DNA of 64,000 nt. Origin: Pleurocapsaceae cyanobacterium CSU_1_1. Lineage in GTDB: Bacteria; Cyanobacteriota; Cyanobacteriia; Cyanobacteriales; Xenococcaceae. The stretch spans positions 1-64,000 of the forward strand of contig JAAUOU010000007.1 of assembly GCA_012034765.1 (NCBI GenBank). Direction: 5' to 3'. Both the position numbers and the translations under genes were made by a program. The notes below the pieces were generated by a model. It saw nothing but the letters and a program-made list of their open reading frames with translations, ran no database searches and was not told the DNA's origin. This document shows, one piece after another, positions 1 to 64,000 of this stretch (its first letter is position 1; each line of letters begins with the position of its first letter).

Positions 1-261
1 GTTTTTAATTTTGACGCTTGATCATGCTTTTCATGCTGCTTGAAATGCGATCGCTTTACGAAGATGTTTTCTCAAGTGTCTCGATAAAAATTTAAATTAA
101 ACTATATTTTTAGCTTAAAAGGTAAAGATGACCAAAAAATGACAGTCGGTTCAACGCAGATATCTTTTAAATGCATAATCCTGCTCTAACTGAGATCTTG
201 TACCTTATCACAGAGAGAGAAATCAAAACCTTGATTGTTTACCAGCGAGTTTAGTAATTAG

Positions 262-936
262 ATGTTAATTCTATTAGTCGAGGACGATCCTGCACAGCTA
301 GAACCTTTGCAGACAGCACTATCACAAGTAGGACATATAGTTGATGCGGTAGAAGACGGCTCGACGGCGCAATGGTTGATTAATGAAAAGAGCTATGACT
401 TATTAATTTTAGACTGGATGTTACCCCAGGTAAGCGGAGTTCAAATATGTCGACAGTATCGCAACTTAGGTAATACTTCTCCAGTACTAATGCTTACTGC
501 CAAAGACACTACCACTGATAAAGTTGATGGTTTAGATGCAGGGGCAGATGATTATATTGTTAAACCTGTAGATGTTTTAGAGTTATTAGCCAGAGTCAGA
601 GCTTTAGGCAGGCGATCGCCTTTATGGACGGGGGACACTTTAACTTTAGGGGATTTACAGCTAGATTTAACTAGCCTGAACTTGGCAAGAAGAAAAAAAA
701 AGAGCCAGCTTTCAGTTAGAGAATTTCAACTGATGGAGTATCTTATGCGCCATCCTCAACAAGTACTATCCCGCGATCAGATCGAACAAGCACTTTGGAG
801 TTGGGGAAGTGAACCTGAGAGTAATGCGGTGACAACTTTGGTTAGAAGGCTAAGACAGCGTTTGGCAACTGTTGGGGCAAAAGATTGGTTGGAAACAGTT
901 TATGGTATGGGATATCGTTTAAATGTTCGAGATTAA
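262..936 (+). CDS. OmpR/PhoB-family two-component response regulator
   Basis: This 224-residue protein has a CheY-like receiver in the N-terminal half and an OmpR-type winged-helix DNA-binding domain in the C-terminal half. Visible receiver residues are the acidic pair D8/D9, phospho-acceptor D51 (in LILDWMLP), T79 and K101 (IVKPVD). The C-terminus holds the usual LSVREFQLMEYL and YGMGYRL signatures. Such proteins bind DNA after phosphorylation by a sensor kinase. No kinase lies beside it in the window: the next gene is convergent, and only 261 bases are visible upstream. The sequence resembles cyanobacterial RppA/NrsR-type regulators, but the regulon cannot be inferred. The stop overlaps the stop of the opposing ABC transporter gene by 4 bases. 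Confidence 0.93.
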   Translation: MLILLVEDDPAQLEPLQTALSQVGHIVDAVEDGSTAQWLINEKSYDLLILDWMLPQVSGVQICRQYRNLGNTSPVLMLTAKDTTTDKVDGLDAGADDYIVKPVDVLELLARVRALGRRSPLWTGDTLTLGDLQLDLTSLNLARRKKKSQLSVREFQLMEYLMRHPQQVLSRDQIEQALWSWGSEPESNAVTTLVRRLRQRLATVGAKDWLETVYGMGYRLNVRD

Positions 937-2636
937 CTCATTTTGGCTGACTGCAACTGCCACTTTTCGCCTGGCTGCATTTCTAATAGCCAACGATGAT
1001 ACTGAATTAAACTAGGGCGATGTCCGACGCTAATAAAAGTAGTTTTGCTATCCAGCAAATATTGATAGAGAATTGCTTCATTCTTGATGTCTAAGGCACT
1101 AGTGGCTTCGTCTAAAACAACATAGCGAGGTTGGTTGATTAAAATTCTGGCGAAGGCTAATCGTTGCTGTTCTCCCAAGGATAAAATTTCCTCCCAGTCT
1201 CTCTCCAGATAAAATCCGCCTGAGCGTTCTGCCAAGTCGCCTAAATTGACTTTTTCTAGAGCATGGTTCAGCCGATCTTCGGAAATGTCTAAATTTTCGT
1301 GAGGATAGATTAGCTGGCTGTGTAACGTACCTAAGATCATGTATGGCTTTTGAGGCAAAAACAGCATTTGTGATAGGTCAGGACGATAGATAGCGCCACT
1401 ACCAGAGTTCCACAATCCAGCGATCGCTCTTAGTAAAGAACTCTTGCCACAGCCACTAGCGCCAGTGATCAGTAATCCCTCTCCAGTTGGCAAACTAACG
1501 GACAAATCCCTGATTAAAGTTCTTTGATAGTTGGGAGTTTGCAGGGTTAAATTTTTAATTGCCAGGTTATTTTGCTTGATGGTGTTAATAGTTGGACAGA
1601 CAATATCTTTATCAAGAACAACTTTAGGATGATCTAGATAAACTTTGAGACTGGATAGACGCTCAACACTGGCAGCAAATGCAGTCAACTCTTTAAATTG
1701 ATCGACAATGAAATTTAGTGAATGAAAAATCACGGCAAATGCTCCTGCCGATTCTGTAACCTTACCCACTTCTAAATTTCCAGATATCACCTGAGGGGCA
1801 ATAATAATGGCAGGAAGGATATAGGGGAAAAAATTATAGGCATGACTTAATAAGCCCAAATATATTTCTTTCCACAGCACCAGTAGATTAAAGTTTTGAA
1901 AAACTTCCTCAAACTTATACTTAAGACTTTGGTTTTCTTGATTTTCCCCTTGGTAAAAAGCGATCGATTCAGAATTTTCTCTAATTCTGACTAAGCCAAA
2001 GCGAAAATTAGCCTCTTTCCTAATTTGGTTAAAGTTAATTTTGACCAGTTTTCTGCCAAATATACCAACAACAATTACTGAGCCAAATAGGGAATAAACC
2101 AGCAGGATATAAACTAGTCTTTGAGAAATTTGCCATAGAGCAAAGCTAAAAGCAATCACCTTAAAAACGGAAGCAACTATCGCCAGCAAAAAACCGAGGG
2201 AGTCAACGGTAAAACCTTTAATATCTTCAGCAATTCTTTGATCTGGGTTGTCAAGATCGCTATTGAAGTTTCCCAATTCATAAAAAGCACGTTGACTAAA
2301 ATAACGATTCAGAAATGAGTTAGTTAACCATCTACGCCAATAGTTGCCTAATATGCCCTGAACATAACCAAAACCAGCATATAAAGGAACATAAATTACG
2401 AGAATAATAAAAAAAGTTCTAATGGTTGCTTGAAATCGATCAATTTTTTGGGCAGAAAGAGAAGAAATAATATTGCCCTGCTGCTGATTTAACAGAACAC
2501 TAAGTTGGGTATGAGCTACTAACAGGATGAATAAAAGAAACAGTAGACTCAAAGCGCCTTTCTTTTCATTTCCCAGCCAATATAGCTTTGCTAGCGACCA
2601 AAATTGCTTAAATATCTTCAAATTAAATCGATTCAT
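933..2636 (-). CDS. SbmA/BacA-like ABC transporter, fused permease and ATPase
   Basis: This 567-residue half-transporter has an N-terminal membrane domain of several hydrophobic helices (roughly residues 25-330) and a C-terminal nucleotide-binding domain. The ATPase part shows a Walker A (GASGCGKSS), the signature LSLGEQQRLAFARIL and a Walker B with catalytic Glu (YVVLDEATSALD). The membrane part (ISSLSAQKIDRFQATI, NSDLDNPDQRIAEDI) matches the ABC_membrane_2 type found in SbmA/BacA, YddA and peroxisomal ABCD proteins. Family members move peptides, cobalamin or fatty acyl compounds; the substrate here is unknown. It probably works as a homodimer in the cytoplasmic membrane. It is convergent with the response regulator gene, so that regulator is not in the same operon. 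Confidence 0.92.
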   Translation of the reverse strand: MNRFNLKIFKQFWSLAKLYWLGNEKKGALSLLFLLFILLVAHTQLSVLLNQQQGNIISSLSAQKIDRFQATIRTFFIILVIYVPLYAGFGYVQGILGNYWRRWLTNSFLNRYFSQRAFYELGNFNSDLDNPDQRIAEDIKGFTVDSLGFLLAIVASVFKVIAFSFALWQISQRLVYILLVYSLFGSVIVVGIFGRKLVKINFNQIRKEANFRFGLVRIRENSESIAFYQGENQENQSLKYKFEEVFQNFNLLVLWKEIYLGLLSHAYNFFPYILPAIIIAPQVISGNLEVGKVTESAGAFAVIFHSLNFIVDQFKELTAFAASVERLSSLKVYLDHPKVVLDKDIVCPTINTIKQNNLAIKNLTLQTPNYQRTLIRDLSVSLPTGEGLLITGASGCGKSSLLRAIAGLWNSGSGAIYRPDLSQMLFLPQKPYMILGTLHSQLIYPHENLDISEDRLNHALEKVNLGDLAERSGGFYLERDWEEILSLGEQQRLAFARILINQPRYVVLDEATSALDIKNEAILYQYLLDSKTTFISVGHRPSLIQYHRWLLEMQPGEKWQLQSAKMS

Positions 2637-2697
2637 TGAGTTGTTTTGTATAACAGAAATGCTTTTTAAAAATCAATAAGTACTAAAAAGCGTCTAA

Positions 2698-3188
2698 CTA
2701 AAGCTTGGCTTGATACTCTGGGGAATTAACCACATAACTTAATAAGCCTGCACAGGCATCGTAGAGGAGATCGATAACATAGTCAAAACCGTCTGCACCA
2801 CCATAATAAGGATCGGGTATTTCCCGATCGGGTTTTGATCTAGCAAAATCACAAATCATGCGGATCTTTTCTTCGTACTTGCCTTCGCGATCAAGATATA
2901 AAATATCTTGATAGTTTCTCGATCCATCGCCAAAATCAGATCGAAGCTTTGTAAGTCGGTTGGCTTTAGTTGTCGAGATTGTCCTACCAACTCCAGCCCT
3001 CTTTTCTTCGCAGCCACACTCATGCGTCGATCTGGTGCTGCACCAACATGATATCCCGATGTTCCTGCTGAATCGCAAACAATTGTTGCTGATAAACCAG
3101 CCTCCAAGATTAGATGGTTCATAATATTTTCGGCTGATGGTGAGCGGCAAATATTACCCAAACAGACGAACAATAATTTATAGGTCAT
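2698..3188 (-). pseudogene. Low-molecular-weight protein tyrosine phosphatase, single frameshift
   Basis: Two minus-strand frames together make one normal enzyme of about 163 residues. The first part (from ATG at 3188) carries the P-loop CLGNICRSPSAE, with nucleophilic Cys and Arg, and runs to FDLILAMDRE. The second frame continues with NYQDILYLDREGKYEEKIR and the general-acid motif DPYYGG, ending at 2698. The join needs one extra base in the short T run at 2915-2917 (A run in the coding sense; GAAAC where GAAAAC is expected). As given, the ORF stops after 110 residues and loses the catalytic Asp. Family members dephosphorylate tyrosine, for example on exopolysaccharide kinases. A sequencing error is a real alternative to gene loss. 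Confidence 0.88.
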
Positions 3189-3583
3189 AAATAATTAAAA
3201 GCGATCGATTTAATAAATATGGCTGCTGATGATTTATCTCATAATCTCTGCTTTGGTAAATGTACCACAGAGTTATATCGAAAGCCTGACAAAACAAACT
3301 TAACAGTTTAAATAGCAATTTTCGTCGGTCAAGAGGGAAAGATAAATTCAGTCAAATTAAGCATCAGCAGCTTTAAATCTAACCAGAAAATAATGAGCGC
3401 TCAAACAAATTTTAGTTAAGGATTTCCAGTTATTTAGCTACCTGTGATAAAACATTAGGATTAAAGATATGCTTTCATGTTCCGACTGAAAATAAGTTTT
3501 ATTTGTACCAAATTGTTCGACGCTGAAATACTTAAGGCGATCGCCCTCATATATCTATAATTAATTAGCAGGAAAGTAGTTGA
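3189..3583. other. Intergenic region, no gene seen
   Basis: This 395-base AT-rich spacer lies between the divergent phosphatase and SGNH hydrolase genes. It contains HIP1-like GCGATCG sites but no convincing ORF, RNA gene or strong hairpin. It should hold promoters for both neighbours. Confidence 0.6.
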
Positions 3584-4996
3584 ATGTTTAAGTCTAAAGT
3601 CAAACATCGTCCCATGTTTACACCTCGCCGACGGGCGCGCCGACGTTTTTCTGTGTTGGGCGCGATTGTTACTGTCGGGCTATTTCTCTTATCTTTAGAG
3701 CTATTGACACGAATCTTTTTCGATCTGGCTGGCGATCAAACTGAGTTTGCCCAGATAAATCAATTAAAGCCGATTGATGCCTACAAATTAGATTTCCAAT
3801 CAGCAAATCTTCACAAGCAAACTAAAACATCAGACTTTTTGTTGGCTAAAAGCAATATGTCTTTGGGCTATAGTTTAGTAGAAAATCAACAGCATAAATT
3901 CTGGCAAATTAATGCCCAAGGATTTCGCGATCGCGATCCAGTTCCTCTAGTTAAACCCCAGGGTGAAATCAGAATTTTCTTATTGGGTAATTCAACTGCT
4001 TTTGGTTACGGCAGTTCTAGTAATGCTAAAACAATTAGCGATCTATTAGAAGCTCGTCTGCAACAACGTCTGGAACAACAGCAGCTTACTCCTCAAATCT
4101 ACCAAACAGATTCACCCCCTGGCAATACCAAGCAACCAAAGAACTTAAAGAACTTGGCGAAGCCACCTAAAATCAAGCCTGGTAAGTATCGGATCATTAA
4201 TGCTGCTGTTCCTGGTTATGCTTCTGGCAATGAACTGGCACAGATTGCTTTACAGGTGCTGAAATATCAGCCCGATCTGATTATCCTGCTAGACGGCTAT
4301 CAAGACTTGATGCTGCCAAGCGATCGCAAAGCAACTCAAATTCCAGCCAGTAAAGTGGCTCAAGCGGAGCAACCAAAGAGTATAGGCACTTATATCGATC
4401 AACTGATTGAACCTGTGTTAAAAGAAAGTTATTTGGCAAGAGTAACCGCTAAATACTGGAATAAATCACAACCACAAGATGTTCAAGCAGACTTTCTCCT
4501 TGATGAGCAAACTGCTAATCTAGTCAAGCATTTACCCCAAAACGAACCAGAATTTAAAAAAAGAATAGCTCGCTATACGGAAAATCAAAAACAAATTCTT
4601 AATTTGAGTACCGCAGCACAAGTACCCCTGTTAGTGGCAATCCAGCCAGAAATTACAGGACGAGATCCCAGTAAACTAACTTCCGCTGAAGGAAAAATTA
4701 TTACAGAACTAGGTAGAACCTATATTGAAAAACTCAGAAAAGACTATCCCGCCTTTACCAAAGCTGCTTTTAAGCTGGCGCAATCTTATCCTAATAACGT
4801 AAAAGTAGTTAATCTGTATCACTTGACTGATAAATATCCTTCTCCTAGTTTTCTCGATCCGATTCATCTGAATGAATTAGCCAATGAGAAGGCAGCAGAA
4901 CAGCTTTACTATGGCATTGCTAGTATGCCAAAAATGCAGGAAAAACCTCAACCAGCAAAACCATTGCAGCCTCTATCTACTAAAGATAGTAAATAA
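3584..4996 (+). CDS. Membrane-anchored SGNH/GDSL-type hydrolase
   Basis: This 470-residue protein has a basic N-terminus (RRRARRRF), one transmembrane segment near residues 24-46, and a large domain expected outside the membrane. The domain shows the SGNH blocks: IFLLGNSTAFGYG (nucleophilic Ser, block I), AAVPGYASGNE (block II Gly), LLDGYQD (block III-like) and DPIHLNELAN (block V Asp-His pair). Such enzymes are esterases or O-acyltransferase-like hydrolases, often acting on polysaccharide or lipid acyl groups in the envelope. The C-terminal 25 residues are Pro/Gln/Lys-rich. The gene is single, with psaE 250 bases downstream. An internal ATG at 3614 is a possible alternative start, but either start keeps the anchor. 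Confidence 0.82.
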   Translation: MFKSKVKHRPMFTPRRRARRRFSVLGAIVTVGLFLLSLELLTRIFFDLAGDQTEFAQINQLKPIDAYKLDFQSANLHKQTKTSDFLLAKSNMSLGYSLVENQQHKFWQINAQGFRDRDPVPLVKPQGEIRIFLLGNSTAFGYGSSSNAKTISDLLEARLQQRLEQQQLTPQIYQTDSPPGNTKQPKNLKNLAKPPKIKPGKYRIINAAVPGYASGNELAQIALQVLKYQPDLIILLDGYQDLMLPSDRKATQIPASKVAQAEQPKSIGTYIDQLIEPVLKESYLARVTAKYWNKSQPQDVQADFLLDEQTANLVKHLPQNEPEFKKRIARYTENQKQILNLSTAAQVPLLVAIQPEITGRDPSKLTSAEGKIITELGRTYIEKLRKDYPAFTKAAFKLAQSYPNNVKVVNLYHLTDKYPSPSFLDPIHLNELANEKAAEQLYYGIASMPKMQEKPQPAKPLQPLSTKDSK

Positions 4997-5245
4997 TCTT
5001 TTGAAGCTCAAAGCTTTTTTGGTAAGCGTAAAGTGTCAAAAAGTAACACGTCAAAAGCAGCTGAACTACGTAAATTGTTATGTATCGTAAGATTATATAG
5101 CTCGATAGGTTTGATAAACTTGACGTTGACGTTTAATGGCTCTTAATTGTATGCGGTCATAAAACCAAGAAATTAAGAAAGTTGCCTCTGGTATTTTTCT
5201 TGATCGAAACAACATAAAAATTCATTTTCAGGAGACTAATCAATT

Positions 5246-5539
5246 ATGGTTCAACGAGGTTCTCAGGTTAGAATTCTTCGTCCAGAAGCCTATTGGTATA
5301 ACGAAGTTGGCACAGTCGCATCGGTAGATACAAGCGGTATTCGTTACCCTGTAGTCGTGCGCTTTAACAAAGTTAATTATGCGGGCGTAAACACTAACAA
5401 TTATGCAGAAGCAGAATTAAAGGAAGTCAGCCCACCTGCCAAAAAAGCAGCTAAAGCTCCCGCAGCTAAAAAGGCTGAAGCTCCGGCAGCTAAAAAGGCT
5501 GAAGCTCCAGCTAAAGATAAAGAGCCAAAAGAAGGTTAG
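5246..5539 (+). CDS. psaE: Photosystem I subunit IV PsaE with extended Lys/Ala/Pro tail
   Basis: Residues 1 to about 61 match PsaE throughout ([40 protein letters not shown]). PsaE is the SH3-like stromal/cytoplasmic subunit of photosystem I that helps dock ferredoxin and supports cyclic electron flow. Usual cyanobacterial PsaE has about 70-76 residues. This one has 97, because of a roughly 36-residue tail of repeated KKAEAPAA-type units ending in KDKEPKEG. An AGGAG ribosome-binding site at 5230-5234 precedes the ATG. A hairpin terminator follows 32 bases after the stop, so the gene is probably monocistronic. Confidence 0.97.
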
Positions 5540-5571
5540 TTTTAGGTTTAAATTAGCCCTGCTCACATTAT

Positions 5572-5603
5572 CCCTCGGTAGTTAAGTTTTACTGGGGGTT
5601 TTT
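5572..5603 (+). terminator. Rho-independent terminator of psaE
   Basis: CCCTCGGTA (5572-5580) pairs with TACTGGGGG (5590-5598), with two G-U pairs and a 9-base loop, followed by five T residues at 5599-5603. It sits directly after psaE on the same strand. Confidence 0.85.
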
Positions 5604-5661
5604 AGTCAGTGAGCAATGAGTAACCTCGACAGTTTACTTATCCGAAGGTGTATGCTAAAGC

Positions 5662-5709
5662 CCTAAAGGACTAACTTCGTGTCGCACTAGCTGCGCGTCG
5701 TCCTTTAGG
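5662..5709. repeat. Inverted repeat, 10-bp arms
   Basis: CCTAAAGGAC (5662-5671) is matched by GTCCTTTAGG (5700-5709) around a GC-richer 28-base core. It lies between psaE and the EamA remnant and looks like a small dispersed palindromic element, not a terminator, because no T run follows. Copies of TGAGCAA-like heptamers flank it on both sides. Confidence 0.6.
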
Positions 5710-5753
5710 ACGTAACTGTCTCGCAATGAGCAACTATTGAAATGACTAGATTT

Positions 5754-6550
5754 TTATACTTTGCGTGTTGATTTGACGGAGGAAGAAGCTGGAGATGTTT
5801 TTTTGTTTTTGGGAAAACTAGTCTGCTGTCCAATAACAATACTGACTAATACAGTTGCTACGCCAATTAATTGAATCGCTGTCAAAGTTTCCTGCAAAAA
5901 AACATATCCAATGAAAGTTGCGACTACAGGGCTTAATAAGCCCAAATATGAGGCAGCCGTGGGGCTGAGTATATTAATTCCTCGAAACCAAAGTGCATAA
6001 GCAAGTCCAGTACCAATCAAACCTAAATAGATAAAGCCCCACAAATTAGTTTTTGTCAGTTCAGTAAATGTCCCCTCGGTTATCAACGCAATTGGCAGCA
6101 AAATTAGTCCACCTACCGTCAACTGCCATGCGGTAAAGACCATTAGGGAAACGGGTGGCTTCCATCGTTTTACCAGCACAGTACCAAGTCCCATAGCAAC
6201 CGCACCACCTATTGCTGCAATAATGCCGATACTGTCAAGCTTGGCGCTAGGTTCGAGTACCAATAGACCAACGCCAATGAATCCTGCGATCGCCGAAATA
6301 AAAGAAAGTTTGTTGGGTTTGAGACTCAATATCTGCCAAGCAAATAGTCCGACTAATAAGGGTTGAATCGCACCTGCGGTAGCTGCTACACCTCCAGGGA
6401 GGCGATAGGCTGCAATAAATAACAGGGCTTGGAAAACGCCAATATTTAGACCGCCTAAAATCAATATTTTCCACAGACCTTTTATATTCCTGTTTCTGTG
6501 ATTAAAGTAGCTGTGCTTTACCTATATGGTGCTAAAGTGATCGCAATCAT
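5754..6550 (-). pseudogene. EamA/DMT-family transporter, decayed N-terminus
   Basis: Codons from 6464 downward give 236 residues with about eight hydrophobic helices typical of EamA drug/metabolite transporters (LNIGVFQALLFIAAYRLPGG, ALWFRGINILSPTAASYLG). Full members have about 300 residues and ten helices; the first two are missing here. Upstream traces remain. From an ATG at 6550 the frame reads MIAITLAPYR then a stop, and after it STATLITETG, which resembles the usual start of the family (LAP..WG.TY.VTTE), then another stop. The intervening segment appears deleted. The only start for the long frame is a TTG at 6464. A shortened protein may still be made, but loss of function is likely. 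Confidence 0.78.
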
Positions 6551-6571
6551 GGTTAGAAGCTATACATTCTG

Positions 6572-7066
6572 ATGTCTCCCGATTTAGTTGACAAAATTTT
6601 GGCCCAGTGGCAGAAAGAGCGCCCCGATCTTGATGCATCGCCAATGGGCATTTTAGGCAGATCGCCAAGATTAACCAAACACCTCACAAGAGAAATGAGC
6701 AAAGTATTTGCCAAATTTGGGCTAAATCCTGGAGAATTTGATGTATTGGCTACGTTGCGTCGTTCGGGTAAGCCATATCAGCTATCACCAACCGATTTGT
6801 ATAACTCGATGATGGTAACATCAGGGACAATGACTCATCGTCTTGATGGCTTAGAAAAAGCCGAACTGGTGAAGCGTGTCCCCGATCCAAGCGATCGCCG
6901 AAGCACGTTAATTCGTTTGACTGATCAAGGTTTTAATCTAATTGAAAAAGCAGTTGAGGCTCATGTTGAAAATGGACATCGCCTGCTCAATGTTTTGGAT
7001 GAGTCGGAGCTTCAAACTTTAAATAGCTTGCTGCGGAAACTTTTAGTTTCTTTGGCAGAGGATTAG
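6572..7066 (+). CDS. MarR-family transcriptional regulator
   Basis: This 164-residue protein has a MarR winged-helix core: helices around FGLNPGEFDVLATLRRSG, the recognition region SPTDLYNSMMVTSGTMTHRL, and the wing VKRVPDPSDRRSTLIRLTD with the conserved D..DRR.. motif. MarR proteins act as dimeric, often ligand-responsive repressors. The gene is divergent from the EamA remnant, and only 21 bases separate its ATG from the remnant's original ATG. It probably once controlled that transporter. The reading frame looks intact although the transporter has decayed. Confidence 0.92.
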   Translation: MSPDLVDKILAQWQKERPDLDASPMGILGRSPRLTKHLTREMSKVFAKFGLNPGEFDVLATLRRSGKPYQLSPTDLYNSMMVTSGTMTHRLDGLEKAELVKRVPDPSDRRSTLIRLTDQGFNLIEKAVEAHVENGHRLLNVLDESELQTLNSLLRKLLVSLAED

Positions 7067-7102
7067 CTGTAATGTTTGAAATGACCATACCAGTAGACAA
7101 AA

Positions 7103-8149
7103 TTATTGTTGATGGCATAAGAAAGGGACAGAAATGAGTTCTCCGCTCGCTTCGCCTATTTTTACCTGTAAACCTGCTCCGCCAGCTTTGGTGCGGATAT
7201 AGCCCAATCCAAAAGAGCCTGTAGGAGTGTCCGTATAGCTGGTTAAGATGCCAATTTTGCTGTCTTCTAAGGTAATTGGCGTTTGTGGTTCAACTGCTCG
7301 ATCTAGCTTAATGCCCCAGAGCTTTTGTTTTACGCCATTATAAGTATTGAGACGGGCGATGGTTTCTTGTCCGATATAGCAGCCTTTTTCAAAAGATATG
7401 GTCTGCCAAAGTCCTGCTTCTAAAGGGTTATAGTCTTCTGTTAGTTCTCGATCTGGGGTTGGTCTGCCCTGCTGTATTCTCAGGTTTTCCCACAGGCGAT
7501 CGCCAAAAGGAACAGCGCCCTCAGTAGTTAGTTTTGACCAAACCGTTCCAGCAGCCTGGAGATCCATGATTAGGGTATATCCAGGAGTTGCTAAACCGCT
7601 TCCCTGGGCAACTCTTACCGCAACATCAGCAATAGTTACTAGGTGATGATCGGCTGAATTAGTTAGACAAATAGTTTCAGAGGCTAGATTCGATAACAAA
7701 CTCAGGCTTCGCTCCCCTAAAATACTAAATATAGCTGTATTTTCTGAAATATCAGTTAATTCAACTTTATCAAACGGAAAAATAAAGCGATCGAGCCAAG
7801 CCATTAGCTGCGATTGACGATGGGGTGATACCAAGACTAAAACAGAATCTTCGGTAACGTATGCCGTTGCTAAATCAAGGGTTCTAGCCGTAGAAGTGAC
7901 AAATACCGTATCACAACCCTGTCCTGGCTTGCGTTTTTCGAAGTCATTGGTACTTTGATTATGGAGATAGCGCAGTCGATCTGCTCCTGTAATTTTGAGT
8001 AAACCCCAACTAGAGCGATCGCCAATAGCGACCCCGTTGTCAATTGCTGCTAAAGCTTGGTCATCACTACCAAAACCAAGAACAACCCCTTGGTCATCAA
8101 AAATTGCTCCTGCTGATGCTTGTATTTGTTTTAATTCCATTACACTCAT
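7103..8149 (-). CDS. ygfZ: YgfZ/GcvT-domain folate-binding protein
   Basis: This 348-residue protein carries the YgfZ signature KGCYIGQET near residue 255 in a GcvT-like fold. In Escherichia coli, YgfZ is a tetrahydrofolate-dependent factor for maintaining certain iron-sulfur enzymes such as MiaB; the invariant Cys of the motif is present. It is clearly different from the true aminomethyltransferase gcvT at 55.2 kb in this window. The first ATG (8149) gives MSVMELKQIQ, and an in-frame ATG three codons later is equally possible. It is convergent with the MarR gene and divergent from ribBA. The C-terminus contains a GC-rich, repeat-like stretch (GEASGELI). Confidence 0.88.
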   Translation of the reverse strand: MSVMELKQIQASAGAIFDDQGVVLGFGSDDQALAAIDNGVAIGDRSSWGLLKITGADRLRYLHNQSTNDFEKRKPGQGCDTVFVTSTARTLDLATAYVTEDSVLVLVSPHRQSQLMAWLDRFIFPFDKVELTDISENTAIFSILGERSLSLLSNLASETICLTNSADHHLVTIADVAVRVAQGSGLATPGYTLIMDLQAAGTVWSKLTTEGAVPFGDRLWENLRIQQGRPTPDRELTEDYNPLEAGLWQTISFEKGCYIGQETIARLNTYNGVKQKLWGIKLDRAVEPQTPITLEDSKIGILTSYTDTPTGSFGLGYIRTKAGGAGLQVKIGEASGELISVPFLCHQQ

Positions 8150-8230
8150 GATTGATCGCGATCTTCCTTGATGGGACTATTGACTATTTATTAATTATCA
8201 CTTAACCCAGAAATTTGACCGAGCAAGATT

Positions 8231-8420
8231 AATCAAAGGAAAAAAGTTACAATCATTTCATAGCCTTAGTCGGTTGTTGTAACAGATTCTTAATTGCTCT
8301 ACCCTTTAGAAAAAACCGAGAAAGTTGACTAACCATTGTTAATCAGGGGAAAAAGTTACAATCATTTCATCACCGTGGTCAATTGTCGTAGTTAATTCTC
8401 AATTACTATAACCTCTAGCC
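8231..8420. repeat. Imperfect ~80-bp direct duplication upstream of ribBA
   Basis: Two related copies start at 8231 and 8341, 110 bases apart. Both begin AATCA, share GTTACAATCATTTCAT exactly, and then align with scattered differences to about 8311 and 8420. They lie between ygfZ and ribBA, so a duplicated promoter or leader is possible. No FMN riboswitch core is recognisable. Confidence 0.65.
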
Positions 8421-8431
8421 TAATTTTTCTA

Positions 8432-10119
8432 GTGAATACCGATACCTTCCCAAGCAGTTCTGTTACTTTTGACTCCATAGATTCTGCCTTAGCAGATATT
8501 AAAGCAGGTCGCTCAATCGTGGTCGTAGACGATGAAAACCGAGAAATGAGGGAGATCTGATCTGTGCGGCTCAGTTTGCTACCCCCAGCATGATTAATTT
8601 TATGGCGGTGGAGGCAAGAGGGTTAATTTGTTTAGCGATGACTGGCGATCGCCTTGATGCTCTTGACTTACCGTTAATGGTGAGCAAGAATACTGATAGT
8701 AATCAAACTGCCTTTACCGTTAGTATTGATGCGTCGCCAAAGTTAGGAGTCACCACAGGAATCTCCGCCGACGATCGCGCCCGCACAATTCAAGTGGCAA
8801 TTAATCCCGCTAGTATTCCCGAAGATTTAGTTCGTCCTGGACATATTTTTCCTTTACGCGCCAAAAATGGTGGAGTCTTAAAACGAGCAGGACATACGGA
8901 AGCTGGAGTAGATTTAGCTCGATTAGCGGGACTATATCCTGCGGGGGTGATTTGTGAGATTCAAAACCCCAATGGTTCAATGGCGCGTTTACCCCAGTTG
9001 GTTAAGTATGCCCAAGAACACGACCTGAAGTTAATTAGCATTGCCGACCTGATTAGCTATCGCCTCAAGCACGATCGCTTTGTCTATCGAGAAACTGTAT
9101 GTGACTTTCCTAGCCAGTTTGGGGATTTTAAAATTTATGCCTATCGCAATGCTTTAGACAATACCGAGCATCTGGCGATTGTGAAGGGAGATCCCGAAGC
9201 GCTAGCTGCCAAGCCAGCCATGGTCAGGATGCATTCAGAGTGCTTAACAGGAGATGCTTTAGGGTCAATGCGCTGTGACTGTCGGATGCAGCTACATGCG
9301 GCTTTAAAGATGATTGAGGCTCATGGTTTGGGAGTGGTAGTATATCTACGTCAAGAGGGTAGAGGCATTGGTCTAGTTAATAAGATCAAAGCCTATACTT
9401 TGCAGGATATGGGTTTGGACACCGTAGAAGCTAACGAACGTTTAGGGTTTCCTGCTGACCTGCGGGATTATGGAATGGGGGCGCAAATTTTAAATGACCT
9501 CAGCGTCAAGCAAATTCGCCTAATTACTAATAATCCTCGCAAGATTGCTGGTTTGAAAGGCTATGGTTTAGAAATAGTCGATCGCTTACCTCTATTAATT
9601 GAAGCCACTGACTACAATTCTCAGTATTTAGCAACTAAAGCCAAAAAACTAGGTCATTTGTTGCTTCAAACTTACTTAGCTACCGTAGCGATTTCTTGGC
9701 AAGAGGGAGCAATTTCCTCTGAAGCTCAGTATGAAAAGCTTGATAAAATCCGCTATTTATCCAAGGGACAGGATTTTCTGGTTCAGGAAGAAGCTCGACC
9801 GATTGCGATCGCTTTATTTACTAATTCTAATTTGATCTTTCATTTGGGTTTCGATCAGCCAAATTTGGCTAATGCCAATTGGTATCAAAACTATAATCAT
9901 CCTCATCTAGCAGGGGTATTAAAGATCCTCGACCAGCTAGCTACTTGGCAAGATGTTAGTCGTTTAGAGTTTTTAATCGCTCCTGGAGACGATCCCATGT
10001 CTAGTCTCCAAAACAAGTTAGATCGTCAGCATCACCATCTAACTCAAAAGCCATCTCAACTTTGTAAGACGATTGAAAGTCAAATAATTTATAGTTTTAG
10101 CCATCCTAGCGATCAATAG
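8432..10119 (+). pseudogene. ribBA: ribBA, bifunctional riboflavin synthesis gene with one frameshift
   Basis: The DHBP synthase domain begins at a GTG at 8432 (VNTDTF, then FDSIDSALADIKAGRSIVVV and DDENRE). One base is missing in the A run at 8544-8546, where GAAAAT is expected. After it the other frame reads [11 protein letters not shown] and continues normally to 10119. With the base restored the protein has 562 residues, the usual cyanobacterial length. The first domain makes the four-carbon riboflavin precursor from ribulose 5-phosphate. The second is GTP cyclohydrolase II, with zinc Cys residues in [17 protein letters not shown] and the RQEGRGIG motif. The longest unbroken frame (ATG 8590) lacks the catalytic N-terminus of RibB. 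A sequencing error is likely because the pathway is essential. Confidence 0.9.
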
Positions 10120-10194
10120 GGCAAAGATTAATATTTCTGGTTGAAATCCATATTCTGCTAACATTAGCTACAGAAATTATTGTCTTATTACCTC

Positions 10195-11544
10195 ATGGCT
10201 TCTCCGATTGTCAGTATTCAAGACGGTGCAGAAAATTCGCAGCAATTATTAATTAATCCTGGTAGTGAGGGAATTTCTATTCAGGGTAAGCTCACTATTC
10301 CAGGAGATAAATCCATATCTCATCGAGCCTTGATGTTAGGAGCGATCGCCGAAGGAGAAACAGTCATTGAGGGTTTGCTGTTAGGAGAAGATCCTCGCAG
10401 TACTGCTACCTGTTTTCGAGCAATGGGCGCGGAAATTTCGGAATTAAATTCCCAACGAGTTACCGTCACAGGAGTCGGCTTAGGTAACCTACAAGAACCA
10501 AACGATGTTCTTAATGCTGGTAATTCGGGAACTACCATGCGCTTAATGTTGGGCTTATTGGCTTCTCATCCAGATCGCTTGTTTACCGTCACAGGAGATA
10601 GTTCCTTGCGATCGCGTCCCATGTCGCGGGTGGTCAAACCTTTAACCCAAATGGGAGCAAAAATCTGGGGTCGTCAGGGTAATACTCTTGCTCCTCTAGC
10701 GGTGCTGGGACAGCAGTTGCGACCTACTCACTATTATTCCCCCATTGCTTCAGCGCAGGTTAAGTCCTGCATCTTGCTAGCAGGATTGATGGTTGATGGT
10801 CAAACCACCGTCACCGAACCTGCTTTATCCCGTGACCACAGTGAAAGAATGCTTCAGGCTTTTGGTGCAACTTTAGAGATTAAGCGCGACACCCACAGCG
10901 TTACTCTAACTGGTAAGCCGACTTTACGCGGACAAAAAGTTGTTGTTCCTGGAGATATAAGTTCTGCTGCTTTTTGGCTGGTGGCTGGGGCAATTGTCCC
11001 CAACTCAGATTTACTGATTGAGAATGTGGGAGTTAATCCGACTCGTACAGGAATTTTGGAAGCCTTAGAGATGATGGAGGCAGATATTACCAGACTCAAC
11101 GAGCGAATAGTAGCAGGAGAACCTGTAGCAGATTTGAGAGTACGCCACAGTCAGCTAAAAGCCTGTGAAATTGCAGGGAATTTAATTCCCCGCCTAATTG
11201 ATGAAATTCCGATTTTGGCTGTGGCGGCTGCGTTTGCACAGGGAACAACCGTGATTAAAGATGCTGCGGAGTTAAGAGTTAAAGAAAGCGATCGCCTAGC
11301 GGTTATGGCAACGGAATTAGGCAAAATGGGGGTAAAGATTACTGAACTAACAGACGGGCTGGAAATTATCGGCGGATCTAAGTTAAAAGGCGCAGAAGTG
11401 GATAGCTTTACCGATCACCGTATTGCGATGAGTTTAGCGATCGCCGCTTTAAATGCTCAAGGTAAAACTACAATTAATCGTGCTGAAGCAGCTGCGATTT
11501 CTTATCCCGATTTTGTTGATACTCTAACTACAATTTTGCAATAG
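10195..11544 (+). CDS. aroA: 3-phosphoshikimate 1-carboxyvinyltransferase (EPSP synthase)
   Basis: The enzyme joins shikimate 3-phosphate and phosphoenolpyruvate in the shikimate pathway to aromatic amino acids and quinones. Family motifs are [19 protein letters not shown] near the N-terminus, [42 protein letters not shown] and [11 protein letters not shown]. The sequence suggests a class II-like (CP4-type) enzyme rather than the class I enzyme of enterobacteria. The ATG at 10195 gives 449 residues. A TTG five codons upstream would add MSYYL, and I prefer the ATG. It is 75 bases after ribBA on the same strand, so co-transcription is possible. Confidence 0.95.
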
Positions 11545-11732
11545 CCAACAAATCAATGAGCGTGATGCCTAACCAACCAATCAACATCCTCACATCCTCA
11601 AACATTCAAGCCAAGTTTCAATTTAGTTCTAATACCTGGCTTAACTACCACCGATTTAACAGAATAGTTGACTAAACACCACAAGTACTGAATAATAATT
11701 AAATCAATCTTTAAATTTTCTAGATTGCGTGT

Positions 11733-11948
11733 CTAGATTGAAGCAGCTACTTGTCCCAATTGTAATGAACCAAACGCTGCGCGTGAAGACGAACTTAAAT
11801 TAATTGGTGTACTTTTGTTAAAGCTTCTTTGATTATCAGAGTTGGGAATTTCCGTTCTACAGTGGCTACAGAGCCAAAAACTGCGACGACCACTAAGATG
11901 CAGGAGCATTGAACTGGAGCAGCAGGGACAAGAACTGTTGACATTCAT
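11733..11948 (-). CDS. Small zinc-ribbon-like protein, cyanobacterial
   Basis: From the ATG at 11948 this is a 71-residue protein, MNVNSSCPCCSSSMLLH and so on. A CPCC pair and a CSHC pair about 21 residues apart (residues 7-10 and 28-31) form a four-Cys ribbon expected to bind one zinc. A Ser-rich tail with no predicted structure follows. An ATG nine codons further upstream is in frame, but the shorter start places the ribbon at the N-terminus. I recognise the CPCC...WxCxHC layout as recurring in small cyanobacterial proteins but know no function for it. It is a single gene, convergent with aroA. Confidence 0.6.
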   Translation of the reverse strand: MNVNSSCPCCSSSMLLHLSGRRSFWLCSHCRTEIPNSDNQRSFNKSTPINLSSSSRAAFGSLQLGQVAASI

Positions 11949-12208
11949 GATTTTTACCGTAATATATCTAAACAAAAAGGATTTAAAACTTAATTTCTTT
12001 CTATAGATCCAATATAGATAAGATTTTTAAGATGTGAGGAAATTGTCAAAGTACGCAACATTTTTGTCAAGAAACCTTAAAAGTTATGCCAAGATTCTGT
12101 GACTTTTAAACGATATATGTTAAGCAAATCTAGATAATTTAGCGGTTTTGATGCAACCTATTAATATGTTGCCCTAAATAGCAAAAACGGTCTGTATTAC
12201 TGATAACT

Positions 12209-14860
12209 TTATTTGGCTGAATTACGAAAAATAATTACGGTGCTGTTGGCGTAATGGGCGATCGCTTCGGGAATATTGCCGTTCATTACATTTTGTAGTA
12301 AGCCTTCGTTACTAGCCCCTAAAACCACCAAGCCGTATTTTTTGTGTTGAGTTAATTCAATGACGGCTTTTGAGACAGAATCACTGGGAATTAGCAGGGG
12401 AAAAATTGGACAGTCTAGTTTATGTTTAACTAGTTCGACTGCCTGTAAGAAATCGGTAGTATAGTGTTCTCCTGAATTAGCAGAAGATACCTGACATAGC
12501 TGGATTTTCGGCGGAATAGAATGTAAATTAGCTAGAGCAGGTAGAATAGCTAAAAGTTTATGAATGCGATCGCCCCCAGTAGTAGGAATCAGCCACTTAT
12601 GGCGTAGATCGAGCTGTTGAGGAAAGGCATGAGGTGCAGTCCCCAGCTTAATCAGCAGCAGATCGCAAGATGCTTGATGGATAAGAGTATCTACCACGTT
12701 GCCAAAAATCGATTCAATTCCCGAGCTTTTACCTTTCCAACCCATGAGCAACAGATCGATTTGTTCTCTGGTAATAGTCTCTAAAATCGCTTCACTGATA
12801 TCTGTGGCAATGCGGATTTGAGTATGCAGAGAAATACCTGATGCTTTACCCCAGTCTTCTAGTTGCTGCATTAATTGACGTTCAGCGTCCGTTTCCACAT
12901 TAGCCTGGGCGGGATAAACATAATTGGGAACACAGATCACGCGCAAACATTGAATTTCGTACTGATGATATTTGGCGATCGCTGCGGCAATTTTTAACAA
13001 GTCATTTATGTGTTCGGGATTTGCCAGAGGTAATAAAATACGCCCTTTGCCTGTAGCGGGAGAACGACTTTGATACACCACGTAAGAAGGTTCGAGGCGA
13101 GCTTTGGGTAGACGATCGTAGTTTAGCTGTTTAGCTTCAGCTTTAATAATGTCGCTGCGGGTGATAATTCCCAGAAGTTTACAACCTTCAGTCACGGGTA
13201 AACGAGAAAGCTGATAGCGATTGAGGAGATATAAAACATCTGCTAAAGAAGTTTCAGGAGAGACTGAAATCGGGTGGGGAGTCATAATGTCCTTGAGCAA
13301 CATTGAGGTGGCAGGATTACTATCTTGAGGAAGATCCGACTGAGCAATAATACCCACAAGCTTGCCGTCTTCCAGCACAGGAAAACCACGATGATGCGAT
13401 CGCGATATTGCCTTAACTAACTCTGGCACAGGAAGATTGCTAGGGAGAGTTTCTACTTTAGGCTGCATCACGTCGTTTGCAGTCAATTCCGTCATAAAAT
13501 CATGGTTCGGTTTATCTTCTGTTAGCTCAATCCCACTAATTTCCAGTAAATGTTCATATAAAGACCCTTTGGACACACTTTCCGCCACAATATAGGCTAT
13601 GGCACAGCTAATCATCAAAGGCAGTACCAAATTAAAGTCTGCCGTCATTTCAAACACGATAATAATTGCCGTCACCGGAACTCTCACCACCGAGGTAAAA
13701 AACGCCCCCATGCCTGCCAGGGCAAAAGTATAGGGAGATTCTGAGCTAATTAAAGCCACCTCCCCCAACCCGACTAAATATCCTAAAGCAGAACCTAACA
13801 CCAAAGCAGGGGCAAATAACCCCCCTGGCGCACCCGCACTATATGCCAAAATAGTTAGGCAAAATTGAGCCACAAAGATAATCGCTGTTGTCTGCCAGTT
13901 AAACTGCCCAGCAATTAATAACTCTTTTAATCCTGCATTATCTTCAAAAAAGGGTGGCAGCCAAGCAATTATAGTGCCTGAAATCAATCCAGCTAAACCA
14001 ATTTGGATGGGTATCGGGAAAGGGAAGGTACGACTAAACTTCATGCCGTGAATAACCCCTCGGTTAAAAATTCCCCCCAGCACTCCTGCTAAAATACCCA
14101 ACACGATATAAAAGGGAATATCATTAACAGCAAAACTACCTTTGCGCGCCGAATCGATTACTGCCAAGGGAACATTGAGATCGGTTGCACTAAGGATGCG
14201 AGAAACAACAGCACCAGTAAAAGAAGCAGCGATCGCAGTTTCCAAAGTCAAGCCCGAAATATCCCGCATCAACTCTTCGACAACAAACAACACCCCCGCA
14301 ATAGGCGTATTAAAGCCTGCTGCCAAACCTGCTGCTGCCCCGGCGGCAATCATCTGACGGCGATTAGTAGGAGAATTAGGAATCCAGCGACTAACCTGCG
14401 CCCCTAATGCGGCCCCAATATGCACCGTAGGACCACGACGACCAACGGTAAATCCAGCCCCCACAACTAAGATGGTTGCTAGGGTTTTAACCAGGGCAGT
14501 ACGCAAGTCTAAAACTACGGGATACTTAGCTAAAGCCGCTTTAACCTGGGGAATACCCCCACCAGCCGCGGAAGGTGACAAAACCTGAATGATTACTCCT
14601 GCCAGAGTCCCACAAACTAGACCCGTTAAGGGTAAAACAATTTTCCCCCCCATCAGATTCGCTGTCTGTACCCGCCAACCTCCCAGCCAGCCAATCCCCT
14701 GCTTGAGCAAGACCGCAGCCAAAGCCGAAAACAAACCGATTAAACAGGCCTCTAACAAAGCGTAGCGAGTGTCTAGAGAACTATTTGCCAACCACGAAGA
14801 TTTTTGCACCTTAGCCAGCAACTTTTTCATTCTTTTAGACTTTGGATGACCCAACTGCAC
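12209..14860 (-). CDS. ClC-family chloride channel with CBS and universal-stress domains
   Basis: This 883-residue protein has three parts. Residues of about 30-440 are a ClC chloride channel/transporter core with GGGIP (100-104), GRRGPTVHIGAALG (from 140) and GGLFAPALVLG. Two CBS domains follow at about 460-580 (VMQPKVETLPSNLPV, IMTPHPISV), usual nucleotide-sensing modules. The C-terminal 280 residues hold two Usp-like halves (DLLLMGWKG, YGLVVLGASNEG). The external gating Glu of classical ClC exchangers (GREGP) is Arg here, and the Ser of GSGIP is Gly. It resides in the membrane with cytoplasmic CBS and Usp parts. It is a single gene with long spacers on both sides. Confidence 0.93.
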   Translation of the reverse strand: MQLGHPKSKRMKKLLAKVQKSSWLANSSLDTRYALLEACLIGLFSALAAVLLKQGIGWLGGWRVQTANLMGGKIVLPLTGLVCGTLAGVIIQVLSPSAAGGGIPQVKAALAKYPVVLDLRTALVKTLATILVVGAGFTVGRRGPTVHIGAALGAQVSRWIPNSPTNRRQMIAAGAAAGLAAGFNTPIAGVLFVVEELMRDISGLTLETAIAASFTGAVVSRILSATDLNVPLAVIDSARKGSFAVNDIPFYIVLGILAGVLGGIFNRGVIHGMKFSRTFPFPIPIQIGLAGLISGTIIAWLPPFFEDNAGLKELLIAGQFNWQTTAIIFVAQFCLTILAYSAGAPGGLFAPALVLGSALGYLVGLGEVALISSESPYTFALAGMGAFFTSVVRVPVTAIIIVFEMTADFNLVLPLMISCAIAYIVAESVSKGSLYEHLLEISGIELTEDKPNHDFMTELTANDVMQPKVETLPSNLPVPELVKAISRSHHRGFPVLEDGKLVGIIAQSDLPQDSNPATSMLLKDIMTPHPISVSPETSLADVLYLLNRYQLSRLPVTEGCKLLGIITRSDIIKAEAKQLNYDRLPKARLEPSYVVYQSRSPATGKGRILLPLANPEHINDLLKIAAAIAKYHQYEIQCLRVICVPNYVYPAQANVETDAERQLMQQLEDWGKASGISLHTQIRIATDISEAILETITREQIDLLLMGWKGKSSGIESIFGNVVDTLIHQASCDLLLIKLGTAPHAFPQQLDLRHKWLIPTTGGDRIHKLLAILPALANLHSIPPKIQLCQVSSANSGEHYTTDFLQAVELVKHKLDCPIFPLLIPSDSVSKAVIELTQHKKYGLVVLGASNEGLLQNVMNGNIPEAIAHYANSTVIIFRNSAK

Positions 14861-15601
14861 AAGTAACTATAAAAATCTTGAGAGCAAAGACATTTTTGCG
14901 ATCGCTCTACAGTATATTACTCTTACCTTATCTTGAACTTACGTCAATTTACAATTAACACTCTGTTGGATGTTGGAACAGAATATTGAGAGGTTGTCTG
15001 CGGTAGATATAGGAACGTCCACAAATTCTTACAAAAACATTGCCTGCGATCGCTCTGTTATTGAAATTTCAGCTATACTAATTAAGTATTGAGAAACAGC
15101 CTCTCTCTTCAGAAGCAAGGAACAATGAATATCTAGCTACAGTCATTAAGTTAATGCATTCGCTTGAACAATCCTCTCGGCAAATTAGGGTTAACATTCT
15201 TTTTCCAGCAAAAGGCAATAAATAGTATCGATCTCCGTAAGACTTAATGACTGTTTAATTTAACCAACCTGTTGTTAATGTCCAATACTAAATAAATGGT
15301 TGATGGTTGATATCTCTGTGGTTAAATTTCGGTAATTACCAAGATTAGTATGGGTAATCTCTAGCCATACATAGCGCGATATATCTTATCATTAATTAAC
15401 AATTGGCATTATAATAAGCATCGTTGCCATCAGAAATTAGATTGGCTGCACAACGTTTAACAAACGATTGAAATCTAAACCTGCACGGATTAGATCTGCA
15501 ACAATCAGTGACCTCACCACATAGCATCTAAAAAGATAATTACCCTTCGGTAAACTCCGCGAACGTGAGGTCAAGTATTAATCATCAAAATATAGACAAA
15601 A
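14861..15601. other. Long spacer/leader upstream of fusA
   Basis: This 741-base AT-rich region between the divergent ClC and EF-G genes has no convincing ORF or known RNA. Its last 100 bases carry an inverted repeat described separately. It should hold both promoters and a long fusA leader. Confidence 0.55.
15509..15573 (+). promoter_or_regulatory. Nested inverted repeat in the fusA leader
   Basis: TGACCTCAC (15509-15517) is complementary to GTGAGGTCA (15565-15573). Between them TTACC-CTTC-GGTAA (15540-15553) forms a small hairpin. The outer arm ends 28 bases before the fusA ATG. No T run follows, so it is not a terminator. A structured mRNA leader or an operator are the two options. Confidence 0.55.
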
Positions 15602-17686
15602 ATGAAAGACCTTTCTCGATATCGGAACATAGGCATCTTCGCTCACGTAGATGCAGGTAAAACAACCACTACAGAGAGAATCCTCAAGCTGACTGGTAAA
15701 AGTCACAAGATCGGTGAGGTACATGATGGAGAAGCAACAACTGACTTCATGGATCAAGAAAAAGAACGTGGTATTACAATTCAATCTGCCGCGACTAGCT
15801 GTTTTTGGAAAGATCACCAGCTAAATATCATTGATACTCCTGGTCACGTAGATTTCACCATTGAAGTTTACCGTTCTTTAAAAGTGCTTGACGGTGGTGT
15901 TGGTGTGTTCTGTGGTTCGGGTGGGGTTGAGCCTCAGTCTGAGACTAACTGGCGCTACGCCAACGATTCTAAAGTAGCTCGAATCATCTACGTTAACAAG
16001 TTAGACCGTACTGGCGCGGATTTTTATAGCGTCTGTAAACAGGTTAAAGAAATCCTGGCTGCAACACCTTTAATCATGGTATTACCTATCGGGGTTGAAA
16101 ATGATTTTAAAGGCGTAGTCGATTTATTAACTCGTAAAGCCTGGGTCTGGGACGATTCTGGTCTACCAGAAAACTACGAAATCAAAGATGTTCCTGCGGA
16201 CATGGTTGATGACGTGGAAACTTACCGCGAACAGCTAATTGAAACTGCGGTGGAACAGGATGACGAATTGATGGAGAAATATCTTGAGGGTGAAGAGCTT
16301 TCCGTCGATGAAATCAAGTCTTGTATTCGTAAAGGTACTCGCGAATTAGCTTTCTTCCCTACTTACTGTGGTTCTTCATTTAAAAACAAAGGGGTACAGT
16401 TAGTCTTGGATGGGGTGGTTGACTATTTACCTAGTCCTACTGAAGTTCCACCTCAGCCTGAAGTTGACTTAGAAGGCAAAGAAACTGGTAAATATGCGAT
16501 CGTCGATCCTGAAGGACCTTTGCGCGCTTTGGCATTCAAAATTATGGATGACCGTTATGGTGCATTGACCTTTACGCGGATCTACTCAGGTACGTTAAAT
16601 AAAGGCGAATCTGTGCTGGATACTGCTACAGGTAAAACTGAGCGTGTGGGACGAATGGTAGAAATGCACGCTGACTCTCGCGAAGAAATTGATTCTGCAC
16701 AAGCAGGAGATATTATTGCGATCGTTGGTTTGAAAAACATTCAAACTGGACATACTCTCTGCGATCCCAAAAATCCAGCAACTCTTGAGCCAATGGTCTT
16801 CCCCGATCCCGTAATTTCTATTGCCGTAACACCTCTTAACAAAGGTGCTTCTGAGAAAATGGGTACTGCTTTGAGCAAGATGGTACAAGAAGATCCTTCT
16901 TTCTATGTGGAGACAGACTTTGACAGTGGCGAAACTATTATCAAAGGAATGGGTGAGCTTCATTTAGACATCAAGGTAGATATTCTTAAACGTACTCACG
17001 GTGTCGAAGTAGAAGTAGGTAAACCTCAAGTAGCTTATCGCGAGTCGATTACTAAAGCCGTCACTGATAGCTATACTCATAAGAAACAGTCTGGTGGTTC
17101 TGGTCAGTTTGGTAAAATTGACTATACTATCGAACCTGGTGAACCTGGTTCTGGTTTTGAATTTGAGTCTAAAGTTACTGGTGGTAACGTTCCTCGTGAA
17201 TTCTGGCCCGCCGTTGAAAAAGGTTTTGCTAACAGCATTGAAAAAGGTGTCTTAGCAGGTTTCCCTTGCGTAGATTTAAAAGTCACCCTAACCGATGGTT
17301 CTTTCCACCCTGTGGATTCAAGTGCGATCGCGTTTGAAATTGCTGCTAAGTCTGGTTACCGCCAAACACTACCCAAAGCTGGTCCACAAATTCTAGAGCC
17401 GATTATGAACGTGGACGTATTTACTCCTGACGATCATATGGGTGATGTCATTGGGGACTTGAACCGTCGTCGTGGCATGATTAAATCGCAAAACTCAACT
17501 CCGATGGGGGTTCGCATTAAAGCTGACGTGCCTTTGAGTGAGATGTTTGGTTACATTGGTGACCTTCGCACGATGACTTCTGGTCGTGGTCAGTTCTCAA
17601 TGGAATTTAATCACTATTCACCTTGTCCTAAGAATGTGGCCGAAGAAGTTATTACTGAAGCTAAAGAACGTCAAGCAGCTAAATAA
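15602..17686 (+). CDS. fusA: Translation elongation factor G (stand-alone paralog type)
   Basis: This is a 694-residue GTPase with full EF-G architecture. It has the G1 loop [12 protein letters not shown], switch [11 protein letters not shown] and NKLD (G4), then domains II-V ending [17 protein letters not shown] drives ribosomal translocation, and some paralogs act in ribosome recycling. The start [13 protein letters not shown] and [18 protein letters not shown] differ from the str-operon FusA (usually GGVQPQSETVWRQA). No rpsL, rpsG or tuf lies nearby. It therefore resembles the second EF-G found in several cyanobacteria (the sll0830 type in Synechocystis). It is followed by its own terminator. 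Confidence 0.93.
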
Positions 17687-17746
17687 CTGATAGTTGAAAG
17701 CTGAATTGGCAGTGTTGTAGCTTAAGCTGCAAGTGATTAAATTTAG

Positions 17747-17782
17747 TCTCGTCTGGTAATTATTACTAGGCGAGATTTTTTT
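17747..17782 (+). terminator. Rho-independent terminator of fusA
   Basis: TCTCGTCTGGTAA (17747-17759) pairs with TTACTAGGCGAGA (17763-17775), with two G-U pairs and a 3-base loop, followed by seven T residues. It lies 61 bases after the fusA stop. Confidence 0.92.
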
Positions 17783-17863
17783 AGGCTACTAAAATACACA
17801 GGGCATAATAGTCTAGTCAACTACGTTTAACTAATTTAATTTTATTAATAGCGATCGCATATT

Positions 17864-18160
17864 TTAACCTTCATCGCTACTAATAATTTTGGGTACGCGG
17901 AAAAAATTCCCCTGTTGCTCAGGTGCAGCCTTCAACAACTCTTCCTTATCAGGAAAAGGAAATACTCGATCGGCGCGAGTAATATTACTAGTTTCAATGG
18001 CTCTAGTAGTAGGTGGTACATCCGTGGTATCCAATTCACTCAACTGATCGAAGTACTCCAAAATACTATTTAGCTGAGTGGTAAATTCCACCTCTTCCGC
18101 CTCGGTAATATTTAGTCGGGCTAAATTTGCTACTTTTCTTACTTCTGCGCGATCAATCAT
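17864..18160 (-). CDS. gatC: Asp-tRNA(Asn)/Glu-tRNA(Gln) amidotransferase subunit C
   Basis: This 98-residue protein matches GatC along its length: [36 protein letters not shown], then [20 protein letters not shown] and FRVPKII. GatC is the small scaffold of the GatCAB amidotransferase, which converts misacylated Glu-tRNA(Gln) to Gln-tRNA(Gln), a route used by cyanobacteria that lack glutaminyl-tRNA synthetase. GatA and GatB are not in the window. It is 29 bases downstream of ycf3 on the same strand, so the two are probably co-transcribed. Confidence 0.95.
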
Positions 18161-18166
18161 ATTTAT

Positions 18167-18192
18167 TTTTAACTTTTAACTTTTAACTTTTA
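18167..18192. repeat. Tandem TTTTAAC heptamers between ycf3 and gatC
   Basis: Three TTTTAAC units plus a partial one fill the short gap between ycf3 and gatC and run into the ycf3 stop codon. Simple tandem heptamers of this kind are common in cyanobacterial spacers. Confidence 0.7.
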
Positions 18193-18711
18193 AAAGAATA
18201 CATCCATTTCCGATCGCCCTGTGGTTTTAAGCCAGTTTTGAGCTTCCAAATAGTTGTTAGGAGCAATTCTAATTGCCTGCTTCCAATATTCCGCAGCTTT
18301 GTCATAAAAAGATTCTGCCTCTTCAACATTCCCTGCTTCTTTGGCTTTCTCCCCTTCATAGTGATAAATCACCGCCACGTTGTTTAACGCTTGGGGCATT
18401 CTTGGGTTCAAGTCAATTGCTTCGGTATACAATTCAATTGCCTTATCGATACTACCGTTACTGGCGTAAATTAAGCCCATATTGTAGAGGATGTAGCTGC
18501 GATCGTTAGAATCTTCTTCTAGAGTCAATGCCTCTTCATAGTTTTCTAAAGCCTCTGCATACTCACCGTCTCCCTGTGCCGACATCCCATCACGATAGTA
18601 GGCGAAGGCTTCTTTGGCTTTTTTGTTAGTTGGCAGCGCCTTGAGAATAATGTCTGCCATGACGGTAAAGGTTTTATCGACAAAGTTATCGTTTCTCTGG
18701 GTGCGGGGCAT
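18190..18711 (-). CDS. ycf3: Photosystem I assembly protein Ycf3
   Basis: This 173-residue protein begins [20 protein letters not shown], the Ycf3 signature, and contains three tetratricopeptide repeats between about residues 35 and 155 ([55 protein letters not shown]). Ycf3 is a thylakoid-associated chaperone that assembles the PsaA/PsaB core of photosystem I. Length and sequence are normal. It is upstream of gatC in a two-gene unit. psaE, another photosystem I gene, is 13 kb away. Confidence 0.97.
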
Positions 18712-18796
18712 ACTTAGTTCTTAAAATCACTTAAATCTAGGTAGTTAGATCGTAGCGTCAAACCTCAAGCAAAAACGATAAGTTTAGTTAATCTTC

Positions 18797-18855
18797 GTAG
18801 GGGCGAACCGCCGTTCGCCCTTACCTAATCAGGTATTTTTTGTTTGGAATGACTA
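18797..18855. repeat. REP-like hairpin repeat, copy 1
   Basis: GTAGGGGCGAAC (18797-18808) and GTTCGCCCTTAC (18813-18824) form a near-perfect hairpin. A tail of the type ATCAGGT..TTTTT..GAATGACTAT follows to 18855. A second copy with the same hairpin core and tail lies at 29904-29960, and a degenerate core at 34818-34838. This makes it a dispersed palindromic element. Confidence 0.75.
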
Positions 18856-18883
18856 TAATTTTTTTACTACTCTCGATCCGAGT

Positions 18884-20539
18884 TTAAAGCCTAATTTTAC
18901 AGCTTAAATCTCCTGCTTTTTGGGAAAAACGGAGATTCTCTTTATAATCCACAGGACAGTCAATTACAGCAGGAACATCATCCGCTAAAGCCTTTTTTAA
19001 AGTAGGAATTAGATCGGCAGCTGATTCTACTCGATAGCCTTTTAAGCCCATGCTTTCGGCAAATTTAACAAAGTCAGGATTACCAAAACTAATCGAAGTA
19101 GAGTGACCAAACTGATTAATCTGCTTCCACTCAATTAAGCCGTAACCATTGTCATTGAAAATCAGGGTGACAAAAGGAGTTTTGACTCGTAATGCCGTCT
19201 CTAATTCCTGACAGTTCATCATAAAACCGCCATCTCCTGTAACTGCAACAACTTTGCGATCGGGATAGACTAGTTTAGCTGCCATCGCCCCTGGTATGGC
19301 AATACCCATTGCAGCAAAGCCATTAGAGATAATGCAGGTATTGGGACAATCGCAATGATAGTGACGAGCCATCCACATTTTATGCGCTCCCACATCAGAG
19401 ATCACAATGTCTTCGGAAGCCATGACCTGACGGAGATCGTAGATAATTTTTTGGGGCTTGATGGGAAAACCTTCATCATTAGCATATTGTTCATAGTCTG
19501 CTTTAATTTGACTTCGTAGCTCACTAACTCTTAGAGGAGTTGCTTTACTAGAGCGATCGCCACGTTTGATGATTTCGTTGAGGGAATCTGAAATATCACC
19601 ACAAACCTCTACTTGAGGAATGTAGCTACTATCAATTTCCGATCTGCTCTCATCAATGTGAATAATCTGTTTATTACCTTCGGGATTCCACTTTTTAGGA
19701 GAATATTCAATCAGGTCATAACCAACCGCAATCACCAGATCGGCTTCCTCAAAAGCACAGCTAATTAAATCTCGCTGCTGCAAGCCAATTGTCCATAATG
19801 ACAAAGGATGAGTGTAAGGAATTGCTCCTTTCCCCATAAAAGTATTTGCCACAGGAATACCTAGTTGAGTGGCAAATTCAGTCAAAGCTTCGCTAGCTAA
19901 ACCACGAATCACGCCGTTTCCAGCCAAAATTATCGGATTTTTTGCTTTAGAGATGGCAGCAGCAGCAGCATTAAGACTACGAGTGGAAGCGTAGGTCTTT
20001 TCTCGATTGTCTCGCAACAGGGGCTTGACGTTAAGGGGCATTGCGGCAATATTTTCTGGCAGATCGATATGAACAGCACCAGGTTTTTCAGCTTGGGCTA
20101 CTTTAAAGGCTCTACGCACAATTTCGGCAGTATTGTCGGGGCGAACAATCTGAGCATTCCATTTAGTTATGGGGGCAAACATGGCTACGAGGTCTAGATA
20201 TTGATGAGACTCAATATGCATCCGATCTGTACCTACTTGCCCTGTAATAGCTACCAGAGGCGCACCATCAAGATTAGCATCGGCAACACCTGTCATTAGA
20301 TTAGTCGCGCCTGGCCCAAGTGTGGAAAGACAAACCCCTGCCTTTCCTGTCAAACGACCATAGACATCAGCCATAAATGCTGCACCCTGTTCGTGGCGAG
20401 TAGTAATAAACTGAATTGGGGAATCTCTCAAAGCTTCCAAGACGTGTAGATTTTCCTCGCCTGGTAGACCAAAGACATATTCTACCCCTTCATTTTCTAG
20501 ACACTGTACTAAAATCTCTGCCACATTAGACTCGTTCAT
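18884..20539 (-). CDS. Acetolactate synthase-like thiamine diphosphate enzyme
   Basis: This 551-residue protein has the three-domain layout of the TPP-dependent acetohydroxyacid synthase family. The catalytic Glu is in TRHEQGAAFMADVYGR, the FAD/central domain spans about residues 190-330, and the TPP-binding motif GDGGFMMN...NDNGYG lies near residues 425-460. The family condenses pyruvate units to acetolactate, either for valine/leucine synthesis (IlvB type) or for acetoin formation (AlsS type). LIEWKQ after the TPP motif is typical of the AlsS/IlvB-like group. No small regulatory subunit (ilvN/ilvH) is adjacent, so a catabolic or auxiliary role is possible. It is a single gene. Confidence 0.88.
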   Translation of the reverse strand: MNESNVAEILVQCLENEGVEYVFGLPGEENLHVLEALRDSPIQFITTRHEQGAAFMADVYGRLTGKAGVCLSTLGPGATNLMTGVADANLDGAPLVAITGQVGTDRMHIESHQYLDLVAMFAPITKWNAQIVRPDNTAEIVRRAFKVAQAEKPGAVHIDLPENIAAMPLNVKPLLRDNREKTYASTRSLNAAAAAISKAKNPIILAGNGVIRGLASEALTEFATQLGIPVANTFMGKGAIPYTHPLSLWTIGLQQRDLISCAFEEADLVIAVGYDLIEYSPKKWNPEGNKQIIHIDESRSEIDSSYIPQVEVCGDISDSLNEIIKRGDRSSKATPLRVSELRSQIKADYEQYANDEGFPIKPQKIIYDLRQVMASEDIVISDVGAHKMWMARHYHCDCPNTCIISNGFAAMGIAIPGAMAAKLVYPDRKVVAVTGDGGFMMNCQELETALRVKTPFVTLIFNDNGYGLIEWKQINQFGHSTSISFGNPDFVKFAESMGLKGYRVESAADLIPTLKKALADDVPAVIDCPVDYKENLRFSQKAGDLSCKIRL

Positions 20540-20779
20540 TACCTTATTTACCCCATCAATCGGTTATTGATCCGCACTGGTTTATCATTATTACCAAACT
20601 ATGTATTATTTGTAACCGATAATTTGGAGATTATTGTAATGGTTCTCTGACTTGAAAACTGAGTTCAACTTTAGCCGAATTTTTGTAAAAAGATGGCAGA
20701 AACAGTTAATCCAAGTCAAAATCTTCGACTATTTTTAGCATTATATCTAGCTTCAACAGCGATCGCCCAATTTAATTTA

Positions 20780-22018
20780 TCAACTATTTATCACTGCTTT
20801 ATTGCATTTAAACTGTGGCTTAAGATTGAAAGCAAAGCCAGCAACCAGAAGAGTTAAACCTCCTGTAATCCATAGAGGAGCGGTGTAATTTAAACTAACC
20901 AACAAACCCGAAATTACTGGGCCGATCGCGTTGGACATACTTAGATAGGAAGAATTAATCCCTAATACTTCTCCTTGTTCTTGATTTTTGGTATTAAGAG
21001 ACACCACCGTATCAATTAAAGGCATAGGAAAAGAGTTGACTATGCCAAAAAACACGATAATTAGGACAAATGCACCATAGGTAGGAAAAGTCGGCATCAA
21101 TAAAAAAGCCACCCCCCGCAGTGCCATAGAAACAGCAATGATATCAATCAAATTAAATTTATTGCTCAAAGGCTCTAGAGCAAATACTTGGGAGACAAAG
21201 CCCAAAATCCCCACCAGTGCAAACATAAGCGCCAAACCCTTAGCATCTTGCTCTAACACAATCAAAAAAAAGGGCTGAAAAGCAAAGGTGAAAATGGTAA
21301 AAGTAACACCGCTAAGGAAGGTCAAAATAAACAGATTACCTAGCTTGGGTCTAGTTGCTGATTTCGCGAGCTTACCAAAAGCAAAATCATCCCAGCTTAA
21401 TTTAAACTTTCCTGGTCTAGAAGTTGTCGTTTCTGGCAAGAAAAACAGCGTTAATAAAGCAGCCAAAGCAGCGATCGCTGCACTAACCAGAAAGCTCATA
21501 CCCAAAGCAGAAACTCCAGGTAAGGTAGGTAACTGTTGAGCAAAATAACTCAACACAGGCCCAATCACAAACCCCAAACGAAAAGTTGCTCCAAAAATAC
21601 CAAAAGCCTTCGGACGCTGCTCTGGGGTGGTAATATCGCTAATTACCGCACTAGCTACCGACGTATTGCCTCCCGTCAAACCATCTAGCATTCGGGCAAA
21701 ATAAAGCAGCCAAGCCACCGCAGCAACCGCAGCTAAGAGATTTGCCACCATCGTTCCCACCAGGCTAAAGACAAGGATATACTTACGACCCAGACGATCT
21801 GACAATCGACCTAATACAGGCGTACCGAAAAACTGCGAGAGAGCAAAAGCGGTAGTAAGAAAACTTGCTTGGAGATCGCTTAAGCCAAACTGTTTGGCAT
21901 AGGGATAGAGCAGCGGGATAATGATTGTAAAGCTGATCGCATTGATGAGAGCTATTAAAGCAATTAACCAGAATCTTGGTGGCAGATCGAATTGGGCGCG
22001 CCAGTTGGGACTTTTCAT
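20780..22018 (-). CDS. Major facilitator superfamily transporter (DHA1/TetA-like)
   Basis: This 412-residue protein has about twelve hydrophobic helices. MFS motif A is in the loop between helices 2 and 3 (GRLSDRLGRK), and a motif C-like stretch follows in helix 5 (RLGFVIGPVLSYF), a pattern of drug:H+ antiporters. Related proteins export drugs, sugars or siderophores; the substrate here is unknown. The N-terminus (MKSPNWRAQFDLPPRFW) is short and cytoplasmic. It is a single gene, 240 bases upstream of the acetolactate synthase-like gene on the same strand. Confidence 0.88.
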   Translation of the reverse strand: MKSPNWRAQFDLPPRFWLIALIALINAISFTIIIPLLYPYAKQFGLSDLQASFLTTAFALSQFFGTPVLGRLSDRLGRKYILVFSLVGTMVANLLAAVAAVAWLLYFARMLDGLTGGNTSVASAVISDITTPEQRPKAFGIFGATFRLGFVIGPVLSYFAQQLPTLPGVSALGMSFLVSAAIAALAALLTLFFLPETTTSRPGKFKLSWDDFAFGKLAKSATRPKLGNLFILTFLSGVTFTIFTFAFQPFFLIVLEQDAKGLALMFALVGILGFVSQVFALEPLSNKFNLIDIIAVSMALRGVAFLLMPTFPTYGAFVLIIVFFGIVNSFPMPLIDTVVSLNTKNQEQGEVLGINSSYLSMSNAIGPVISGLLVSLNYTAPLWITGGLTLLVAGFAFNLKPQFKCNKAVINS

Positions 22019-22067
22019 TAGTGGGATTCATAAACTGAGTCTAGAATATAGCGCTAAACTGCACTAT

Positions 22068-22102
22068 TTAGCTCTTAGCTGTTAGCTCTTAGCTGTTAGC
22101 TC
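22068..22102. repeat. Five tandem heptamers TTAGCTC/TTAGCTG
   Basis: The units alternate TTAGCTC, TTAGCTG, TTAGCTC, TTAGCTG, TTAGCTC without spacing, just upstream of the MFS gene start. Related heptamers occur at 49434 and 56332. Confidence 0.85.
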
Positions 22103-22221
22103 AAAAATCAATATATTTGCCAAGATTCAAACTCTGGATAGATGTTTGGCAATTATTAATTTTCTTATACTTGCAAATACTCCCCAAAAATCCGCTTATC
22201 TTGGGATATTTTAAGATTAAT

Positions 22222-22825
22222 ATGGCTAACTTAATAGAATTTCAATTATTTGCTCCATATAATAAAGAAGCTGCTGTAATCGGTTGTTTTTCAGATTGGC
22301 AAGCGATCGCCATGGAAAAAGGAGATGATGGTTATTTTAGAACTAAAGTTGAATTAAAAGATGGCGAATATGAATATAAATTTAAAGTTAGATCTTTAAG
22401 TTGGTTTTTGGAATCAGACGAATGGGTAGATATAGTCGATCCCTATGCAGCGAACATTGTTCCAGAAACTCAAAATGGCAGCATAACGATAGCTTTTATG
22501 ATAACGTGGTGGCTTATATTTGCGGCGATCGCTACGATCCAGAAGAATTTAAAAACATGTTGGACTCTAAACGCACTGGCTTTATGGGTGCAACCAATGT
22601 GGTTAACTATTTGAGTAATCACGACCATCAGCGCGTGATGGTGGAGTTGGGAAATCGCGGGATTGTTGGAGAAGCAGCTTTTAAACGAGTAAAGCTAGGA
22701 GCAATTTTCCTGCTGATGGTACTTGGCATGAATGGACTGGTAACTACGATCTTGAAGCGATCGATCGCCAAATTGCGATCAATCTGCCTGAATATGAAGC
22801 GCAGGTATTTGTTTATCAATCTTAG
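22222..22825 (+). pseudogene. GH13 alpha-amylase-like gene, fragmented remnant
   Basis: Three pieces of one gene follow each other in different frames. From the ATG at 22222 the first reads an E-set/CBM48-like domain (FQLFAPYNKEAAVIGCFSDW, GEYEYKFKVR, VDIVDPYAAN). The second, from about 22483, reads SFYDNVVAYICGDRYDPEEF, then a GH13 segment with VVNYLSNHDHQRV and FKRVKLGAIFLLM. The third reads ADGTWHEWTGNYDLEAID and INLPEYEAQVFVYQS, then a stop at 22825. Only about 200 codons remain of a protein that should exceed 450. Most of the catalytic barrel, with the nucleophile and acid/base segments, is deleted. This is real decay with several lesions. Confidence 0.85.
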
Positions 22826-22908
22826 TAAATTACTCGTAGTCAGGAGAGATAATTGCTTATTGCTCATTGTTTTAACTGCCAACACCAAAGCAAATAATGG
22901 TGCTATAT

Positions 22909-22943
22909 ACTATAATTGAATTATAGTAATTTTTACTATAATT
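22909..22943 (+). promoter_or_regulatory. Palindromic element upstream of nadA
   Basis: ACTATAATT-G-AATTATAGT (22909-22927) is a perfect inverted repeat of 9-bp arms, and a third copy of ACTATAATT begins at 22935. The array ends 45 bases before the nadA ATG, a position fitting a repressor operator. TATAAT inside the arms could also serve as a -10 box. No T run makes it a terminator. The regulator is unknown. Confidence 0.5.
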
Positions 22944-22987
22944 ATTGATTAAATTAAATTTTAAAATTTATATAGGATCTAAAAATC

Positions 22988-23950
22988 ATGTTTACCGCAG
23001 CTAAACCAAAGCTTAATCCCTACGAAATTCCTAGCGATTTGTTCGGTGCAATTAAAGAACTAAAAAAAGAGCTTAATGCCGTAATTTTGGCTCACTATTA
23101 TCAAGAAGCTGATATTCAGGATATTGCCGATTATTTAGGTGACTCTTTAGGCTTATCACAGCAGGCTGCTAATACTGATGCGGAAGTGATTGTTTTTGCT
23201 GGAGTACATTTTATGGCAGAGACGGCGAAGATTTTGAACCCCGACAAACTTGTGTTGCTGCCAGATTTAGAGGCGGGTTGCTCCCTGGCGGATAGCTGTT
23301 CAGCTGATGATTTTAGAGCTTTCAAAGCCCAACACCCCGACCATATTGTTATCTCCTATATCAACTGTACTGCGGAAATCAAGGCTCTGAGTGACATTAT
23401 TTGTACTAGCTCAAATGCCGTTAAGCTCGTCCAGCAGATTCCTCAAGACCAACCAATTATCTTCGCTCCAGATCGTAATTTGGGTCGTTATGTGAGCGAG
23501 CAGACAGGCAGAGATTTGGTATTGTGGGACGGTAGCTGCATCGTTCACGAAACCTTCTCCGAAAAAAGAATTATTGAATTAAAAGTCGAACATCCATCCG
23601 CCGAAATTATTGCTCACCCTGAATGCGAACCCCCCTTATTACGCCACGCAGATTTTATCGGTTCAACTACCGCCTTATTAAACTACGCTCAACAAAGTTC
23701 CAGTGACAAATTTATCGTGGCTACTGAACCAGGTATTATTCATCAAATGGAAAAAGCTGCTCCTGAGCGACAATTTATTCCAGCACCAGGAATGAATAAC
23801 TGCGCCTGTAACGAATGCCCTTATATGCGATTGAACACCCTAGAAAAGCTTTATCTGGCGATGAAAAATAAAACTCCAGAGATCACTTTACCTGAAGAGA
23901 TTCGTGTTCGTGCATTAAAACCAATTCAAAGAATGTTAGAAATGTCTTGA
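22988..23950 (+). CDS. nadA: Quinolinate synthase A
   Basis: NadA condenses iminoaspartate with dihydroxyacetone phosphate to quinolinate, the de novo step to NAD. The 320 residues match throughout ([56 protein letters not shown]). The three cysteines that hold the 4Fe-4S cluster are expected in [11 protein letters not shown]..-region/INCTAE and CNECPYM, all of which retain their Cys. The ATG follows a palindromic element. A HAD hydrolase gene starts about 50 bases downstream on the same strand. No nadB or nadC is in the window. Confidence 0.97.
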
Positions 23951-23999
23951 CATGATTTTGTTAAAATCTCTTCGTGAACAAAGTCCATGATTTTTGAGA

Positions 24000-24788
24000 A
24001 TGGCTGTAATTATGTCTCGACTTCCAAATATTTTGGCGTTAGATTTCGATGGTGTGGTTTGTGATGGTTTGCTAGAGTATTTTGCCACTACTAAACAAGC
24101 TTATCAGCAAATATGGTCGGCAAAAGTTGACGACAGTTTTGCCCCCAGCTTTTATCATTTGCGTCCCGTGATCGAGACAGGATGGGAGATGCCGATTTTG
24201 CTTAGAGCATTGGTATCAGGAATATCTGAAGCAGAAATTTTAACCAATTTTCAGGCGATCGCTATTCAGATTATCGAGGCGGAAGGACTATCAAAACAAG
24301 TGGTAGTACAGAAACTAGATGGGGTTAGAGATGACTGGATTAAGCATGATTTTGCTGATTGGTTGAGTCTACATCGATTTTATCCTGGGATGATCGAGCA
24401 ATTAGGTCAGATTATTAATTCAGTAGTCAAACTCTATATTGTCACCACCAAAGAAGGGCGTTTTGTTAAGCAGCTACTCCAGCAGCAGGGTATAGATTTA
24501 CCCGCAGCACAAATCATTGGGAAGGAAAGTAAACGACCCAAGTATGAAACCCTGAGAATTATACGGGATAGACATCAACAGCCAGGAGAAAATATTCAGA
24601 TTACCTTTGTCGAAGATCGTCTTCCCGCTTTACAGCAGGTGGCACAACAAGACGATCTCAAGTTTGTCAAGTTGTTTTTAGCAGACTGGGGCTATAACTT
24701 AGAAGGCGATCGCGCGATCGCAGCTCAAGCTCGACGGATTAAACTGTTATCTTTAGAGCGTTTTTGCCAGGGTTTAGCTAGTTGGTAG
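24000..24788 (+). CDS. HAD-superfamily hydrolase
   Basis: This protein of about 262 residues shows the four HAD motifs: DFDGVVCDG (nucleophile Asp, motif I), LYIVTTKEG (motif II Thr), Lys in GKESKRPKYE (motif III) and FVEDRLPAL (motif IV). Members are phosphatases or phosphoglycolate-phosphatase-like enzymes acting on small metabolites in the cytoplasm. The substrate cannot be told. I chose the ATG at 24000 (MAVIMSRLPN). ATG 24012 is also good, and a TTG at 23994 is less likely. It follows nadA on the same strand and may be co-transcribed. Confidence 0.85.
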   Translation: MAVIMSRLPNILALDFDGVVCDGLLEYFATTKQAYQQIWSAKVDDSFAPSFYHLRPVIETGWEMPILLRALVSGISEAEILTNFQAIAIQIIEAEGLSKQVVVQKLDGVRDDWIKHDFADWLSLHRFYPGMIEQLGQIINSVVKLYIVTTKEGRFVKQLLQQQGIDLPAAQIIGKESKRPKYETLRIIRDRHQQPGENIQITFVEDRLPALQQVAQQDDLKFVKLFLADWGYNLEGDRAIAAQARRIKLLSLERFCQGLASW

Positions 24789-25090
24789 TAATATTTAAGC
24801 TCATCTGGCTATTGTCTCTAAAATGCAGTTCAGAACTTTTTAAAAAGATTAGTTTCTTTTGTTGTTAACTACCTATGTTGAGCAGTATGTTGCTAATATG
24901 GGCTGGTCTCAATTTGGCAGTTTGATGGGTCGAGAATTTCAAGAGTCTCTTTATAAATTAGAAACATAAAAAACTAGTTGCTGATTGAAGTTTCCTAGCG
25001 ATCGCAATTAGAGAACTTCTTGCTGGAACTCACGTTGCCTGAATAGACTTCTAGCTGATAGATAATAGCTATCAGCTAAAAATTAGTTAA
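24789..25090. other. Spacer with hairpin and possible gene fragment
   Basis: The spacer lies between the convergent HAD and unknown-protein genes. TAGCTGATAG (25052-25061) and CTATCAGCTA (25069-25078) form a 10-bp stem with a 7-base loop and no T run. Around 24855-24969 one frame reads TYVEQYVANMGWSQFGSLMG then ends normally, with no start codon. It may be the tail of a lost gene. Confidence 0.5.
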
Positions 25091-26083
25091 TCAAATGAGT
25101 TTTGAATATTTAATTTGATAGGGAATTTCCTCCACTGGTAAGCACTCGCTATCAAGATTGTCATAGGTAAGCTGAAGTCTTTTTTCTCCTGCGTATTTAA
25201 CCAACTTTCCGCTATATAGCTCGGCTTTGCTCCCCAGACTTTGAATACGCACCTTGCCATTAAATACAGTTGCTCTGGCTAAATAAATAACTAAATCATC
25301 TCTGGAGGGACGATTAACCGTAGTACTGGCAGTCAAATGGGCTAGTCCTCGTTCGTCTATCTCTTGAGTCATAGCCATTGCCGTATTGCGAATACCTTTA
25401 ATAGCCACGATTGCCGCAGCGACTGCCATAGTAATATCTGTACCGTTATCGGTAACAATTTTTCGCGTCGAAAGATATTGAAAGTTTTTCTCCCCCAAAT
25501 CATCACGAATGCGTCGATGGATCATATTATGAGGGCGATAATCAGAGAGAGCGCCCACGATCGCGCCACAGGCATGACGAGGTTCACGCCAAGGAGATTC
25601 ACGAGTTTTGCCATAAATGCGCTGATCTCCCTCTTCTAAACGTCCTACATGAGTCTTTAAATCTGTTGCCACTAAAACCATGGATTGAGAATTGCCTTGA
25701 TACAGTCGGCGACGTAGAGGTTCATCCATTTGATGGGCTACAGTAACATGAGCTAAAGTTGCCCCGTTATCAGTCCCGCCTCCTGCGGGGAAAAAGGCCT
25801 CTAGCTTGAGTTCGCCAATTTCTGATAGGGTAGCAAAGCGCGATGCCACTACATCTCGATAACGCTTGGTAACTTCACCCTGGTGAATGCGATCGCCACA
25901 GTTGGTATAGGCTAAAGTGGTAACTACGCTGGGCAAGCTCAAGTCTGCGCCACAGATCCGCATATCAGTATCACTAGAGGCAGCAAACTGTAGTTCGTCT
26001 CTAAGCAACTGTAAGCCGTTGACTAAAGCATAGCGATCGCTGACAATTTCGTTCAGATAATTATGATAGGCATTTCTTTCCAT
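25091..26083 (-). CDS. Unrecognised conserved-looking protein in the rim cluster
   Basis: I do not recognise this 330-residue protein. It is soluble, without signal peptide or membrane helices, and looks like an enzyme. There are Gly-rich and charged blocks (FFPAGGGTDNGATLAHVTV, ICGADLSLPSVVTTLAY), conserved-looking His/Arg runs (EPRHACGAIVGALSDYRPHN), and TDNGTDITMAVAAAIVAI. Several Asp, His and Cys residues could bind metal, but this is only inference. It is the last gene of a minus-strand run after the RimB-like protease, RimK-like ligase and aspartoacylase-like genes, separated from the last by 182 bases that contain TGAGCAG repeats. It may therefore be a separate unit. Codon use and length suggest a genuine gene. 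Confidence 0.75.
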   Translation of the reverse strand: MERNAYHNYLNEIVSDRYALVNGLQLLRDELQFAASSDTDMRICGADLSLPSVVTTLAYTNCGDRIHQGEVTKRYRDVVASRFATLSEIGELKLEAFFPAGGGTDNGATLAHVTVAHQMDEPLRRRLYQGNSQSMVLVATDLKTHVGRLEEGDQRIYGKTRESPWREPRHACGAIVGALSDYRPHNMIHRRIRDDLGEKNFQYLSTRKIVTDNGTDITMAVAAAIVAIKGIRNTAMAMTQEIDERGLAHLTASTTVNRPSRDDLVIYLARATVFNGKVRIQSLGSKAELYSGKLVKYAGEKRLQLTYDNLDSECLPVEEIPYQIKYSKLI

Positions 26084-26265
26084 CCCAAAACTGGCGGGAA
26101 GTTGCCAAAACTGATCGATTCTTTTTGGGCAGACTCAGCATCAAAAGTAAGAGACATATAGCAGTGAGCAGTGAGCAATTATTAGAATAGACGATCTGGC
26201 TTTTAAGGTCACTAACTTTAGATGATTTTTCGCGATTAAGAAATTAATCATCTTTCATCAATCTG

Positions 26266-27216
26266 TTAAATAATTGCTAGGTGAACAATGCCATCGCCTT
26301 GATTAACTAGTGGGTTCTGAATATGACTAATCACGATACCTTCGATGGTGGCGCGGATGGGAACTCTTCTTTCACCAAAGGCATTAGTGATGTAGCCTAA
26401 CTCTTGCTTTTTAGTGACTCGATCTCCCAAATTGACCAAAAGATGAAAAAGGCCACCACAGGACGCTCTAATCCATTTGCTTTTTTTTGCCTGAAGAGAC
26501 GCGCCGATAGAGGGAACAAGTTCGTCTTCATACATTTCTAAATGCTTCAATACGCCAAAAATACCTGAAATACCAACTTTGATCGCTAGAGAATTAAGAC
26601 GCAAGGCTTCTCCCGCTTCATAAAGCAGTACAGGAATGCCCTTTTTAGTCGCTGCGTGACGTAAAGATCCGTCTCTGGTACTGGAATGCATCATTAATGG
26701 TGCGCCAAAGGCTTGAGCGCAATGATAAGTAGTTTTGTCTTCTAAGTTGGCTCGAATTTGAGGTAAATTAATGCGATGTACCGCAGCAGTATGAAGATCG
26801 ATGCCATAATCGCTTTTTTCAACAATTTCTCGCATAAATAAATTAGCCAGTCGAGAAGCAAGAGAACCATTTTCTGAACCTGGAAAGGAGCGATTTAAAT
26901 CTCGGCGATCGGGTAAATAGCGCGATTGTTCGATAAAGCCAAAGACATTGACAATAGAAACAGCAATAATTGTTCCCCTTAGCTTTCGGGGATCGATCCT
27001 ACCCAACACTTTAGCAATAATTTCCACTCCGTTTAGTTCATCACCATGAATCGCCCCACTAAGCCAGAGTGTCTGTCCTGGCTCAATTCCATTAACTACA
27101 GTAACAGGCAGAGAAACTAAGGTTTTAGTAGCTAAACGGCTTACAGGTAGCTCAAAACGGCGTAATTGTCCTGGTGCTATGGTTTCTTTGGCGATTTCAA
27201 TAATATTATCTGACAC
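26266..27216 (-). CDS. Succinylglutamate desuccinylase/aspartoacylase-family protein
   Basis: This 316-residue zinc-dependent hydrolase of the M14-like AstE/aspartoacylase group has the metal motif SGAIHGDELNGVE near residues 50-62 (His and Glu ligands), DLNRSFPGS, and the third His in YGIDLHTAA. A C-terminal beta-rich domain of about 80 residues (LGDRVTKKQELGYI, RATIEGIVI) resembles the barrel-like tail of many members. Known relatives remove acyl groups from amino acids such as N-succinylglutamate. Beside a RimK-type ligase, a role in removing or trimming added glutamate or a related amide is plausible but unproved. It starts 27 bases after the rimK-like stop, so it is in that operon. Confidence 0.9.
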   Translation of the reverse strand: MSDNIIEIAKETIAPGQLRRFELPVSRLATKTLVSLPVTVVNGIEPGQTLWLSGAIHGDELNGVEIIAKVLGRIDPRKLRGTIIAVSIVNVFGFIEQSRYLPDRRDLNRSFPGSENGSLASRLANLFMREIVEKSDYGIDLHTAAVHRINLPQIRANLEDKTTYHCAQAFGAPLMMHSSTRDGSLRHAATKKGIPVLLYEAGEALRLNSLAIKVGISGIFGVLKHLEMYEDELVPSIGASLQAKKSKWIRASCGGLFHLLVNLGDRVTKKQELGYITNAFGERRVPIRATIEGIVISHIQNPLVNQGDGIVHLAII

Positions 27217-27243
27217 AAAATTTACAGTTGAGATCTAAAACTC

Positions 27244-28173
27244 CTAGTATCTAATGCGATCGCGAAATGTGCCAGAAGAATGATCTGGTTCTTCCGTTTG
27301 TTCGGCATTTTTGCTGATAAATTCAATAATTTTACCTGCCACATCAATTCCTGTCGCGCTTTCAATTCCTTCTAACCCAGGGGAAGAATTTACCTCCATG
27401 ACTACAGGGCCATGATTAGAACGCAATAAGTCCACTCCAGCAATTTTTAAGCCCATTGCTTTAGCAGCCCTAATTGCTGTATCTATTTCTTCAGCAGACA
27501 AGATAGCTTCTTCAGCATTTCCCCCACGATGAAGATTAGAACGAAATTCTCCTTCTGCACCCTGCCGTTTCATCCCAGCGATCACCTGACCTCCCACTAC
27601 AAAACAGCGTAAATCTGCTCCTCCAGCTTCTTTAATAAACTCTTGAACTAAAATATTGGCATCCAAACCGCGAAAGGCTTCAATTACTGATTTCGCTGCC
27701 TGATAAGTTTCTGCTAGCACTACGCCAATACCTTGAGTTCCTTCTAAAAGTTTAATCACCAACGGCGCACCACCAACGGTTTCAATTAACCCATCAATAT
27801 CTTGAGTAGCATGAGCAAATCCTGTAATCGGCAAACCAACCCCTTCTCTCGCCAAAATCTGCATCGAGCGTAGTTTGTCTCTACTACGAGAAATTGCCTG
27901 GGATTGATTAGGACTAAAGACATCCATTACTTCAAACTGCCTGACTACCGCAGTGCCATAAAAAGTTTTCGATGCGCCAATGCGGGGAATAATAGCATCA
28001 AAATTTTCTAGTGGCTGACCTTTATAGACAATAGTGGGCTTTTTAGAAGTAATATTCATATAGCAGCGCAGGTAATCAACCACCCTCATATCATGCCCCT
28101 GTTCTTGCCCTGCTTCTTTTAAGCGCTTAGTAGAGTAAAGATGAGGGTTCTGCGAAAGAATTGCTATTTTCAT
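27244..28173 (-). CDS. rimK: RimK-family ATP-grasp glutamate ligase
   Basis: This 309-residue ATP-grasp enzyme matches RimK from [18 protein letters not shown] onward ([70 protein letters not shown]). RimK of Escherichia coli adds glutamates to the C-terminus of ribosomal protein S6; relatives make poly-glutamate tails or glutamate amides on small molecules. The Mg/ATP-binding residues in the final MEVNSSPG motif are intact. The gene lies between the RimB-like protease and aspartoacylase-like genes with gaps of 40 and 27 bases, a clear operon. The tail after residue 290 is hydrophilic. Confidence 0.93.
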
Positions 28174-28213
28174 GTTGCGAATTTCTTAAATTTGATCGGG
28201 GCTATTTATATTT

Positions 28214-28690
28214 TTATGGTTTACGACGACTTTGAAGAAAAGAACCGCCAGGATCGACTAAAAACTTATTGCGTACGGCTTGTCTGCCCAGCAGCATCCG
28301 AAAGCCCATCACATCCCTGTTGGTTAAAGATAGTTCGATCACCCAGAGATCTTGACCTACTTCAATCTGAGTTTTGATCACTGGTCTGAATTGAGCTGTT
28401 CCTCCAGAGTTGCGTATTTTGCGATATTCCAGTAATTCCGCTTCGGTGGTAATTATGGTTTGATCGTCACGCTGTAGGGGATGAATCTCAAAGCGAATGA
28501 TTTTTTTGCCCTTTTGCGATCGCTCTTGAATATTAAAGGCATGAATCGCCGAAGATCTTGCTCCTGTATCAATTTTTGCCTTAATTCTGCCAATTTTTAG
28601 CTGCGGTAAAGCGACAAATTCTCGCCAGCCAATAATTTGACTAGCTGAAATCAATTCACTAGTATCTTTGCGGTTGTAATGATCAGACAC
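28214..28690 (-). CDS. rimB: RimB-like retropepsin-type protease (ATP-dependent zinc protease family)
   Basis: This 158-residue single-domain aspartic-protease-like protein has the catalytic motif KAKIDTGARSSAIH (Asp-Thr-Gly) near residues 38-51, and MGFRMLLGRQAVRNKFLVDP in the C-terminal half. The family (Pfam Zn_protease, named despite its retropepsin-like motif) is often next to rimK. In Pseudomonas a RimB protein acts with RimA and RimK to process glutamate tails on S6. It is the first gene of the minus-strand operon. The start MSDHYNRKDTSELISASQ is the only plausible ATG. Confidence 0.88.
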   Translation of the reverse strand: MSDHYNRKDTSELISASQIIGWREFVALPQLKIGRIKAKIDTGARSSAIHAFNIQERSQKGKKIIRFEIHPLQRDDQTIITTEAELLEYRKIRNSGGTAQFRPVIKTQIEVGQDLWVIELSLTNRDVMGFRMLLGRQAVRNKFLVDPGGSFLQSRRKP

Positions 28691-28866
28691 AAAAATATAA
28701 TTTTATTTTAGGTTGGTTGCAATTGTTCTACTCAATCAATTCAGTGATTTTCAGCAATTCGGCTGAAGCTATTTATGGTAATTATCTGTATATTGTAAGT
28801 ATCTAATATGATTGCTTTTATCTATTGTTTTAAGCGATGATAACACTAAGCACCATATCTGATAAG

Positions 28867-28893
28867 AAAAAGGCATCAGCGATTACTGATACC
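28867..28893 (-). terminator. Rho-independent terminator downstream of rnc
   Basis: Read on the minus strand, AGGTATCAG (28893-28885) and CTGATGCCT (28878-28870) pair with one G-U pair around a 6-base loop, followed by TTTTT. It fits termination of rnc transcription before the rimB gene. Confidence 0.82.
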
Positions 28894-28916
28894 TCTAGAG
28901 TCCCACGAACTGTAAT

Positions 28917-28933
28917 GTACCAAAATTTGGTAC
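28917..28933. promoter_or_regulatory. 17-bp palindrome between rnc and rimB
   Basis: GTACCAAAATTTGGTAC is a perfect inverted repeat. Nearby ACAGGA (28938-28943) and TCCTGT (28958-28963) form a second small inverted repeat. The surrounding 339-base spacer (28691-29029) has no ORF. The site lies upstream of the minus-strand rimB operon, beyond the rnc terminator, so an operator for rimB is possible. Confidence 0.4.
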
Positions 28934-29029
28934 TTATACAGGATAGTCTGAATTGTCTCCTGTAATGTGTAAAATCGTACCATTTTTCGATAATTTTGTT
29001 TAATGTAGATTTTCTAGGGCAGTATTGGG

Positions 29030-29752
29030 TTAATTTATATTAGTCCAAGCTGCCTCGGCTGCTCTCTTTTCTGCCTCCTGTTTACGACGATCTTTGCCAA
29101 TACCATATATTTTGCCTTGAATTGATACCTGAGCCGTAAATTCTTTGGCGTGGTCGGGTCCAGATTCGGCAATAATTTGATATGTAGGTTTGGTTTGATA
29201 ATTAGCCAACGCCCACTGCTGTAGGCGATTTTTGCTATCAATAAAGGTTGCTTGAGGTTTTACTAGTGCTGCTGCTAAACGAGAATCACTAAAGTCACTA
29301 AAATCATTGACTAATTGTCTCGCTAGGGGTTGAAATATTTGCCGAATATATGCGCCAACAGCCTCTATTCCTGTATCTAAAAAATATGCGCCGATGGTGG
29401 CTTCAAAAGTGTCATTAAGCAGAGAAGGATTAGTTCTGCCACCATCTTTATCTGTACCTTTGCCCAAGCGCATCAGTTTTCCTAAACCAAATTCCGCTCC
29501 TAGCTGTCCCAGCTGCTTTTCGTCAACTAATCGCGATCGCATATGAGTTAGTTGGGCTTCATTAATTGTCGGATACATACTGTATAACATCTCGGCAATC
29601 ACAAATCCTAATACCGCGTCACCCAAAAATTCTAGCCGTTCATTATCACCTGAAACTCCAAGATTTTCGTTAGCATAGGAACTATGAGTTAAGGCTAGTT
29701 CAAACAATTCAGAGTTATTGAATTTAGGTAATTCATGCTGCATTTTGCTCAA
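29030..29752 (-). CDS. rnc: Ribonuclease III
   Basis: This 240-residue enzyme cleaves double-stranded RNA in rRNA processing and mRNA turnover. The RNase III signature NERLEFLGDAVLGFVIAEML lies near residue 37. The second catalytic acidic cluster is in NDTFEATIGAYFLDTG, and a double-stranded RNA-binding domain fills the last 70 residues (PTYQIIAESGPDHAKEFTAQ, KQEAEKRAAEAAW). Length is normal. Cyanobacteria often have two or three RNase III-type genes, so this may not be the only one. Confidence 0.95.
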   Translation of the reverse strand: MSKMQHELPKFNNSELFELALTHSSYANENLGVSGDNERLEFLGDAVLGFVIAEMLYSMYPTINEAQLTHMRSRLVDEKQLGQLGAEFGLGKLMRLGKGTDKDGGRTNPSLLNDTFEATIGAYFLDTGIEAVGAYIRQIFQPLARQLVNDFSDFSDSRLAAALVKPQATFIDSKNRLQQWALANYQTKPTYQIIAESGPDHAKEFTAQVSIQGKIYGIGKDRRKQEAEKRAAEAAWTNIN

Positions 29753-29833
29753 TAATCCCAGTCTGATTAGATCGATAATTCTAATTTAAAAGCGATCGTC
29801 ATCAATTACGCAATACTTATTGTTTAACAATTC

Positions 29834-29960
29834 AGTCCGTTTAAACGGACTTTGGTTATCAGACAGATAATTTATTATCTGGCTACTGAGAATGAAATAG
29901 CCCTGGGCGAATGGTCATTCGCCCTTACAGAATCATGTGGTTTTTATTTAGAATGGCTAT
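29834..29960. repeat. Palindromes and REP-like repeat copy 2 near rnc
   Basis: AGTCCGTTTAAACGGACT (29834-29851) is a perfect 18-bp palindrome. CAGATAA (29864-29870) and TTATCTG (29875-29881) form a second. GGGCGAATGGTCATTCGCCC (29905-29924) is the hairpin core shared with the copy at 18797, followed by the same type of tail ending GAATGGCTAT at 29960. The cluster lies between rnc and the toxin-antitoxin pair. Confidence 0.75.
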
Positions 29961-30038
29961 ACCAAAAATATTGACTATATAAGTACGTAAGCGGTAGGAT
30001 AATAACTAGACTTGTTGCGTAATAAAATATACTAAATT

Positions 30039-30293
30039 ATGGATGCAATTACTTATACTCAAGCCAGGAAAAACTTTTCATCGGTCATGAATCAAGTATG
30101 TGATGACCATGCGCCAGTAATTATTACTCGACAATCAGAACGTCCTGTCGTAATGATGTCTTTAGAAGACTACAGTGCAATTGAAGAAACTATGTACCTG
30201 CTTAAAAGTCCTGCTAACGCTCAACGCCTTTATCAAGCGTTGGAAAAGCTAAAAGGAAAGGATTATCAAAAACAGGAACTGATCGAAGAGTAA
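30039..30293 (+). CDS. yefM: YefM-type antitoxin (Phd/YefM family)
   Basis: This 84-residue antitoxin begins MDAITYTQARKNFSSVMNQV, the Phd/YefM DNA-binding N-terminus. VIITRQSERPVVMMSLEDY follows, then a helical, charged tail that should wrap the toxin. It binds the YoeB toxin and, with it, usually represses its own promoter. The stop overlaps the toxin start by one base (TAATG), which is typical translational coupling. The promoter lies in the repeat-rich spacer behind rnc. Confidence 0.95.
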   Translation: MDAITYTQARKNFSSVMNQVCDDHAPVIITRQSERPVVMMSLEDYSAIEETMYLLKSPANAQRLYQALEKLKGKDYQKQELIEE

Positions 30294-30556
30294 TGTCTCA
30301 GATGGATATCATGTTTTTGGATGACGCTTGGCAGGATTATCTATATTGGCAGAAGATCGACAAGCAAGCACTTAAGCGAATTAACCAATTAATTAAAGAT
30401 ATCCAGAGAAATCCTTTTGAGGGTTTAGGAAAACCTGAACCTTTGAAGTTTGATATGTCTGGTTTATGGTCACGGAGAATTAATCAAGAGCATCGGCTTA
30501 TCTATCAGATTAAGGACGATTGCATTGTTATTGTTCAATGCCGTTATCATTACTGA
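30293..30556 (+). CDS. yoeB: YoeB-type mRNA interferase toxin
   Basis: This 87-residue toxin is close to E. coli YoeB over its length (DDAWQDYLYWQKIDKQALKR, NPFEGLGKPEPLK, WSRRINQEHRLIY). The active-site residues are present: the Glu of GKPEPLK, the Arg of SRRINQEHR, and the C-terminal His-Tyr of CRYHY. YoeB cuts mRNA on the ribosome. The first start is the ATG overlapping the antitoxin stop; an internal ATG at 30302 (MDIMFLDD) better matches the length of E. coli YoeB. Sequence integrity suggests a working pair. Confidence 0.95.
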   Translation: MSQMDIMFLDDAWQDYLYWQKIDKQALKRINQLIKDIQRNPFEGLGKPEPLKFDMSGLWSRRINQEHRLIYQIKDDCIVIVQCRYHY

Positions 30557-30640
30557 GCAAAAAAAGATGCCCTTGGTAGGACATCAAATCTTCATTAACC
30601 AATTAACAATTGCCTGAAGTAAGTAGAATGATCGTTGCTC

Positions 30641-33181
30641 TTAACGAGAAGAATCCAAATTAATCTCAACGGGTTCAATATCCCAGATTTGTTCACAGTA
30701 TTCTTTAATAGTGCGATCGCTGGAGAATTTACCCATCCGCGCCGAATTTAAGATTGACATTCTAGTCCATTTTTGTTGATCTTTGTAGGTTTCAGAAACA
30801 CGCTCTTGACAGTCTATATAATCTTGATAATCGGCTAAGAGCATATAGGGATCGTCATAGAGTAAAGAATCGATGATCGGCTTAAATAATTTGGTGTCGC
30901 CGTGGCTAAAATCACCGTTATTAACCCGATCAATTACTTCTTTGAGTTCTGCGTTAGCGTTATAAAAAGCCATGGGATCGTAGCCATCTGCTTTCATTTG
31001 ATATACTTCTTCGGCAGTTAGACCAAATAAGAAAAAGTTTTCTGCACCCGCCTCTTCACGGATTTCAATATTAGCGCCGTCTAAAGTGCCAATAGTCAAA
31101 GCGCCATTCATGGCAAACTTCATGTTACCAGTCCCAGAAGCTTCTTTTCCTGCTGTGGAAATCTGCTCTGATAGATCGGCAGCAGGATAGATTTTTTGTC
31201 CTAGAGAGACGTTAAAGTTGGGTAAGAACACCACTTTTAGACGACCTTTAACATCAGGATCTTTATTGACAACTTCTCCCACCGCGTTAGCAAATTTGAT
31301 AATCAGCTTGGCCATAAAGTAGCCAGGAGCAGCTTTCCCACCAAAGATAAAGGTACGGGGGACAATATCAATATTTGGGTTGTGCTTAATGCGATTATAG
31401 AGGGTGATAATATGCAACACCATTAAGTGCTGACGCTTATACTCGTGAATTCTTTTAACCAAAACATCAAAGATAGAATCAACGTTAACATCAACGTTTT
31501 TCAGTTTTTTGATTTGAGCTGCTAGAGTAGCTTTGTTCTGACGCTTAATATCTCGCCACTGTTCACAAAATTGGGGATCATCAATATACTTCTCTAGCAC
31601 CCTCATCTGATCGAGATTTTTAAGCCAACTATCGCTGTTGGTTTGTTCCGTTACCAGCTTGGCTAATCTGGGATTGCTCAACAAGATCCAACGACGAGGA
31701 GTAACCCCGTTGGTTTTATTGAAAAACTTTTCTGGCCATAATTTAGCAAAGCCTTGCAAGGTATACTTTTGTAGCAATTCAGTATGTAAAGCGGCTACAC
31801 CGTTAATTGCGTGGCTACCAACACAGGCAAGGTTTGCCATCCGAACTTTCTTTTCGGAACCTTCTTCAATAATCGAAAGCTCTGATGCTAGTTCTTCATC
31901 ATTAGGAAACCAAGTGCGAATATCTTCGAGAAAACGGTGATTGATTTCATAAATGATTTCAATATGTCTGGGCAACATACGACTAAAGAGACTAACTGAC
32001 CATCTTTCTAAAGCCTCTGGCAGTAATGTGTGGTTGGTATATGCTAGGGTTTGCTGAGTAATATCCCAAGCCAGATCCCAATCAAGGTCGTGTTCATCGA
32101 TTAACAGACGCATTAATTCGGCAACTGCTACTGCGGGGTGAGTATCGTTAAGCTGAATTGCCGCTCTGGCGTGAAAGTTAGTCAGATCGGGATGAATATG
32201 GAGGTGAATCTTAATTAAATCTTGAAGGGAAGCAGAAACAAAGAAATACTGTTGCGCTAGGCGCAATTCTTTACCTTGGGGTGTATTGTCGTTGGGATAG
32301 AGTACTTTAGAAATAGTTTCCGAACTCATCTTTTCGGCAACAGCACGGTCATAATTACCCGCGTTAAAAGCTTCAAAGTTGAACTGTTCACTGGCTTCGG
32401 CTTTCCAGAGACGTAAAGAGTTAACGGTGTTGGTGCGATATCCTGGGACAGGAGTATCATAGGGGACGGCTTTTACTTTGCGATCGCAAATCCAGGAAGT
32501 GCGACTGTGTCCTTTGGCATCACGATAGGTTTCTGTATGTCCTCCCAGCTTGACTTCTACAGAATCTTCAGGACGAGCAATCTCCCAAGGATTTTTAAAC
32601 ATCAGCCAGTTATCAGGAATTTCTGCCTGCCAACCATCTCTCAAGGCTTGGTGAAAGATGCCGAACTCATAGCGGATTCCGTAGCCAATGGCAGGCATTT
32701 CTAAGTTAGCTAAAGAATCTAGAAAACAGGCTGCAAGTCTCCCTAGACCACCATTACCTAAGCCAGGATCTGGTTCTTCTTCGACTAAATCTTCAATATT
32801 GAGGTTAAATTCACTAACCACCTCGCGCATCTTTTCGTAGATCCCCAGAGAAATTAGATTATTCTCTAAATGGCGACCCATTAAAAACTCGGCAGAGAGA
32901 TAAGAAACTACTTTAACGTCTTCTTCGTAGTAGGTACGACCTGTCTTAATAAAGCGACGTAACAGGCGATCGCGTACAGTGAAGGCTAGTGCTTGATAGT
33001 AGTCATGCAGAGTAGCATTGGATTCGTCCTTACCCTGAAGATAGAACAGATTATCCGCAAAGGCGCGTTTGAGAGTCTCTACGCTCATTCCTGTGCGGTC
33101 ATCCTCTACCTGAATCGTACGATTAGCCAAATTACTAGCAGTAATTGTTTGACCAAGCTGTTGAGAAGTTTTTGAGTCCAT
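30641..33181 (-). CDS. glgP: Glycogen phosphorylase
   Basis: This 846-residue enzyme releases glucose 1-phosphate from glycogen. The family signature EASGTGNMKFAMNGALTIGT, with the pyridoxal-phosphate Lys, lies near residue 680. NGGLGRLAACFLDSLA and RIHEYKRQHLMVLHII are further conserved blocks. Length and all blocks are normal. It is upstream, on the same strand, of nothing close; eno starts 231 bases away and is read in the same direction before it. Together with eno and gap it makes a glycogen-to-pyruvate gene group, which suggests use in dark catabolism. Confidence 0.97.
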   Translation of the reverse strand: MDSKTSQQLGQTITASNLANRTIQVEDDRTGMSVETLKRAFADNLFYLQGKDESNATLHDYYQALAFTVRDRLLRRFIKTGRTYYEEDVKVVSYLSAEFLMGRHLENNLISLGIYEKMREVVSEFNLNIEDLVEEEPDPGLGNGGLGRLAACFLDSLANLEMPAIGYGIRYEFGIFHQALRDGWQAEIPDNWLMFKNPWEIARPEDSVEVKLGGHTETYRDAKGHSRTSWICDRKVKAVPYDTPVPGYRTNTVNSLRLWKAEASEQFNFEAFNAGNYDRAVAEKMSSETISKVLYPNDNTPQGKELRLAQQYFFVSASLQDLIKIHLHIHPDLTNFHARAAIQLNDTHPAVAVAELMRLLIDEHDLDWDLAWDITQQTLAYTNHTLLPEALERWSVSLFSRMLPRHIEIIYEINHRFLEDIRTWFPNDEELASELSIIEEGSEKKVRMANLACVGSHAINGVAALHTELLQKYTLQGFAKLWPEKFFNKTNGVTPRRWILLSNPRLAKLVTEQTNSDSWLKNLDQMRVLEKYIDDPQFCEQWRDIKRQNKATLAAQIKKLKNVDVNVDSIFDVLVKRIHEYKRQHLMVLHIITLYNRIKHNPNIDIVPRTFIFGGKAAPGYFMAKLIIKFANAVGEVVNKDPDVKGRLKVVFLPNFNVSLGQKIYPAADLSEQISTAGKEASGTGNMKFAMNGALTIGTLDGANIEIREEAGAENFFLFGLTAEEVYQMKADGYDPMAFYNANAELKEVIDRVNNGDFSHGDTKLFKPIIDSLLYDDPYMLLADYQDYIDCQERVSETYKDQQKWTRMSILNSARMGKFSSDRTIKEYCEQIWDIEPVEINLDSSR

Positions 33182-33412
33182 ATTTCCCTGAAAGATGATG
33201 TTGATATAAAGGATTGCTTAAGGCATAAACAGACAATCTGCTACTTAAAAATGCCATTATAGCGATCGCTGCCTAAATGAATTTGTATAGCTCGCTTCTA
33301 TATTGCCACGCCAAATTTGATTTAACTGTCTATAGATTACTATTAGATTTAAGCTTAAAGGCTGGACAAGAGCCAACCCTTAATCTTTGGTTTAGAAACT
33401 AAGTAGTTAACT

Positions 33413-34705
<1,293 letters not shown>

Positions 34706-34817
34706 CTATTCTCCTGATTAAAGTTTGAGACATCTCGACAAAGATGCAGGCGAAAATTAATATATCTTTTTTTGCGACTGTAACGTTAATTTAAAACGGA
34801 GCATCCCAAAGTTTGTC

Positions 34818-34838
34818 GGGACGAACAACCGCTCGCCC
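34818..34838. repeat. Degenerate REP-like hairpin
   Basis: GGGACGAAC-AACC-GCTCGCCC is a weakened form of the hairpin core seen at 18801 and 29905. It lies in the eno-gap spacer. Confidence 0.4.
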
Positions 34839-34889
34839 TGACTGAAAGTTTAGCTATTCTCTCCTTTCTAAATAATATTTAGGCAGAAA

Positions 34890-35942
<1,053 letters not shown>

Positions 35943-36173
35943 TTAATTATGTATGTATAAGGTAGTATGTGAGATTAAAAAATGCTTGTTTGCCCCAGTA
36001 ATCTTGCTTGCGGTTTTTGGGGCTTAATCACCATTAAATCCACAAAAGCAATTTTTTTAAATAGTGAAGTGCTTAAGAAAAAATAAATTTTAGTCAACAA
36101 TTTCATGATCATCAAATGATCGACTTGCGATCGCCTCTTAAATTCTGAATATGTCAGAACTCTCTTACAAAAT

Positions 36174-36599
36174 TTGACTTTAGAAATCGCTCAACAATCA
36201 GCCACTTTTCATCTTGAGCAGTCCGAATGTGATTTTGAGCAAGATGGTAAATTGTTTTTAATCACCACAATTGTTTTAAATAAAGAACAACAGATTAAGA
36301 CAGTCAGAATGAAAATCGCCTTGCAGTTTTACCAAGCTGGTTTAGGGATTAAATTTATTGGGAGTCGCTATCTTGGGGATCAAACTTTTGATTTAGACGA
36401 AATAATCGCCATTATGAATAAAGTTCGTGATTTGCTTTACCTGCGCCACTTTGCCAATGACGATTTAGCCTTCAATATTACAAATATTCAAATTGAAAAC
36501 CAACAGCTTACGATTAAGGGGAATACTCAAATTAAAAGATTACCTGATTCCATTTCTGAATCAATAAAATCTGTTAGTGCCAAAATAAATGATGATTAA
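36174..36599 (+). CDS. Unrecognised small soluble protein
   Basis: I do not recognise this 141-residue protein. It is soluble and looks mixed alpha/beta, without motifs I can name (VRMKIALQFYQAGLGIKFIG, DLDEIIAIMNKVRDLLYLRH). The only in-frame start is a TTG at 36174. An ATG at 36151 lies in another frame (MSELSYK) and would join smoothly if one more A were present in the AAAA run at 36168-36171, the same kind of defect as in three other genes here. The frame then runs to its stop without trouble. It is upstream of the thioesterase gene, 86 bases away. Confidence 0.6.
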   Translation: MTLEIAQQSATFHLEQSECDFEQDGKLFLITTIVLNKEQQIKTVRMKIALQFYQAGLGIKFIGSRYLGDQTFDLDEIIAIMNKVRDLLYLRHFANDDLAFNITNIQIENQQLTIKGNTQIKRLPDSISESIKSVSAKINDD

Positions 36600-36685
36600 T
36601 GATGATTGCTCACTGTTCATTGCCAACCTAAAATCTTAAAATAGAGTAAGAAACTACTAAGAAAATATGTTAGGAGTGTTAGGAA

Positions 36686-37189
36686 TTGATAGATCGAGAA
36701 CAGCAAGCCCCTCAGCTACCTAAACTACCAACTTCCGCAATTGAGACAGAAGAGGGTTTACAGGCAAATACCCAAAGCTGGTTTGAATATCCAGTAAAAG
36801 CTCAACCCCATCACACTGACTATGCAGGTATAGTTTGGCATGGTACATATTTAACCTGGATGGAAGAAGCAAGGGTAGAATACTTAAGATCGATCGGGAT
36901 TGAGTTTGCCGACTTAGTGGCAATGGGTTGCGATCTACCAGTGGTAGAACTTTCCCTGCGCTATCATCTGCCAATTCGTTTGGGAGTATCTGCCATAGTC
37001 AAGGTTCGCTTAGTAGAAAGCATCGGAGTCCGCATCAGTTGGGACTATGAAATACAGTCTTATGATCGACAAGAAATATTCTTAACGGGGAAAGTCATCC
37101 TAGTCGGGATAGATCGCGAAAAAGGTAAGATTATGCGTCAGCTACCATCAAAAGTTCAAGAAGCATTAGTGAAACACACTACAGCCTAA
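36686..37189 (+). CDS. Acyl-CoA thioesterase, 4-hydroxybenzoyl-CoA type hotdog fold
   Basis: This 167-residue protein has one hotdog domain. The active-site motif DYAGIVWHGTYLTWMEEAR (Asp then His/Glu) is near residues 48-66 and LPVVELSLRYHLPIRLG is typical of the YbgC/4HBT family. Members hydrolyse acyl-CoA or phylloquinone-precursor thioesters (the DHNA-CoA thioesterase of cyanobacteria belongs here). The start is a TTG giving MIDREQQAPQL; no in-frame ATG fits. The 3' end overlaps the convergent surE gene by 11 bases. Confidence 0.85.
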   Translation: MIDREQQAPQLPKLPTSAIETEEGLQANTQSWFEYPVKAQPHHTDYAGIVWHGTYLTWMEEARVEYLRSIGIEFADLVAMGCDLPVVELSLRYHLPIRLGVSAIVKVRLVESIGVRISWDYEIQSYDRQEIFLTGKVILVGIDREKGKIMRQLPSKVQEALVKHTTA

Positions 37190-37856
37190 TTAAGGTCACA
37201 GCAATGTTGCCGCCAAAACAAATATCTACATCAGTTCCCAGAGTGCGATCGCGTTTAGCATATTCTCCTTGATAATAATAAATGTCCCCCTCAACTCGAT
37301 AATCTACAGGTAAGGGGGCAATACTTGGTTCACATAAAATGATTTTGGGTTCAGGCTGATCTGCTTCCAGGTGGGGTAAATTAACATTCCAAAAGCTACC
37401 AGGAGGCAAAGGACGAGATAGCAAATCTTCCAACACTCTACTTGTCCAGCGCGTCGCCACCGACCAATCGATCACCAGAGGATTTTTAATCCAGTGAGAA
37501 ATAGCGATACCAGGAATACCATGAATTGCAGCTTCTCTCACCGCAGCTACTGTACCCGAAATATAGGCATCTGTACCCAGATTTCCTCCTGCATTAATCC
37601 CCGACAAAACCAACTTTGTATTAGTCGCTATCTTGGTAATAGCCACACGAGTACAGTCAACAGGAGTTCCCTCAAGGGAATATTCACTGGGGGATATTTT
37701 GTTAAGCTTGATACCTTGGTTAGTTGTGACCTGATGTCCACAGCCAGAAATGGGTTGATGAGGAGCAACAATAGTGGTGCTTTCTGAGATAGCCTGTTGC
37801 AAAGCTCGAAGCCCAGGGGCATTAATGCCATCGTCGTTAGTTAAGATAATTGTCAT
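37179..37856 (-). CDS. surE: 5'-/3'-nucleotidase SurE
   Basis: This 225-residue enzyme matches SurE: TNDDGINAPGL with the metal-binding DD pair near residue 8, VVAPHQPISGCGHQVT (the usual VAP...RSG block), SLEGTPVDCTRVA and SGINAGGNLGTDAYISGTVA. SurE dephosphorylates nucleoside monophosphates and acts in stationary-phase survival. The C-terminus is shorter than in some members but holds the core. It is convergent with the thioesterase gene. Confidence 0.93.
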   Translation of the reverse strand: MTIILTNDDGINAPGLRALQQAISESTTIVAPHQPISGCGHQVTTNQGIKLNKISPSEYSLEGTPVDCTRVAITKIATNTKLVLSGINAGGNLGTDAYISGTVAAVREAAIHGIPGIAISHWIKNPLVIDWSVATRWTSRVLEDLLSRPLPPGSFWNVNLPHLEADQPEPKIILCEPSIAPLPVDYRVEGDIYYYQGEYAKRDRTLGTDVDICFGGNIAVTLIRL

Positions 37857-38106
37857 TTAGTTGCTGAGAACTCTGGTAAATAGAAATATATCATTCTGTA
37901 GAAATTTGAATTTAAATGCCAATTCTTGCTTTAGTTTAGCGAATAGAGCCTTGGTTATCGTCCCCAGTTTCCTCGCTCACAATGGCGTAAATTGAGCAAA
38001 ACACCCGCAAATTTTGCCTATTTTTCAGATTTATACATCCTGACTAAATTAATTCCAGTAGAGTTTCTAGTAGAGAAGTTAATTTTTAAACTTGATTACT
38101 ATCAAA

Positions 38107-38883
38107 TTATTGACCTAAATAAGCTTCTAATACCAAATCATTGCTTTGAATCTCCGCTGGTGTGCCTGATGCCAGGTTAGTTCCTTCGGCCAAGACCCAA
38201 ACGCGATCGCACAAACTCATAATCACATCCATATTGTGTTCAATAATTAAAAAGGAAATCCCCTGCTGATTCCAGTTAACAATATGTTCGCAAATCTGAT
38301 TAATCAAGGTGGGGTTGACTCCTGCTGCTGGTTCATCCAGCAAGATTAGCTTGGGATTAGCCATCAAAGTTCGACCCATTTCCAAAAGCTTTCTTTGTCC
38401 TCCAGATAATGCTCCTGCATAATCGTGAGCCTTAGCAGCCAAGCCGACAGATTCTAAAATATCCATTGCTCTGGCTTTATTAGCTCGTTCCTCGACTCTT
38501 AATTTTTTTTGTTGCAACCAAACCTGAACAAAATTTTCCCCCGTCTGATTTGGCGTAGCTAAGAGCATATTTTCTAACACTGACAAACGAGACAAGACTC
38601 TGGCTACTTGAAAAGTACGGATAAATCCTCGTTTGGCAATCTGATGAGATGGTAGATGATGAATTGGCTCATGATCGAACAAAATCTCACCATGATCTGC
38701 CTTAATAAAGTTAGCCAGCAAATTAAACAAAGTTGTTTTTCCCGCTCCATTAGGACCAATTAACCCTGTAATGCTGCCTTTTTCAACCTGTAAGCAAGCG
38801 TTATCAACTGCCTTAATCCCACCAAAACTTTTTGATAAATTTGTTGCTTGGAGCAATAACTCCGTTGATGAATCTAACTGCAC
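38107..38883 (-). CDS. LivG-type ABC transporter ATP-binding protein
   Basis: This 258-residue ATPase has Walker A GPNGAGKTT, signature LSGGQRKLLEMGR, Walker B LILLDEPAAGVNP and the switch His in IIEHNMDVI. FGGIKAVDNACL, AKRGFIRTFQ and the long insert before the signature are typical of the branched-chain or neutral amino acid (Liv/Nat) importers. It should pair with permeases and a second ATPase encoded elsewhere; none lies next to it. The N-terminus begins MQLDSSTELLLQATN. Confidence 0.9.
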   Translation of the reverse strand: MQLDSSTELLLQATNLSKSFGGIKAVDNACLQVEKGSITGLIGPNGAGKTTLFNLLANFIKADHGEILFDHEPIHHLPSHQIAKRGFIRTFQVARVLSRLSVLENMLLATPNQTGENFVQVWLQQKKLRVEERANKARAMDILESVGLAAKAHDYAGALSGGQRKLLEMGRTLMANPKLILLDEPAAGVNPTLINQICEHIVNWNQQGISFLIIEHNMDVIMSLCDRVWVLAEGTNLASGTPAEIQSNDLVLEAYLGQ

Positions 38884-39077
38884 TTAACTTCCTCAACAAT
38901 ATTCGGTGCGTGACAATTTTAGCTAAAAGAATCTCAAAAGTTTTCATTCCTTAGCTTTAAATCTTGATTTAGCAGAATGACAACTCAGTAAGTGTCCAGT
39001 ATTTAAAACACATCCGATTAAAGAAAAATTAAGGTAGTAAATACAATGGAGAGAACGGAGCAAATTGCAATTCATTA

Positions 39078-39788
39078 ATGACTCAGTTAAAATCGCCGCA
39101 AAATTTAGCTACTTTGGACTCAAACAGAACAGATGAATTAAATTCGCGTGTATCTCCTTGGTTAGCTAAATTACTCTATCCCCTTGGATGTTATCTAGTC
39201 ATACCAGGCTTTTTTGGCAAAATTGAAATTTTCGGACAAGAAAATATTCCTCGACACGACCCCGTAATCGTTGCCCCAACACATCGTTCTCGCTGGGACG
39301 CTTTTATTGTACCCTATGCCATTGGTCGATTAGTCAGTGGTCGAGATTTACGGTTTATGGTTTCGGCTAATGAAGTAAAAGGTATTCAAGGTTGGGTAAT
39401 CCGCCATATGGGCGGTTTTCCTGTGGATACTGAACGACCTCAGTTAAATAGTGTGCGTCATAGTATTGAACTATTAAAGTCGAACCAGGAAATGCTGGTT
39501 ATCTTTCCTGAAGGAGGTATTTTTAATGACTATCAAATTCATCCCCTTAAAAGAGGTGTAGCGGCGATCGCTCTTCAGGCAGAAACAGATAAATCAGAAA
39601 TAGGGGTTAAAATATTACCTATGGGTATACGCTATAGTCAGCCCTACCCTACCTGGGGAGCAAATGTAAGAGTAGATATTGGTGTACCAATCACAGTCAA
39701 AGAATATCATGGCAAATCATTACGCCAAAGCTCTCAAAAGCTAACCACAGCTTTGCAAGAGAGTTTAGAACAACTGTATAAAACTTAA
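39078..39788 (+). CDS. PlsC-type lysophospholipid acyltransferase
   Basis: This 236-residue protein has the acyltransferase motif HRSRWD (HX4D), then GGFPVDTERP and FPEGGIF, the blocks of 1-acyl-glycerol-3-phosphate acyltransferases. Such enzymes add the second acyl chain to make phosphatidic acid, at the membrane. The hydrophobic N-terminus (LLYPLGCYLVIPGF) may embed in the membrane. Whether it is the main lysophosphatidate acyltransferase or an accessory one cannot be told. Confidence 0.88.
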   Translation: MTQLKSPQNLATLDSNRTDELNSRVSPWLAKLLYPLGCYLVIPGFFGKIEIFGQENIPRHDPVIVAPTHRSRWDAFIVPYAIGRLVSGRDLRFMVSANEVKGIQGWVIRHMGGFPVDTERPQLNSVRHSIELLKSNQEMLVIFPEGGIFNDYQIHPLKRGVAAIALQAETDKSEIGVKILPMGIRYSQPYPTWGANVRVDIGVPITVKEYHGKSLRQSSQKLTTALQESLEQLYKT

Positions 39789-39903
39789 AACTATCTAGTT
39801 ATTATAAGATCTTGACATTAAAAAACTAACATAAATAAAATTTCTAATTTACTATAGAGAAATCTTAAATGCTAAGTAAGATGCTCAATAGTTTAAAACA
39901 TCC

Positions 39904-41817
39904 ATGTCACATCCTGAGCCTAGAATTCAATGCTCCAACTCTCAATGTCTAGCCTCTAATGATTTAGAAGCTATTCTTTGTGATCGATGTAATACCCCCA
40001 TAATTAGACGCTACTTATGGAGTAGCCAAGCGATCGCGATCGAGCAAAAGCAAACCCTGATTCAGGAGCGATATTTAGCTTTAACTGAGCAAATATTTCT
40101 GGATACTCAACCTAGTAGCCCACCTTTAACCCCTGAAGAAGTTCCTCCAGAAATAGTAGTTTATCTCCAGCTTTTTTCCTATTATCCTCATATTCCTCAA
40201 CCTTATGGTTTATTGAGCGATCGACAGATTTGGTTATTTGATTACGGGACTGTTCCTGCCAGCCCTACAGGAGAACTAGCATATCCTCAAGAGTTAATTC
40301 CCAAAGCTCAAGATTTATGGTTTGGCGCAACCCCTCTACAACAGTTAAACTGGCTTTGGCAAATTGCCAAACTTTGGCATCCTCTCTCACAAAAGGGTGT
40401 AGCAGCTACTTTATTAGAGCCTAACCTAATTAGAGTTAACGGACAGATCCTACAGTTACGGCAGCTACAGACAGATATTGATCGGGCTGCAAGTCTGCAA
40501 GATCTAGGCAATCTTTGGTCTCGATGGGCGACTCATGCCCATCCCAATATTAAAGAAGTAGTCTTCAAGCTAGCTAGCAATTTAGAGACAGGAGTTATTG
40601 CTCAAGCAAATCAACTAGTAGGATTACTTGATCGAGCAATCTCTCTTTATTGTCAGACTCAACAATATTCTTACCAGACATATGCCCAAAGCGATTCTGG
40701 TCCTAGCCGCAGTAACAACGAGGATGCAGCTTATCCCCTCTCCTCCCATCTCCAGGAGATTACGGGGACTAAAAATGGTAAAAATGGCTTGGCGATCGTT
40801 TGTGATGGTGTAGGCGGTCATGACGGAGGTGAAATTGCTTCAGAAGAAACAATCGACTATTTGCAAGGTAAAATTTCTGCCCTGAAGCTAGACAAACTCA
40901 AACCACACAAAATCTCTAGCAAGTTAGCCCAATATATTAAAGATGCTAATGATTTAATTAATCAGCGCAATGACGTTGAGCATCGTCAGGAAAGACAGCG
41001 CATGGGTACAACTTTAGTTATGGCTCTTGCTCACGCGCAAGAAATTTATCTGGGTCATATTGGTGATTCGCGCATTTATTGGATCACTCGTAATAGTTGT
41101 CATCAAATGACGGTTGACGACGATCTGGCTTCTAGAGAGGTTCGTTTAGGCTATGCCTTGTATCGAGATTCTTTACAATATCCTTCAGCGGGTGCATTGA
41201 TTCAGGCTCTGGGCATGAGAGGTTCGGCAGCGCTCCATCCAAATTTGCAACGATATATCATCGATGATGAATGTGTTTTCTTACTTTGCACCGATGGTTT
41301 AAGTGATTTTGACCGTATCGAACAGCAATGGAGACAAAGTATTCTGCCGCTTTTAGAAGGAAAGCAAGACCTTACCAGCACAGTCAAAGATTTGATTGCT
41401 TTAGCCAATGACAAAAATGGTCATGATAACGTAACAGTGGCGTTAGTTCACTGTCAAATAAATTCTTTGCCTGGTAGCTCACAAGCCGCCGTCTCTTGGT
41501 CTGACCTGGAAATTGTTTTGACAGAATCTGCCCATTGGTCTGAAAACGATCAATTTGACTCTGATCCCGCAGCTGTTTCTTCTGGTGAGGCATCCCTACC
41601 ACCAGCTAAGATCACACAGAAACAGATTTCAGAACCAATTGGCGAACCTTTAACAACTACCAAACAGTCAAAATGGACAAAAGTTCTCATTTTCGCCCTA
41701 GTCCTAGCAACAATTGTTGGTCTATTCGCCTATAGACTGCGACAAGATTCTTTAGATCCAGATCCTGACCCTACACCACCGTTACCCAGACCTTCAGAAA
41801 CGGATACTAAACAATAA
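39904..41817 (+). CDS. PP2C-family serine/threonine phosphatase with zinc ribbon and C-terminal anchor
   Basis: This 637-residue protein has an N-terminal four-Cys ribbon (residues 9-35, CSNSQC...CDRC), a middle part of unknown fold to about residue 250, and a PP2C domain at about 259-515. PP2C motifs are SRSNNEDA, CDGVGGHDGGE (metal Asp), GTTLVMALAHAQ, GHIGDSRIYW, LCTDGLSDF and GHDNVTVALV. A transmembrane segment near 590-612 is followed by an acidic Pro-rich tail. It is likely the partner phosphatase of a Hanks-type kinase, as in other cyanobacteria, though no kinase gene is nearby. The aminotransferase gene starts 10 bases after it. Confidence 0.92.
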   Translation: MSHPEPRIQCSNSQCLASNDLEAILCDRCNTPIIRRYLWSSQAIAIEQKQTLIQERYLALTEQIFLDTQPSSPPLTPEEVPPEIVVYLQLFSYYPHIPQPYGLLSDRQIWLFDYGTVPASPTGELAYPQELIPKAQDLWFGATPLQQLNWLWQIAKLWHPLSQKGVAATLLEPNLIRVNGQILQLRQLQTDIDRAASLQDLGNLWSRWATHAHPNIKEVVFKLASNLETGVIAQANQLVGLLDRAISLYCQTQQYSYQTYAQSDSGPSRSNNEDAAYPLSSHLQEITGTKNGKNGLAIVCDGVGGHDGGEIASEETIDYLQGKISALKLDKLKPHKISSKLAQYIKDANDLINQRNDVEHRQERQRMGTTLVMALAHAQEIYLGHIGDSRIYWITRNSCHQMTVDDDLASREVRLGYALYRDSLQYPSAGALIQALGMRGSAALHPNLQRYIIDDECVFLLCTDGLSDFDRIEQQWRQSILPLLEGKQDLTSTVKDLIALANDKNGHDNVTVALVHCQINSLPGSSQAAVSWSDLEIVLTESAHWSENDQFDSDPAAVSSGEASLPPAKITQKQISEPIGEPLTTTKQSKWTKVLIFALVLATIVGLFAYRLRQDSLDPDPDPTPPLPRPSETDTKQ

Positions 41818-41827
41818 AGCGTAAAAA

Positions 41828-42589
41828 ATGTTTTGGTATGATCGCCAGCTAATTGATGCTCCACAATTATATTTGGATCTTAATGATCCTGGCTTGTGTT
41901 ACGGGGCGACTAGCTTTACCACAATGCGTGTCTATGACAAGTCCCTCAATCATCCTTTAACTGGCTGGCTGGCTCATTGCGATCGCCTAAAAACATCTTT
42001 ATTAGCATTCGGTTGGCAGCAGCCTGACTGGCAGCAGCTAAGGCAAGGTGCAGAACTATTAGCCGAATCTTTTCCTGTCTTAAGAATGGCAATATTTCCC
42101 GATGGTCGAGAGTGGATCACAGGACGCAGCTTGCCTACTAATCTAGAGGAATTTCAAGCTACTGGTATTACCGCCTGGATAGCTCAAGATTCTTTATATC
42201 GTCGAGATTTACCTCAATATAAAACAGGTAATTATCTTTCTGCCTATTTAGCGCGGAATCAAGCCATAAGTCTTCAGGCTCAAGAAGCAATTTTGGTCGA
42301 TACTCAGGGTAATTGGCTAGAAACCAGTACGGGCAATCTTTGGGGGTGGAAAAATGATTGCTGGTATACTCCTGGTTTAGACTCAAAAATTTTAGCAGGA
42401 ATTGCGCGATCGCGCTGGCTGGATTTCTTTCACAGCCGAAAGATTAAGGTGATTGAAAATATTTGGCATCCTAAATTCATCTCCTCACTAGAAGCGATCG
42501 CCTACAGTAATTGTGTTGTAAATTGGCTGCCGATCAAAACAGTTATCAACGGAGCAAAAACAACTAACTATATTCTTAAGCAACCTTGA
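41828..42589 (+). CDS. Class IV aminotransferase / aminodeoxychorismate lyase-like
   Basis: This 253-residue pyridoxal-phosphate enzyme of fold type IV has the likely Schiff-base Lys in YKTGNYLSAYLARNQA and the PLP-phosphate block in NWLETSTGNLWGW. Members are branched-chain aminotransferases, D-amino acid aminotransferases, or 4-amino-4-deoxychorismate lyase (PabC) for folate synthesis. The short length and the N-terminal WYDRQLIDAPQLYLDLND favour PabC-like, but this is not certain. It follows the PP2C gene by 10 bases and is probably co-transcribed with it. Confidence 0.78.
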   Translation: MFWYDRQLIDAPQLYLDLNDPGLCYGATSFTTMRVYDKSLNHPLTGWLAHCDRLKTSLLAFGWQQPDWQQLRQGAELLAESFPVLRMAIFPDGREWITGRSLPTNLEEFQATGITAWIAQDSLYRRDLPQYKTGNYLSAYLARNQAISLQAQEAILVDTQGNWLETSTGNLWGWKNDCWYTPGLDSKILAGIARSRWLDFFHSRKIKVIENIWHPKFISSLEAIAYSNCVVNWLPIKTVINGAKTTNYILKQP

Positions 42590-42670
42590 GTAGTAAGTAA
42601 AAAAATATTTATAAACATAAAAACATTAGCTAATTGGCGATCGCACAAACATTCGGATTAGCTTCAGTAG

Positions 42671-44389
42671 TTAAGTAGCTAATTCGTTAACTATTTGCTC
42701 AATTTTGCTTATAGCTATACCAGAACTGCTAGCTTCACTATCAATCAGTAATTTTTCCATCTCAGTAACTTGGTGATTAATCTGATCTAGATTATCCTGT
42801 AAAGGCTGTAGCTGATGTTGATAAAAATCTATCTGAGACTGCGTTGCTACTGTCTGAAGATTTAGCTCATGCCATTTGTCCTGTAGTTGAGCAATCTCCT
42901 GCTCTAGCTGGCTTGTCTGAGTTCTTTCCTGCTCCAGCTTTGCTATCAATTCCTGAATATTTAGTTTACTCTGGTTTACTTCTGAGTTTAACTGTTGTTG
43001 CTGTTGTTGTAGCTCTTGCTGTTGCTGTTCTAAACTTTGTTTAATTGGAGTTAAATCAATATCTTGAATTGCTGACTCAAAATCAAAATCAACAATTCCC
43101 TGACGGCGTTTTAAGACTCTAGAATGTTGCAACAAAACTTGATGTCTCTCCTTAAGAGAGCGCCGTTGCCCGACCAAAGTTTGATCTAGCATCTTTTTCG
43201 CTTCTTTCTCATCGGCCAATTCTTGCTCCAAAGTTAAGCGCTCAAAATCGTTAACTTGAGACATTTTGGCTTCTAATTCCTCAACCGCCTTACATTGCCA
43301 ACCCAGTTCTTCTTCCTGATCGTTGACAAATCGAGCTACTTTCTCTAAATCTTTTTTCAGGCTTTCGACGACAGTTTCTAGGTTAGGCAGAGGAATATTT
43401 TCCAGTTTTTCGAGATCAATTTTTGCTGTACTTTCAGCATCCGTTGACGAACCCGATAAAATCTCAAACATCTTGTGATGACTTTCTGACTGAAGATTTA
43501 AAAACTGTATTAGCTCCTGTTTAACCTCTAAAGATTTTTGTTCGATTTCTAATTGCTGTTCCCCTTTGGCGATCGCTTCTTGCCAAGATTGAAGTTGTGC
43601 TTTTTTAGCGCTCAATTCTGTAGTCATGCTATAAAGTTCTTGTCGCTTGATCTCAATCTCAGCTAAGTTGTGGGTTAACTTGTCCCAGTGAGACTGCATT
43701 GTCTGTTTTTGAAGTGCCACGGCTGATTCGGCTTGTTTGAGCTGGTTACGAAGAGTACTAACAGCTTCATTTGCACTAGCAATAATTTTCAACTGTTGCT
43801 TGAGTTCGTCAGCTTGATGGTGATCCAAGATATTAGCTTGCTTTAGCCGTTCATCCAAGCTATTTTGCTGACCTCGTAATTGCGCCCAAGCACCCTCCAG
43901 TTCAGCACTTTTTGCCTCAAAATCTGCTCTAATACTTTCAGTTTCTGCCTGAGCCTGAGCAATTTCTGCTTTTTGTTGTTCAAACTGCTTAAACTCTTCT
44001 TCCATCTGCTCAACCTGTTCGAGGCGAGCTTCCATTTCAATTTGTCGCCGACTCAACTCTTCACTTTGAATTGCCAACGACTCTTTCCACTGACTGATTT
44101 CTTGCTCTTGTTCTTGATTTTTTTCGACTAAACGAGAGAAATTTTTTAAAATGGCAATGATTTTTGGCGAAGCCAACTCTATTTTGCCTTGTACTTGTCG
44201 ATTAGTGCCTAAATTGACCACAATCAAAGCGCCATCACCAAAATCATTCGCTTCTTCGGCAGCAATTAATTCATTGCCAACGACACCCCAACTTTGATCA
44301 TTGCGTTGACAGGCTATGAGCTTAAGCCTTGTTTCTACGCCACTCATAAACCCTTTACTTTGTTTTTGTATTTCTGCCAGATATAGCAC
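42671..44389 (-). CDS. hmpF: HmpF-like coiled-coil pilus motility protein
   Basis: This 572-residue protein begins MLYLAEIQKQSKGFMSG and has an N-terminal globular part of about 100 residues (LKLIACQRNDQSWGVVGNEL, ANDFGDGALIVVNLG), followed by more than 350 residues of Gln/Glu-rich coiled coil. This is the layout of HmpF, known in filamentous cyanobacteria as a protein required for type IV pilus-driven gliding that localises at cell junctions. It is divergent from cheY-cheW-mcp and 686 bases away, which supports a link to pilus chemotaxis. The Gln runs (QQQQELQQQQQQLN) are unusual but in frame. The assignment rests on N-terminal resemblance and context. Confidence 0.85.
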   Translation of the reverse strand: MLYLAEIQKQSKGFMSGVETRLKLIACQRNDQSWGVVGNELIAAEEANDFGDGALIVVNLGTNRQVQGKIELASPKIIAILKNFSRLVEKNQEQEQEISQWKESLAIQSEELSRRQIEMEARLEQVEQMEEEFKQFEQQKAEIAQAQAETESIRADFEAKSAELEGAWAQLRGQQNSLDERLKQANILDHHQADELKQQLKIIASANEAVSTLRNQLKQAESAVALQKQTMQSHWDKLTHNLAEIEIKRQELYSMTTELSAKKAQLQSWQEAIAKGEQQLEIEQKSLEVKQELIQFLNLQSESHHKMFEILSGSSTDAESTAKIDLEKLENIPLPNLETVVESLKKDLEKVARFVNDQEEELGWQCKAVEELEAKMSQVNDFERLTLEQELADEKEAKKMLDQTLVGQRRSLKERHQVLLQHSRVLKRRQGIVDFDFESAIQDIDLTPIKQSLEQQQQELQQQQQQLNSEVNQSKLNIQELIAKLEQERTQTSQLEQEIAQLQDKWHELNLQTVATQSQIDFYQHQLQPLQDNLDQINHQVTEMEKLLIDSEASSSGIAISKIEQIVNELAT

Positions 44390-45075
44390 TGTGCGCCTTC
44401 CTCTTGATTTCTTCTGTGCAGGAACTCAGAAAAATTAAGCTTTTCCAGTTTACTGCTGATTTATTAAAACAACCAGACTAAATTAAATTTCGATCTCTAA
44501 AATTTGGCGTAAAACTTAAAGGAATTGAATATTTGTTACATAACGAGCATTTATAAGTTGTTCATGAGGTTGCTCTTGACAACTCTATTTAAGCTAAATA
44601 AAGAATAATGAGTCATAGTTAACTAATTTTATTTTGCTTAAATAATCGATAGCGACCCAGCAATTAATGCCTAGAATAAACTCAAGTTTAATTAAACTTT
44701 AATTCAACTGTTTTTGCTAAAAATAAAAACTCTAGATGATGTCATACCCAAAATATTTTTAGAATTCAAAATTTTTATGACATCTAGATCTACCAATGAA
44801 TAACATACATTTAGGCTAGTTGGGTAATAAGACATTTTCGCTTAAATTTAGATCAAACCTAAAGCAGGTTAACCAAAAAAGAAACTTGTTCAAAATATAT
44901 GTTGTTGATGAAGTGGCGATTGGCTAAAAAGTAGAGTATATTCTGAAGCGGAGAGGTTACTAATCAAGTAATTTTATTAATAATAAGTGAATTTAAGTAC
45001 AGGTTTAGCTTCTATTAATTTAATGATTTGCCAAGTAGACTGAACTTAAGTGTGACTTTTCGTAGATAGCATGTT
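44390..45075. other. Divergent promoter region with inverted repeat
   Basis: This 686-base AT-rich spacer lies between hmpF and cheY. GATGTCATA (44738-44746) and TATGACATC (44776-44784) form a 9-bp inverted repeat around 29 bases, with CTAGA/TCTAG flanks that can extend it. No ORF or known RNA is seen. It likely holds both promoters and possible regulator sites. Confidence 0.55.
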
Positions 45076-45441
45076 ATGAGCAAAGTTCTAATCGTAGAAG
45101 ATAGTCTGGCGCAGAGACAAATGATTTCAGATCTCTTAAAAGATAGTGGTCTTAAAGTAACGGTTGCTTGCGATGGCGTAGAAGCTTTGGAGCATCTAGA
45201 GACATTTAGTCCTGACATAGTAGTGATGGACATCGTTATGCCTAGAATGAACGGCTATGAATTATGTCGTCGTCTAAAATCTGATCCAAAAACACAAAAT
45301 GTTCCTGTGGTAATGTGTTCTTCTAAAGGTGAGGAATTTGATCGCTACTGGGGCATGAAGCAAGGTGCAGATGCTTACATAGCCAAGCCGTTTCAACCAG
45401 TTGAACTGATTGGAACAGTCAAGCAGTTGCTTCGAGCTTAG
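45076..45441 (+). CDS. CheY-like single-domain response regulator (PilG/PilH type)
   Basis: This 121-residue receiver has the acidic residues E8/D9, phospho-Asp in VVMDIVMPRMNG and the conserved Lys in IAKPFQPVEL. A lone receiver like this acts as a diffusible switch, here probably for the type IV pilus motor (HmpB/PilG family). It starts a run with cheW (64 bases downstream) and an mcp gene, and is divergent from hmpF. It has no output domain. Confidence 0.93.
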   Translation: MSKVLIVEDSLAQRQMISDLLKDSGLKVTVACDGVEALEHLETFSPDIVVMDIVMPRMNGYELCRRLKSDPKTQNVPVVMCSSKGEEFDRYWGMKQGADAYIAKPFQPVELIGTVKQLLRA

Positions 45442-45504
45442 AGCAAAATTAGTTTTTAAGTTACATGGCTAGCAGTCTGTAAAGAGTATTTACAACAAAA
45501 TTTT

Positions 45505-46035
45505 ATGGTTAATAATCCAGAACTATATACTGAGAGCGGTCTAGATCTTTCTCTAGATATTAAACCCCTCGAAAATCCAGAGGGAGAACTACATCTGCGC
45601 TTTTATTTAGCATCAGGAGAAGCCTGTGCTTTTCCAGCTACAGGTATAGCCGAAGTAATGCAGCAAACTCCCGATCAGATTGCCCCAATTCCCAATGCCT
45701 CTCCTTTACTATTGGGAACTATTAACTTACGAGGTAGGGTGATTTGGGTTGCTGATTTAGGACAGTTTTTGGGAGATAGCGTAGCCTTGAAAACCGATCG
45801 CCCTAGTATTCCTGTAATCGCCATTGAAGATCAAGAACAAATTATCGGGTTAGCAATTGATAGTATTGGCGAGATGGATTGGCTAGATGTCGAACAACTA
45901 GAAATTCAGCAACCCCCAGCAGACACAATGGCTCCTTTTGTCCAGGCTCAATGGCAAACTGATGATGAGAACAAAATGCTCATTAATTTGTTAAATCCAG
46001 CCAAGATTTTAAGATCGGCACGATGGGCATCCTGA
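45505..46035 (+). CDS. CheW-domain coupling protein
   Basis: This 176-residue protein has one CheW domain at about residues 22-165 (LRFYLASGEACAFPATGIAE, LLGTINLRGRVIWVADLGQF). CheW links chemoreceptors to the CheA kinase. The N-terminal 20 residues are acidic and probably flexible. In the pilus systems of cyanobacteria the equivalent is HmpC/PilI. It stands between the cheY and mcp genes. Confidence 0.92.
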   Translation: MVNNPELYTESGLDLSLDIKPLENPEGELHLRFYLASGEACAFPATGIAEVMQQTPDQIAPIPNASPLLLGTINLRGRVIWVADLGQFLGDSVALKTDRPSIPVIAIEDQEQIIGLAIDSIGEMDWLDVEQLEIQQPPADTMAPFVQAQWQTDDENKMLINLLNPAKILRSARWAS

Positions 46036-46232
46036 TCCCAGGATCATTAATCTCTAATTATTAAGTTAAAACTTCTTCCTATTGAGTATTTTAAGCATTA
46101 TTTGAAAAAAACAGTCCCTGTTGCTTTTCTTGTTACTTATATAAACTTAAAGTCATCGTCAAGTTAAAAGCTTAAAGTAGGAACTCATCAGCACAAGCAA
46201 TAAAAATTTAGATTTAATTGGCAAAAAGCATC

Positions 46233-48734
46233 ATGGCATCAGGAACTAATTATTCTCAGGAATACGGACAAGCAGAAAAAGCCTATCTAGAAAGTAATTT
46301 CCCTCAAGCAGCAGAAATAATCGATCATTTAGCCGATGAATTTCCCAATGATCCAAATGTCTTGTTGCTGCGTGGTCACATTTATTGCTATGGCTTTCAA
46401 AACTACGACTTGGCAAAACAGCAGTATGAAAATGTCTTAAGCTTAAGCGATTCAGATGATCTGCTCGATTTTGCCCGTAGCGGGATTGAACAGATAGAAA
46501 AGCTTCAGGAACAGTCCGAACTAGACGAACAGTCATTTGAGAATGAAGATTTAGGGTATGCAAATGATTTGAGCGACATGGATCTTGCTGATGAACAAGC
46601 TTATGAAGAAGGTTTTGAAAGCGACAATTCTGCTGTCAACCAAAATTACGAGGTGGATTTAGAAGATGAAGATGCGGATGGTAATCCTTTCGACCAGTTA
46701 TCAGCAGAAGCAGAATTAGTATCAATGGAGCAAGATGAGGGTCAAGATCCTTTTGCTCCATTTGAATCAGAGCTAATTTTTCCTCCCTTAGACAATTCTC
46801 TTCCTGAAGTAGAACAACCCAGTGTTGATCATAGTTCTGCTTTTATGATGGATGAAGAAGACAACCATAATTTACCCAACTATACTGCAGAAGATTTTGC
46901 TACCAGCCAAAATGATTATGACAATGACTACGATGACAGCTCAGAACTAGAAATTGATACCGTTTTAACTGAACCCTTTGTCATGGGAAATGACAAAGGT
47001 TTCGCTCAGGAAGACGTTTCTGAACAAGATGAAGTAGATTATCAAGACGAGCTGGAATTTGATGAAATTGATAGTAGCTTTTTCGATCTTGAAGAATTAG
47101 AACAAGGACTTCCTGATACTGGATTGTTCAACGTAGTAGAAGATCCCAGTAGTGGCAGTACGAATTTTTCGAGTAGCCTGGTTGCTGAATCTGATTCCAT
47201 TGAGCCTGATGAAATTGCCATCAGTGAAGTTAGTCCTACTACCACAACTTCTTTTATTAGTTCCGAGGAAAAACCAGAAATTGAAGTCAAACAGGGAGCT
47301 TTAGCTAAGTTTATTAATGCTCCTATAAGGCAAAAGCAGCTAGCTACGGCTGGTGTTACAGGCTTAGTTTCAGCGATCGCCGTTTTAATAATTGGTTTAA
47401 TTGGCTCTGGTGTTACGGCGCGTAATTCAGACCGAACTATGCAAGAATCTATACCAGGTAATATTTTGTTAGCTTTGGTGGCTGGATTATCCAGTGCGGG
47501 AACAGCCGCAGCGATCGGCAATATTACCGCCAAACATGTTACTAAAACTAGTCAAGATCTACAAAGTCAGTTTGATGATGTTTATCAGGGCAATCTTAAT
47601 GCCAAAGCGACGGTATATTCTCAAGATGAATTTGGACAGTTAGCTTCAGGCTTTAACCGCATGACACGAGTGATCTTGACTACTACCCAAGAAGCGCAAA
47701 GAAGAGCCGAAGAAACCGAACAGGCAAAAGAAGATTTGCAGCGTCAGGTGATTCGGCTACTAGATGATGTGGAAGGTGCAGCTAGAGGAGATTTAACCGT
47801 TCAGGCAACCGTTACCGCCGACGTTCTAGGGGCAGTTGCTGATGCCTTTAACTTGACTATTCAAAGTCTACGGGAAATTGTGCGCCAGGTAAAAGAGGCA
47901 GCAGAACAAGTAAACCAAGGTTCGACTGACAGTGAACTATTTGCCCGTAACCAATCTAGTGAAGCATTGCGGATGGCGGAAGAATTAGCAGTTACTTTAA
48001 ATTCAGTCCAGATGATGACTGAATCGATTGAAAGGGTAGCTGAAAATGCCCGCGAAGCCGAGGAAGTTGCTCGTTCGTCGTCGGTAACTGCGCTCAAAGG
48101 TGGTAAGGCGGTAGAACGTACCGTATCGGGGATTTTCCAAATTAGAGAAACGGTATCAGAAACGGCTCGTAAAGTAAAACGACTAGCCGAAGCATCTCAA
48201 GAAATCTCCAAAATTGTGCTGTTGATTTCCCAAATTGCGGAAAGAACCAACCAACTAGCTCTTAATGCCTCAATTCAGGCAGCAAAAGCGGGTGAAGCAG
48301 GTCGAGGTTTTGCGGTGGTTGCGGATGAAGTTAGACAACTTGCCGATCGCTCTGGTAAATCTTTGAAAGAAATTGAGCAAATCGTACTACAAATTCAAAG
48401 TGAAACAGGGTCAGTAATGACTGCCATGGAAGAAGGTATTCAGGAGGTAATTGACGTAACCGAAAGAGCGGAACAGGCGAAAACTGCCCTAGAAGATATT
48501 ATTCAGGTATCGAACCGCATTGATACTCTGGTACGTTCTATTACTGCCGATACTGTCGAACAAAGAGAAAACTCGCGAGCAGTAGCGCAGGTAATGCAGT
48601 CAGTGGAATTGACTGCCCAAGCTACCTCTCATGATTCACAAAGGGTTGGTGGTGCACTACAAAGTCTTGTGGTTATTGCCCGTGGTTTACTTTCCTCTGT
48701 CGAAAGATTTCGGATTGATAAAGGCGAGTCATAA
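46233..48734 (+). CDS. Methyl-accepting chemotaxis protein of the pilus system (PilJ/HmpD type)
   Basis: From the ATG at 46233 ([13 protein letters not shown]) this is an 833-residue protein; a TTG five codons upstream is less likely. Residues of about 5-85 are TPR-like, then about 270 residues are highly acidic and probably disordered. Two transmembrane helices follow at about 368-390 and 409-430 with only some 18 residues between them, then HAMP region(s) and an MCP signalling domain at about 546-822 ([20 protein letters not shown]). No periplasmic ligand-binding domain exists. PilJ-type receptors control type IV pilus phototaxis or gliding. No CheA gene follows: the next gene is on the other strand. 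Confidence 0.94.
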
Positions 48735-48749
48735 ACTAAACCTTTGATC

Positions 48750-49280
48750 TCAACTTATTGCTTCTATCAAAAGAGCGATCGCCCTATTTAAAGATTTTGC
48801 TAATTCTTTATCTGCGACAATTCCTGCTGCATCCAGACTTTTACCTGCAAGATCGAGAGTTAGGTTGGCTGGTTTAATAATTTGAGCAGACATAGTAACT
48901 AATATTTCTGTCAGGGAACTCAAAGCAATAGTTGCTCTGGGGTTTGTATTAATTAATGCTATCGGTTTACCAGGAAATTCGGTGCTACTGACTAGCCAGT
49001 CAAGAGCATTTTTGAATGAACCAGGAACACCATGGGCATATTCTGGACTAGAGATGATTATTGCATCACTAGATTTTATTTGTTGACGCAGAGAAATTAC
49101 CTCCTTGGGTAAAGGTTCGCAATCTAAATCGGGATTGAAGTGTGGTAAGTTTGCCAGTCCAGAGTATAAAATAATTTCTATTTCCGCTGGAGCTAAAATA
49201 CTGGCAGCCTGTAAAACAGCCGTATTAGACGATTTGGCTCTCAAACTACCTGAGATAGCTAAGATTTGCAGATTTTTCAT
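48750..49280 (-). CDS. NADPH-dependent FMN reductase family protein
   Basis: The ATG at 49280 gives 176 residues starting MKNLQILAISGSLRAKSSN, the flavodoxin-like FMN reductase start (GSLR.xSxN binds FMN phosphate). The block SSPEYAHGVPGSFKNALDWL is the second FMN-binding signature. Members reduce FMN, quinones, azo dyes or chromate with NAD(P)H. A longer frame to 49403 exists, but its added residues do not fit the family. It is convergent with the mcp gene, 15 bases apart. Confidence 0.9.
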   Translation of the reverse strand: MKNLQILAISGSLRAKSSNTAVLQAASILAPAEIEIILYSGLANLPHFNPDLDCEPLPKEVISLRQQIKSSDAIIISSPEYAHGVPGSFKNALDWLVSSTEFPGKPIALINTNPRATIALSSLTEILVTMSAQIIKPANLTLDLAGKSLDAAGIVADKELAKSLNRAIALLIEAIS

Positions 49281-49433
49281 GGGAGCAACAAAATTATCAG
49301 TGGTGACATTAAGGTGAACAAAAAATACTTTTAAGTAAAAATAAAAAACGTTTCCAGCGGATTTTATCTTGTTTATCAAATAGTCAATGCTAAAAACTAA
49401 CAAACATCAGGCGATCGCAGGTAGTTAATTTAA

Positions 49434-49482
49434 AAGCTTAGAGCCTAGAGCCTAAAGCTTAGAGCTTAAAGCTTAAAGCTTT
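49434..49482. repeat. Seven tandem heptamers, consensus RAGCYTA
   Basis: The array reads AAGCTTA, GAGCCTA, GAGCCTA, AAGCTTA, GAGCTTA, AAGCTTA, AAGCTTT without gaps. It lies between the flavin reductase and the small zinc-ribbon gene. Three similar units occur at 56332-56352. Heptanucleotide tandem repeats of this kind are known as STRRs in cyanobacteria. Confidence 0.85.
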
Positions 49483-49587
49483 TTGATTAAAGCAAAGTAC
49501 AATAATACGAGTAACCCATAACTTATTTCTACAGTTAAGTTAGATAAGTTACCCTACATATGTCTTACATAATCTTGAACCAGCTTT

Positions 49588-49827
49588 ATGGATGCTTTTG
49601 CCCTAGTTCCACCAGAATGGACGAAATCCGCAGGTCATGCGCTCAATTTTTGTTGTCCCAATTGTCAAACTAAACCTGCCAAGGCACAAAGTGCTTGGTT
49701 AAATCGTCGCGCTCCTGTAAGCATCGCCAATAAGCGCAAATATCAAGAGTTTTATAAGTGTGAGTGCGGTACTGCTTGGTGGGGTTGGAGTGACGATCGC
49801 CCTCCTTCAGAATTGAGCGATACTTAA
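49588..49827 (+). CDS. Small cyanobacterial zinc-ribbon protein
   Basis: This 79-residue protein has CCPNC near residue 22 and CECG near residue 62, separated by about 35 residues rich in Arg/Lys, with WWGWSDDRPPSE at the C-terminus. The four Cys suggest a zinc ribbon, possibly nucleic-acid or protein binding. I know no function. It lies 67 bases before accC on the same strand. The reading frame, start and codon use look genuine. Confidence 0.7.
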   Translation: MDAFALVPPEWTKSAGHALNFCCPNCQTKPAKAQSAWLNRRAPVSIANKRKYQEFYKCECGTAWWGWSDDRPPSELSDT

Positions 49828-49893
49828 GCTTGGCTTTTTTAGTACCCAAAAAGGCTCTATTCTAAGATATGACTCTAGTTACCTACTCAAAGA

Positions 49894-51240
49894 ATGCAGT
49901 TTGACAAAATTCTGATCGCCAATCGAGGGGAGATTGCTCTACGTATTTTACACACCTGTGCTGAAATGGGTATTGCTACTGTAGCCGTACACTCTACTAT
50001 CGATCGCCAAGCTCTTCACGTTCAGTTGGCAGATGAAAGCGTCTGTATTGGTCCACCTCCATCGGGTAAAAGCTATCTCAACATTCCCAATATTATTGCT
50101 GCTGCTTTAACTCGTAATGCCACGGCGATTCATCCTGGCTATGGCTTTCTGGCAGAAAATGCCCGATTTGCGGAAATTTGCAAAGACCACCAGTTGACTT
50201 TTATTGGTCCTTCAAAAGAGGCAATGTTAGCGATGGGTGATAAATCTACCGCTAAGAAAACTATGCAGCAGGCAAAAGTACCTACTGTCCCTGGTAGTAA
50301 TGGTCTACTACGGGATGAATCGGAAGCTAAAGCGATCGCCGAGCAAATTGGCTACCCCGTAATGATTAAAGCTACCGCAGGCGGTGGTGGTCGAGGAATG
50401 CGCTTGGTGCGCGAAGAAGCAGAACTAGTTAGAATGTTCCAGGCTGCTCAGGGTGAGGCGGAGGCTGCTTTTGGTAACGGGGGGGTTTATCTAGAGAAGT
50501 TTGTCGAAAATCCGCGACACATTGAGTTTCAAATTCTTGCTGACAGTCATGGTAATGTCGTTCACCTGGGAGAGCGAGACTGTTCGATTCAGCGTCGTCA
50601 CCAGAAACTATTAGAAGAAGCACCCAGCGCTGTATTGAGTGCAGAATTACGCCAGAAAATGGGCGATGCTGCGGTTAGAGCAGCTAAATCGATTAATTAT
50701 GTTGGTGCAGGGACAATTGAGTTTTTGCTCGACAAATCAGGAGATTTCTACTTCATGGAAATGAATACCCGTATTCAGGTAGAACACCCCGTAACCGAAA
50801 TGGTCACAGGTATAGACTTGATTGCCGAACAAATTCGCGTAGCTCAAGGAGAAAAACTAAGATTTACTCAAGAGCAAGTGGAACTTCGTGGTCATGCGAT
50901 CGAATGTCGAATTAATGCCGAAGATCCTAAGCATAATTTTCGTCCCCAGCCAGGAAGAATCAGCGCCTACCTACCCCCAGGAGGACCAGGTGTGAGGATG
51001 GATTCTCATGTTTATACTGACTATGAAATTCCCCCATATTATGACTCTTTGATTGGGAAACTAATTGTCTGGGGTGAAAATCGTGATGTGGCAATTAAGC
51101 GGATGCGACGAGCCTTAAGAGAATGTGCGATTACAGGAGTCCCTACCACCATTGAGTTTCATCAACGGATTTTAGAAACTCCTGCCTTTTTAAGCGGGGA
51201 AATTTATACTGATTTTATTGCCAAGCATCTGAGTAATTGA
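49894..51240 (+). CDS. accC: Acetyl-CoA carboxylase, biotin carboxylase subunit
   Basis: This 448-residue ATP-grasp enzyme carboxylates biotin on AccB in the first step of fatty acid synthesis. Motifs are [15 protein letters not shown] at the N-terminus, the ATP loop [46 protein letters not shown] (Mg-binding Glu and catalytic Arg) and RINAEDP. Length and all blocks are normal. accB is not adjacent, as usual in cyanobacteria. It is followed by a convergent yggT gene 18 bases away. Confidence 0.97.
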
Positions 51241-51258
51241 TTCTCTTTGATTCTCTAA

Positions 51259-51546
51259 TTAATGATTGAGCGCCATAGTGATTAATCCTTGCTGACCAAC
51301 TAAAATTTCTCTCAGCAGAGTACACAACCCAACTAAAATAATTGGTGTAATATCAACTCCCCCAATCGGCGCAACTATCTTACGTAGAGGCTTAAGGAAA
51401 GGCTCAGTCGGCAAAACTACCAGACTAAACGGGAACTTGCTCAACTCTGCTTGAGGATACCAAGTAAGGACAATTCTGAAAATAAACAAAATTGTCATTA
51501 ATCCTAATAGCAGGCTAATGCTGAGGGTGGTGATAGTTGAATTCAT
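51259..51546 (-). CDS. YggT-family membrane protein
   Basis: This 95-residue protein has two hydrophobic helices (residues about 8-28 and 60-85) and the YggT motif ILTWYPQAE...PTEPFLKPLRKIVAPIGG. YggT/Ycf19 proteins occur in cyanobacteria and plastids; some affect nucleoid or thylakoid organisation and CcmB/YlmG-type functions. Orientation is toward accC, and psbX is divergent, 240 bases upstream. Confidence 0.9.
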   Translation of the reverse strand: MNSTITTLSISLLLGLMTILFIFRIVLTWYPQAELSKFPFSLVVLPTEPFLKPLRKIVAPIGGVDITPIILVGLCTLLREILVGQQGLITMALNH

Positions 51547-51786
51547 AATCTCAAACTAAATGTTAAATGCCAGAGATAAAGATTACTTAATGTAAATATA
51601 TATTATGTATTGTACTGTTGTTTGAGAACCTCGATGCCTTTAAGGCAAAATAAATCCAATAAAAATAATCGAACAGGGAACATCATAATAAACTTTAGTT
51701 TTGGTTAAAAAACTTTTAGAATTATAAAACAACGTAAACTATTAACTATTAAAGTTAAAACCAAAATATAGTCAGGATAAAAAATT

Positions 51787-51906
51787 ATGACCCCTTCTCT
51801 ATTCAATTTTCTTTTAAGTATCGGTTTAGGTGCAGTAATCGTGGTTATTCCCGCAACCATCGCTTTAATCGTCCTGAGTCAAAGCGATAAAATCGAACGG
51901 GGATAA
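51787..51906 (+). CDS. psbX: Photosystem II protein PsbX
   Basis: This 39-residue ORF reads MTPSLFNFLLSIGLGAVIVV and then IPATIALIVLSQSDKIERG. It has one transmembrane helix with a short charged C-terminus, matching cyanobacterial PsbX (39-40 residues, MTPSL start, SQxDKI end). PsbX is a small subunit near the quinone exchange cavity of photosystem II. It lies 257 bases before ycf66, a pairing also common in other cyanobacteria as far as I know. It is too short for usual ORF length limits. Confidence 0.95.
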   Translation: MTPSLFNFLLSIGLGAVIVVIPATIALIVLSQSDKIERG

Positions 51907-52162
51907 ACTAGCTGGCTAATTCTAGCTACCAAAATATAAGCAATTAAACGGCGGAATCATCTCTACAGTAGAGAAAAGGTAATATTACCAAGGTTTCGCC
52001 GTTATATTTTAAGTTTAAATTTTAGTTATAGAGACTAGTTTTAACTTCTAAATTTAATGCCAAAAGATCTTGGGTAATCAGAGAAGATACACTACTTAAG
52101 ATTAGGTATGGATAGAATAGGTGTTAATTAAAACCAAGAGAATTTAGATTGGGAGAGTATTC

Positions 52163-53302
52163 ATGGTCAATTTAGGGGGCGGCCCAGCTTTTATTTTGGG
52201 TCTGTTTTTAGCAATAGCAGGAGCGGGTTTATTCTTCCTGCGCTCAATTCGCCCAGAGTTGGCAAGGGATTATGATATTTTCTTTGCTGCTGTCGGTTTA
52301 CTCTGTGGCGTTATTTTAATTTTTAATGGCTGGCGGCTCGATCCGATTTTACAGTTTAGTCAATTTTTGCTAGCGGGTACAGCAATTTTCTTTGCTTTTG
52401 AAAGTGTGAGAATGCGTGGTGCAGCAACAGAACAAGCCAGACGCAACACAGCCACTGTAGATCGCGATCGCCCTGTAAGTCGTACCAGGGTTTATACTGA
52501 GGCGGAATTAGATAAAATCGACCCTTATGACAATGTTTATGAAGGAGCCGAACCTAACTACAGCAGCCCTAGATTAAGAGGCTACGACGATCCAGCACCT
52601 CGCTCTAATCGTCGTCCTGCCAGCCGAACTAGAACTGCACCAGCAGCAGATCTGAGGGATGAAGCACCTAGACGTAGATCACCTCGTAGCCGTACTGAAA
52701 ACAGAGATTCAGTAGTTAGAGAACCTCAAGACAATCGCTATGGTTACGAAGAACCTAATAGTCGTTCTGTTCGCCCCCGCCGTCCTGCTGCAACACCTAG
52801 GGATGCTTATGATGAATGGGATGATACCCCAAAATCTGCTTCTCGTCCCCGTCGTCCTGCCCCTGTAGATGGTTACGATGAACGCGATCGCGTCCTAAAG
52901 GATACCGCGCCGCATATAGCGGAGGCTTCGCCTTATCGCAAACCTGTTCGTGAAAGCTATACTCCGCCCACTGAACCTAGACGCAGACCTAACCCTGCTG
53001 ATTTGGGCAGAAGCTATGAGCCAGAGGATGATTACTCTAAGGGTGATTTAGGCAATAGCTACGATGATTCTGACTCAGGCAGAAGTTATGATGATGGAGA
53101 AAAATCTATTCCTGGAGATTATGTTGTCGATTATCAGCCTTTAGAAAATGTAGGGACTGATTATTCAGACGATGATTATGATGACTCCCAAAATGATTAT
53201 GATGATTATGATGGGTCAGAAAATAGTGACTTAGGACAGGATGATTATGACGACTATAATAATTACCCAGAGGATCGTAAACCCATTAACTTCAACAAAT
53301 GA
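52163..53302 (+). CDS. ycf66: Ycf66-family protein
   Basis: This 379-residue protein has an N-terminal domain of about 100 residues with three hydrophobic helices (GGPAFILGLFLAIAGAGLFF, IFFAAVGLLCGVILIF, FLLAGTAIFFAFESVRMRG) typical of Ycf66, found in cyanobacteria and some plastids and of unknown function. The rest, about 280 residues, is low-complexity: first Arg/Pro-rich, then Asp/Tyr-rich ending in YDDSQNDYDDYDGSEN-like runs. A GC-rich insert at about 52905-52940 (TAPHIAEASPYRK) looks like a small repeat within the gene. Confidence 0.9.
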   Translation: MVNLGGGPAFILGLFLAIAGAGLFFLRSIRPELARDYDIFFAAVGLLCGVILIFNGWRLDPILQFSQFLLAGTAIFFAFESVRMRGAATEQARRNTATVDRDRPVSRTRVYTEAELDKIDPYDNVYEGAEPNYSSPRLRGYDDPAPRSNRRPASRTRTAPAADLRDEAPRRRSPRSRTENRDSVVREPQDNRYGYEEPNSRSVRPRRPAATPRDAYDEWDDTPKSASRPRRPAPVDGYDERDRVLKDTAPHIAEASPYRKPVRESYTPPTEPRRRPNPADLGRSYEPEDDYSKGDLGNSYDDSDSGRSYDDGEKSIPGDYVVDYQPLENVGTDYSDDDYDDSQNDYDDYDGSENSDLGQDDYDDYNNYPEDRKPINFNK

Positions 53303-53376
53303 TGACGACTAATTGATGTTAGTTATAAGTTAAGAACTTACGTTGTTTGTCAATCGCTTTTTAGCTCTCAGCTTTT

Positions 53377-53409
53377 GTTCAATGTTAAATGATCATTGCT
53401 CATTGATAA
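53377..53409. repeat. 33-bp inverted repeat, left copy
   Basis: This 33-base segment is the exact reverse complement of 56350-56382. The centre contains the palindrome AATGATCATT. The pair encloses glpK and gcvT. Confidence 0.9.
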
Positions 53410-53578
53410 AGCGATCGCACATAGAGACAGAAGCTAGACGATGAGTAACTAAAATTGCCGTCTTATTCTTAAGTGCTTATGTAACATGTGCGTCAAGATT
53501 GTTAAAAAAACTTAATATAATATTTTTTAGCCAAAGCTTTGCTGTAAACCTACAATAAGCAGAATTTTGGTATTTTTT

Positions 53579-55071
53579 ATGACCGACAGTAAATATATTC
53601 TCGCTCTCGATCTTGGTACTACAGGAAATCGAGCTATTTTATTTGATCGCCAAGGGGATGTTGTTGGTCAGGCGTATCAGGAATTAACGCAATATTATCC
53701 CCAACCAGGGTGGTTAGAACACGATCCAACTGAGATTTGGCAAGATGTTAATAGCTGTATTCAGCAGGTAATTACAGAGAAAAAAGTAAACCCTCAAGAG
53801 ATTGCCGCAATTGGTCTAACGGTACAACGAGAAACCTGCCTACTTTGGGATAAAACTACAGGAGAGCCTCTACATAAGGCAATTGTCTGGCAGGATCGCC
53901 GTACTGCCGATCGCTGCGATCGCCTGAAAGCTGAAGGCAAAGCAGAAATGATTAAGCAAACTACAGGCTTAGTTTTGGATGCTTATTTTTCGGCGACTAA
54001 GTTAGGCTGGCTCATTGATTGGGTTAAGGAGCATCAACCCGATCTCAACTGGGATAACGTAATGGCTGGAACAATTGATACTTGGGCATTGTGGAATTTA
54101 ACAGGCAGAAAGGTTCATGCCACAGACGTGAGTAATGCTAGCCGTACCATGTTAATGAATCTCGATACGCAAGACTGGGATGAGTCTTTACTGGAACTAT
54201 TTCAAATTCCTCGTCAGATTATGCCTGAAATTAAACCTAGTATGGGTCTGTTTGGCAAGAGCGATCGCAATATGTTAAATGCTGAAATTCCTATTACGGC
54301 TGTTTTTGGCGATCAACAGGCTGCTTTATTTGCCCACGGTTGCGATCGCCCTGGAGTAGTTAAGTGTACCTATGGTACAGGATGTTTTTTGGTGGCACAG
54401 ACAGGAACAACCATAACGCGATCGCATCATCGACTTCTTTCCACGGTGGCATGGAGTACTCCAGAACAAACTAACTATGCCCTAGAAGGAGCAATCTTTA
54501 CGACAGGAGCTTCAATCCAGTGGCTACGAGATGGCTTACAAATAATTAGTCATGCTGAAGAAACTGAGGTTTTATGTAATCAGGTAGAAAATACCCACGG
54601 AGTCTACTTTGTCCCTGCTCTTAGTGGTTTAGGTGCGCCTCACTGGGATATGAAAGCGCGAGGGGCTTTTTTTGGCATTACAGGTGGTGTGAAACGAGAG
54701 CATATGGTGCGAGCAGTTATCGAAGCGATCGCCTATCAGGTAAAAGAAGTGGTTGATGCTGTTAATCAAGATAGCGATCGTCCTGTCACCCTACTTAAAA
54801 TTGACGGTGGAGTAGCGCAAAATAACTTTTTGACTCAGTTCCAAGCAGATGTCTTGGGCATCCCCCTAGAGCGCCCTAAAATGCTCGATGCTACCGCCCA
54901 AGGAGCAGCCTTTGGTGCAGGATTAACCATTGGCTTTTGGTCTGACTATCAGAAATTAATTAGCGATCGCAGGTAGAAAAGATCGAGCCAGGTATCGGAC
55001 AAGCTCAGGCACAAAAAAACTTTAACCTGTGGTCGAAAGCGGTTGCTAGGGCGAAAGATTGGATTGAATGA
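53579..55071 (+). CDS. glpK: Glycerol kinase with C-terminal frameshift
   Basis: The enzyme phosphorylates glycerol to glycerol 3-phosphate. From the ATG at 53579 the frame shows LALDLGTTGNRAILFDRQG, AIVWQDRRTADRCDRL, FGDQQAALFAHG and KIDGGVAQNNFLTQFQADVL, then stops at 54976 after SDRR. The stop follows AGG at 54971-54973. One more G would let the other frame continue as VEKIEPGIGQAQ then NLWSKAVARAKDWIE, the normal family C-terminus, to a stop at 55071. The restored protein has 497 residues, the usual length. As given, about 32 residues are lost, which may or may not abolish activity. The missing base may be a sequencing error. Confidence 0.93.
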
Positions 55072-55158
55072 GTTCAGAGTTCAAAGTGATTCAAATTACC
55101 CCAATTCCCTAATTCCCTAAACTATTTCTATGATTTTTCCCAGAATGAAACAGCCCGA

Positions 55159-56274
55159 CTAACGATGGGGAGAGCGATAAAAGGGTTTCTTAACTACGGT
55201 AGCAGGATAGTTTTTACCCCGAATTTCAACTTCTAGAGTCTGCCCTGGTTTACTCAGAGGGGTAGTGACGTAAGCTAGAGCGATCGCTTTACCTACTGTC
55301 GGCGCTAAAGTCCCGCTAGTAACTTCTCCCACGGCTGCACCATCAAAGATAACTGGATAGCCATGACGAGCAATATATCTACCTGACATTTCTAATCCCA
55401 CCAAACGGCGTTTAACCCCTTCTGCTTTTTGCTGTTCTAATAGTTCGCGTCCAATGAAATCACCTTTATCCTTGAGGTGTACCACCCAACCTAAGCCAGC
55501 TTCTAGAGGACTAATCGTCTCATCAATTTCCTGACCATAGAGGCTCATTGCTGCTTCTAGGCGTAAAGTATCTCTAGCACCCAATCCACAGGGGGTAACT
55601 CCTGCCTGCTGTAAAGATTTCCATAGCTGTCTTGCTGCATCTGGATCGAGCATAATTTCAAAGCCATCCTCTCCTGTATAGCCAGTACGCGCAATAAAAG
55701 CCGATGAGCCATTAATAGTTACAATACGATGAGCAAATGCTGTTAGGGAGCTAAGATCTTCAGTAGTCATTTCCTGAAGGATCTGAGCAGCTTTGGGTCC
55801 TTGGAGAGCGATTAGCGCCTGTGACTGAGAAAGATCCTGCATTTCCACGGAACTATCTTGTAGGTGGGCTAAAATCCAAGCTTTGTCTTTATCTGTCGTC
55901 CCCGCATTAACAATTACTAGGGCTTTTTGTTGAGTTCCTGCTGTTCCCTGATAGTAAAAGATAATGTCATCAATAATTCCTCCTTGGGGATTTAGCAACA
56001 CCGTATACATTGCTTGACCAGGCTGAAGACGACTTAAATCAGAAGGAACTAAAGCTTGCCAGACATCAATTAAGCGATCGCCCGCAAAGCTAAATTTGCC
56101 CATGTGAGAAATATCAAACATTCCCGCCCCAGAGCGTACTGCATCGTGTTCTAACTTCAATCCTGAGAACTGTACGGGCATTTCCCAACCCGAAAAAGCT
56201 GTAAATCTTGCCTTTTGTTCCCAAGCCAATTGGTATAGAGGAGTCCGCAGTAGTTGAAGTGATTGATCCGCCAT
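55159..56274 (-). CDS. gcvT: Glycine cleavage system aminomethyltransferase (T protein)
   Basis: This 371-residue enzyme transfers the aminomethyl group from lipoyl-H protein to tetrahydrofolate, releasing ammonia. The blocks MPVQFSGLKLEHDAVR, MFDISHMGKFSFAG, GDGFEIML-like RTGYTGEDGFEIML, LGARDTLRLEAAM and SPLEAGLGWVVHL are those of GcvT. In photosynthetic cells this pathway handles photorespiratory glycine. gcvP and gcvH are not in the window. It is convergent with glpK. Confidence 0.96.
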   Translation of the reverse strand: MADQSLQLLRTPLYQLAWEQKARFTAFSGWEMPVQFSGLKLEHDAVRSGAGMFDISHMGKFSFAGDRLIDVWQALVPSDLSRLQPGQAMYTVLLNPQGGIIDDIIFYYQGTAGTQQKALVIVNAGTTDKDKAWILAHLQDSSVEMQDLSQSQALIALQGPKAAQILQEMTTEDLSSLTAFAHRIVTINGSSAFIARTGYTGEDGFEIMLDPDAARQLWKSLQQAGVTPCGLGARDTLRLEAAMSLYGQEIDETISPLEAGLGWVVHLKDKGDFIGRELLEQQKAEGVKRRLVGLEMSGRYIARHGYPVIFDGAAVGEVTSGTLAPTVGKAIALAYVTTPLSKPGQTLEVEIRGKNYPATVVKKPFYRSPHR

Positions 56275-56349
56275 GTAAATTACTATTACTTAGAGTTTAG
56301 AGTATTATCACAAATAAGAATTGATATTTAATAGCTTAAAGCCTAGAGC

Positions 56350-56382
56350 TTATCAATGAGCAATGATCATTTAACATTGAAC
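56350..56382. repeat. 33-bp inverted repeat, right copy
   Basis: This is the exact reverse complement of 53377-53409. It is immediately preceded by three heptamers (TAGCTTA, AAGCCTA, GAGCTTA at 56332-56352), related to those at 49434. Confidence 0.9.
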
Positions 56383-56694
56383 AATTGATGCGCGTGGAAT
56401 AATCAAAAGAAAAACTTTCTTTAATTACAATCTTCTTGTTTCAAGGAAAGATAATTGCTCACTGCTCACTGCTCATTGTTGAATCCTGGAGAAAAATCGA
56501 ATTAAAGTATGGCGATCGGGTATGATTTAGTAATTACGTAATATTTGTTTCAATAAATTTTTGTTTGTTTACGCTTTGCTGTTAGGTGTGGACTACGACC
56601 CAAGACGCTTTCTGTTGCTGGGCTGAATTTTGAAACAGGAACAACCGTTAATATTTTTGTCCATCTATATTAGATTTATCAGGAGCAAATTAAC

Positions 56695-56811
56695 ATGGCT
56701 ACTCTCAAAATTGTGGTGTACATCACCGTATTTTTCTTTATCGGACTATTTATTTTTGGCTTTCTCTCCAGCGATCCTTCTCGTAATCCTGGCGGTAGCG
56801 ACTCAGAATAG
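56695..56811 (+). CDS. psbI: Photosystem II reaction centre protein PsbI
   Basis: This 38-residue ORF reads [20 protein letters not shown] and then [18 protein letters not shown], matching PsbI (MxTLKI.VY start, FGFLSxDPxRNP end). It has one transmembrane helix and is part of the D1 pre-complex of photosystem II. An AGGAG ribosome-binding site sits at 56681-56685. A clear terminator follows, so it is monocistronic. Confidence 0.96.
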
Positions 56812-56835
56812 TAATCAACTAAAGAATATAGAATT

Positions 56836-56860
56836 AAGGGGGCATTCAAGCCCCTTTTTT
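56836..56860 (+). terminator. Rho-independent terminator of psbI
   Basis: AAGGGG (56836-56841) pairs with CCCCTT (56851-56856), followed by a T run. It is 25 bases after psbI, and may also serve the convergent protease gene. Confidence 0.85.
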
Positions 56861-56888
56861 AATTTTTATTAAGCTATTTTTAATTATT

Positions 56889-58184
56889 CTATTTAACTGC
56901 TTGGGGTTCACCCGATTTTTGCGCCTGAATATCTTTAGTTAAAATATCAAGTGCTTTGGCAAACTGAGGATCTTCTTGAGTACCAAGCTTAGAGCGATCG
57001 CCACCATAAAGTTCCTTAAGCTGAGATTCATCCAACTTAAGCACCACATCAGGTGGAATTCCCGCTTTATTAATATCTGTACCATTCGGAGTTAGATATT
57101 TGGCGATTGTAACTGCCAACCCCGAACCATCTCCTAAGCGACGAACCGATTGAACTAAACCTTTGCCAAAAGTTTTTGTGCCTAATAACGTTGCACGTTT
57201 ATTGTCTTTAAGCGCACCTGAGAGAATTTCGCTGGCGCTAGCCGAACCACCATCAACTAAAACTACTAATGGCTTATCAGTTAAGGCTTTGTTGGTTGCG
57301 GATTCGCGATCGCTAATACCCTTACGATCTACAGTCGAAACAATCGTACCTTGATCGATCCACATCCGTGCGATATCGATACTGGCATAAAGTAAGCCAC
57401 CAGGATTAGAACGCAGATCTAATACATAACCGACTACATTTGCCTGTTCCTGCTCTTTAATTACCTTCTGCATATCTCTAGCAGCGTATTCGTTAAAGGT
57501 GGTGAGACGAACATAACCAACTTTACCTAATTCCGTATCCCTAATACTGGCTTTAACAGGATGAATTTCGATTTTTTCGCGGACAATATCATAATCTTGC
57601 ATCTTGCCATTGCGCTCAATTGTCAGGGTAACTTGGCTGCCTTGCTCCCCTCTAATTAACTCCACCGCATCATTAACGTCCATACCTTTAGTGTCAGTAC
57701 CATCAATCTTGATGATTAAATCCTGAGCTAAAATTCCCGCCTCAGCAGCAGGAGTATTTTCAATAGGCGAGATCACCACTAATCGACCTGTTTTTTCGTC
57801 TGCGGAGATTTGAATGCCTACTCCAGTTAATTCTCCTGAAGTGTCAATTTGCATATTTTTAAACTCTTCAGGATTCATAAAGCGGGTGTAAGGATCTTTA
57901 AGCTTGCCCAACATTTCACGAATAGCTTTATAAGAATCTTCCTGATTTTTGTAAGCAGCATTTTTAACATATTCTTGCCTAACTTTTAGCCAGTCAGTCT
58001 GGTTAAAAGTTGGATCGACATACTGATAATTAATGATTTGCCATACTTCATCGATTGTCTCTTTCGGACCACTTTGAATCAAGGCTTGACTCTGAGACAA
58101 ATGAATTCCTGCACCAGTCACTGCTACAGTTGATATAGCTACCGCAGTTGTTCCCAAAATCAATCCTTTTTTTGTCATTACCAT
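56889..58184 (-). CDS. Carboxyl-terminal processing protease (S41 family)
   Basis: This 431-residue protein has an N-terminal signal or anchor (about residues 5-25), a PDZ domain at about 105-195 (GVGIQISADEKTGRLVVISP) and a S41 catalytic domain with the Ser of DGGSASASEILSGAL near residue 320 and the Lys of GTKTFGKGLVQSV about 25 residues later. Cyanobacteria have CtpA, CtpB and CtpC. CtpA trims the C-terminus of the D1 protein. The sequence (ETIDEVWQIINYQYVDPTFN, SGELTGVGIQI) resembles CtpC more than CtpA, so I leave the symbol blank. It is convergent with psbI. Confidence 0.92.
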   Translation of the reverse strand: MVMTKKGLILGTTAVAISTVAVTGAGIHLSQSQALIQSGPKETIDEVWQIINYQYVDPTFNQTDWLKVRQEYVKNAAYKNQEDSYKAIREMLGKLKDPYTRFMNPEEFKNMQIDTSGELTGVGIQISADEKTGRLVVISPIENTPAAEAGILAQDLIIKIDGTDTKGMDVNDAVELIRGEQGSQVTLTIERNGKMQDYDIVREKIEIHPVKASIRDTELGKVGYVRLTTFNEYAARDMQKVIKEQEQANVVGYVLDLRSNPGGLLYASIDIARMWIDQGTIVSTVDRKGISDRESATNKALTDKPLVVLVDGGSASASEILSGALKDNKRATLLGTKTFGKGLVQSVRRLGDGSGLAVTIAKYLTPNGTDINKAGIPPDVVLKLDESQLKELYGGDRSKLGTQEDPQFAKALDILTKDIQAQKSGEPQAVK

Positions 58185-58600
58185 AGGTTTAAAAATACAA
58201 TAAATATAGCCGAGATAGTTTCTCCCACAGCGGAAAAGCTTTACCTAAGCCTTGGCTAAAGATTTAATCTGACCAAGATTTTTATTAATTTAAAGTCTAA
58301 TCTACCACAGGTAACTTAAAACTTTAGGGAATTAAAGGACACACCACAATAACCCCGCAACCATCCTTTGATTTAACTAATTTCGGCGCATTTTCGACAA
58401 AACCACACAACTTTTAGCTGATGAGAACAGTTATTGCATACGCATCTTACCAGACTGTTATCCTCACCGCGTTACACTAACTAGCATGTTTTATATGTAG
58501 CAGTTAATATAATTGCGGATTAAATTAATTAAACCAGTAATATCTTAGCTCAATCATCAGAGATTACCCCAGTGCTGTTTCAAACTATGGTTTCTTGCTT
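58185..58600. other. Divergent promoter region between ctp and ftsQ
   Basis: This 416-base spacer contains no ORF I can support. It has AT-rich stretches near both gene starts. No conserved RNA is recognised. Confidence 0.5.
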
Positions 58601-59374
58601 ATGAGTGTATTTCTGCCACCGCAACAGCTCAAGTCTAAGCTAGCTCTAGCAAAACTCCAGCAGCGTCGCTTGATGCGTCTTTCTTTTTGGCGTGCTTGCT
58701 GCTTAATTTCCTGTACTATGGGTCTTAGTTTAGCAGCGATCTTACCAAATTCGCAAATCAAAGCACAGACTCAAGTCAGAATCAATGGTAAAACAATAGT
58801 TAGTGAAGATGCAATTTACCATGCTTTAAACTTCAGCTATCCACAGTATATTTGGTCAGTCAACGGTATAGAATTAGGTCAAAAAATTGAATCTATTCCT
58901 TCAGTTGAAGCAGCAAAAGTTAACAAGCAAATTATTCCTCCTCTCATTACTATTTCTCTTCAGGAAAAAATTCCCGTAGCTTTAGCTACTTTTCACGGGG
59001 AAGTAGGTTTTTTGAACTCTCAAGGAGAATGGATTGCACCAAAATTTTATAGTAGTACAAAAGCAAATTTTTCTCTACCAAAACTCAAAGTAATTGACTA
59101 TCAAATGGAGTTTCAGCCAACTTGGCAAAAAATATATCAATTAATTTTTCTTTACCCTGAATTAGGGATATCCGAAGTTCACTGGCAACCATCAGGCAGC
59201 ATACTTTTGAATACGAAAATAGGGTCAGTTTTTCTAGGTTCACAATCATCTTACCTAGAACAACAGTTTAAAATTATCTCAAAATTAAAGAATTTGCCAA
59301 AACAGCTTAAAAAGAGCGAAATTGCCTATATTGACTTAAGTAATCCTGGGATAAATTTGATTCAAAAGTACTAA
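58601..59374 (+). CDS. ftsQ: Cell division protein FtsQ/DivIB-type, POTRA domain
   Basis: From the ATG at 58601 this is a 257-residue bitopic protein. It has a basic cytoplasmic part of about 30 residues, a membrane helix at about 31-50 (RACCLISCTMGLSLAAILPN), then a POTRA-like region (VRINGKTIVSEDAIYHAL, PSVEAAKVNKQIIPPLITIS) and the FtsQ C-terminal region. FtsQ links FtsZ-ring assembly to the periplasmic division machinery. Position directly before ftsZ supports the assignment. A TTG two codons upstream is a less likely start. Sequence divergence is high, as usual for FtsQ. Confidence 0.88.
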   Translation: MSVFLPPQQLKSKLALAKLQQRRLMRLSFWRACCLISCTMGLSLAAILPNSQIKAQTQVRINGKTIVSEDAIYHALNFSYPQYIWSVNGIELGQKIESIPSVEAAKVNKQIIPPLITISLQEKIPVALATFHGEVGFLNSQGEWIAPKFYSSTKANFSLPKLKVIDYQMEFQPTWQKIYQLIFLYPELGISEVHWQPSGSILLNTKIGSVFLGSQSSYLEQQFKIISKLKNLPKQLKKSEIAYIDLSNPGINLIQKY

Positions 59375-59612
59375 TCTTTAGTAAAATCAGTAAAATCTTT
59401 GAGCAAGTTAAGTAAATACACGTATATTGGTGGCAATTTTGCTTTTTGTGTTCCGTAATTTCTTGGATGATAGTTAATCAAATGTGTTTAATAATTACGA
59501 AAACTTTAATATTATTCCCAGAACAAAATACCCAGATGATAATAAATTGAGTTAAGCTACCAAATTGAATTCTGAATCAGAAAACTAAGCGCGGAAACCT
59601 TGATGCACGCCC

Positions 59613-60881
59613 ATGTCTTTAAACAAAAGAAACGTTAATACTTTCAATAACGAAATTAACTATAATCGTTCCGATTTATCCACCGCTCTAGGAAATAACT
59701 CTTTAGGTAACAGTATGGGAATACCTTTCAAGGGTCATAATAGTTCTCAGATTCCCAAAGAAGAAATTAGGAGTAATAAAATAGTGCCAAGCAACGTTGC
59801 CAAGATTAAAGTCATGGGTGTGGGTGGTGGTGGCTGCAATGCAGTAAACCGCATGATTGAAAGCCAGGTGTCGGGAATTGAATTTTGGGCAATTAACACG
59901 GATGCTCAAGCTTTAGACAATGCCATGGCACCTCAGAAGCTACAGATTGGGCATAAAATCACTAGAGGTTTAGGTGCGGGGGGAAATCCTGCGATTGGGC
60001 AAAAAGCAGCAGAAGAGTCGCGGGATGAAATAGCTCATGCCCTTGAAAATACAGATTTAGTCTTCATTACTGCTGGCATGGGCGGTGGTACGGGTACAGG
60101 GGCAGCACCCATCGCTGCCGAAGTAGCTAAAGAAATGGGCTGTCTTACCGTGGGAGTGGTAACTCGTCCCTTTACCTTTGAAGGCAGAAGACGCACCAAA
60201 CAGGCAGAAAAAGGTATTGAGGCTTTTCGTAGTCGAGTAGATACTCTAATTGTGATTCCCAACAATCAGCTATTGTCAGTTATTTCTCCAGAAACTCCCG
60301 TACAGGAAGCTTTTGGGGTAGCAGATGATGTTTTGCGCCAAGGTGTACAGGGTATTTCAGATATTATTACAATTCCTGGTTTAATCAACGTAGATTTTGC
60401 CGATGTCAGGGCAATTATGGCTGATGCTGGTTCAGCCTTGATGGGTATTGGGTTGGGATCTGGTAAATCTCGTGCTAGAGAAGCTGCGGTGGCTGCGGTT
60501 TCTTCTCCTTTGCTAGAAGCATCCATTCATGGCGCTAAGGGAGTAGTAATTAATATTACTGGAGGATATGACTTAACTCTTCATGAAGTAAATGCTGCTG
60601 CTGATAGCATTTATGAAGTAGTTGATGAAGACGCAAATATTATCTTTGGTGCGGTCATTGATGACACTATGGAAGGGGAAGTGAGAATTACTGTGATTGC
60701 TACAGGATTTGATGGTGAAACACAAGAGCTTGAGTTGGAAGAACCGCAAGTGCAACAATCAAACAACGTTTTTCAGAGTATTCCAACAGCACCACAGCCC
60801 GATCGCAATCGGGTCAATAAAAACAGCGGTGGAATTGAAATTCCTGATTTCCTGAAGCAGAGACGTTTTCCTAAAAATTAA
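59613..60881 (+). CDS. ftsZ: Cell division protein FtsZ
   Basis: This 422-residue tubulin-like GTPase forms the division ring. The GTP loop [23 protein letters not shown] and INTDAQAL are visible, as is the C-terminal conserved peptide [15 protein letters not shown] for binding partners. The first 60 residues are a poorly conserved, Asn-rich extension, common in cyanobacteria. An internal ATG at 59715 (MGIPFKGH) could be an alternative start. It lies 238 bases after ftsQ. Confidence 0.97.
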
Positions 60882-60925
60882 ACTGGCTGATAAACTAAGC
60901 AATCAAACACAGTAACTAAAATATC

Positions 60926-61741
60926 TTGACTAAAGTAGCTCTAACTATTGCTGGATCTGATAGTAGTGGCGGAGCAGGGATTCAGGCAGATCTGAAAACC
61001 TTCGCCATGCACTGTGTTCATGGTGCTAGCGTAGTGACTTGTGTCACGGCACAAAACACTGTTGGGGTGACTCAGGTGGCTCAAATGAGTATGCCCCTGA
61101 TTACAGCCCAAATTGAAGCTGTAGGGAGCGATTTAGCAGTGAGTGCAGTTAAAACTGGCATGTTGTTTAATTCGGCAATTATTACGACGATCGCCCAGCA
61201 GACTGCACGGCAAAACTGGCAGCAGTTAGTCGTCGATCCTGTAATGGTTTCCCGCACGGGAGTAAAGTTAATTGATGATTTGGCGATCGCCTCTTTACAA
61301 GAGTTACTCATTCCCCAGGCTTTAATTGTTACTCCTAATCTTTATGAGGCAGAGATTCTCAGCGGTTTAGAGATTAATAGTGTAGAGGATCTACAACAGG
61401 CAGCGATCGCTATTTATCAGGCTAACAAAACAGTAGTTTTGGCTAAAGGTGGTGGTTTGTCGGGAGATGAGCGGGGGGTGGATATTTGGTATGACGGACA
61501 AGAAATTAAAATTTTATTTAACAAAACTGTAGCCACTAAAAATACCAATGGTACAGGCTGTACCCTATCCGCAGCAATTTGTGCTAATTTGGCTTTGGGT
61601 CAAGATCTCTGGCAATCCGTAGTTAACGCCAAAAATTATGTCACCAATGCTTTAGAAAATTCTTTGGATATTGGTGCGGGTAATGGTCCTGTTGGTCATT
61701 TTTTTCCGTTAATAAAATCTGATTTAGCAAAACGTTTTTAA
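60926..61741 (+). CDS. thiD: Hydroxymethylpyrimidine/phosphomethylpyrimidine kinase
   Basis: This 271-residue ribokinase-like enzyme phosphorylates the pyrimidine half of thiamine twice. Motifs are TIAGSDSSGGAGIQADLKTF at the N-terminus, DPVMVSRTG, TPNLYEAEIL and NGTGCTLSAAICANLALG (the anion hole and catalytic residue). The start is a TTG, since no in-frame ATG precedes the conserved N-terminus. It follows ftsZ by 44 bases and may be co-transcribed. Confidence 0.95.
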   Translation: MTKVALTIAGSDSSGGAGIQADLKTFAMHCVHGASVVTCVTAQNTVGVTQVAQMSMPLITAQIEAVGSDLAVSAVKTGMLFNSAIITTIAQQTARQNWQQLVVDPVMVSRTGVKLIDDLAIASLQELLIPQALIVTPNLYEAEILSGLEINSVEDLQQAAIAIYQANKTVVLAKGGGLSGDERGVDIWYDGQEIKILFNKTVATKNTNGTGCTLSAAICANLALGQDLWQSVVNAKNYVTNALENSLDIGAGNGPVGHFFPLIKSDLAKRF

Positions 61742-61756
61742 CCTCTAGTGCAGATT

Positions 61757-62257
61757 ATGAAACTATCCACCAAGATCGAAGCAATTATCTACATCAAAGG
61801 CAGACCCCTCTCTATTGAAGAAATACATGCTTGTCTTCAGGAAAAAGATACTGAATCAGCTAAGATATCTGAAGGCGATCGCGAATTAATTGAAGACGGC
61901 ATCATTGAGCTAATGAATGACTATGCCCATCGAGATAGTGCTTTAGAAATCATCGAAACTGAGGCTGGATATAGTCTACAGCTTAAACAAGATTACGAAT
62001 ATCTGCTGCGAGAATTAGTTCCTGCCGAATTAGGGAAAGGAGCCTTAAGAACTTTGGCAGCAGTGGCATTGAGAAACCCAATTTTGCAGACTGAATTAAT
62101 CGACTTGCGGGGTAGTAGTGCCTATCAACAGATAGCTGAATTAGTACAGTTAGGTTTCGTACGTAAACGAGAACAGGCTGATGGTCGCTCTTATTGGCTT
62201 GAGGTGACTAATAAATTCCACCAATACTTTGAAATTAACAATATGGCTATTTCTTAG
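61757..62257 (+). CDS. scpB: Segregation and condensation protein B
   Basis: From the ATG at 61757 (MKLSTKIEAIIYIKGRPLSI) this is a 166-residue protein with two winged-helix units. LVPAELGKGALRTLAAVALR and IDLRGSSAYQQIAELVQLGF match ScpB. ScpB joins ScpA and SMC in the bacterial condensin that organises the chromosome. A GTG three codons upstream is a weaker start. It overlaps nothing but follows thiD by 15 bases, so the two form an operon. Confidence 0.9.
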   Translation: MKLSTKIEAIIYIKGRPLSIEEIHACLQEKDTESAKISEGDRELIEDGIIELMNDYAHRDSALEIIETEAGYSLQLKQDYEYLLRELVPAELGKGALRTLAAVALRNPILQTELIDLRGSSAYQQIAELVQLGFVRKREQADGRSYWLEVTNKFHQYFEINNMAIS

Positions 62258-62341
62258 CTGTTTAAAGCTACTTATTGACTAGCGGATGCCCCTGGTACTG
62301 TGTCAAAGTATAAATAACGTACATCCATATCTGGGTAACGA

Positions 62342-62686
62342 ATGATATTTAATTTTGATTTTCTTAATTCTGAATCACAAGAACATAACTATAATACCTT
62401 GATGCAGTATTTGCGTCAGCAACACCCCGAAGTTCTCGCTCAAATTGCTGCTTCTGCCAGTCCAGACGTTAAGCAGATTATTTCTCAAAACGTCCAAGGA
62501 TTAGTGGGTATGTTGCCATCGGGAGACTTCAACGTCAAAATTACCACTGATCGCGAAAATTTAGCTCATTTGCTAGCTTCAGCAATGATGACGGGCTACT
62601 TTTTATGTCAGATGGAGAAGAGAATGGATCTAGAAGAGAGTTTGGCTAATCTGCCCAACCATTCTTTGAGTGATGAAGCTCAGTAA
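62342..62686 (+). CDS. DUF760-family protein
   Basis: This 114-residue helical protein belongs to DUF760, found in cyanobacteria and plant plastids. LMQYLRQQHPEVLAQIAASA, QIISQNVQGLVGMLPSGDFN and TDRENLAHLLASAMMTGYFL are characteristic. Function is not known for bacteria; a plant member is linked to chloroplast protein turnover. It lies 84 bases after scpB on the same strand. Confidence 0.88.
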   Translation: MIFNFDFLNSESQEHNYNTLMQYLRQQHPEVLAQIAASASPDVKQIISQNVQGLVGMLPSGDFNVKITTDRENLAHLLASAMMTGYFLCQMEKRMDLEESLANLPNHSLSDEAQ

Positions 62687-62758
62687 TTAAACTAACTACG
62701 CTCTTGTTGATTTAACTTGACGCAAATCGTCTTTTGCTTCGCCTAAATGTCAGACTTA

Positions 62759-62776
62759 AAAGCTGATATCAGCTTT
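62759..62776. repeat. 18-bp perfect palindrome
   Basis: AAAGCTGATATCAGCTTT is a perfect inverted repeat without a loop. It lies 72 bases after the DUF760 gene and just beyond the end of a small minus-strand ORF. Confidence 0.7.
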
Positions 62777-62782
62777 GCCTTG

Positions 62783-62884
62783 TTAAATTAACCACCTTTT
62801 GCTAAAAGTCAGCATCAGCAAAACAGATAATGCCATGCCTGGACTAAGCAATAAAACTAAGGTCAAAAAATCGTGGGATGTCAT
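62783..62884 (-). CDS. Possible 33-residue transmembrane peptide
   Basis: A minus-strand ORF from the ATG at 62884 encodes MTSHDFLTLVLLLSPGMALS then VLLMLTFSKRWLI. It is one hydrophobic helix with a charged C-terminus, the typical layout of small photosynthetic or respiratory subunits (compare PetL, PsbX and Ndh peptides), but I cannot match it to a named one. No clear ribosome-binding site is visible. The strong bias to hydrophobic codons flanked by polar ends favours a real peptide, though chance is not excluded. Confidence 0.4.
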   Translation of the reverse strand: MTSHDFLTLVLLLSPGMALSVLLMLTFSKRWLI

Positions 62885-63451
62885 GTAAAAGTAATAATTT
62901 AGTCTCTGCTTGAGTGGATAAAAATACTAACTTGAGTACTCTCATAGATTAACTACCAATCTCTCATCTAGTAGCCTAACTAAACATTTTATTAATATTT
63001 GGCAGCTATTTAGCAGAGCCAAAATATTGCTATATTGCTAAAAAACTGCGATCGCGTTTTTATTTCATCACTCTTCACCAAGTAGCCGTGATTTGTCTTA
63101 ATTTTTTGTCACAAAATATACTAAAATACCTACTTGATAGCGAAAAGTCATTATTTCTTAAAAGTCATCCTGAATTTTTGGGTCTGTAGATTACAAATTA
63201 ACAAGATATTTAGATAAATACCGAAGCTCTATTTCAGAGCTTATTAAAAATTAATAATTATCAGAGAGATACCGCTCTCTGGTAGACTTTGGACTTGAGA
63301 CATCGCTTCTTGATGAAGTTGTTTGTGGGGGGGAACCCCCAAGACCACACTTCACCGCTTCTTGATGAAGTTGTTCATGGTGGAAACCACCAAGATCACA
63401 CTTCATCGCTTTTAAAAGAAATTTAACAACAAGCAAATAGGGAGGAAAATC
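62885..63451. other. Long leader of the F/SBPase gene
   Basis: This 567-base spacer holds the promoter and leader of the downstream gene. The last 150 bases contain the tandem repeat described next. A minus-strand ORF at 63251-63436 merely translates that repeat and is not counted as a gene. Confidence 0.6.
63301..63407 (+). repeat. Tandem 52/51-bp hairpin repeat upstream of F/SBPase gene
   Basis: Copy 1 spans 63301-63352 and copy 2 63353-63403. Each has an arm GATGAAGT (63312-63319 and 63364-63371), an inner stem TGGGGG/CCCCCA or TGGTGG/CCACCA, and a 3' arm ACTTCACC or ACTTCATC (63349-63356 and 63400-63407). The middle pair of the inner stem is G-C in copy 1 and T-A in copy 2, a compensatory change. 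The 3' arm of copy 1 can instead pair with the 5' arm of copy 2. It ends 44 bases before the start codon. Confidence 0.8.
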
Positions 63452-64000
63452 TTGCTGGAAACAACCCTCGGTTTAGAAATTATTGAGGTAGTAGAACAAG
63501 CTGCCATTGCCTCTGCCAAGTGGATGGGTAAGGGAGAAAAAGATACTGCCGATCAAGTAGCAGTAGAAGCAATGCGTGAGCGCATGAACAAAATTAACAT
63601 GCGTGGTCGGATTGTCATTGGGGAAGGAGAGAGAGATGATGCTCCTATGCTTTATATCGGTGAGGAAGTAGGTATCTGTACTCGTCCTGATGCCAAGAAC
63701 TTCTGTAATCCTGATGAGTTGATTGAGATTGACATTGCGGTCGATCCTTGCGAGGGAACTAACCTGGTTGCTTACGGACAAAATGGTTCGATGGCAGTTT
63801 TAGCAATTGCCGAAAAAGGCGGATTATTTGCTGCACCTGATTTTTACATGAGAAAGCTGGCTGCGCCTCCATTAGCTAGAGGTCATGTAGATATTAATAA
63901 ATCGGCTACAGAAAACCTGAAGATTCTTTCAGACTGCCTCAATCGTTCAATTGAAGATTTAGTGGTAGTGGTGATGGATCGTTCTCGCCATGAGGGTTTG
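63452..64000 (+). CDS. glpX: Fructose-1,6-/sedoheptulose-1,7-bisphosphatase, class II (partial)
   Basis: The open frame runs off the window end after about 183 of an expected 345 residues. It reads [60 protein letters not shown] and [13 protein letters not shown], the blocks of the cyanobacterial bifunctional F/SBPase. That enzyme dephosphorylates two sugar bisphosphates in the Calvin cycle. The start is likely the TTG at 63452, 6 bases after a GGAGG site; the family usually begins MExTLGLEII. Cys residues in [19 protein letters not shown] fit redox or allosteric sites. The repeat leader precedes it. Confidence 0.93.

Follow-up and report, generated by a model that had tools for sequence, protein, structure and literature searches.

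The window, that is the whole stretch of 64,000 nucleotides analysed from Pleurocapsaceae cyanobacterium CSU_1_1, ends within an open reading frame that matches TIGR00330 (glpX, class II fructose-bisphosphatase, here F/SBPase) with an E-value of 3.9e-57. The score, 193.9 bits, lies below the cut-off of 259.3 set for whole proteins; the gene is truncated by the window end. The leader of this gene contains a pair of hairpins (Table 1). As the first-pass annotation had stated, 44 bases separate the last outer-stem arm, ending at 63407, from the start of a Calvin-cycle gene, and the match to glpX agrees with that assignment. Further upstream, the stretch TAGACT is a candidate -10 element; it is present in 22 of the 24 glpX loci compared, in G010 merely as a degenerate version, and not found in G009 and G024, and a simple sigma-70 scan did not detect it at its position in the window. 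With this candidate as the -10 element, the hairpins would fall close to the start of the F/SBPase transcript.

Table 1. Positions of the hairpin pair and of the neighbouring features in the glpX leader of the window
Feature	Position	Strand	Remarks
TAGACT, candidate -10 element, extended form TGnTAGACT	63283..63288	+	putative, from conservation at glpX loci
ATCGC target end	63302..63306	+	insertion point 63306^63307 (C^T), based on empty leaders of relatives and on ATCGC before other copies
Hairpin copy 1, 52 nt	63307..63358	+	inner stem GGGGG/CCCCC, one extra G; partly decayed; R1 47.1 bits
Copy 1 outer stem, 5' arm GATGAAGT	63312..63319	+	
Copy 1 outer stem, 3' arm ACTTCACC	63349..63356	+	one mismatch
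Hairpin copy 2, 51 nt	63359..63409	+	inner stem GGTGG/CCACC; outer stem perfect; R1 64.7 bits
Copy 2 outer stem, 5' arm GATGAAGT	63364..63371	+	
Copy 2 inner hairpin TGGTGG-AAA-CCACCA	63378..63392	+	
Copy 2 outer stem, 3' arm ACTTCATC	63400..63407	+	
glpX (F/SBPase), 5' part	63452..64000	+	TTG start; continues past window end

The pair is a direct (head-to-tail) tandem of the same imperfect hairpin, and the junctions of both copies were fixed from the empty glpX leaders of relatives. The two copies of 51-52 bp, each with an outer and an inner stem, and the G-C to T-A double change between their inner stems, both described from the letters alone in the first-pass annotation, were recovered in our analysis. 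The segment 63301-63412 folds with -42.5 kcal/mol (z -4.2), a stability equalled by none of 200 shuffles; together with a covariation far above that of shuffled alignments, this rules out chance pairing. A covariance model, R1, was built from copies located elsewhere and from copy 2, copy 1 not being among its training rows; applied to the window at E<=10, it matched both copies and no other site. Rfam gave no family at E<=1 between 62600 and 64000, and a known RNA family was rejected on this ground.

Comparison of the glpX leaders from 24 genomes of the genus and family, of which 22 were judged (G009 and G024 not being read), shows the hairpin in three of the 24. The G000 leader carries the tandem, that of G005 one unit into which some 190 nt are nested, and that of G006 a single diverged unit at the same nucleotide position. 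Seventeen leaders are empty, 15 of them read as such and two (G003, G016) by spacing only, and the empty site has the form CATCGC^TTTT or a close variant. Those of G001 (L022) and G017 (L041) contain unrelated short inserts a few bases before the hairpin site, which may make the glpX leader a minor hot spot for insertions. Since G000 and G005 are sisters in the tree and G002, with an empty leader, is the next branch, the insertion shared by G000 and G005 is probably younger than their split from G002. The copy of G006 may stem from another hit at this site, or it may be an old one that was lost in other genomes; the latter case, shared descent with several losses instead of an independent insertion, would count against a mobile hairpin.

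The junctions of copies at other loci define the unit, whose consensus is [T/G]TCTTG-nnn-AG T Y G Y TCATGGGGGAAACCCCCAAGACC R C R CT-n'n'n'-CGC. Of the 99 distinct junction units of the main subfamily (TCTTG...CGC), 76 are 51 nt long (17 codons); related copies from related genomes are included in these 99 junctions, which are thus not independent events. A length of 51 nt, divisible by three, allows the element to add 17 residues to a protein without loss of frame. The clearest junctions are those in ten arrays of tandem heptamers (for example TTTTAGC^TTTTAGC and TTTTGAC^TTTTGAC), where the seven-base period is intact after removal of the unit alone, which measures 51 nt in nine arrays and 52 in one. 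These arrays were scored at 6 or more period matches out of 7, two equivalent registers giving ten each and eleven in union, and the other trimmings tried break the period, except for that of a whole extra period. The main subfamily therefore inserts without target duplication. For the subfamily with a GAAAA stem, its three arrays give a unit of 50 nt by the same period test, a point against the mobile-hairpin explanation. A gene of G003 shows, relative to its homologues in G010 and G013, a single in-frame gap of 51 nt; its flanking GCGAT equally allows a 5-nt duplication, and it is the arrays alone that exclude duplication.

Insertion occurs mostly between a pyrimidine and T: 43 of the 99 junctions are C^T and 42 are T^T. 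This is to be read as a preference, and its looseness counts against the mobile-hairpin explanation. ATCGC stands directly ahead of 11 of the 99 copies, where about 0.17 would be expected from its frequency in the same loci, and a whole HIP1 octamer precedes 7 of these 11. The F/SBPase site, ATCGC^T, belongs to the type seen at HIP1 octamers, and the unit's own 3' end, CATCGC^, resembles this favoured target (ATCGC^, the end of the octamer). Nested copies were also seen: among the nested versions longer than 52 nt, 11 of 14 have a length that is a multiple of three (binomial p 0.0007, overstated since some copies are related). A search for longer versions with the same ends, covering elements up to 400 nt, gave versions of up to about 240 nt that carry further hairpins and, by eye, no gene, and an autonomous partner was rejected on this ground. 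Copying of the outer stem from the target at insertion was likewise discarded as a general rule: heptamer arrays of other sequence contain the same GATGC stem.

The first-pass annotation had suspected similar dispersed repeats in the genome, and the search that it proposed, in this genome and in relatives, supports the suspicion. Besides the window, the genome contains one further copy, with 95% identity across 58 nt, plus three weaker matches at E<1e-4, and the covariance model finds 21 matches at E<=0.01, including the two in the window. With the unit as BLAST query (E<=0.01), 18 of 60 genomes gave a match, the own genome included; with the covariance model (E<=0.01), at least one match was obtained in 68 of 195 genomes of the order, a search whose filters lose weak matches and which counted up to 31 matches per genome. 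A pattern scan of named genomes returned at least 119 stretches, and the 80 titles listed are all cyanobacterial; the genera among the matches listed include Nostoc, Moorena, Okeania, Xenococcus, Pleurocapsa and Crocosphaera (MAG). The pattern used for these named genomes and for the viral scans fixed the core and left the outer stem and the base pair Y1-R1 free, so the invariance of the core in these scans is a matter of selection by the search. A phage collection gave no match at E<=0.01 and three IMG/VR contigs (L218, L219 and L220) carry the core; spread by phages was rejected. The bare stem pattern is no rarer in the own genome than its backward control (2 occurrences versus 1 and 1), a point against a mobile hairpin.

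With respect to genes, 95 copies near or within them show no clear orientation preference, with 28 sense and 23 antisense in leaders, 30 and 25 in trailers, and 5 and 8 inside open reading frames, a single copy being allowed two labels. Among the 111 copies flanked by 1 kb or more on both sides, 15 fall within long open frames, split 7 to 8 between the two orientations; these placement and orientation counts include related copies from related genomes and are not counts of independent events. Some copies are located within TnpB (IS605 OrfB) genes, one at G000:C31:5008-5053 (L277) and one at AP017376.1:103799-103832 on a plasmid of Stanieria sp. NIES-3757, whose flanks are shared by L253 and L255-L257 of G013; such copies were probably carried along by the insertion sequence. 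Another copy, L005, directly precedes a TnpB-like open reading frame. In G013, eleven near-identical larger repeats (L262-L272) have a related hairpin core with the stem-loop TTGGGGATACCCCAA.

The outer stem of the family is highly variable yet complementary. In 84 distinct 46-mers, none of which was dropped, 153 cells are double-changed, whereas 1000 shuffles gave 47.9 on average and never more than 64. This enforced base pairing is in agreement with the first-pass view that structure is under selection. Seven pairs with double changes among columns 4-12 comprise 131 double, 5 one-sided and 42 unpaired cells. An alignment of 39 rows (37 of 42 chosen copies plus two typical ones, the five dropped having for the most part a broken or odd arm) gives 88 double-changed cells versus 23.9 in shuffles, a value reached by 0 of 500. 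The shuffles keep the relatedness of the rows, and sliding the partner fails to reproduce the signal. At the variable pairs as many as four Watson-Crick types occur and G.T intermediates are almost absent, and the conserved irregularities set by the pairs Y1-R1 and Y2-R2 are a bulged T, a CC bulge and an A.A mismatch. Among the mismatches on the element strand (67 distinct 40-mers), 4 are G.T and 18 A.C, or 4 and 12 (p 0.08) when the pair whose partner base was fixed by the search pattern is left out. As G.T is not in excess over A.C, these counts lend no support to a wobble-tolerant RNA on the element strand. An A.C on this strand would read as G.U in an RNA of the complementary strand, at a level that is not significant once that pair is left out (p 0.08), and such an RNA is still conceivable.

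The 131 double against 5 one-sided changes, together with inverted inner hairpins in some copies, lead to the idea that the outer stem is renewed by copying of one arm at each move or stalled fork and not by slow compensatory selection. We consider this quite improbable; if true, the element would spread as a DNA hairpin that folds back and thereby rewrites its stem. The inversions concern L258 and L259 of G013, where the inner hairpin is inverted with TTT replacing AAA, and L311 of G010, where the loop is inverted; they look as if the hairpin had been flipped as DNA.

Our preferred explanation (probability about 0.85) is that the pair results from two insertions, or from a single one followed by a tandem gain, of a tiny non-coding SDR-like mobile hairpin in the glpX leader. 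The dispersed copies, the exact insertions and the empty leaders agree with what the first-pass annotation had kept as a fallback, a mobile hairpin lying here by chance. In the mechanism that we propose, the element would move as a folded single strand, and a host or transposon enzyme would recognise the stem irregularities (bulged T, CC bulge, A.A mismatch). The tandem could have arisen since the 3' end of the first copy recreated the target. In the mRNA, the hairpins would form close to the 5' end, and their greatest effect would be a longer, more stable or slightly occluded leader. A leader structure that is most likely a mobile hairpin warns annotators against calling it a regulatory RNA. 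With a unit of 51 nt, no duplicated target and insertion at ATCGC^T or in heptamers, its junctions also make the movement of tiny elements directly testable.

Movement by DNA strand transfer (HUH-like) and movement via RNA appear about equally likely. Counts of Y1 transposases and reverse transcriptases in these genomes pointed to no mobilising enzyme, which counts against the mobile-hairpin explanation. Y1 domains are found in 176 of 195 genomes, with up to 21 matches counted per genome, and the correlation of these counts with the hairpin counts, both capped, is only weak after size correction (partial correlation 0.20), so a Y1 transposase as the obvious driver was rejected. Reverse transcriptase matches are present in 29 of 30 chosen genomes, hairpin-free ones included; the only genome without one, G100, has 19 hairpin matches and one weak Y1 match, and reverse transcriptase was rejected as the explanation. 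Similarly, G011 combines 21 hairpin matches with one marginal Y1 match (E 6e-4).

These counts also bear on a REP/REPIN-type element moved by a RAYT (REP-associated Y1 transposase), an assignment that we regard as unlikely. A small imperfect hairpin with bulges, insertion without target duplication, the wide presence of Y1 domains and their weak correlation with the hairpins are what such an element would give; however, the ends of the main subfamily lack a GTAG or CGTC tag, the pair in the window is direct and not inverted, six hairpin-rich genomes (at least 10 matches) have two Y1 matches or fewer, and three genomes with hairpins have none.

Among known systems, IS200/IS605 elements insert without target duplication and have irregular hairpins at their ends. 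The window family shares both traits (the former in the ten heptamer arrays, the G003 gene being consistent with it), but it consists of a single hairpin and carries no gene, and its copies inside TnpB genes look like hitch-hiking. The hairpin also resembles the small dispersed repeats (SDR) that Elhai et al. reportedly described in 2008 in Nostoc punctiforme and its relatives. These are said to be hairpins of 21-27 nt with compensatory changes in both arms, located in tandem heptamers, within larger repeats and inside one another, and with HIP1-linked insertion. The hairpin of the window is also cyanobacterial and dispersed, with compensatory changes in its arms; it too occurs in heptamer arrays, in larger repeats and nested in itself, and its insertion is likewise linked to HIP1. 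In contrast, its unit is of 51 nt with an outer stem (a shorter inner core being possible), it is not confined to HIP1, and it occurs in Xenococcaceae and Moorena besides Nostocales. On these features, compared with SDR descriptions and not with SDR sequences, and lacking the GTAG/CGTC tag of REP, it resembles SDR-like elements and may be placed with them. According to PMC4390886, SDR5 inserts between nucleotides 3 and 4 of HIP1, and the SDR work of 2008 is cited in PMC3116915, PMC4390886, PMC6513891 and PMC3733652. Four core strings had no occurrence in the literature searched, a body of text outside which the SDR consensus of 2008 lies.

REPs and REPINs are described, in PMC3116915 and PMC3733652, as short imperfect palindromes, dispersed and in some cases within genes, and to this extent they are similar to our hairpin. 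They differ from it in their terminal GTAG/CGTC tag, the ends being here [T/G]TCTTG and CGC (by eye), and in their organization as inverted doublets, the window having a direct tandem and the family a predominance of single copies (by eye); moreover, no dedicated transposase for the window family emerged from the Y1 domain counts. Rickettsia palindromic elements, as described in PMC10969869, enter open reading frames in frame and measure about 150 bp. Palindromic form and in-frame entry are common to both, whereas the length (51 nt), the sequence and the host are different and most copies of the window family lie outside long open reading frames.

A mobile origin could be combined with a later benefit: the hairpin would have been kept in G000, G005 and G006 since a stable 5'-proximal hairpin slows the decay of the F/SBPase transcript. 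Two lineages have the hairpin at the identical nucleotide, two other genomes have different inserts in the same leader, and copy 2 retains a perfect outer stem along with its compensated inner pair, all of which would suit such retention. However, an identical site is also expected from the ATCGC^T preference, copy 1 is decaying, and G002, a close relative without the hairpin, has the same gene behind a similar leader. Retention for this function is accordingly a tentative proposal with the odds against it, and the effect of the hairpin pair on the F/SBPase mRNA is probably incidental.

The idea of a cis-acting regulatory leader, an attenuator or switch of F/SBPase based on mutually exclusive folds between the copies, is very improbable. 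Attenuators and riboswitches combine two exclusive folds of similar stability with conservation at orthologous genes. The first-pass annotation had proposed pairing of the 3' arm of copy 1 with the 5' arm of copy 2, and this pairing is possible; when the leader is folded from about the likely transcription start to the start codon, however, the separate two-hairpin fold dominates, and the forced cross-copy fold is no real competitor (-46.6 versus -52.0 kcal/mol, 5.4 kcal/mol apart, with an equilibrium pairing probability of about 0.0003). The stability of the hairpins and their place in a probable 5' UTR, 44 nt ahead of the start codon, speak for regulation, as does their presence in 3 of 22 judged leaders; but the hairpin is missing from the other 19 of the 22 (two of these by spacing only), the same element lies at many unrelated sites in either orientation to genes, and the leader matches no Rfam family. 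The low pairing probability and the few occupied leaders led us to reject the attenuator interpretation.

The predicted ribosome-binding site is somewhat more paired when the hairpins are present, the probability of being unpaired for its first five bases ranging from 0.01 to 0.31 with them and from 0.06 to 0.84 without, so a modest effect on glpX translation is still conceivable in these predicted folds. Against a switch, this site is largely paired even in the empty leader. Upstream of the candidate -10 element, the window contains at 63241-63257 the palindrome TTATTAAAAATTAATAA; at the same place upstream of glpX, the relatives have mostly TTATTAAAACTTAATAA, and by eye this looks like an operator.
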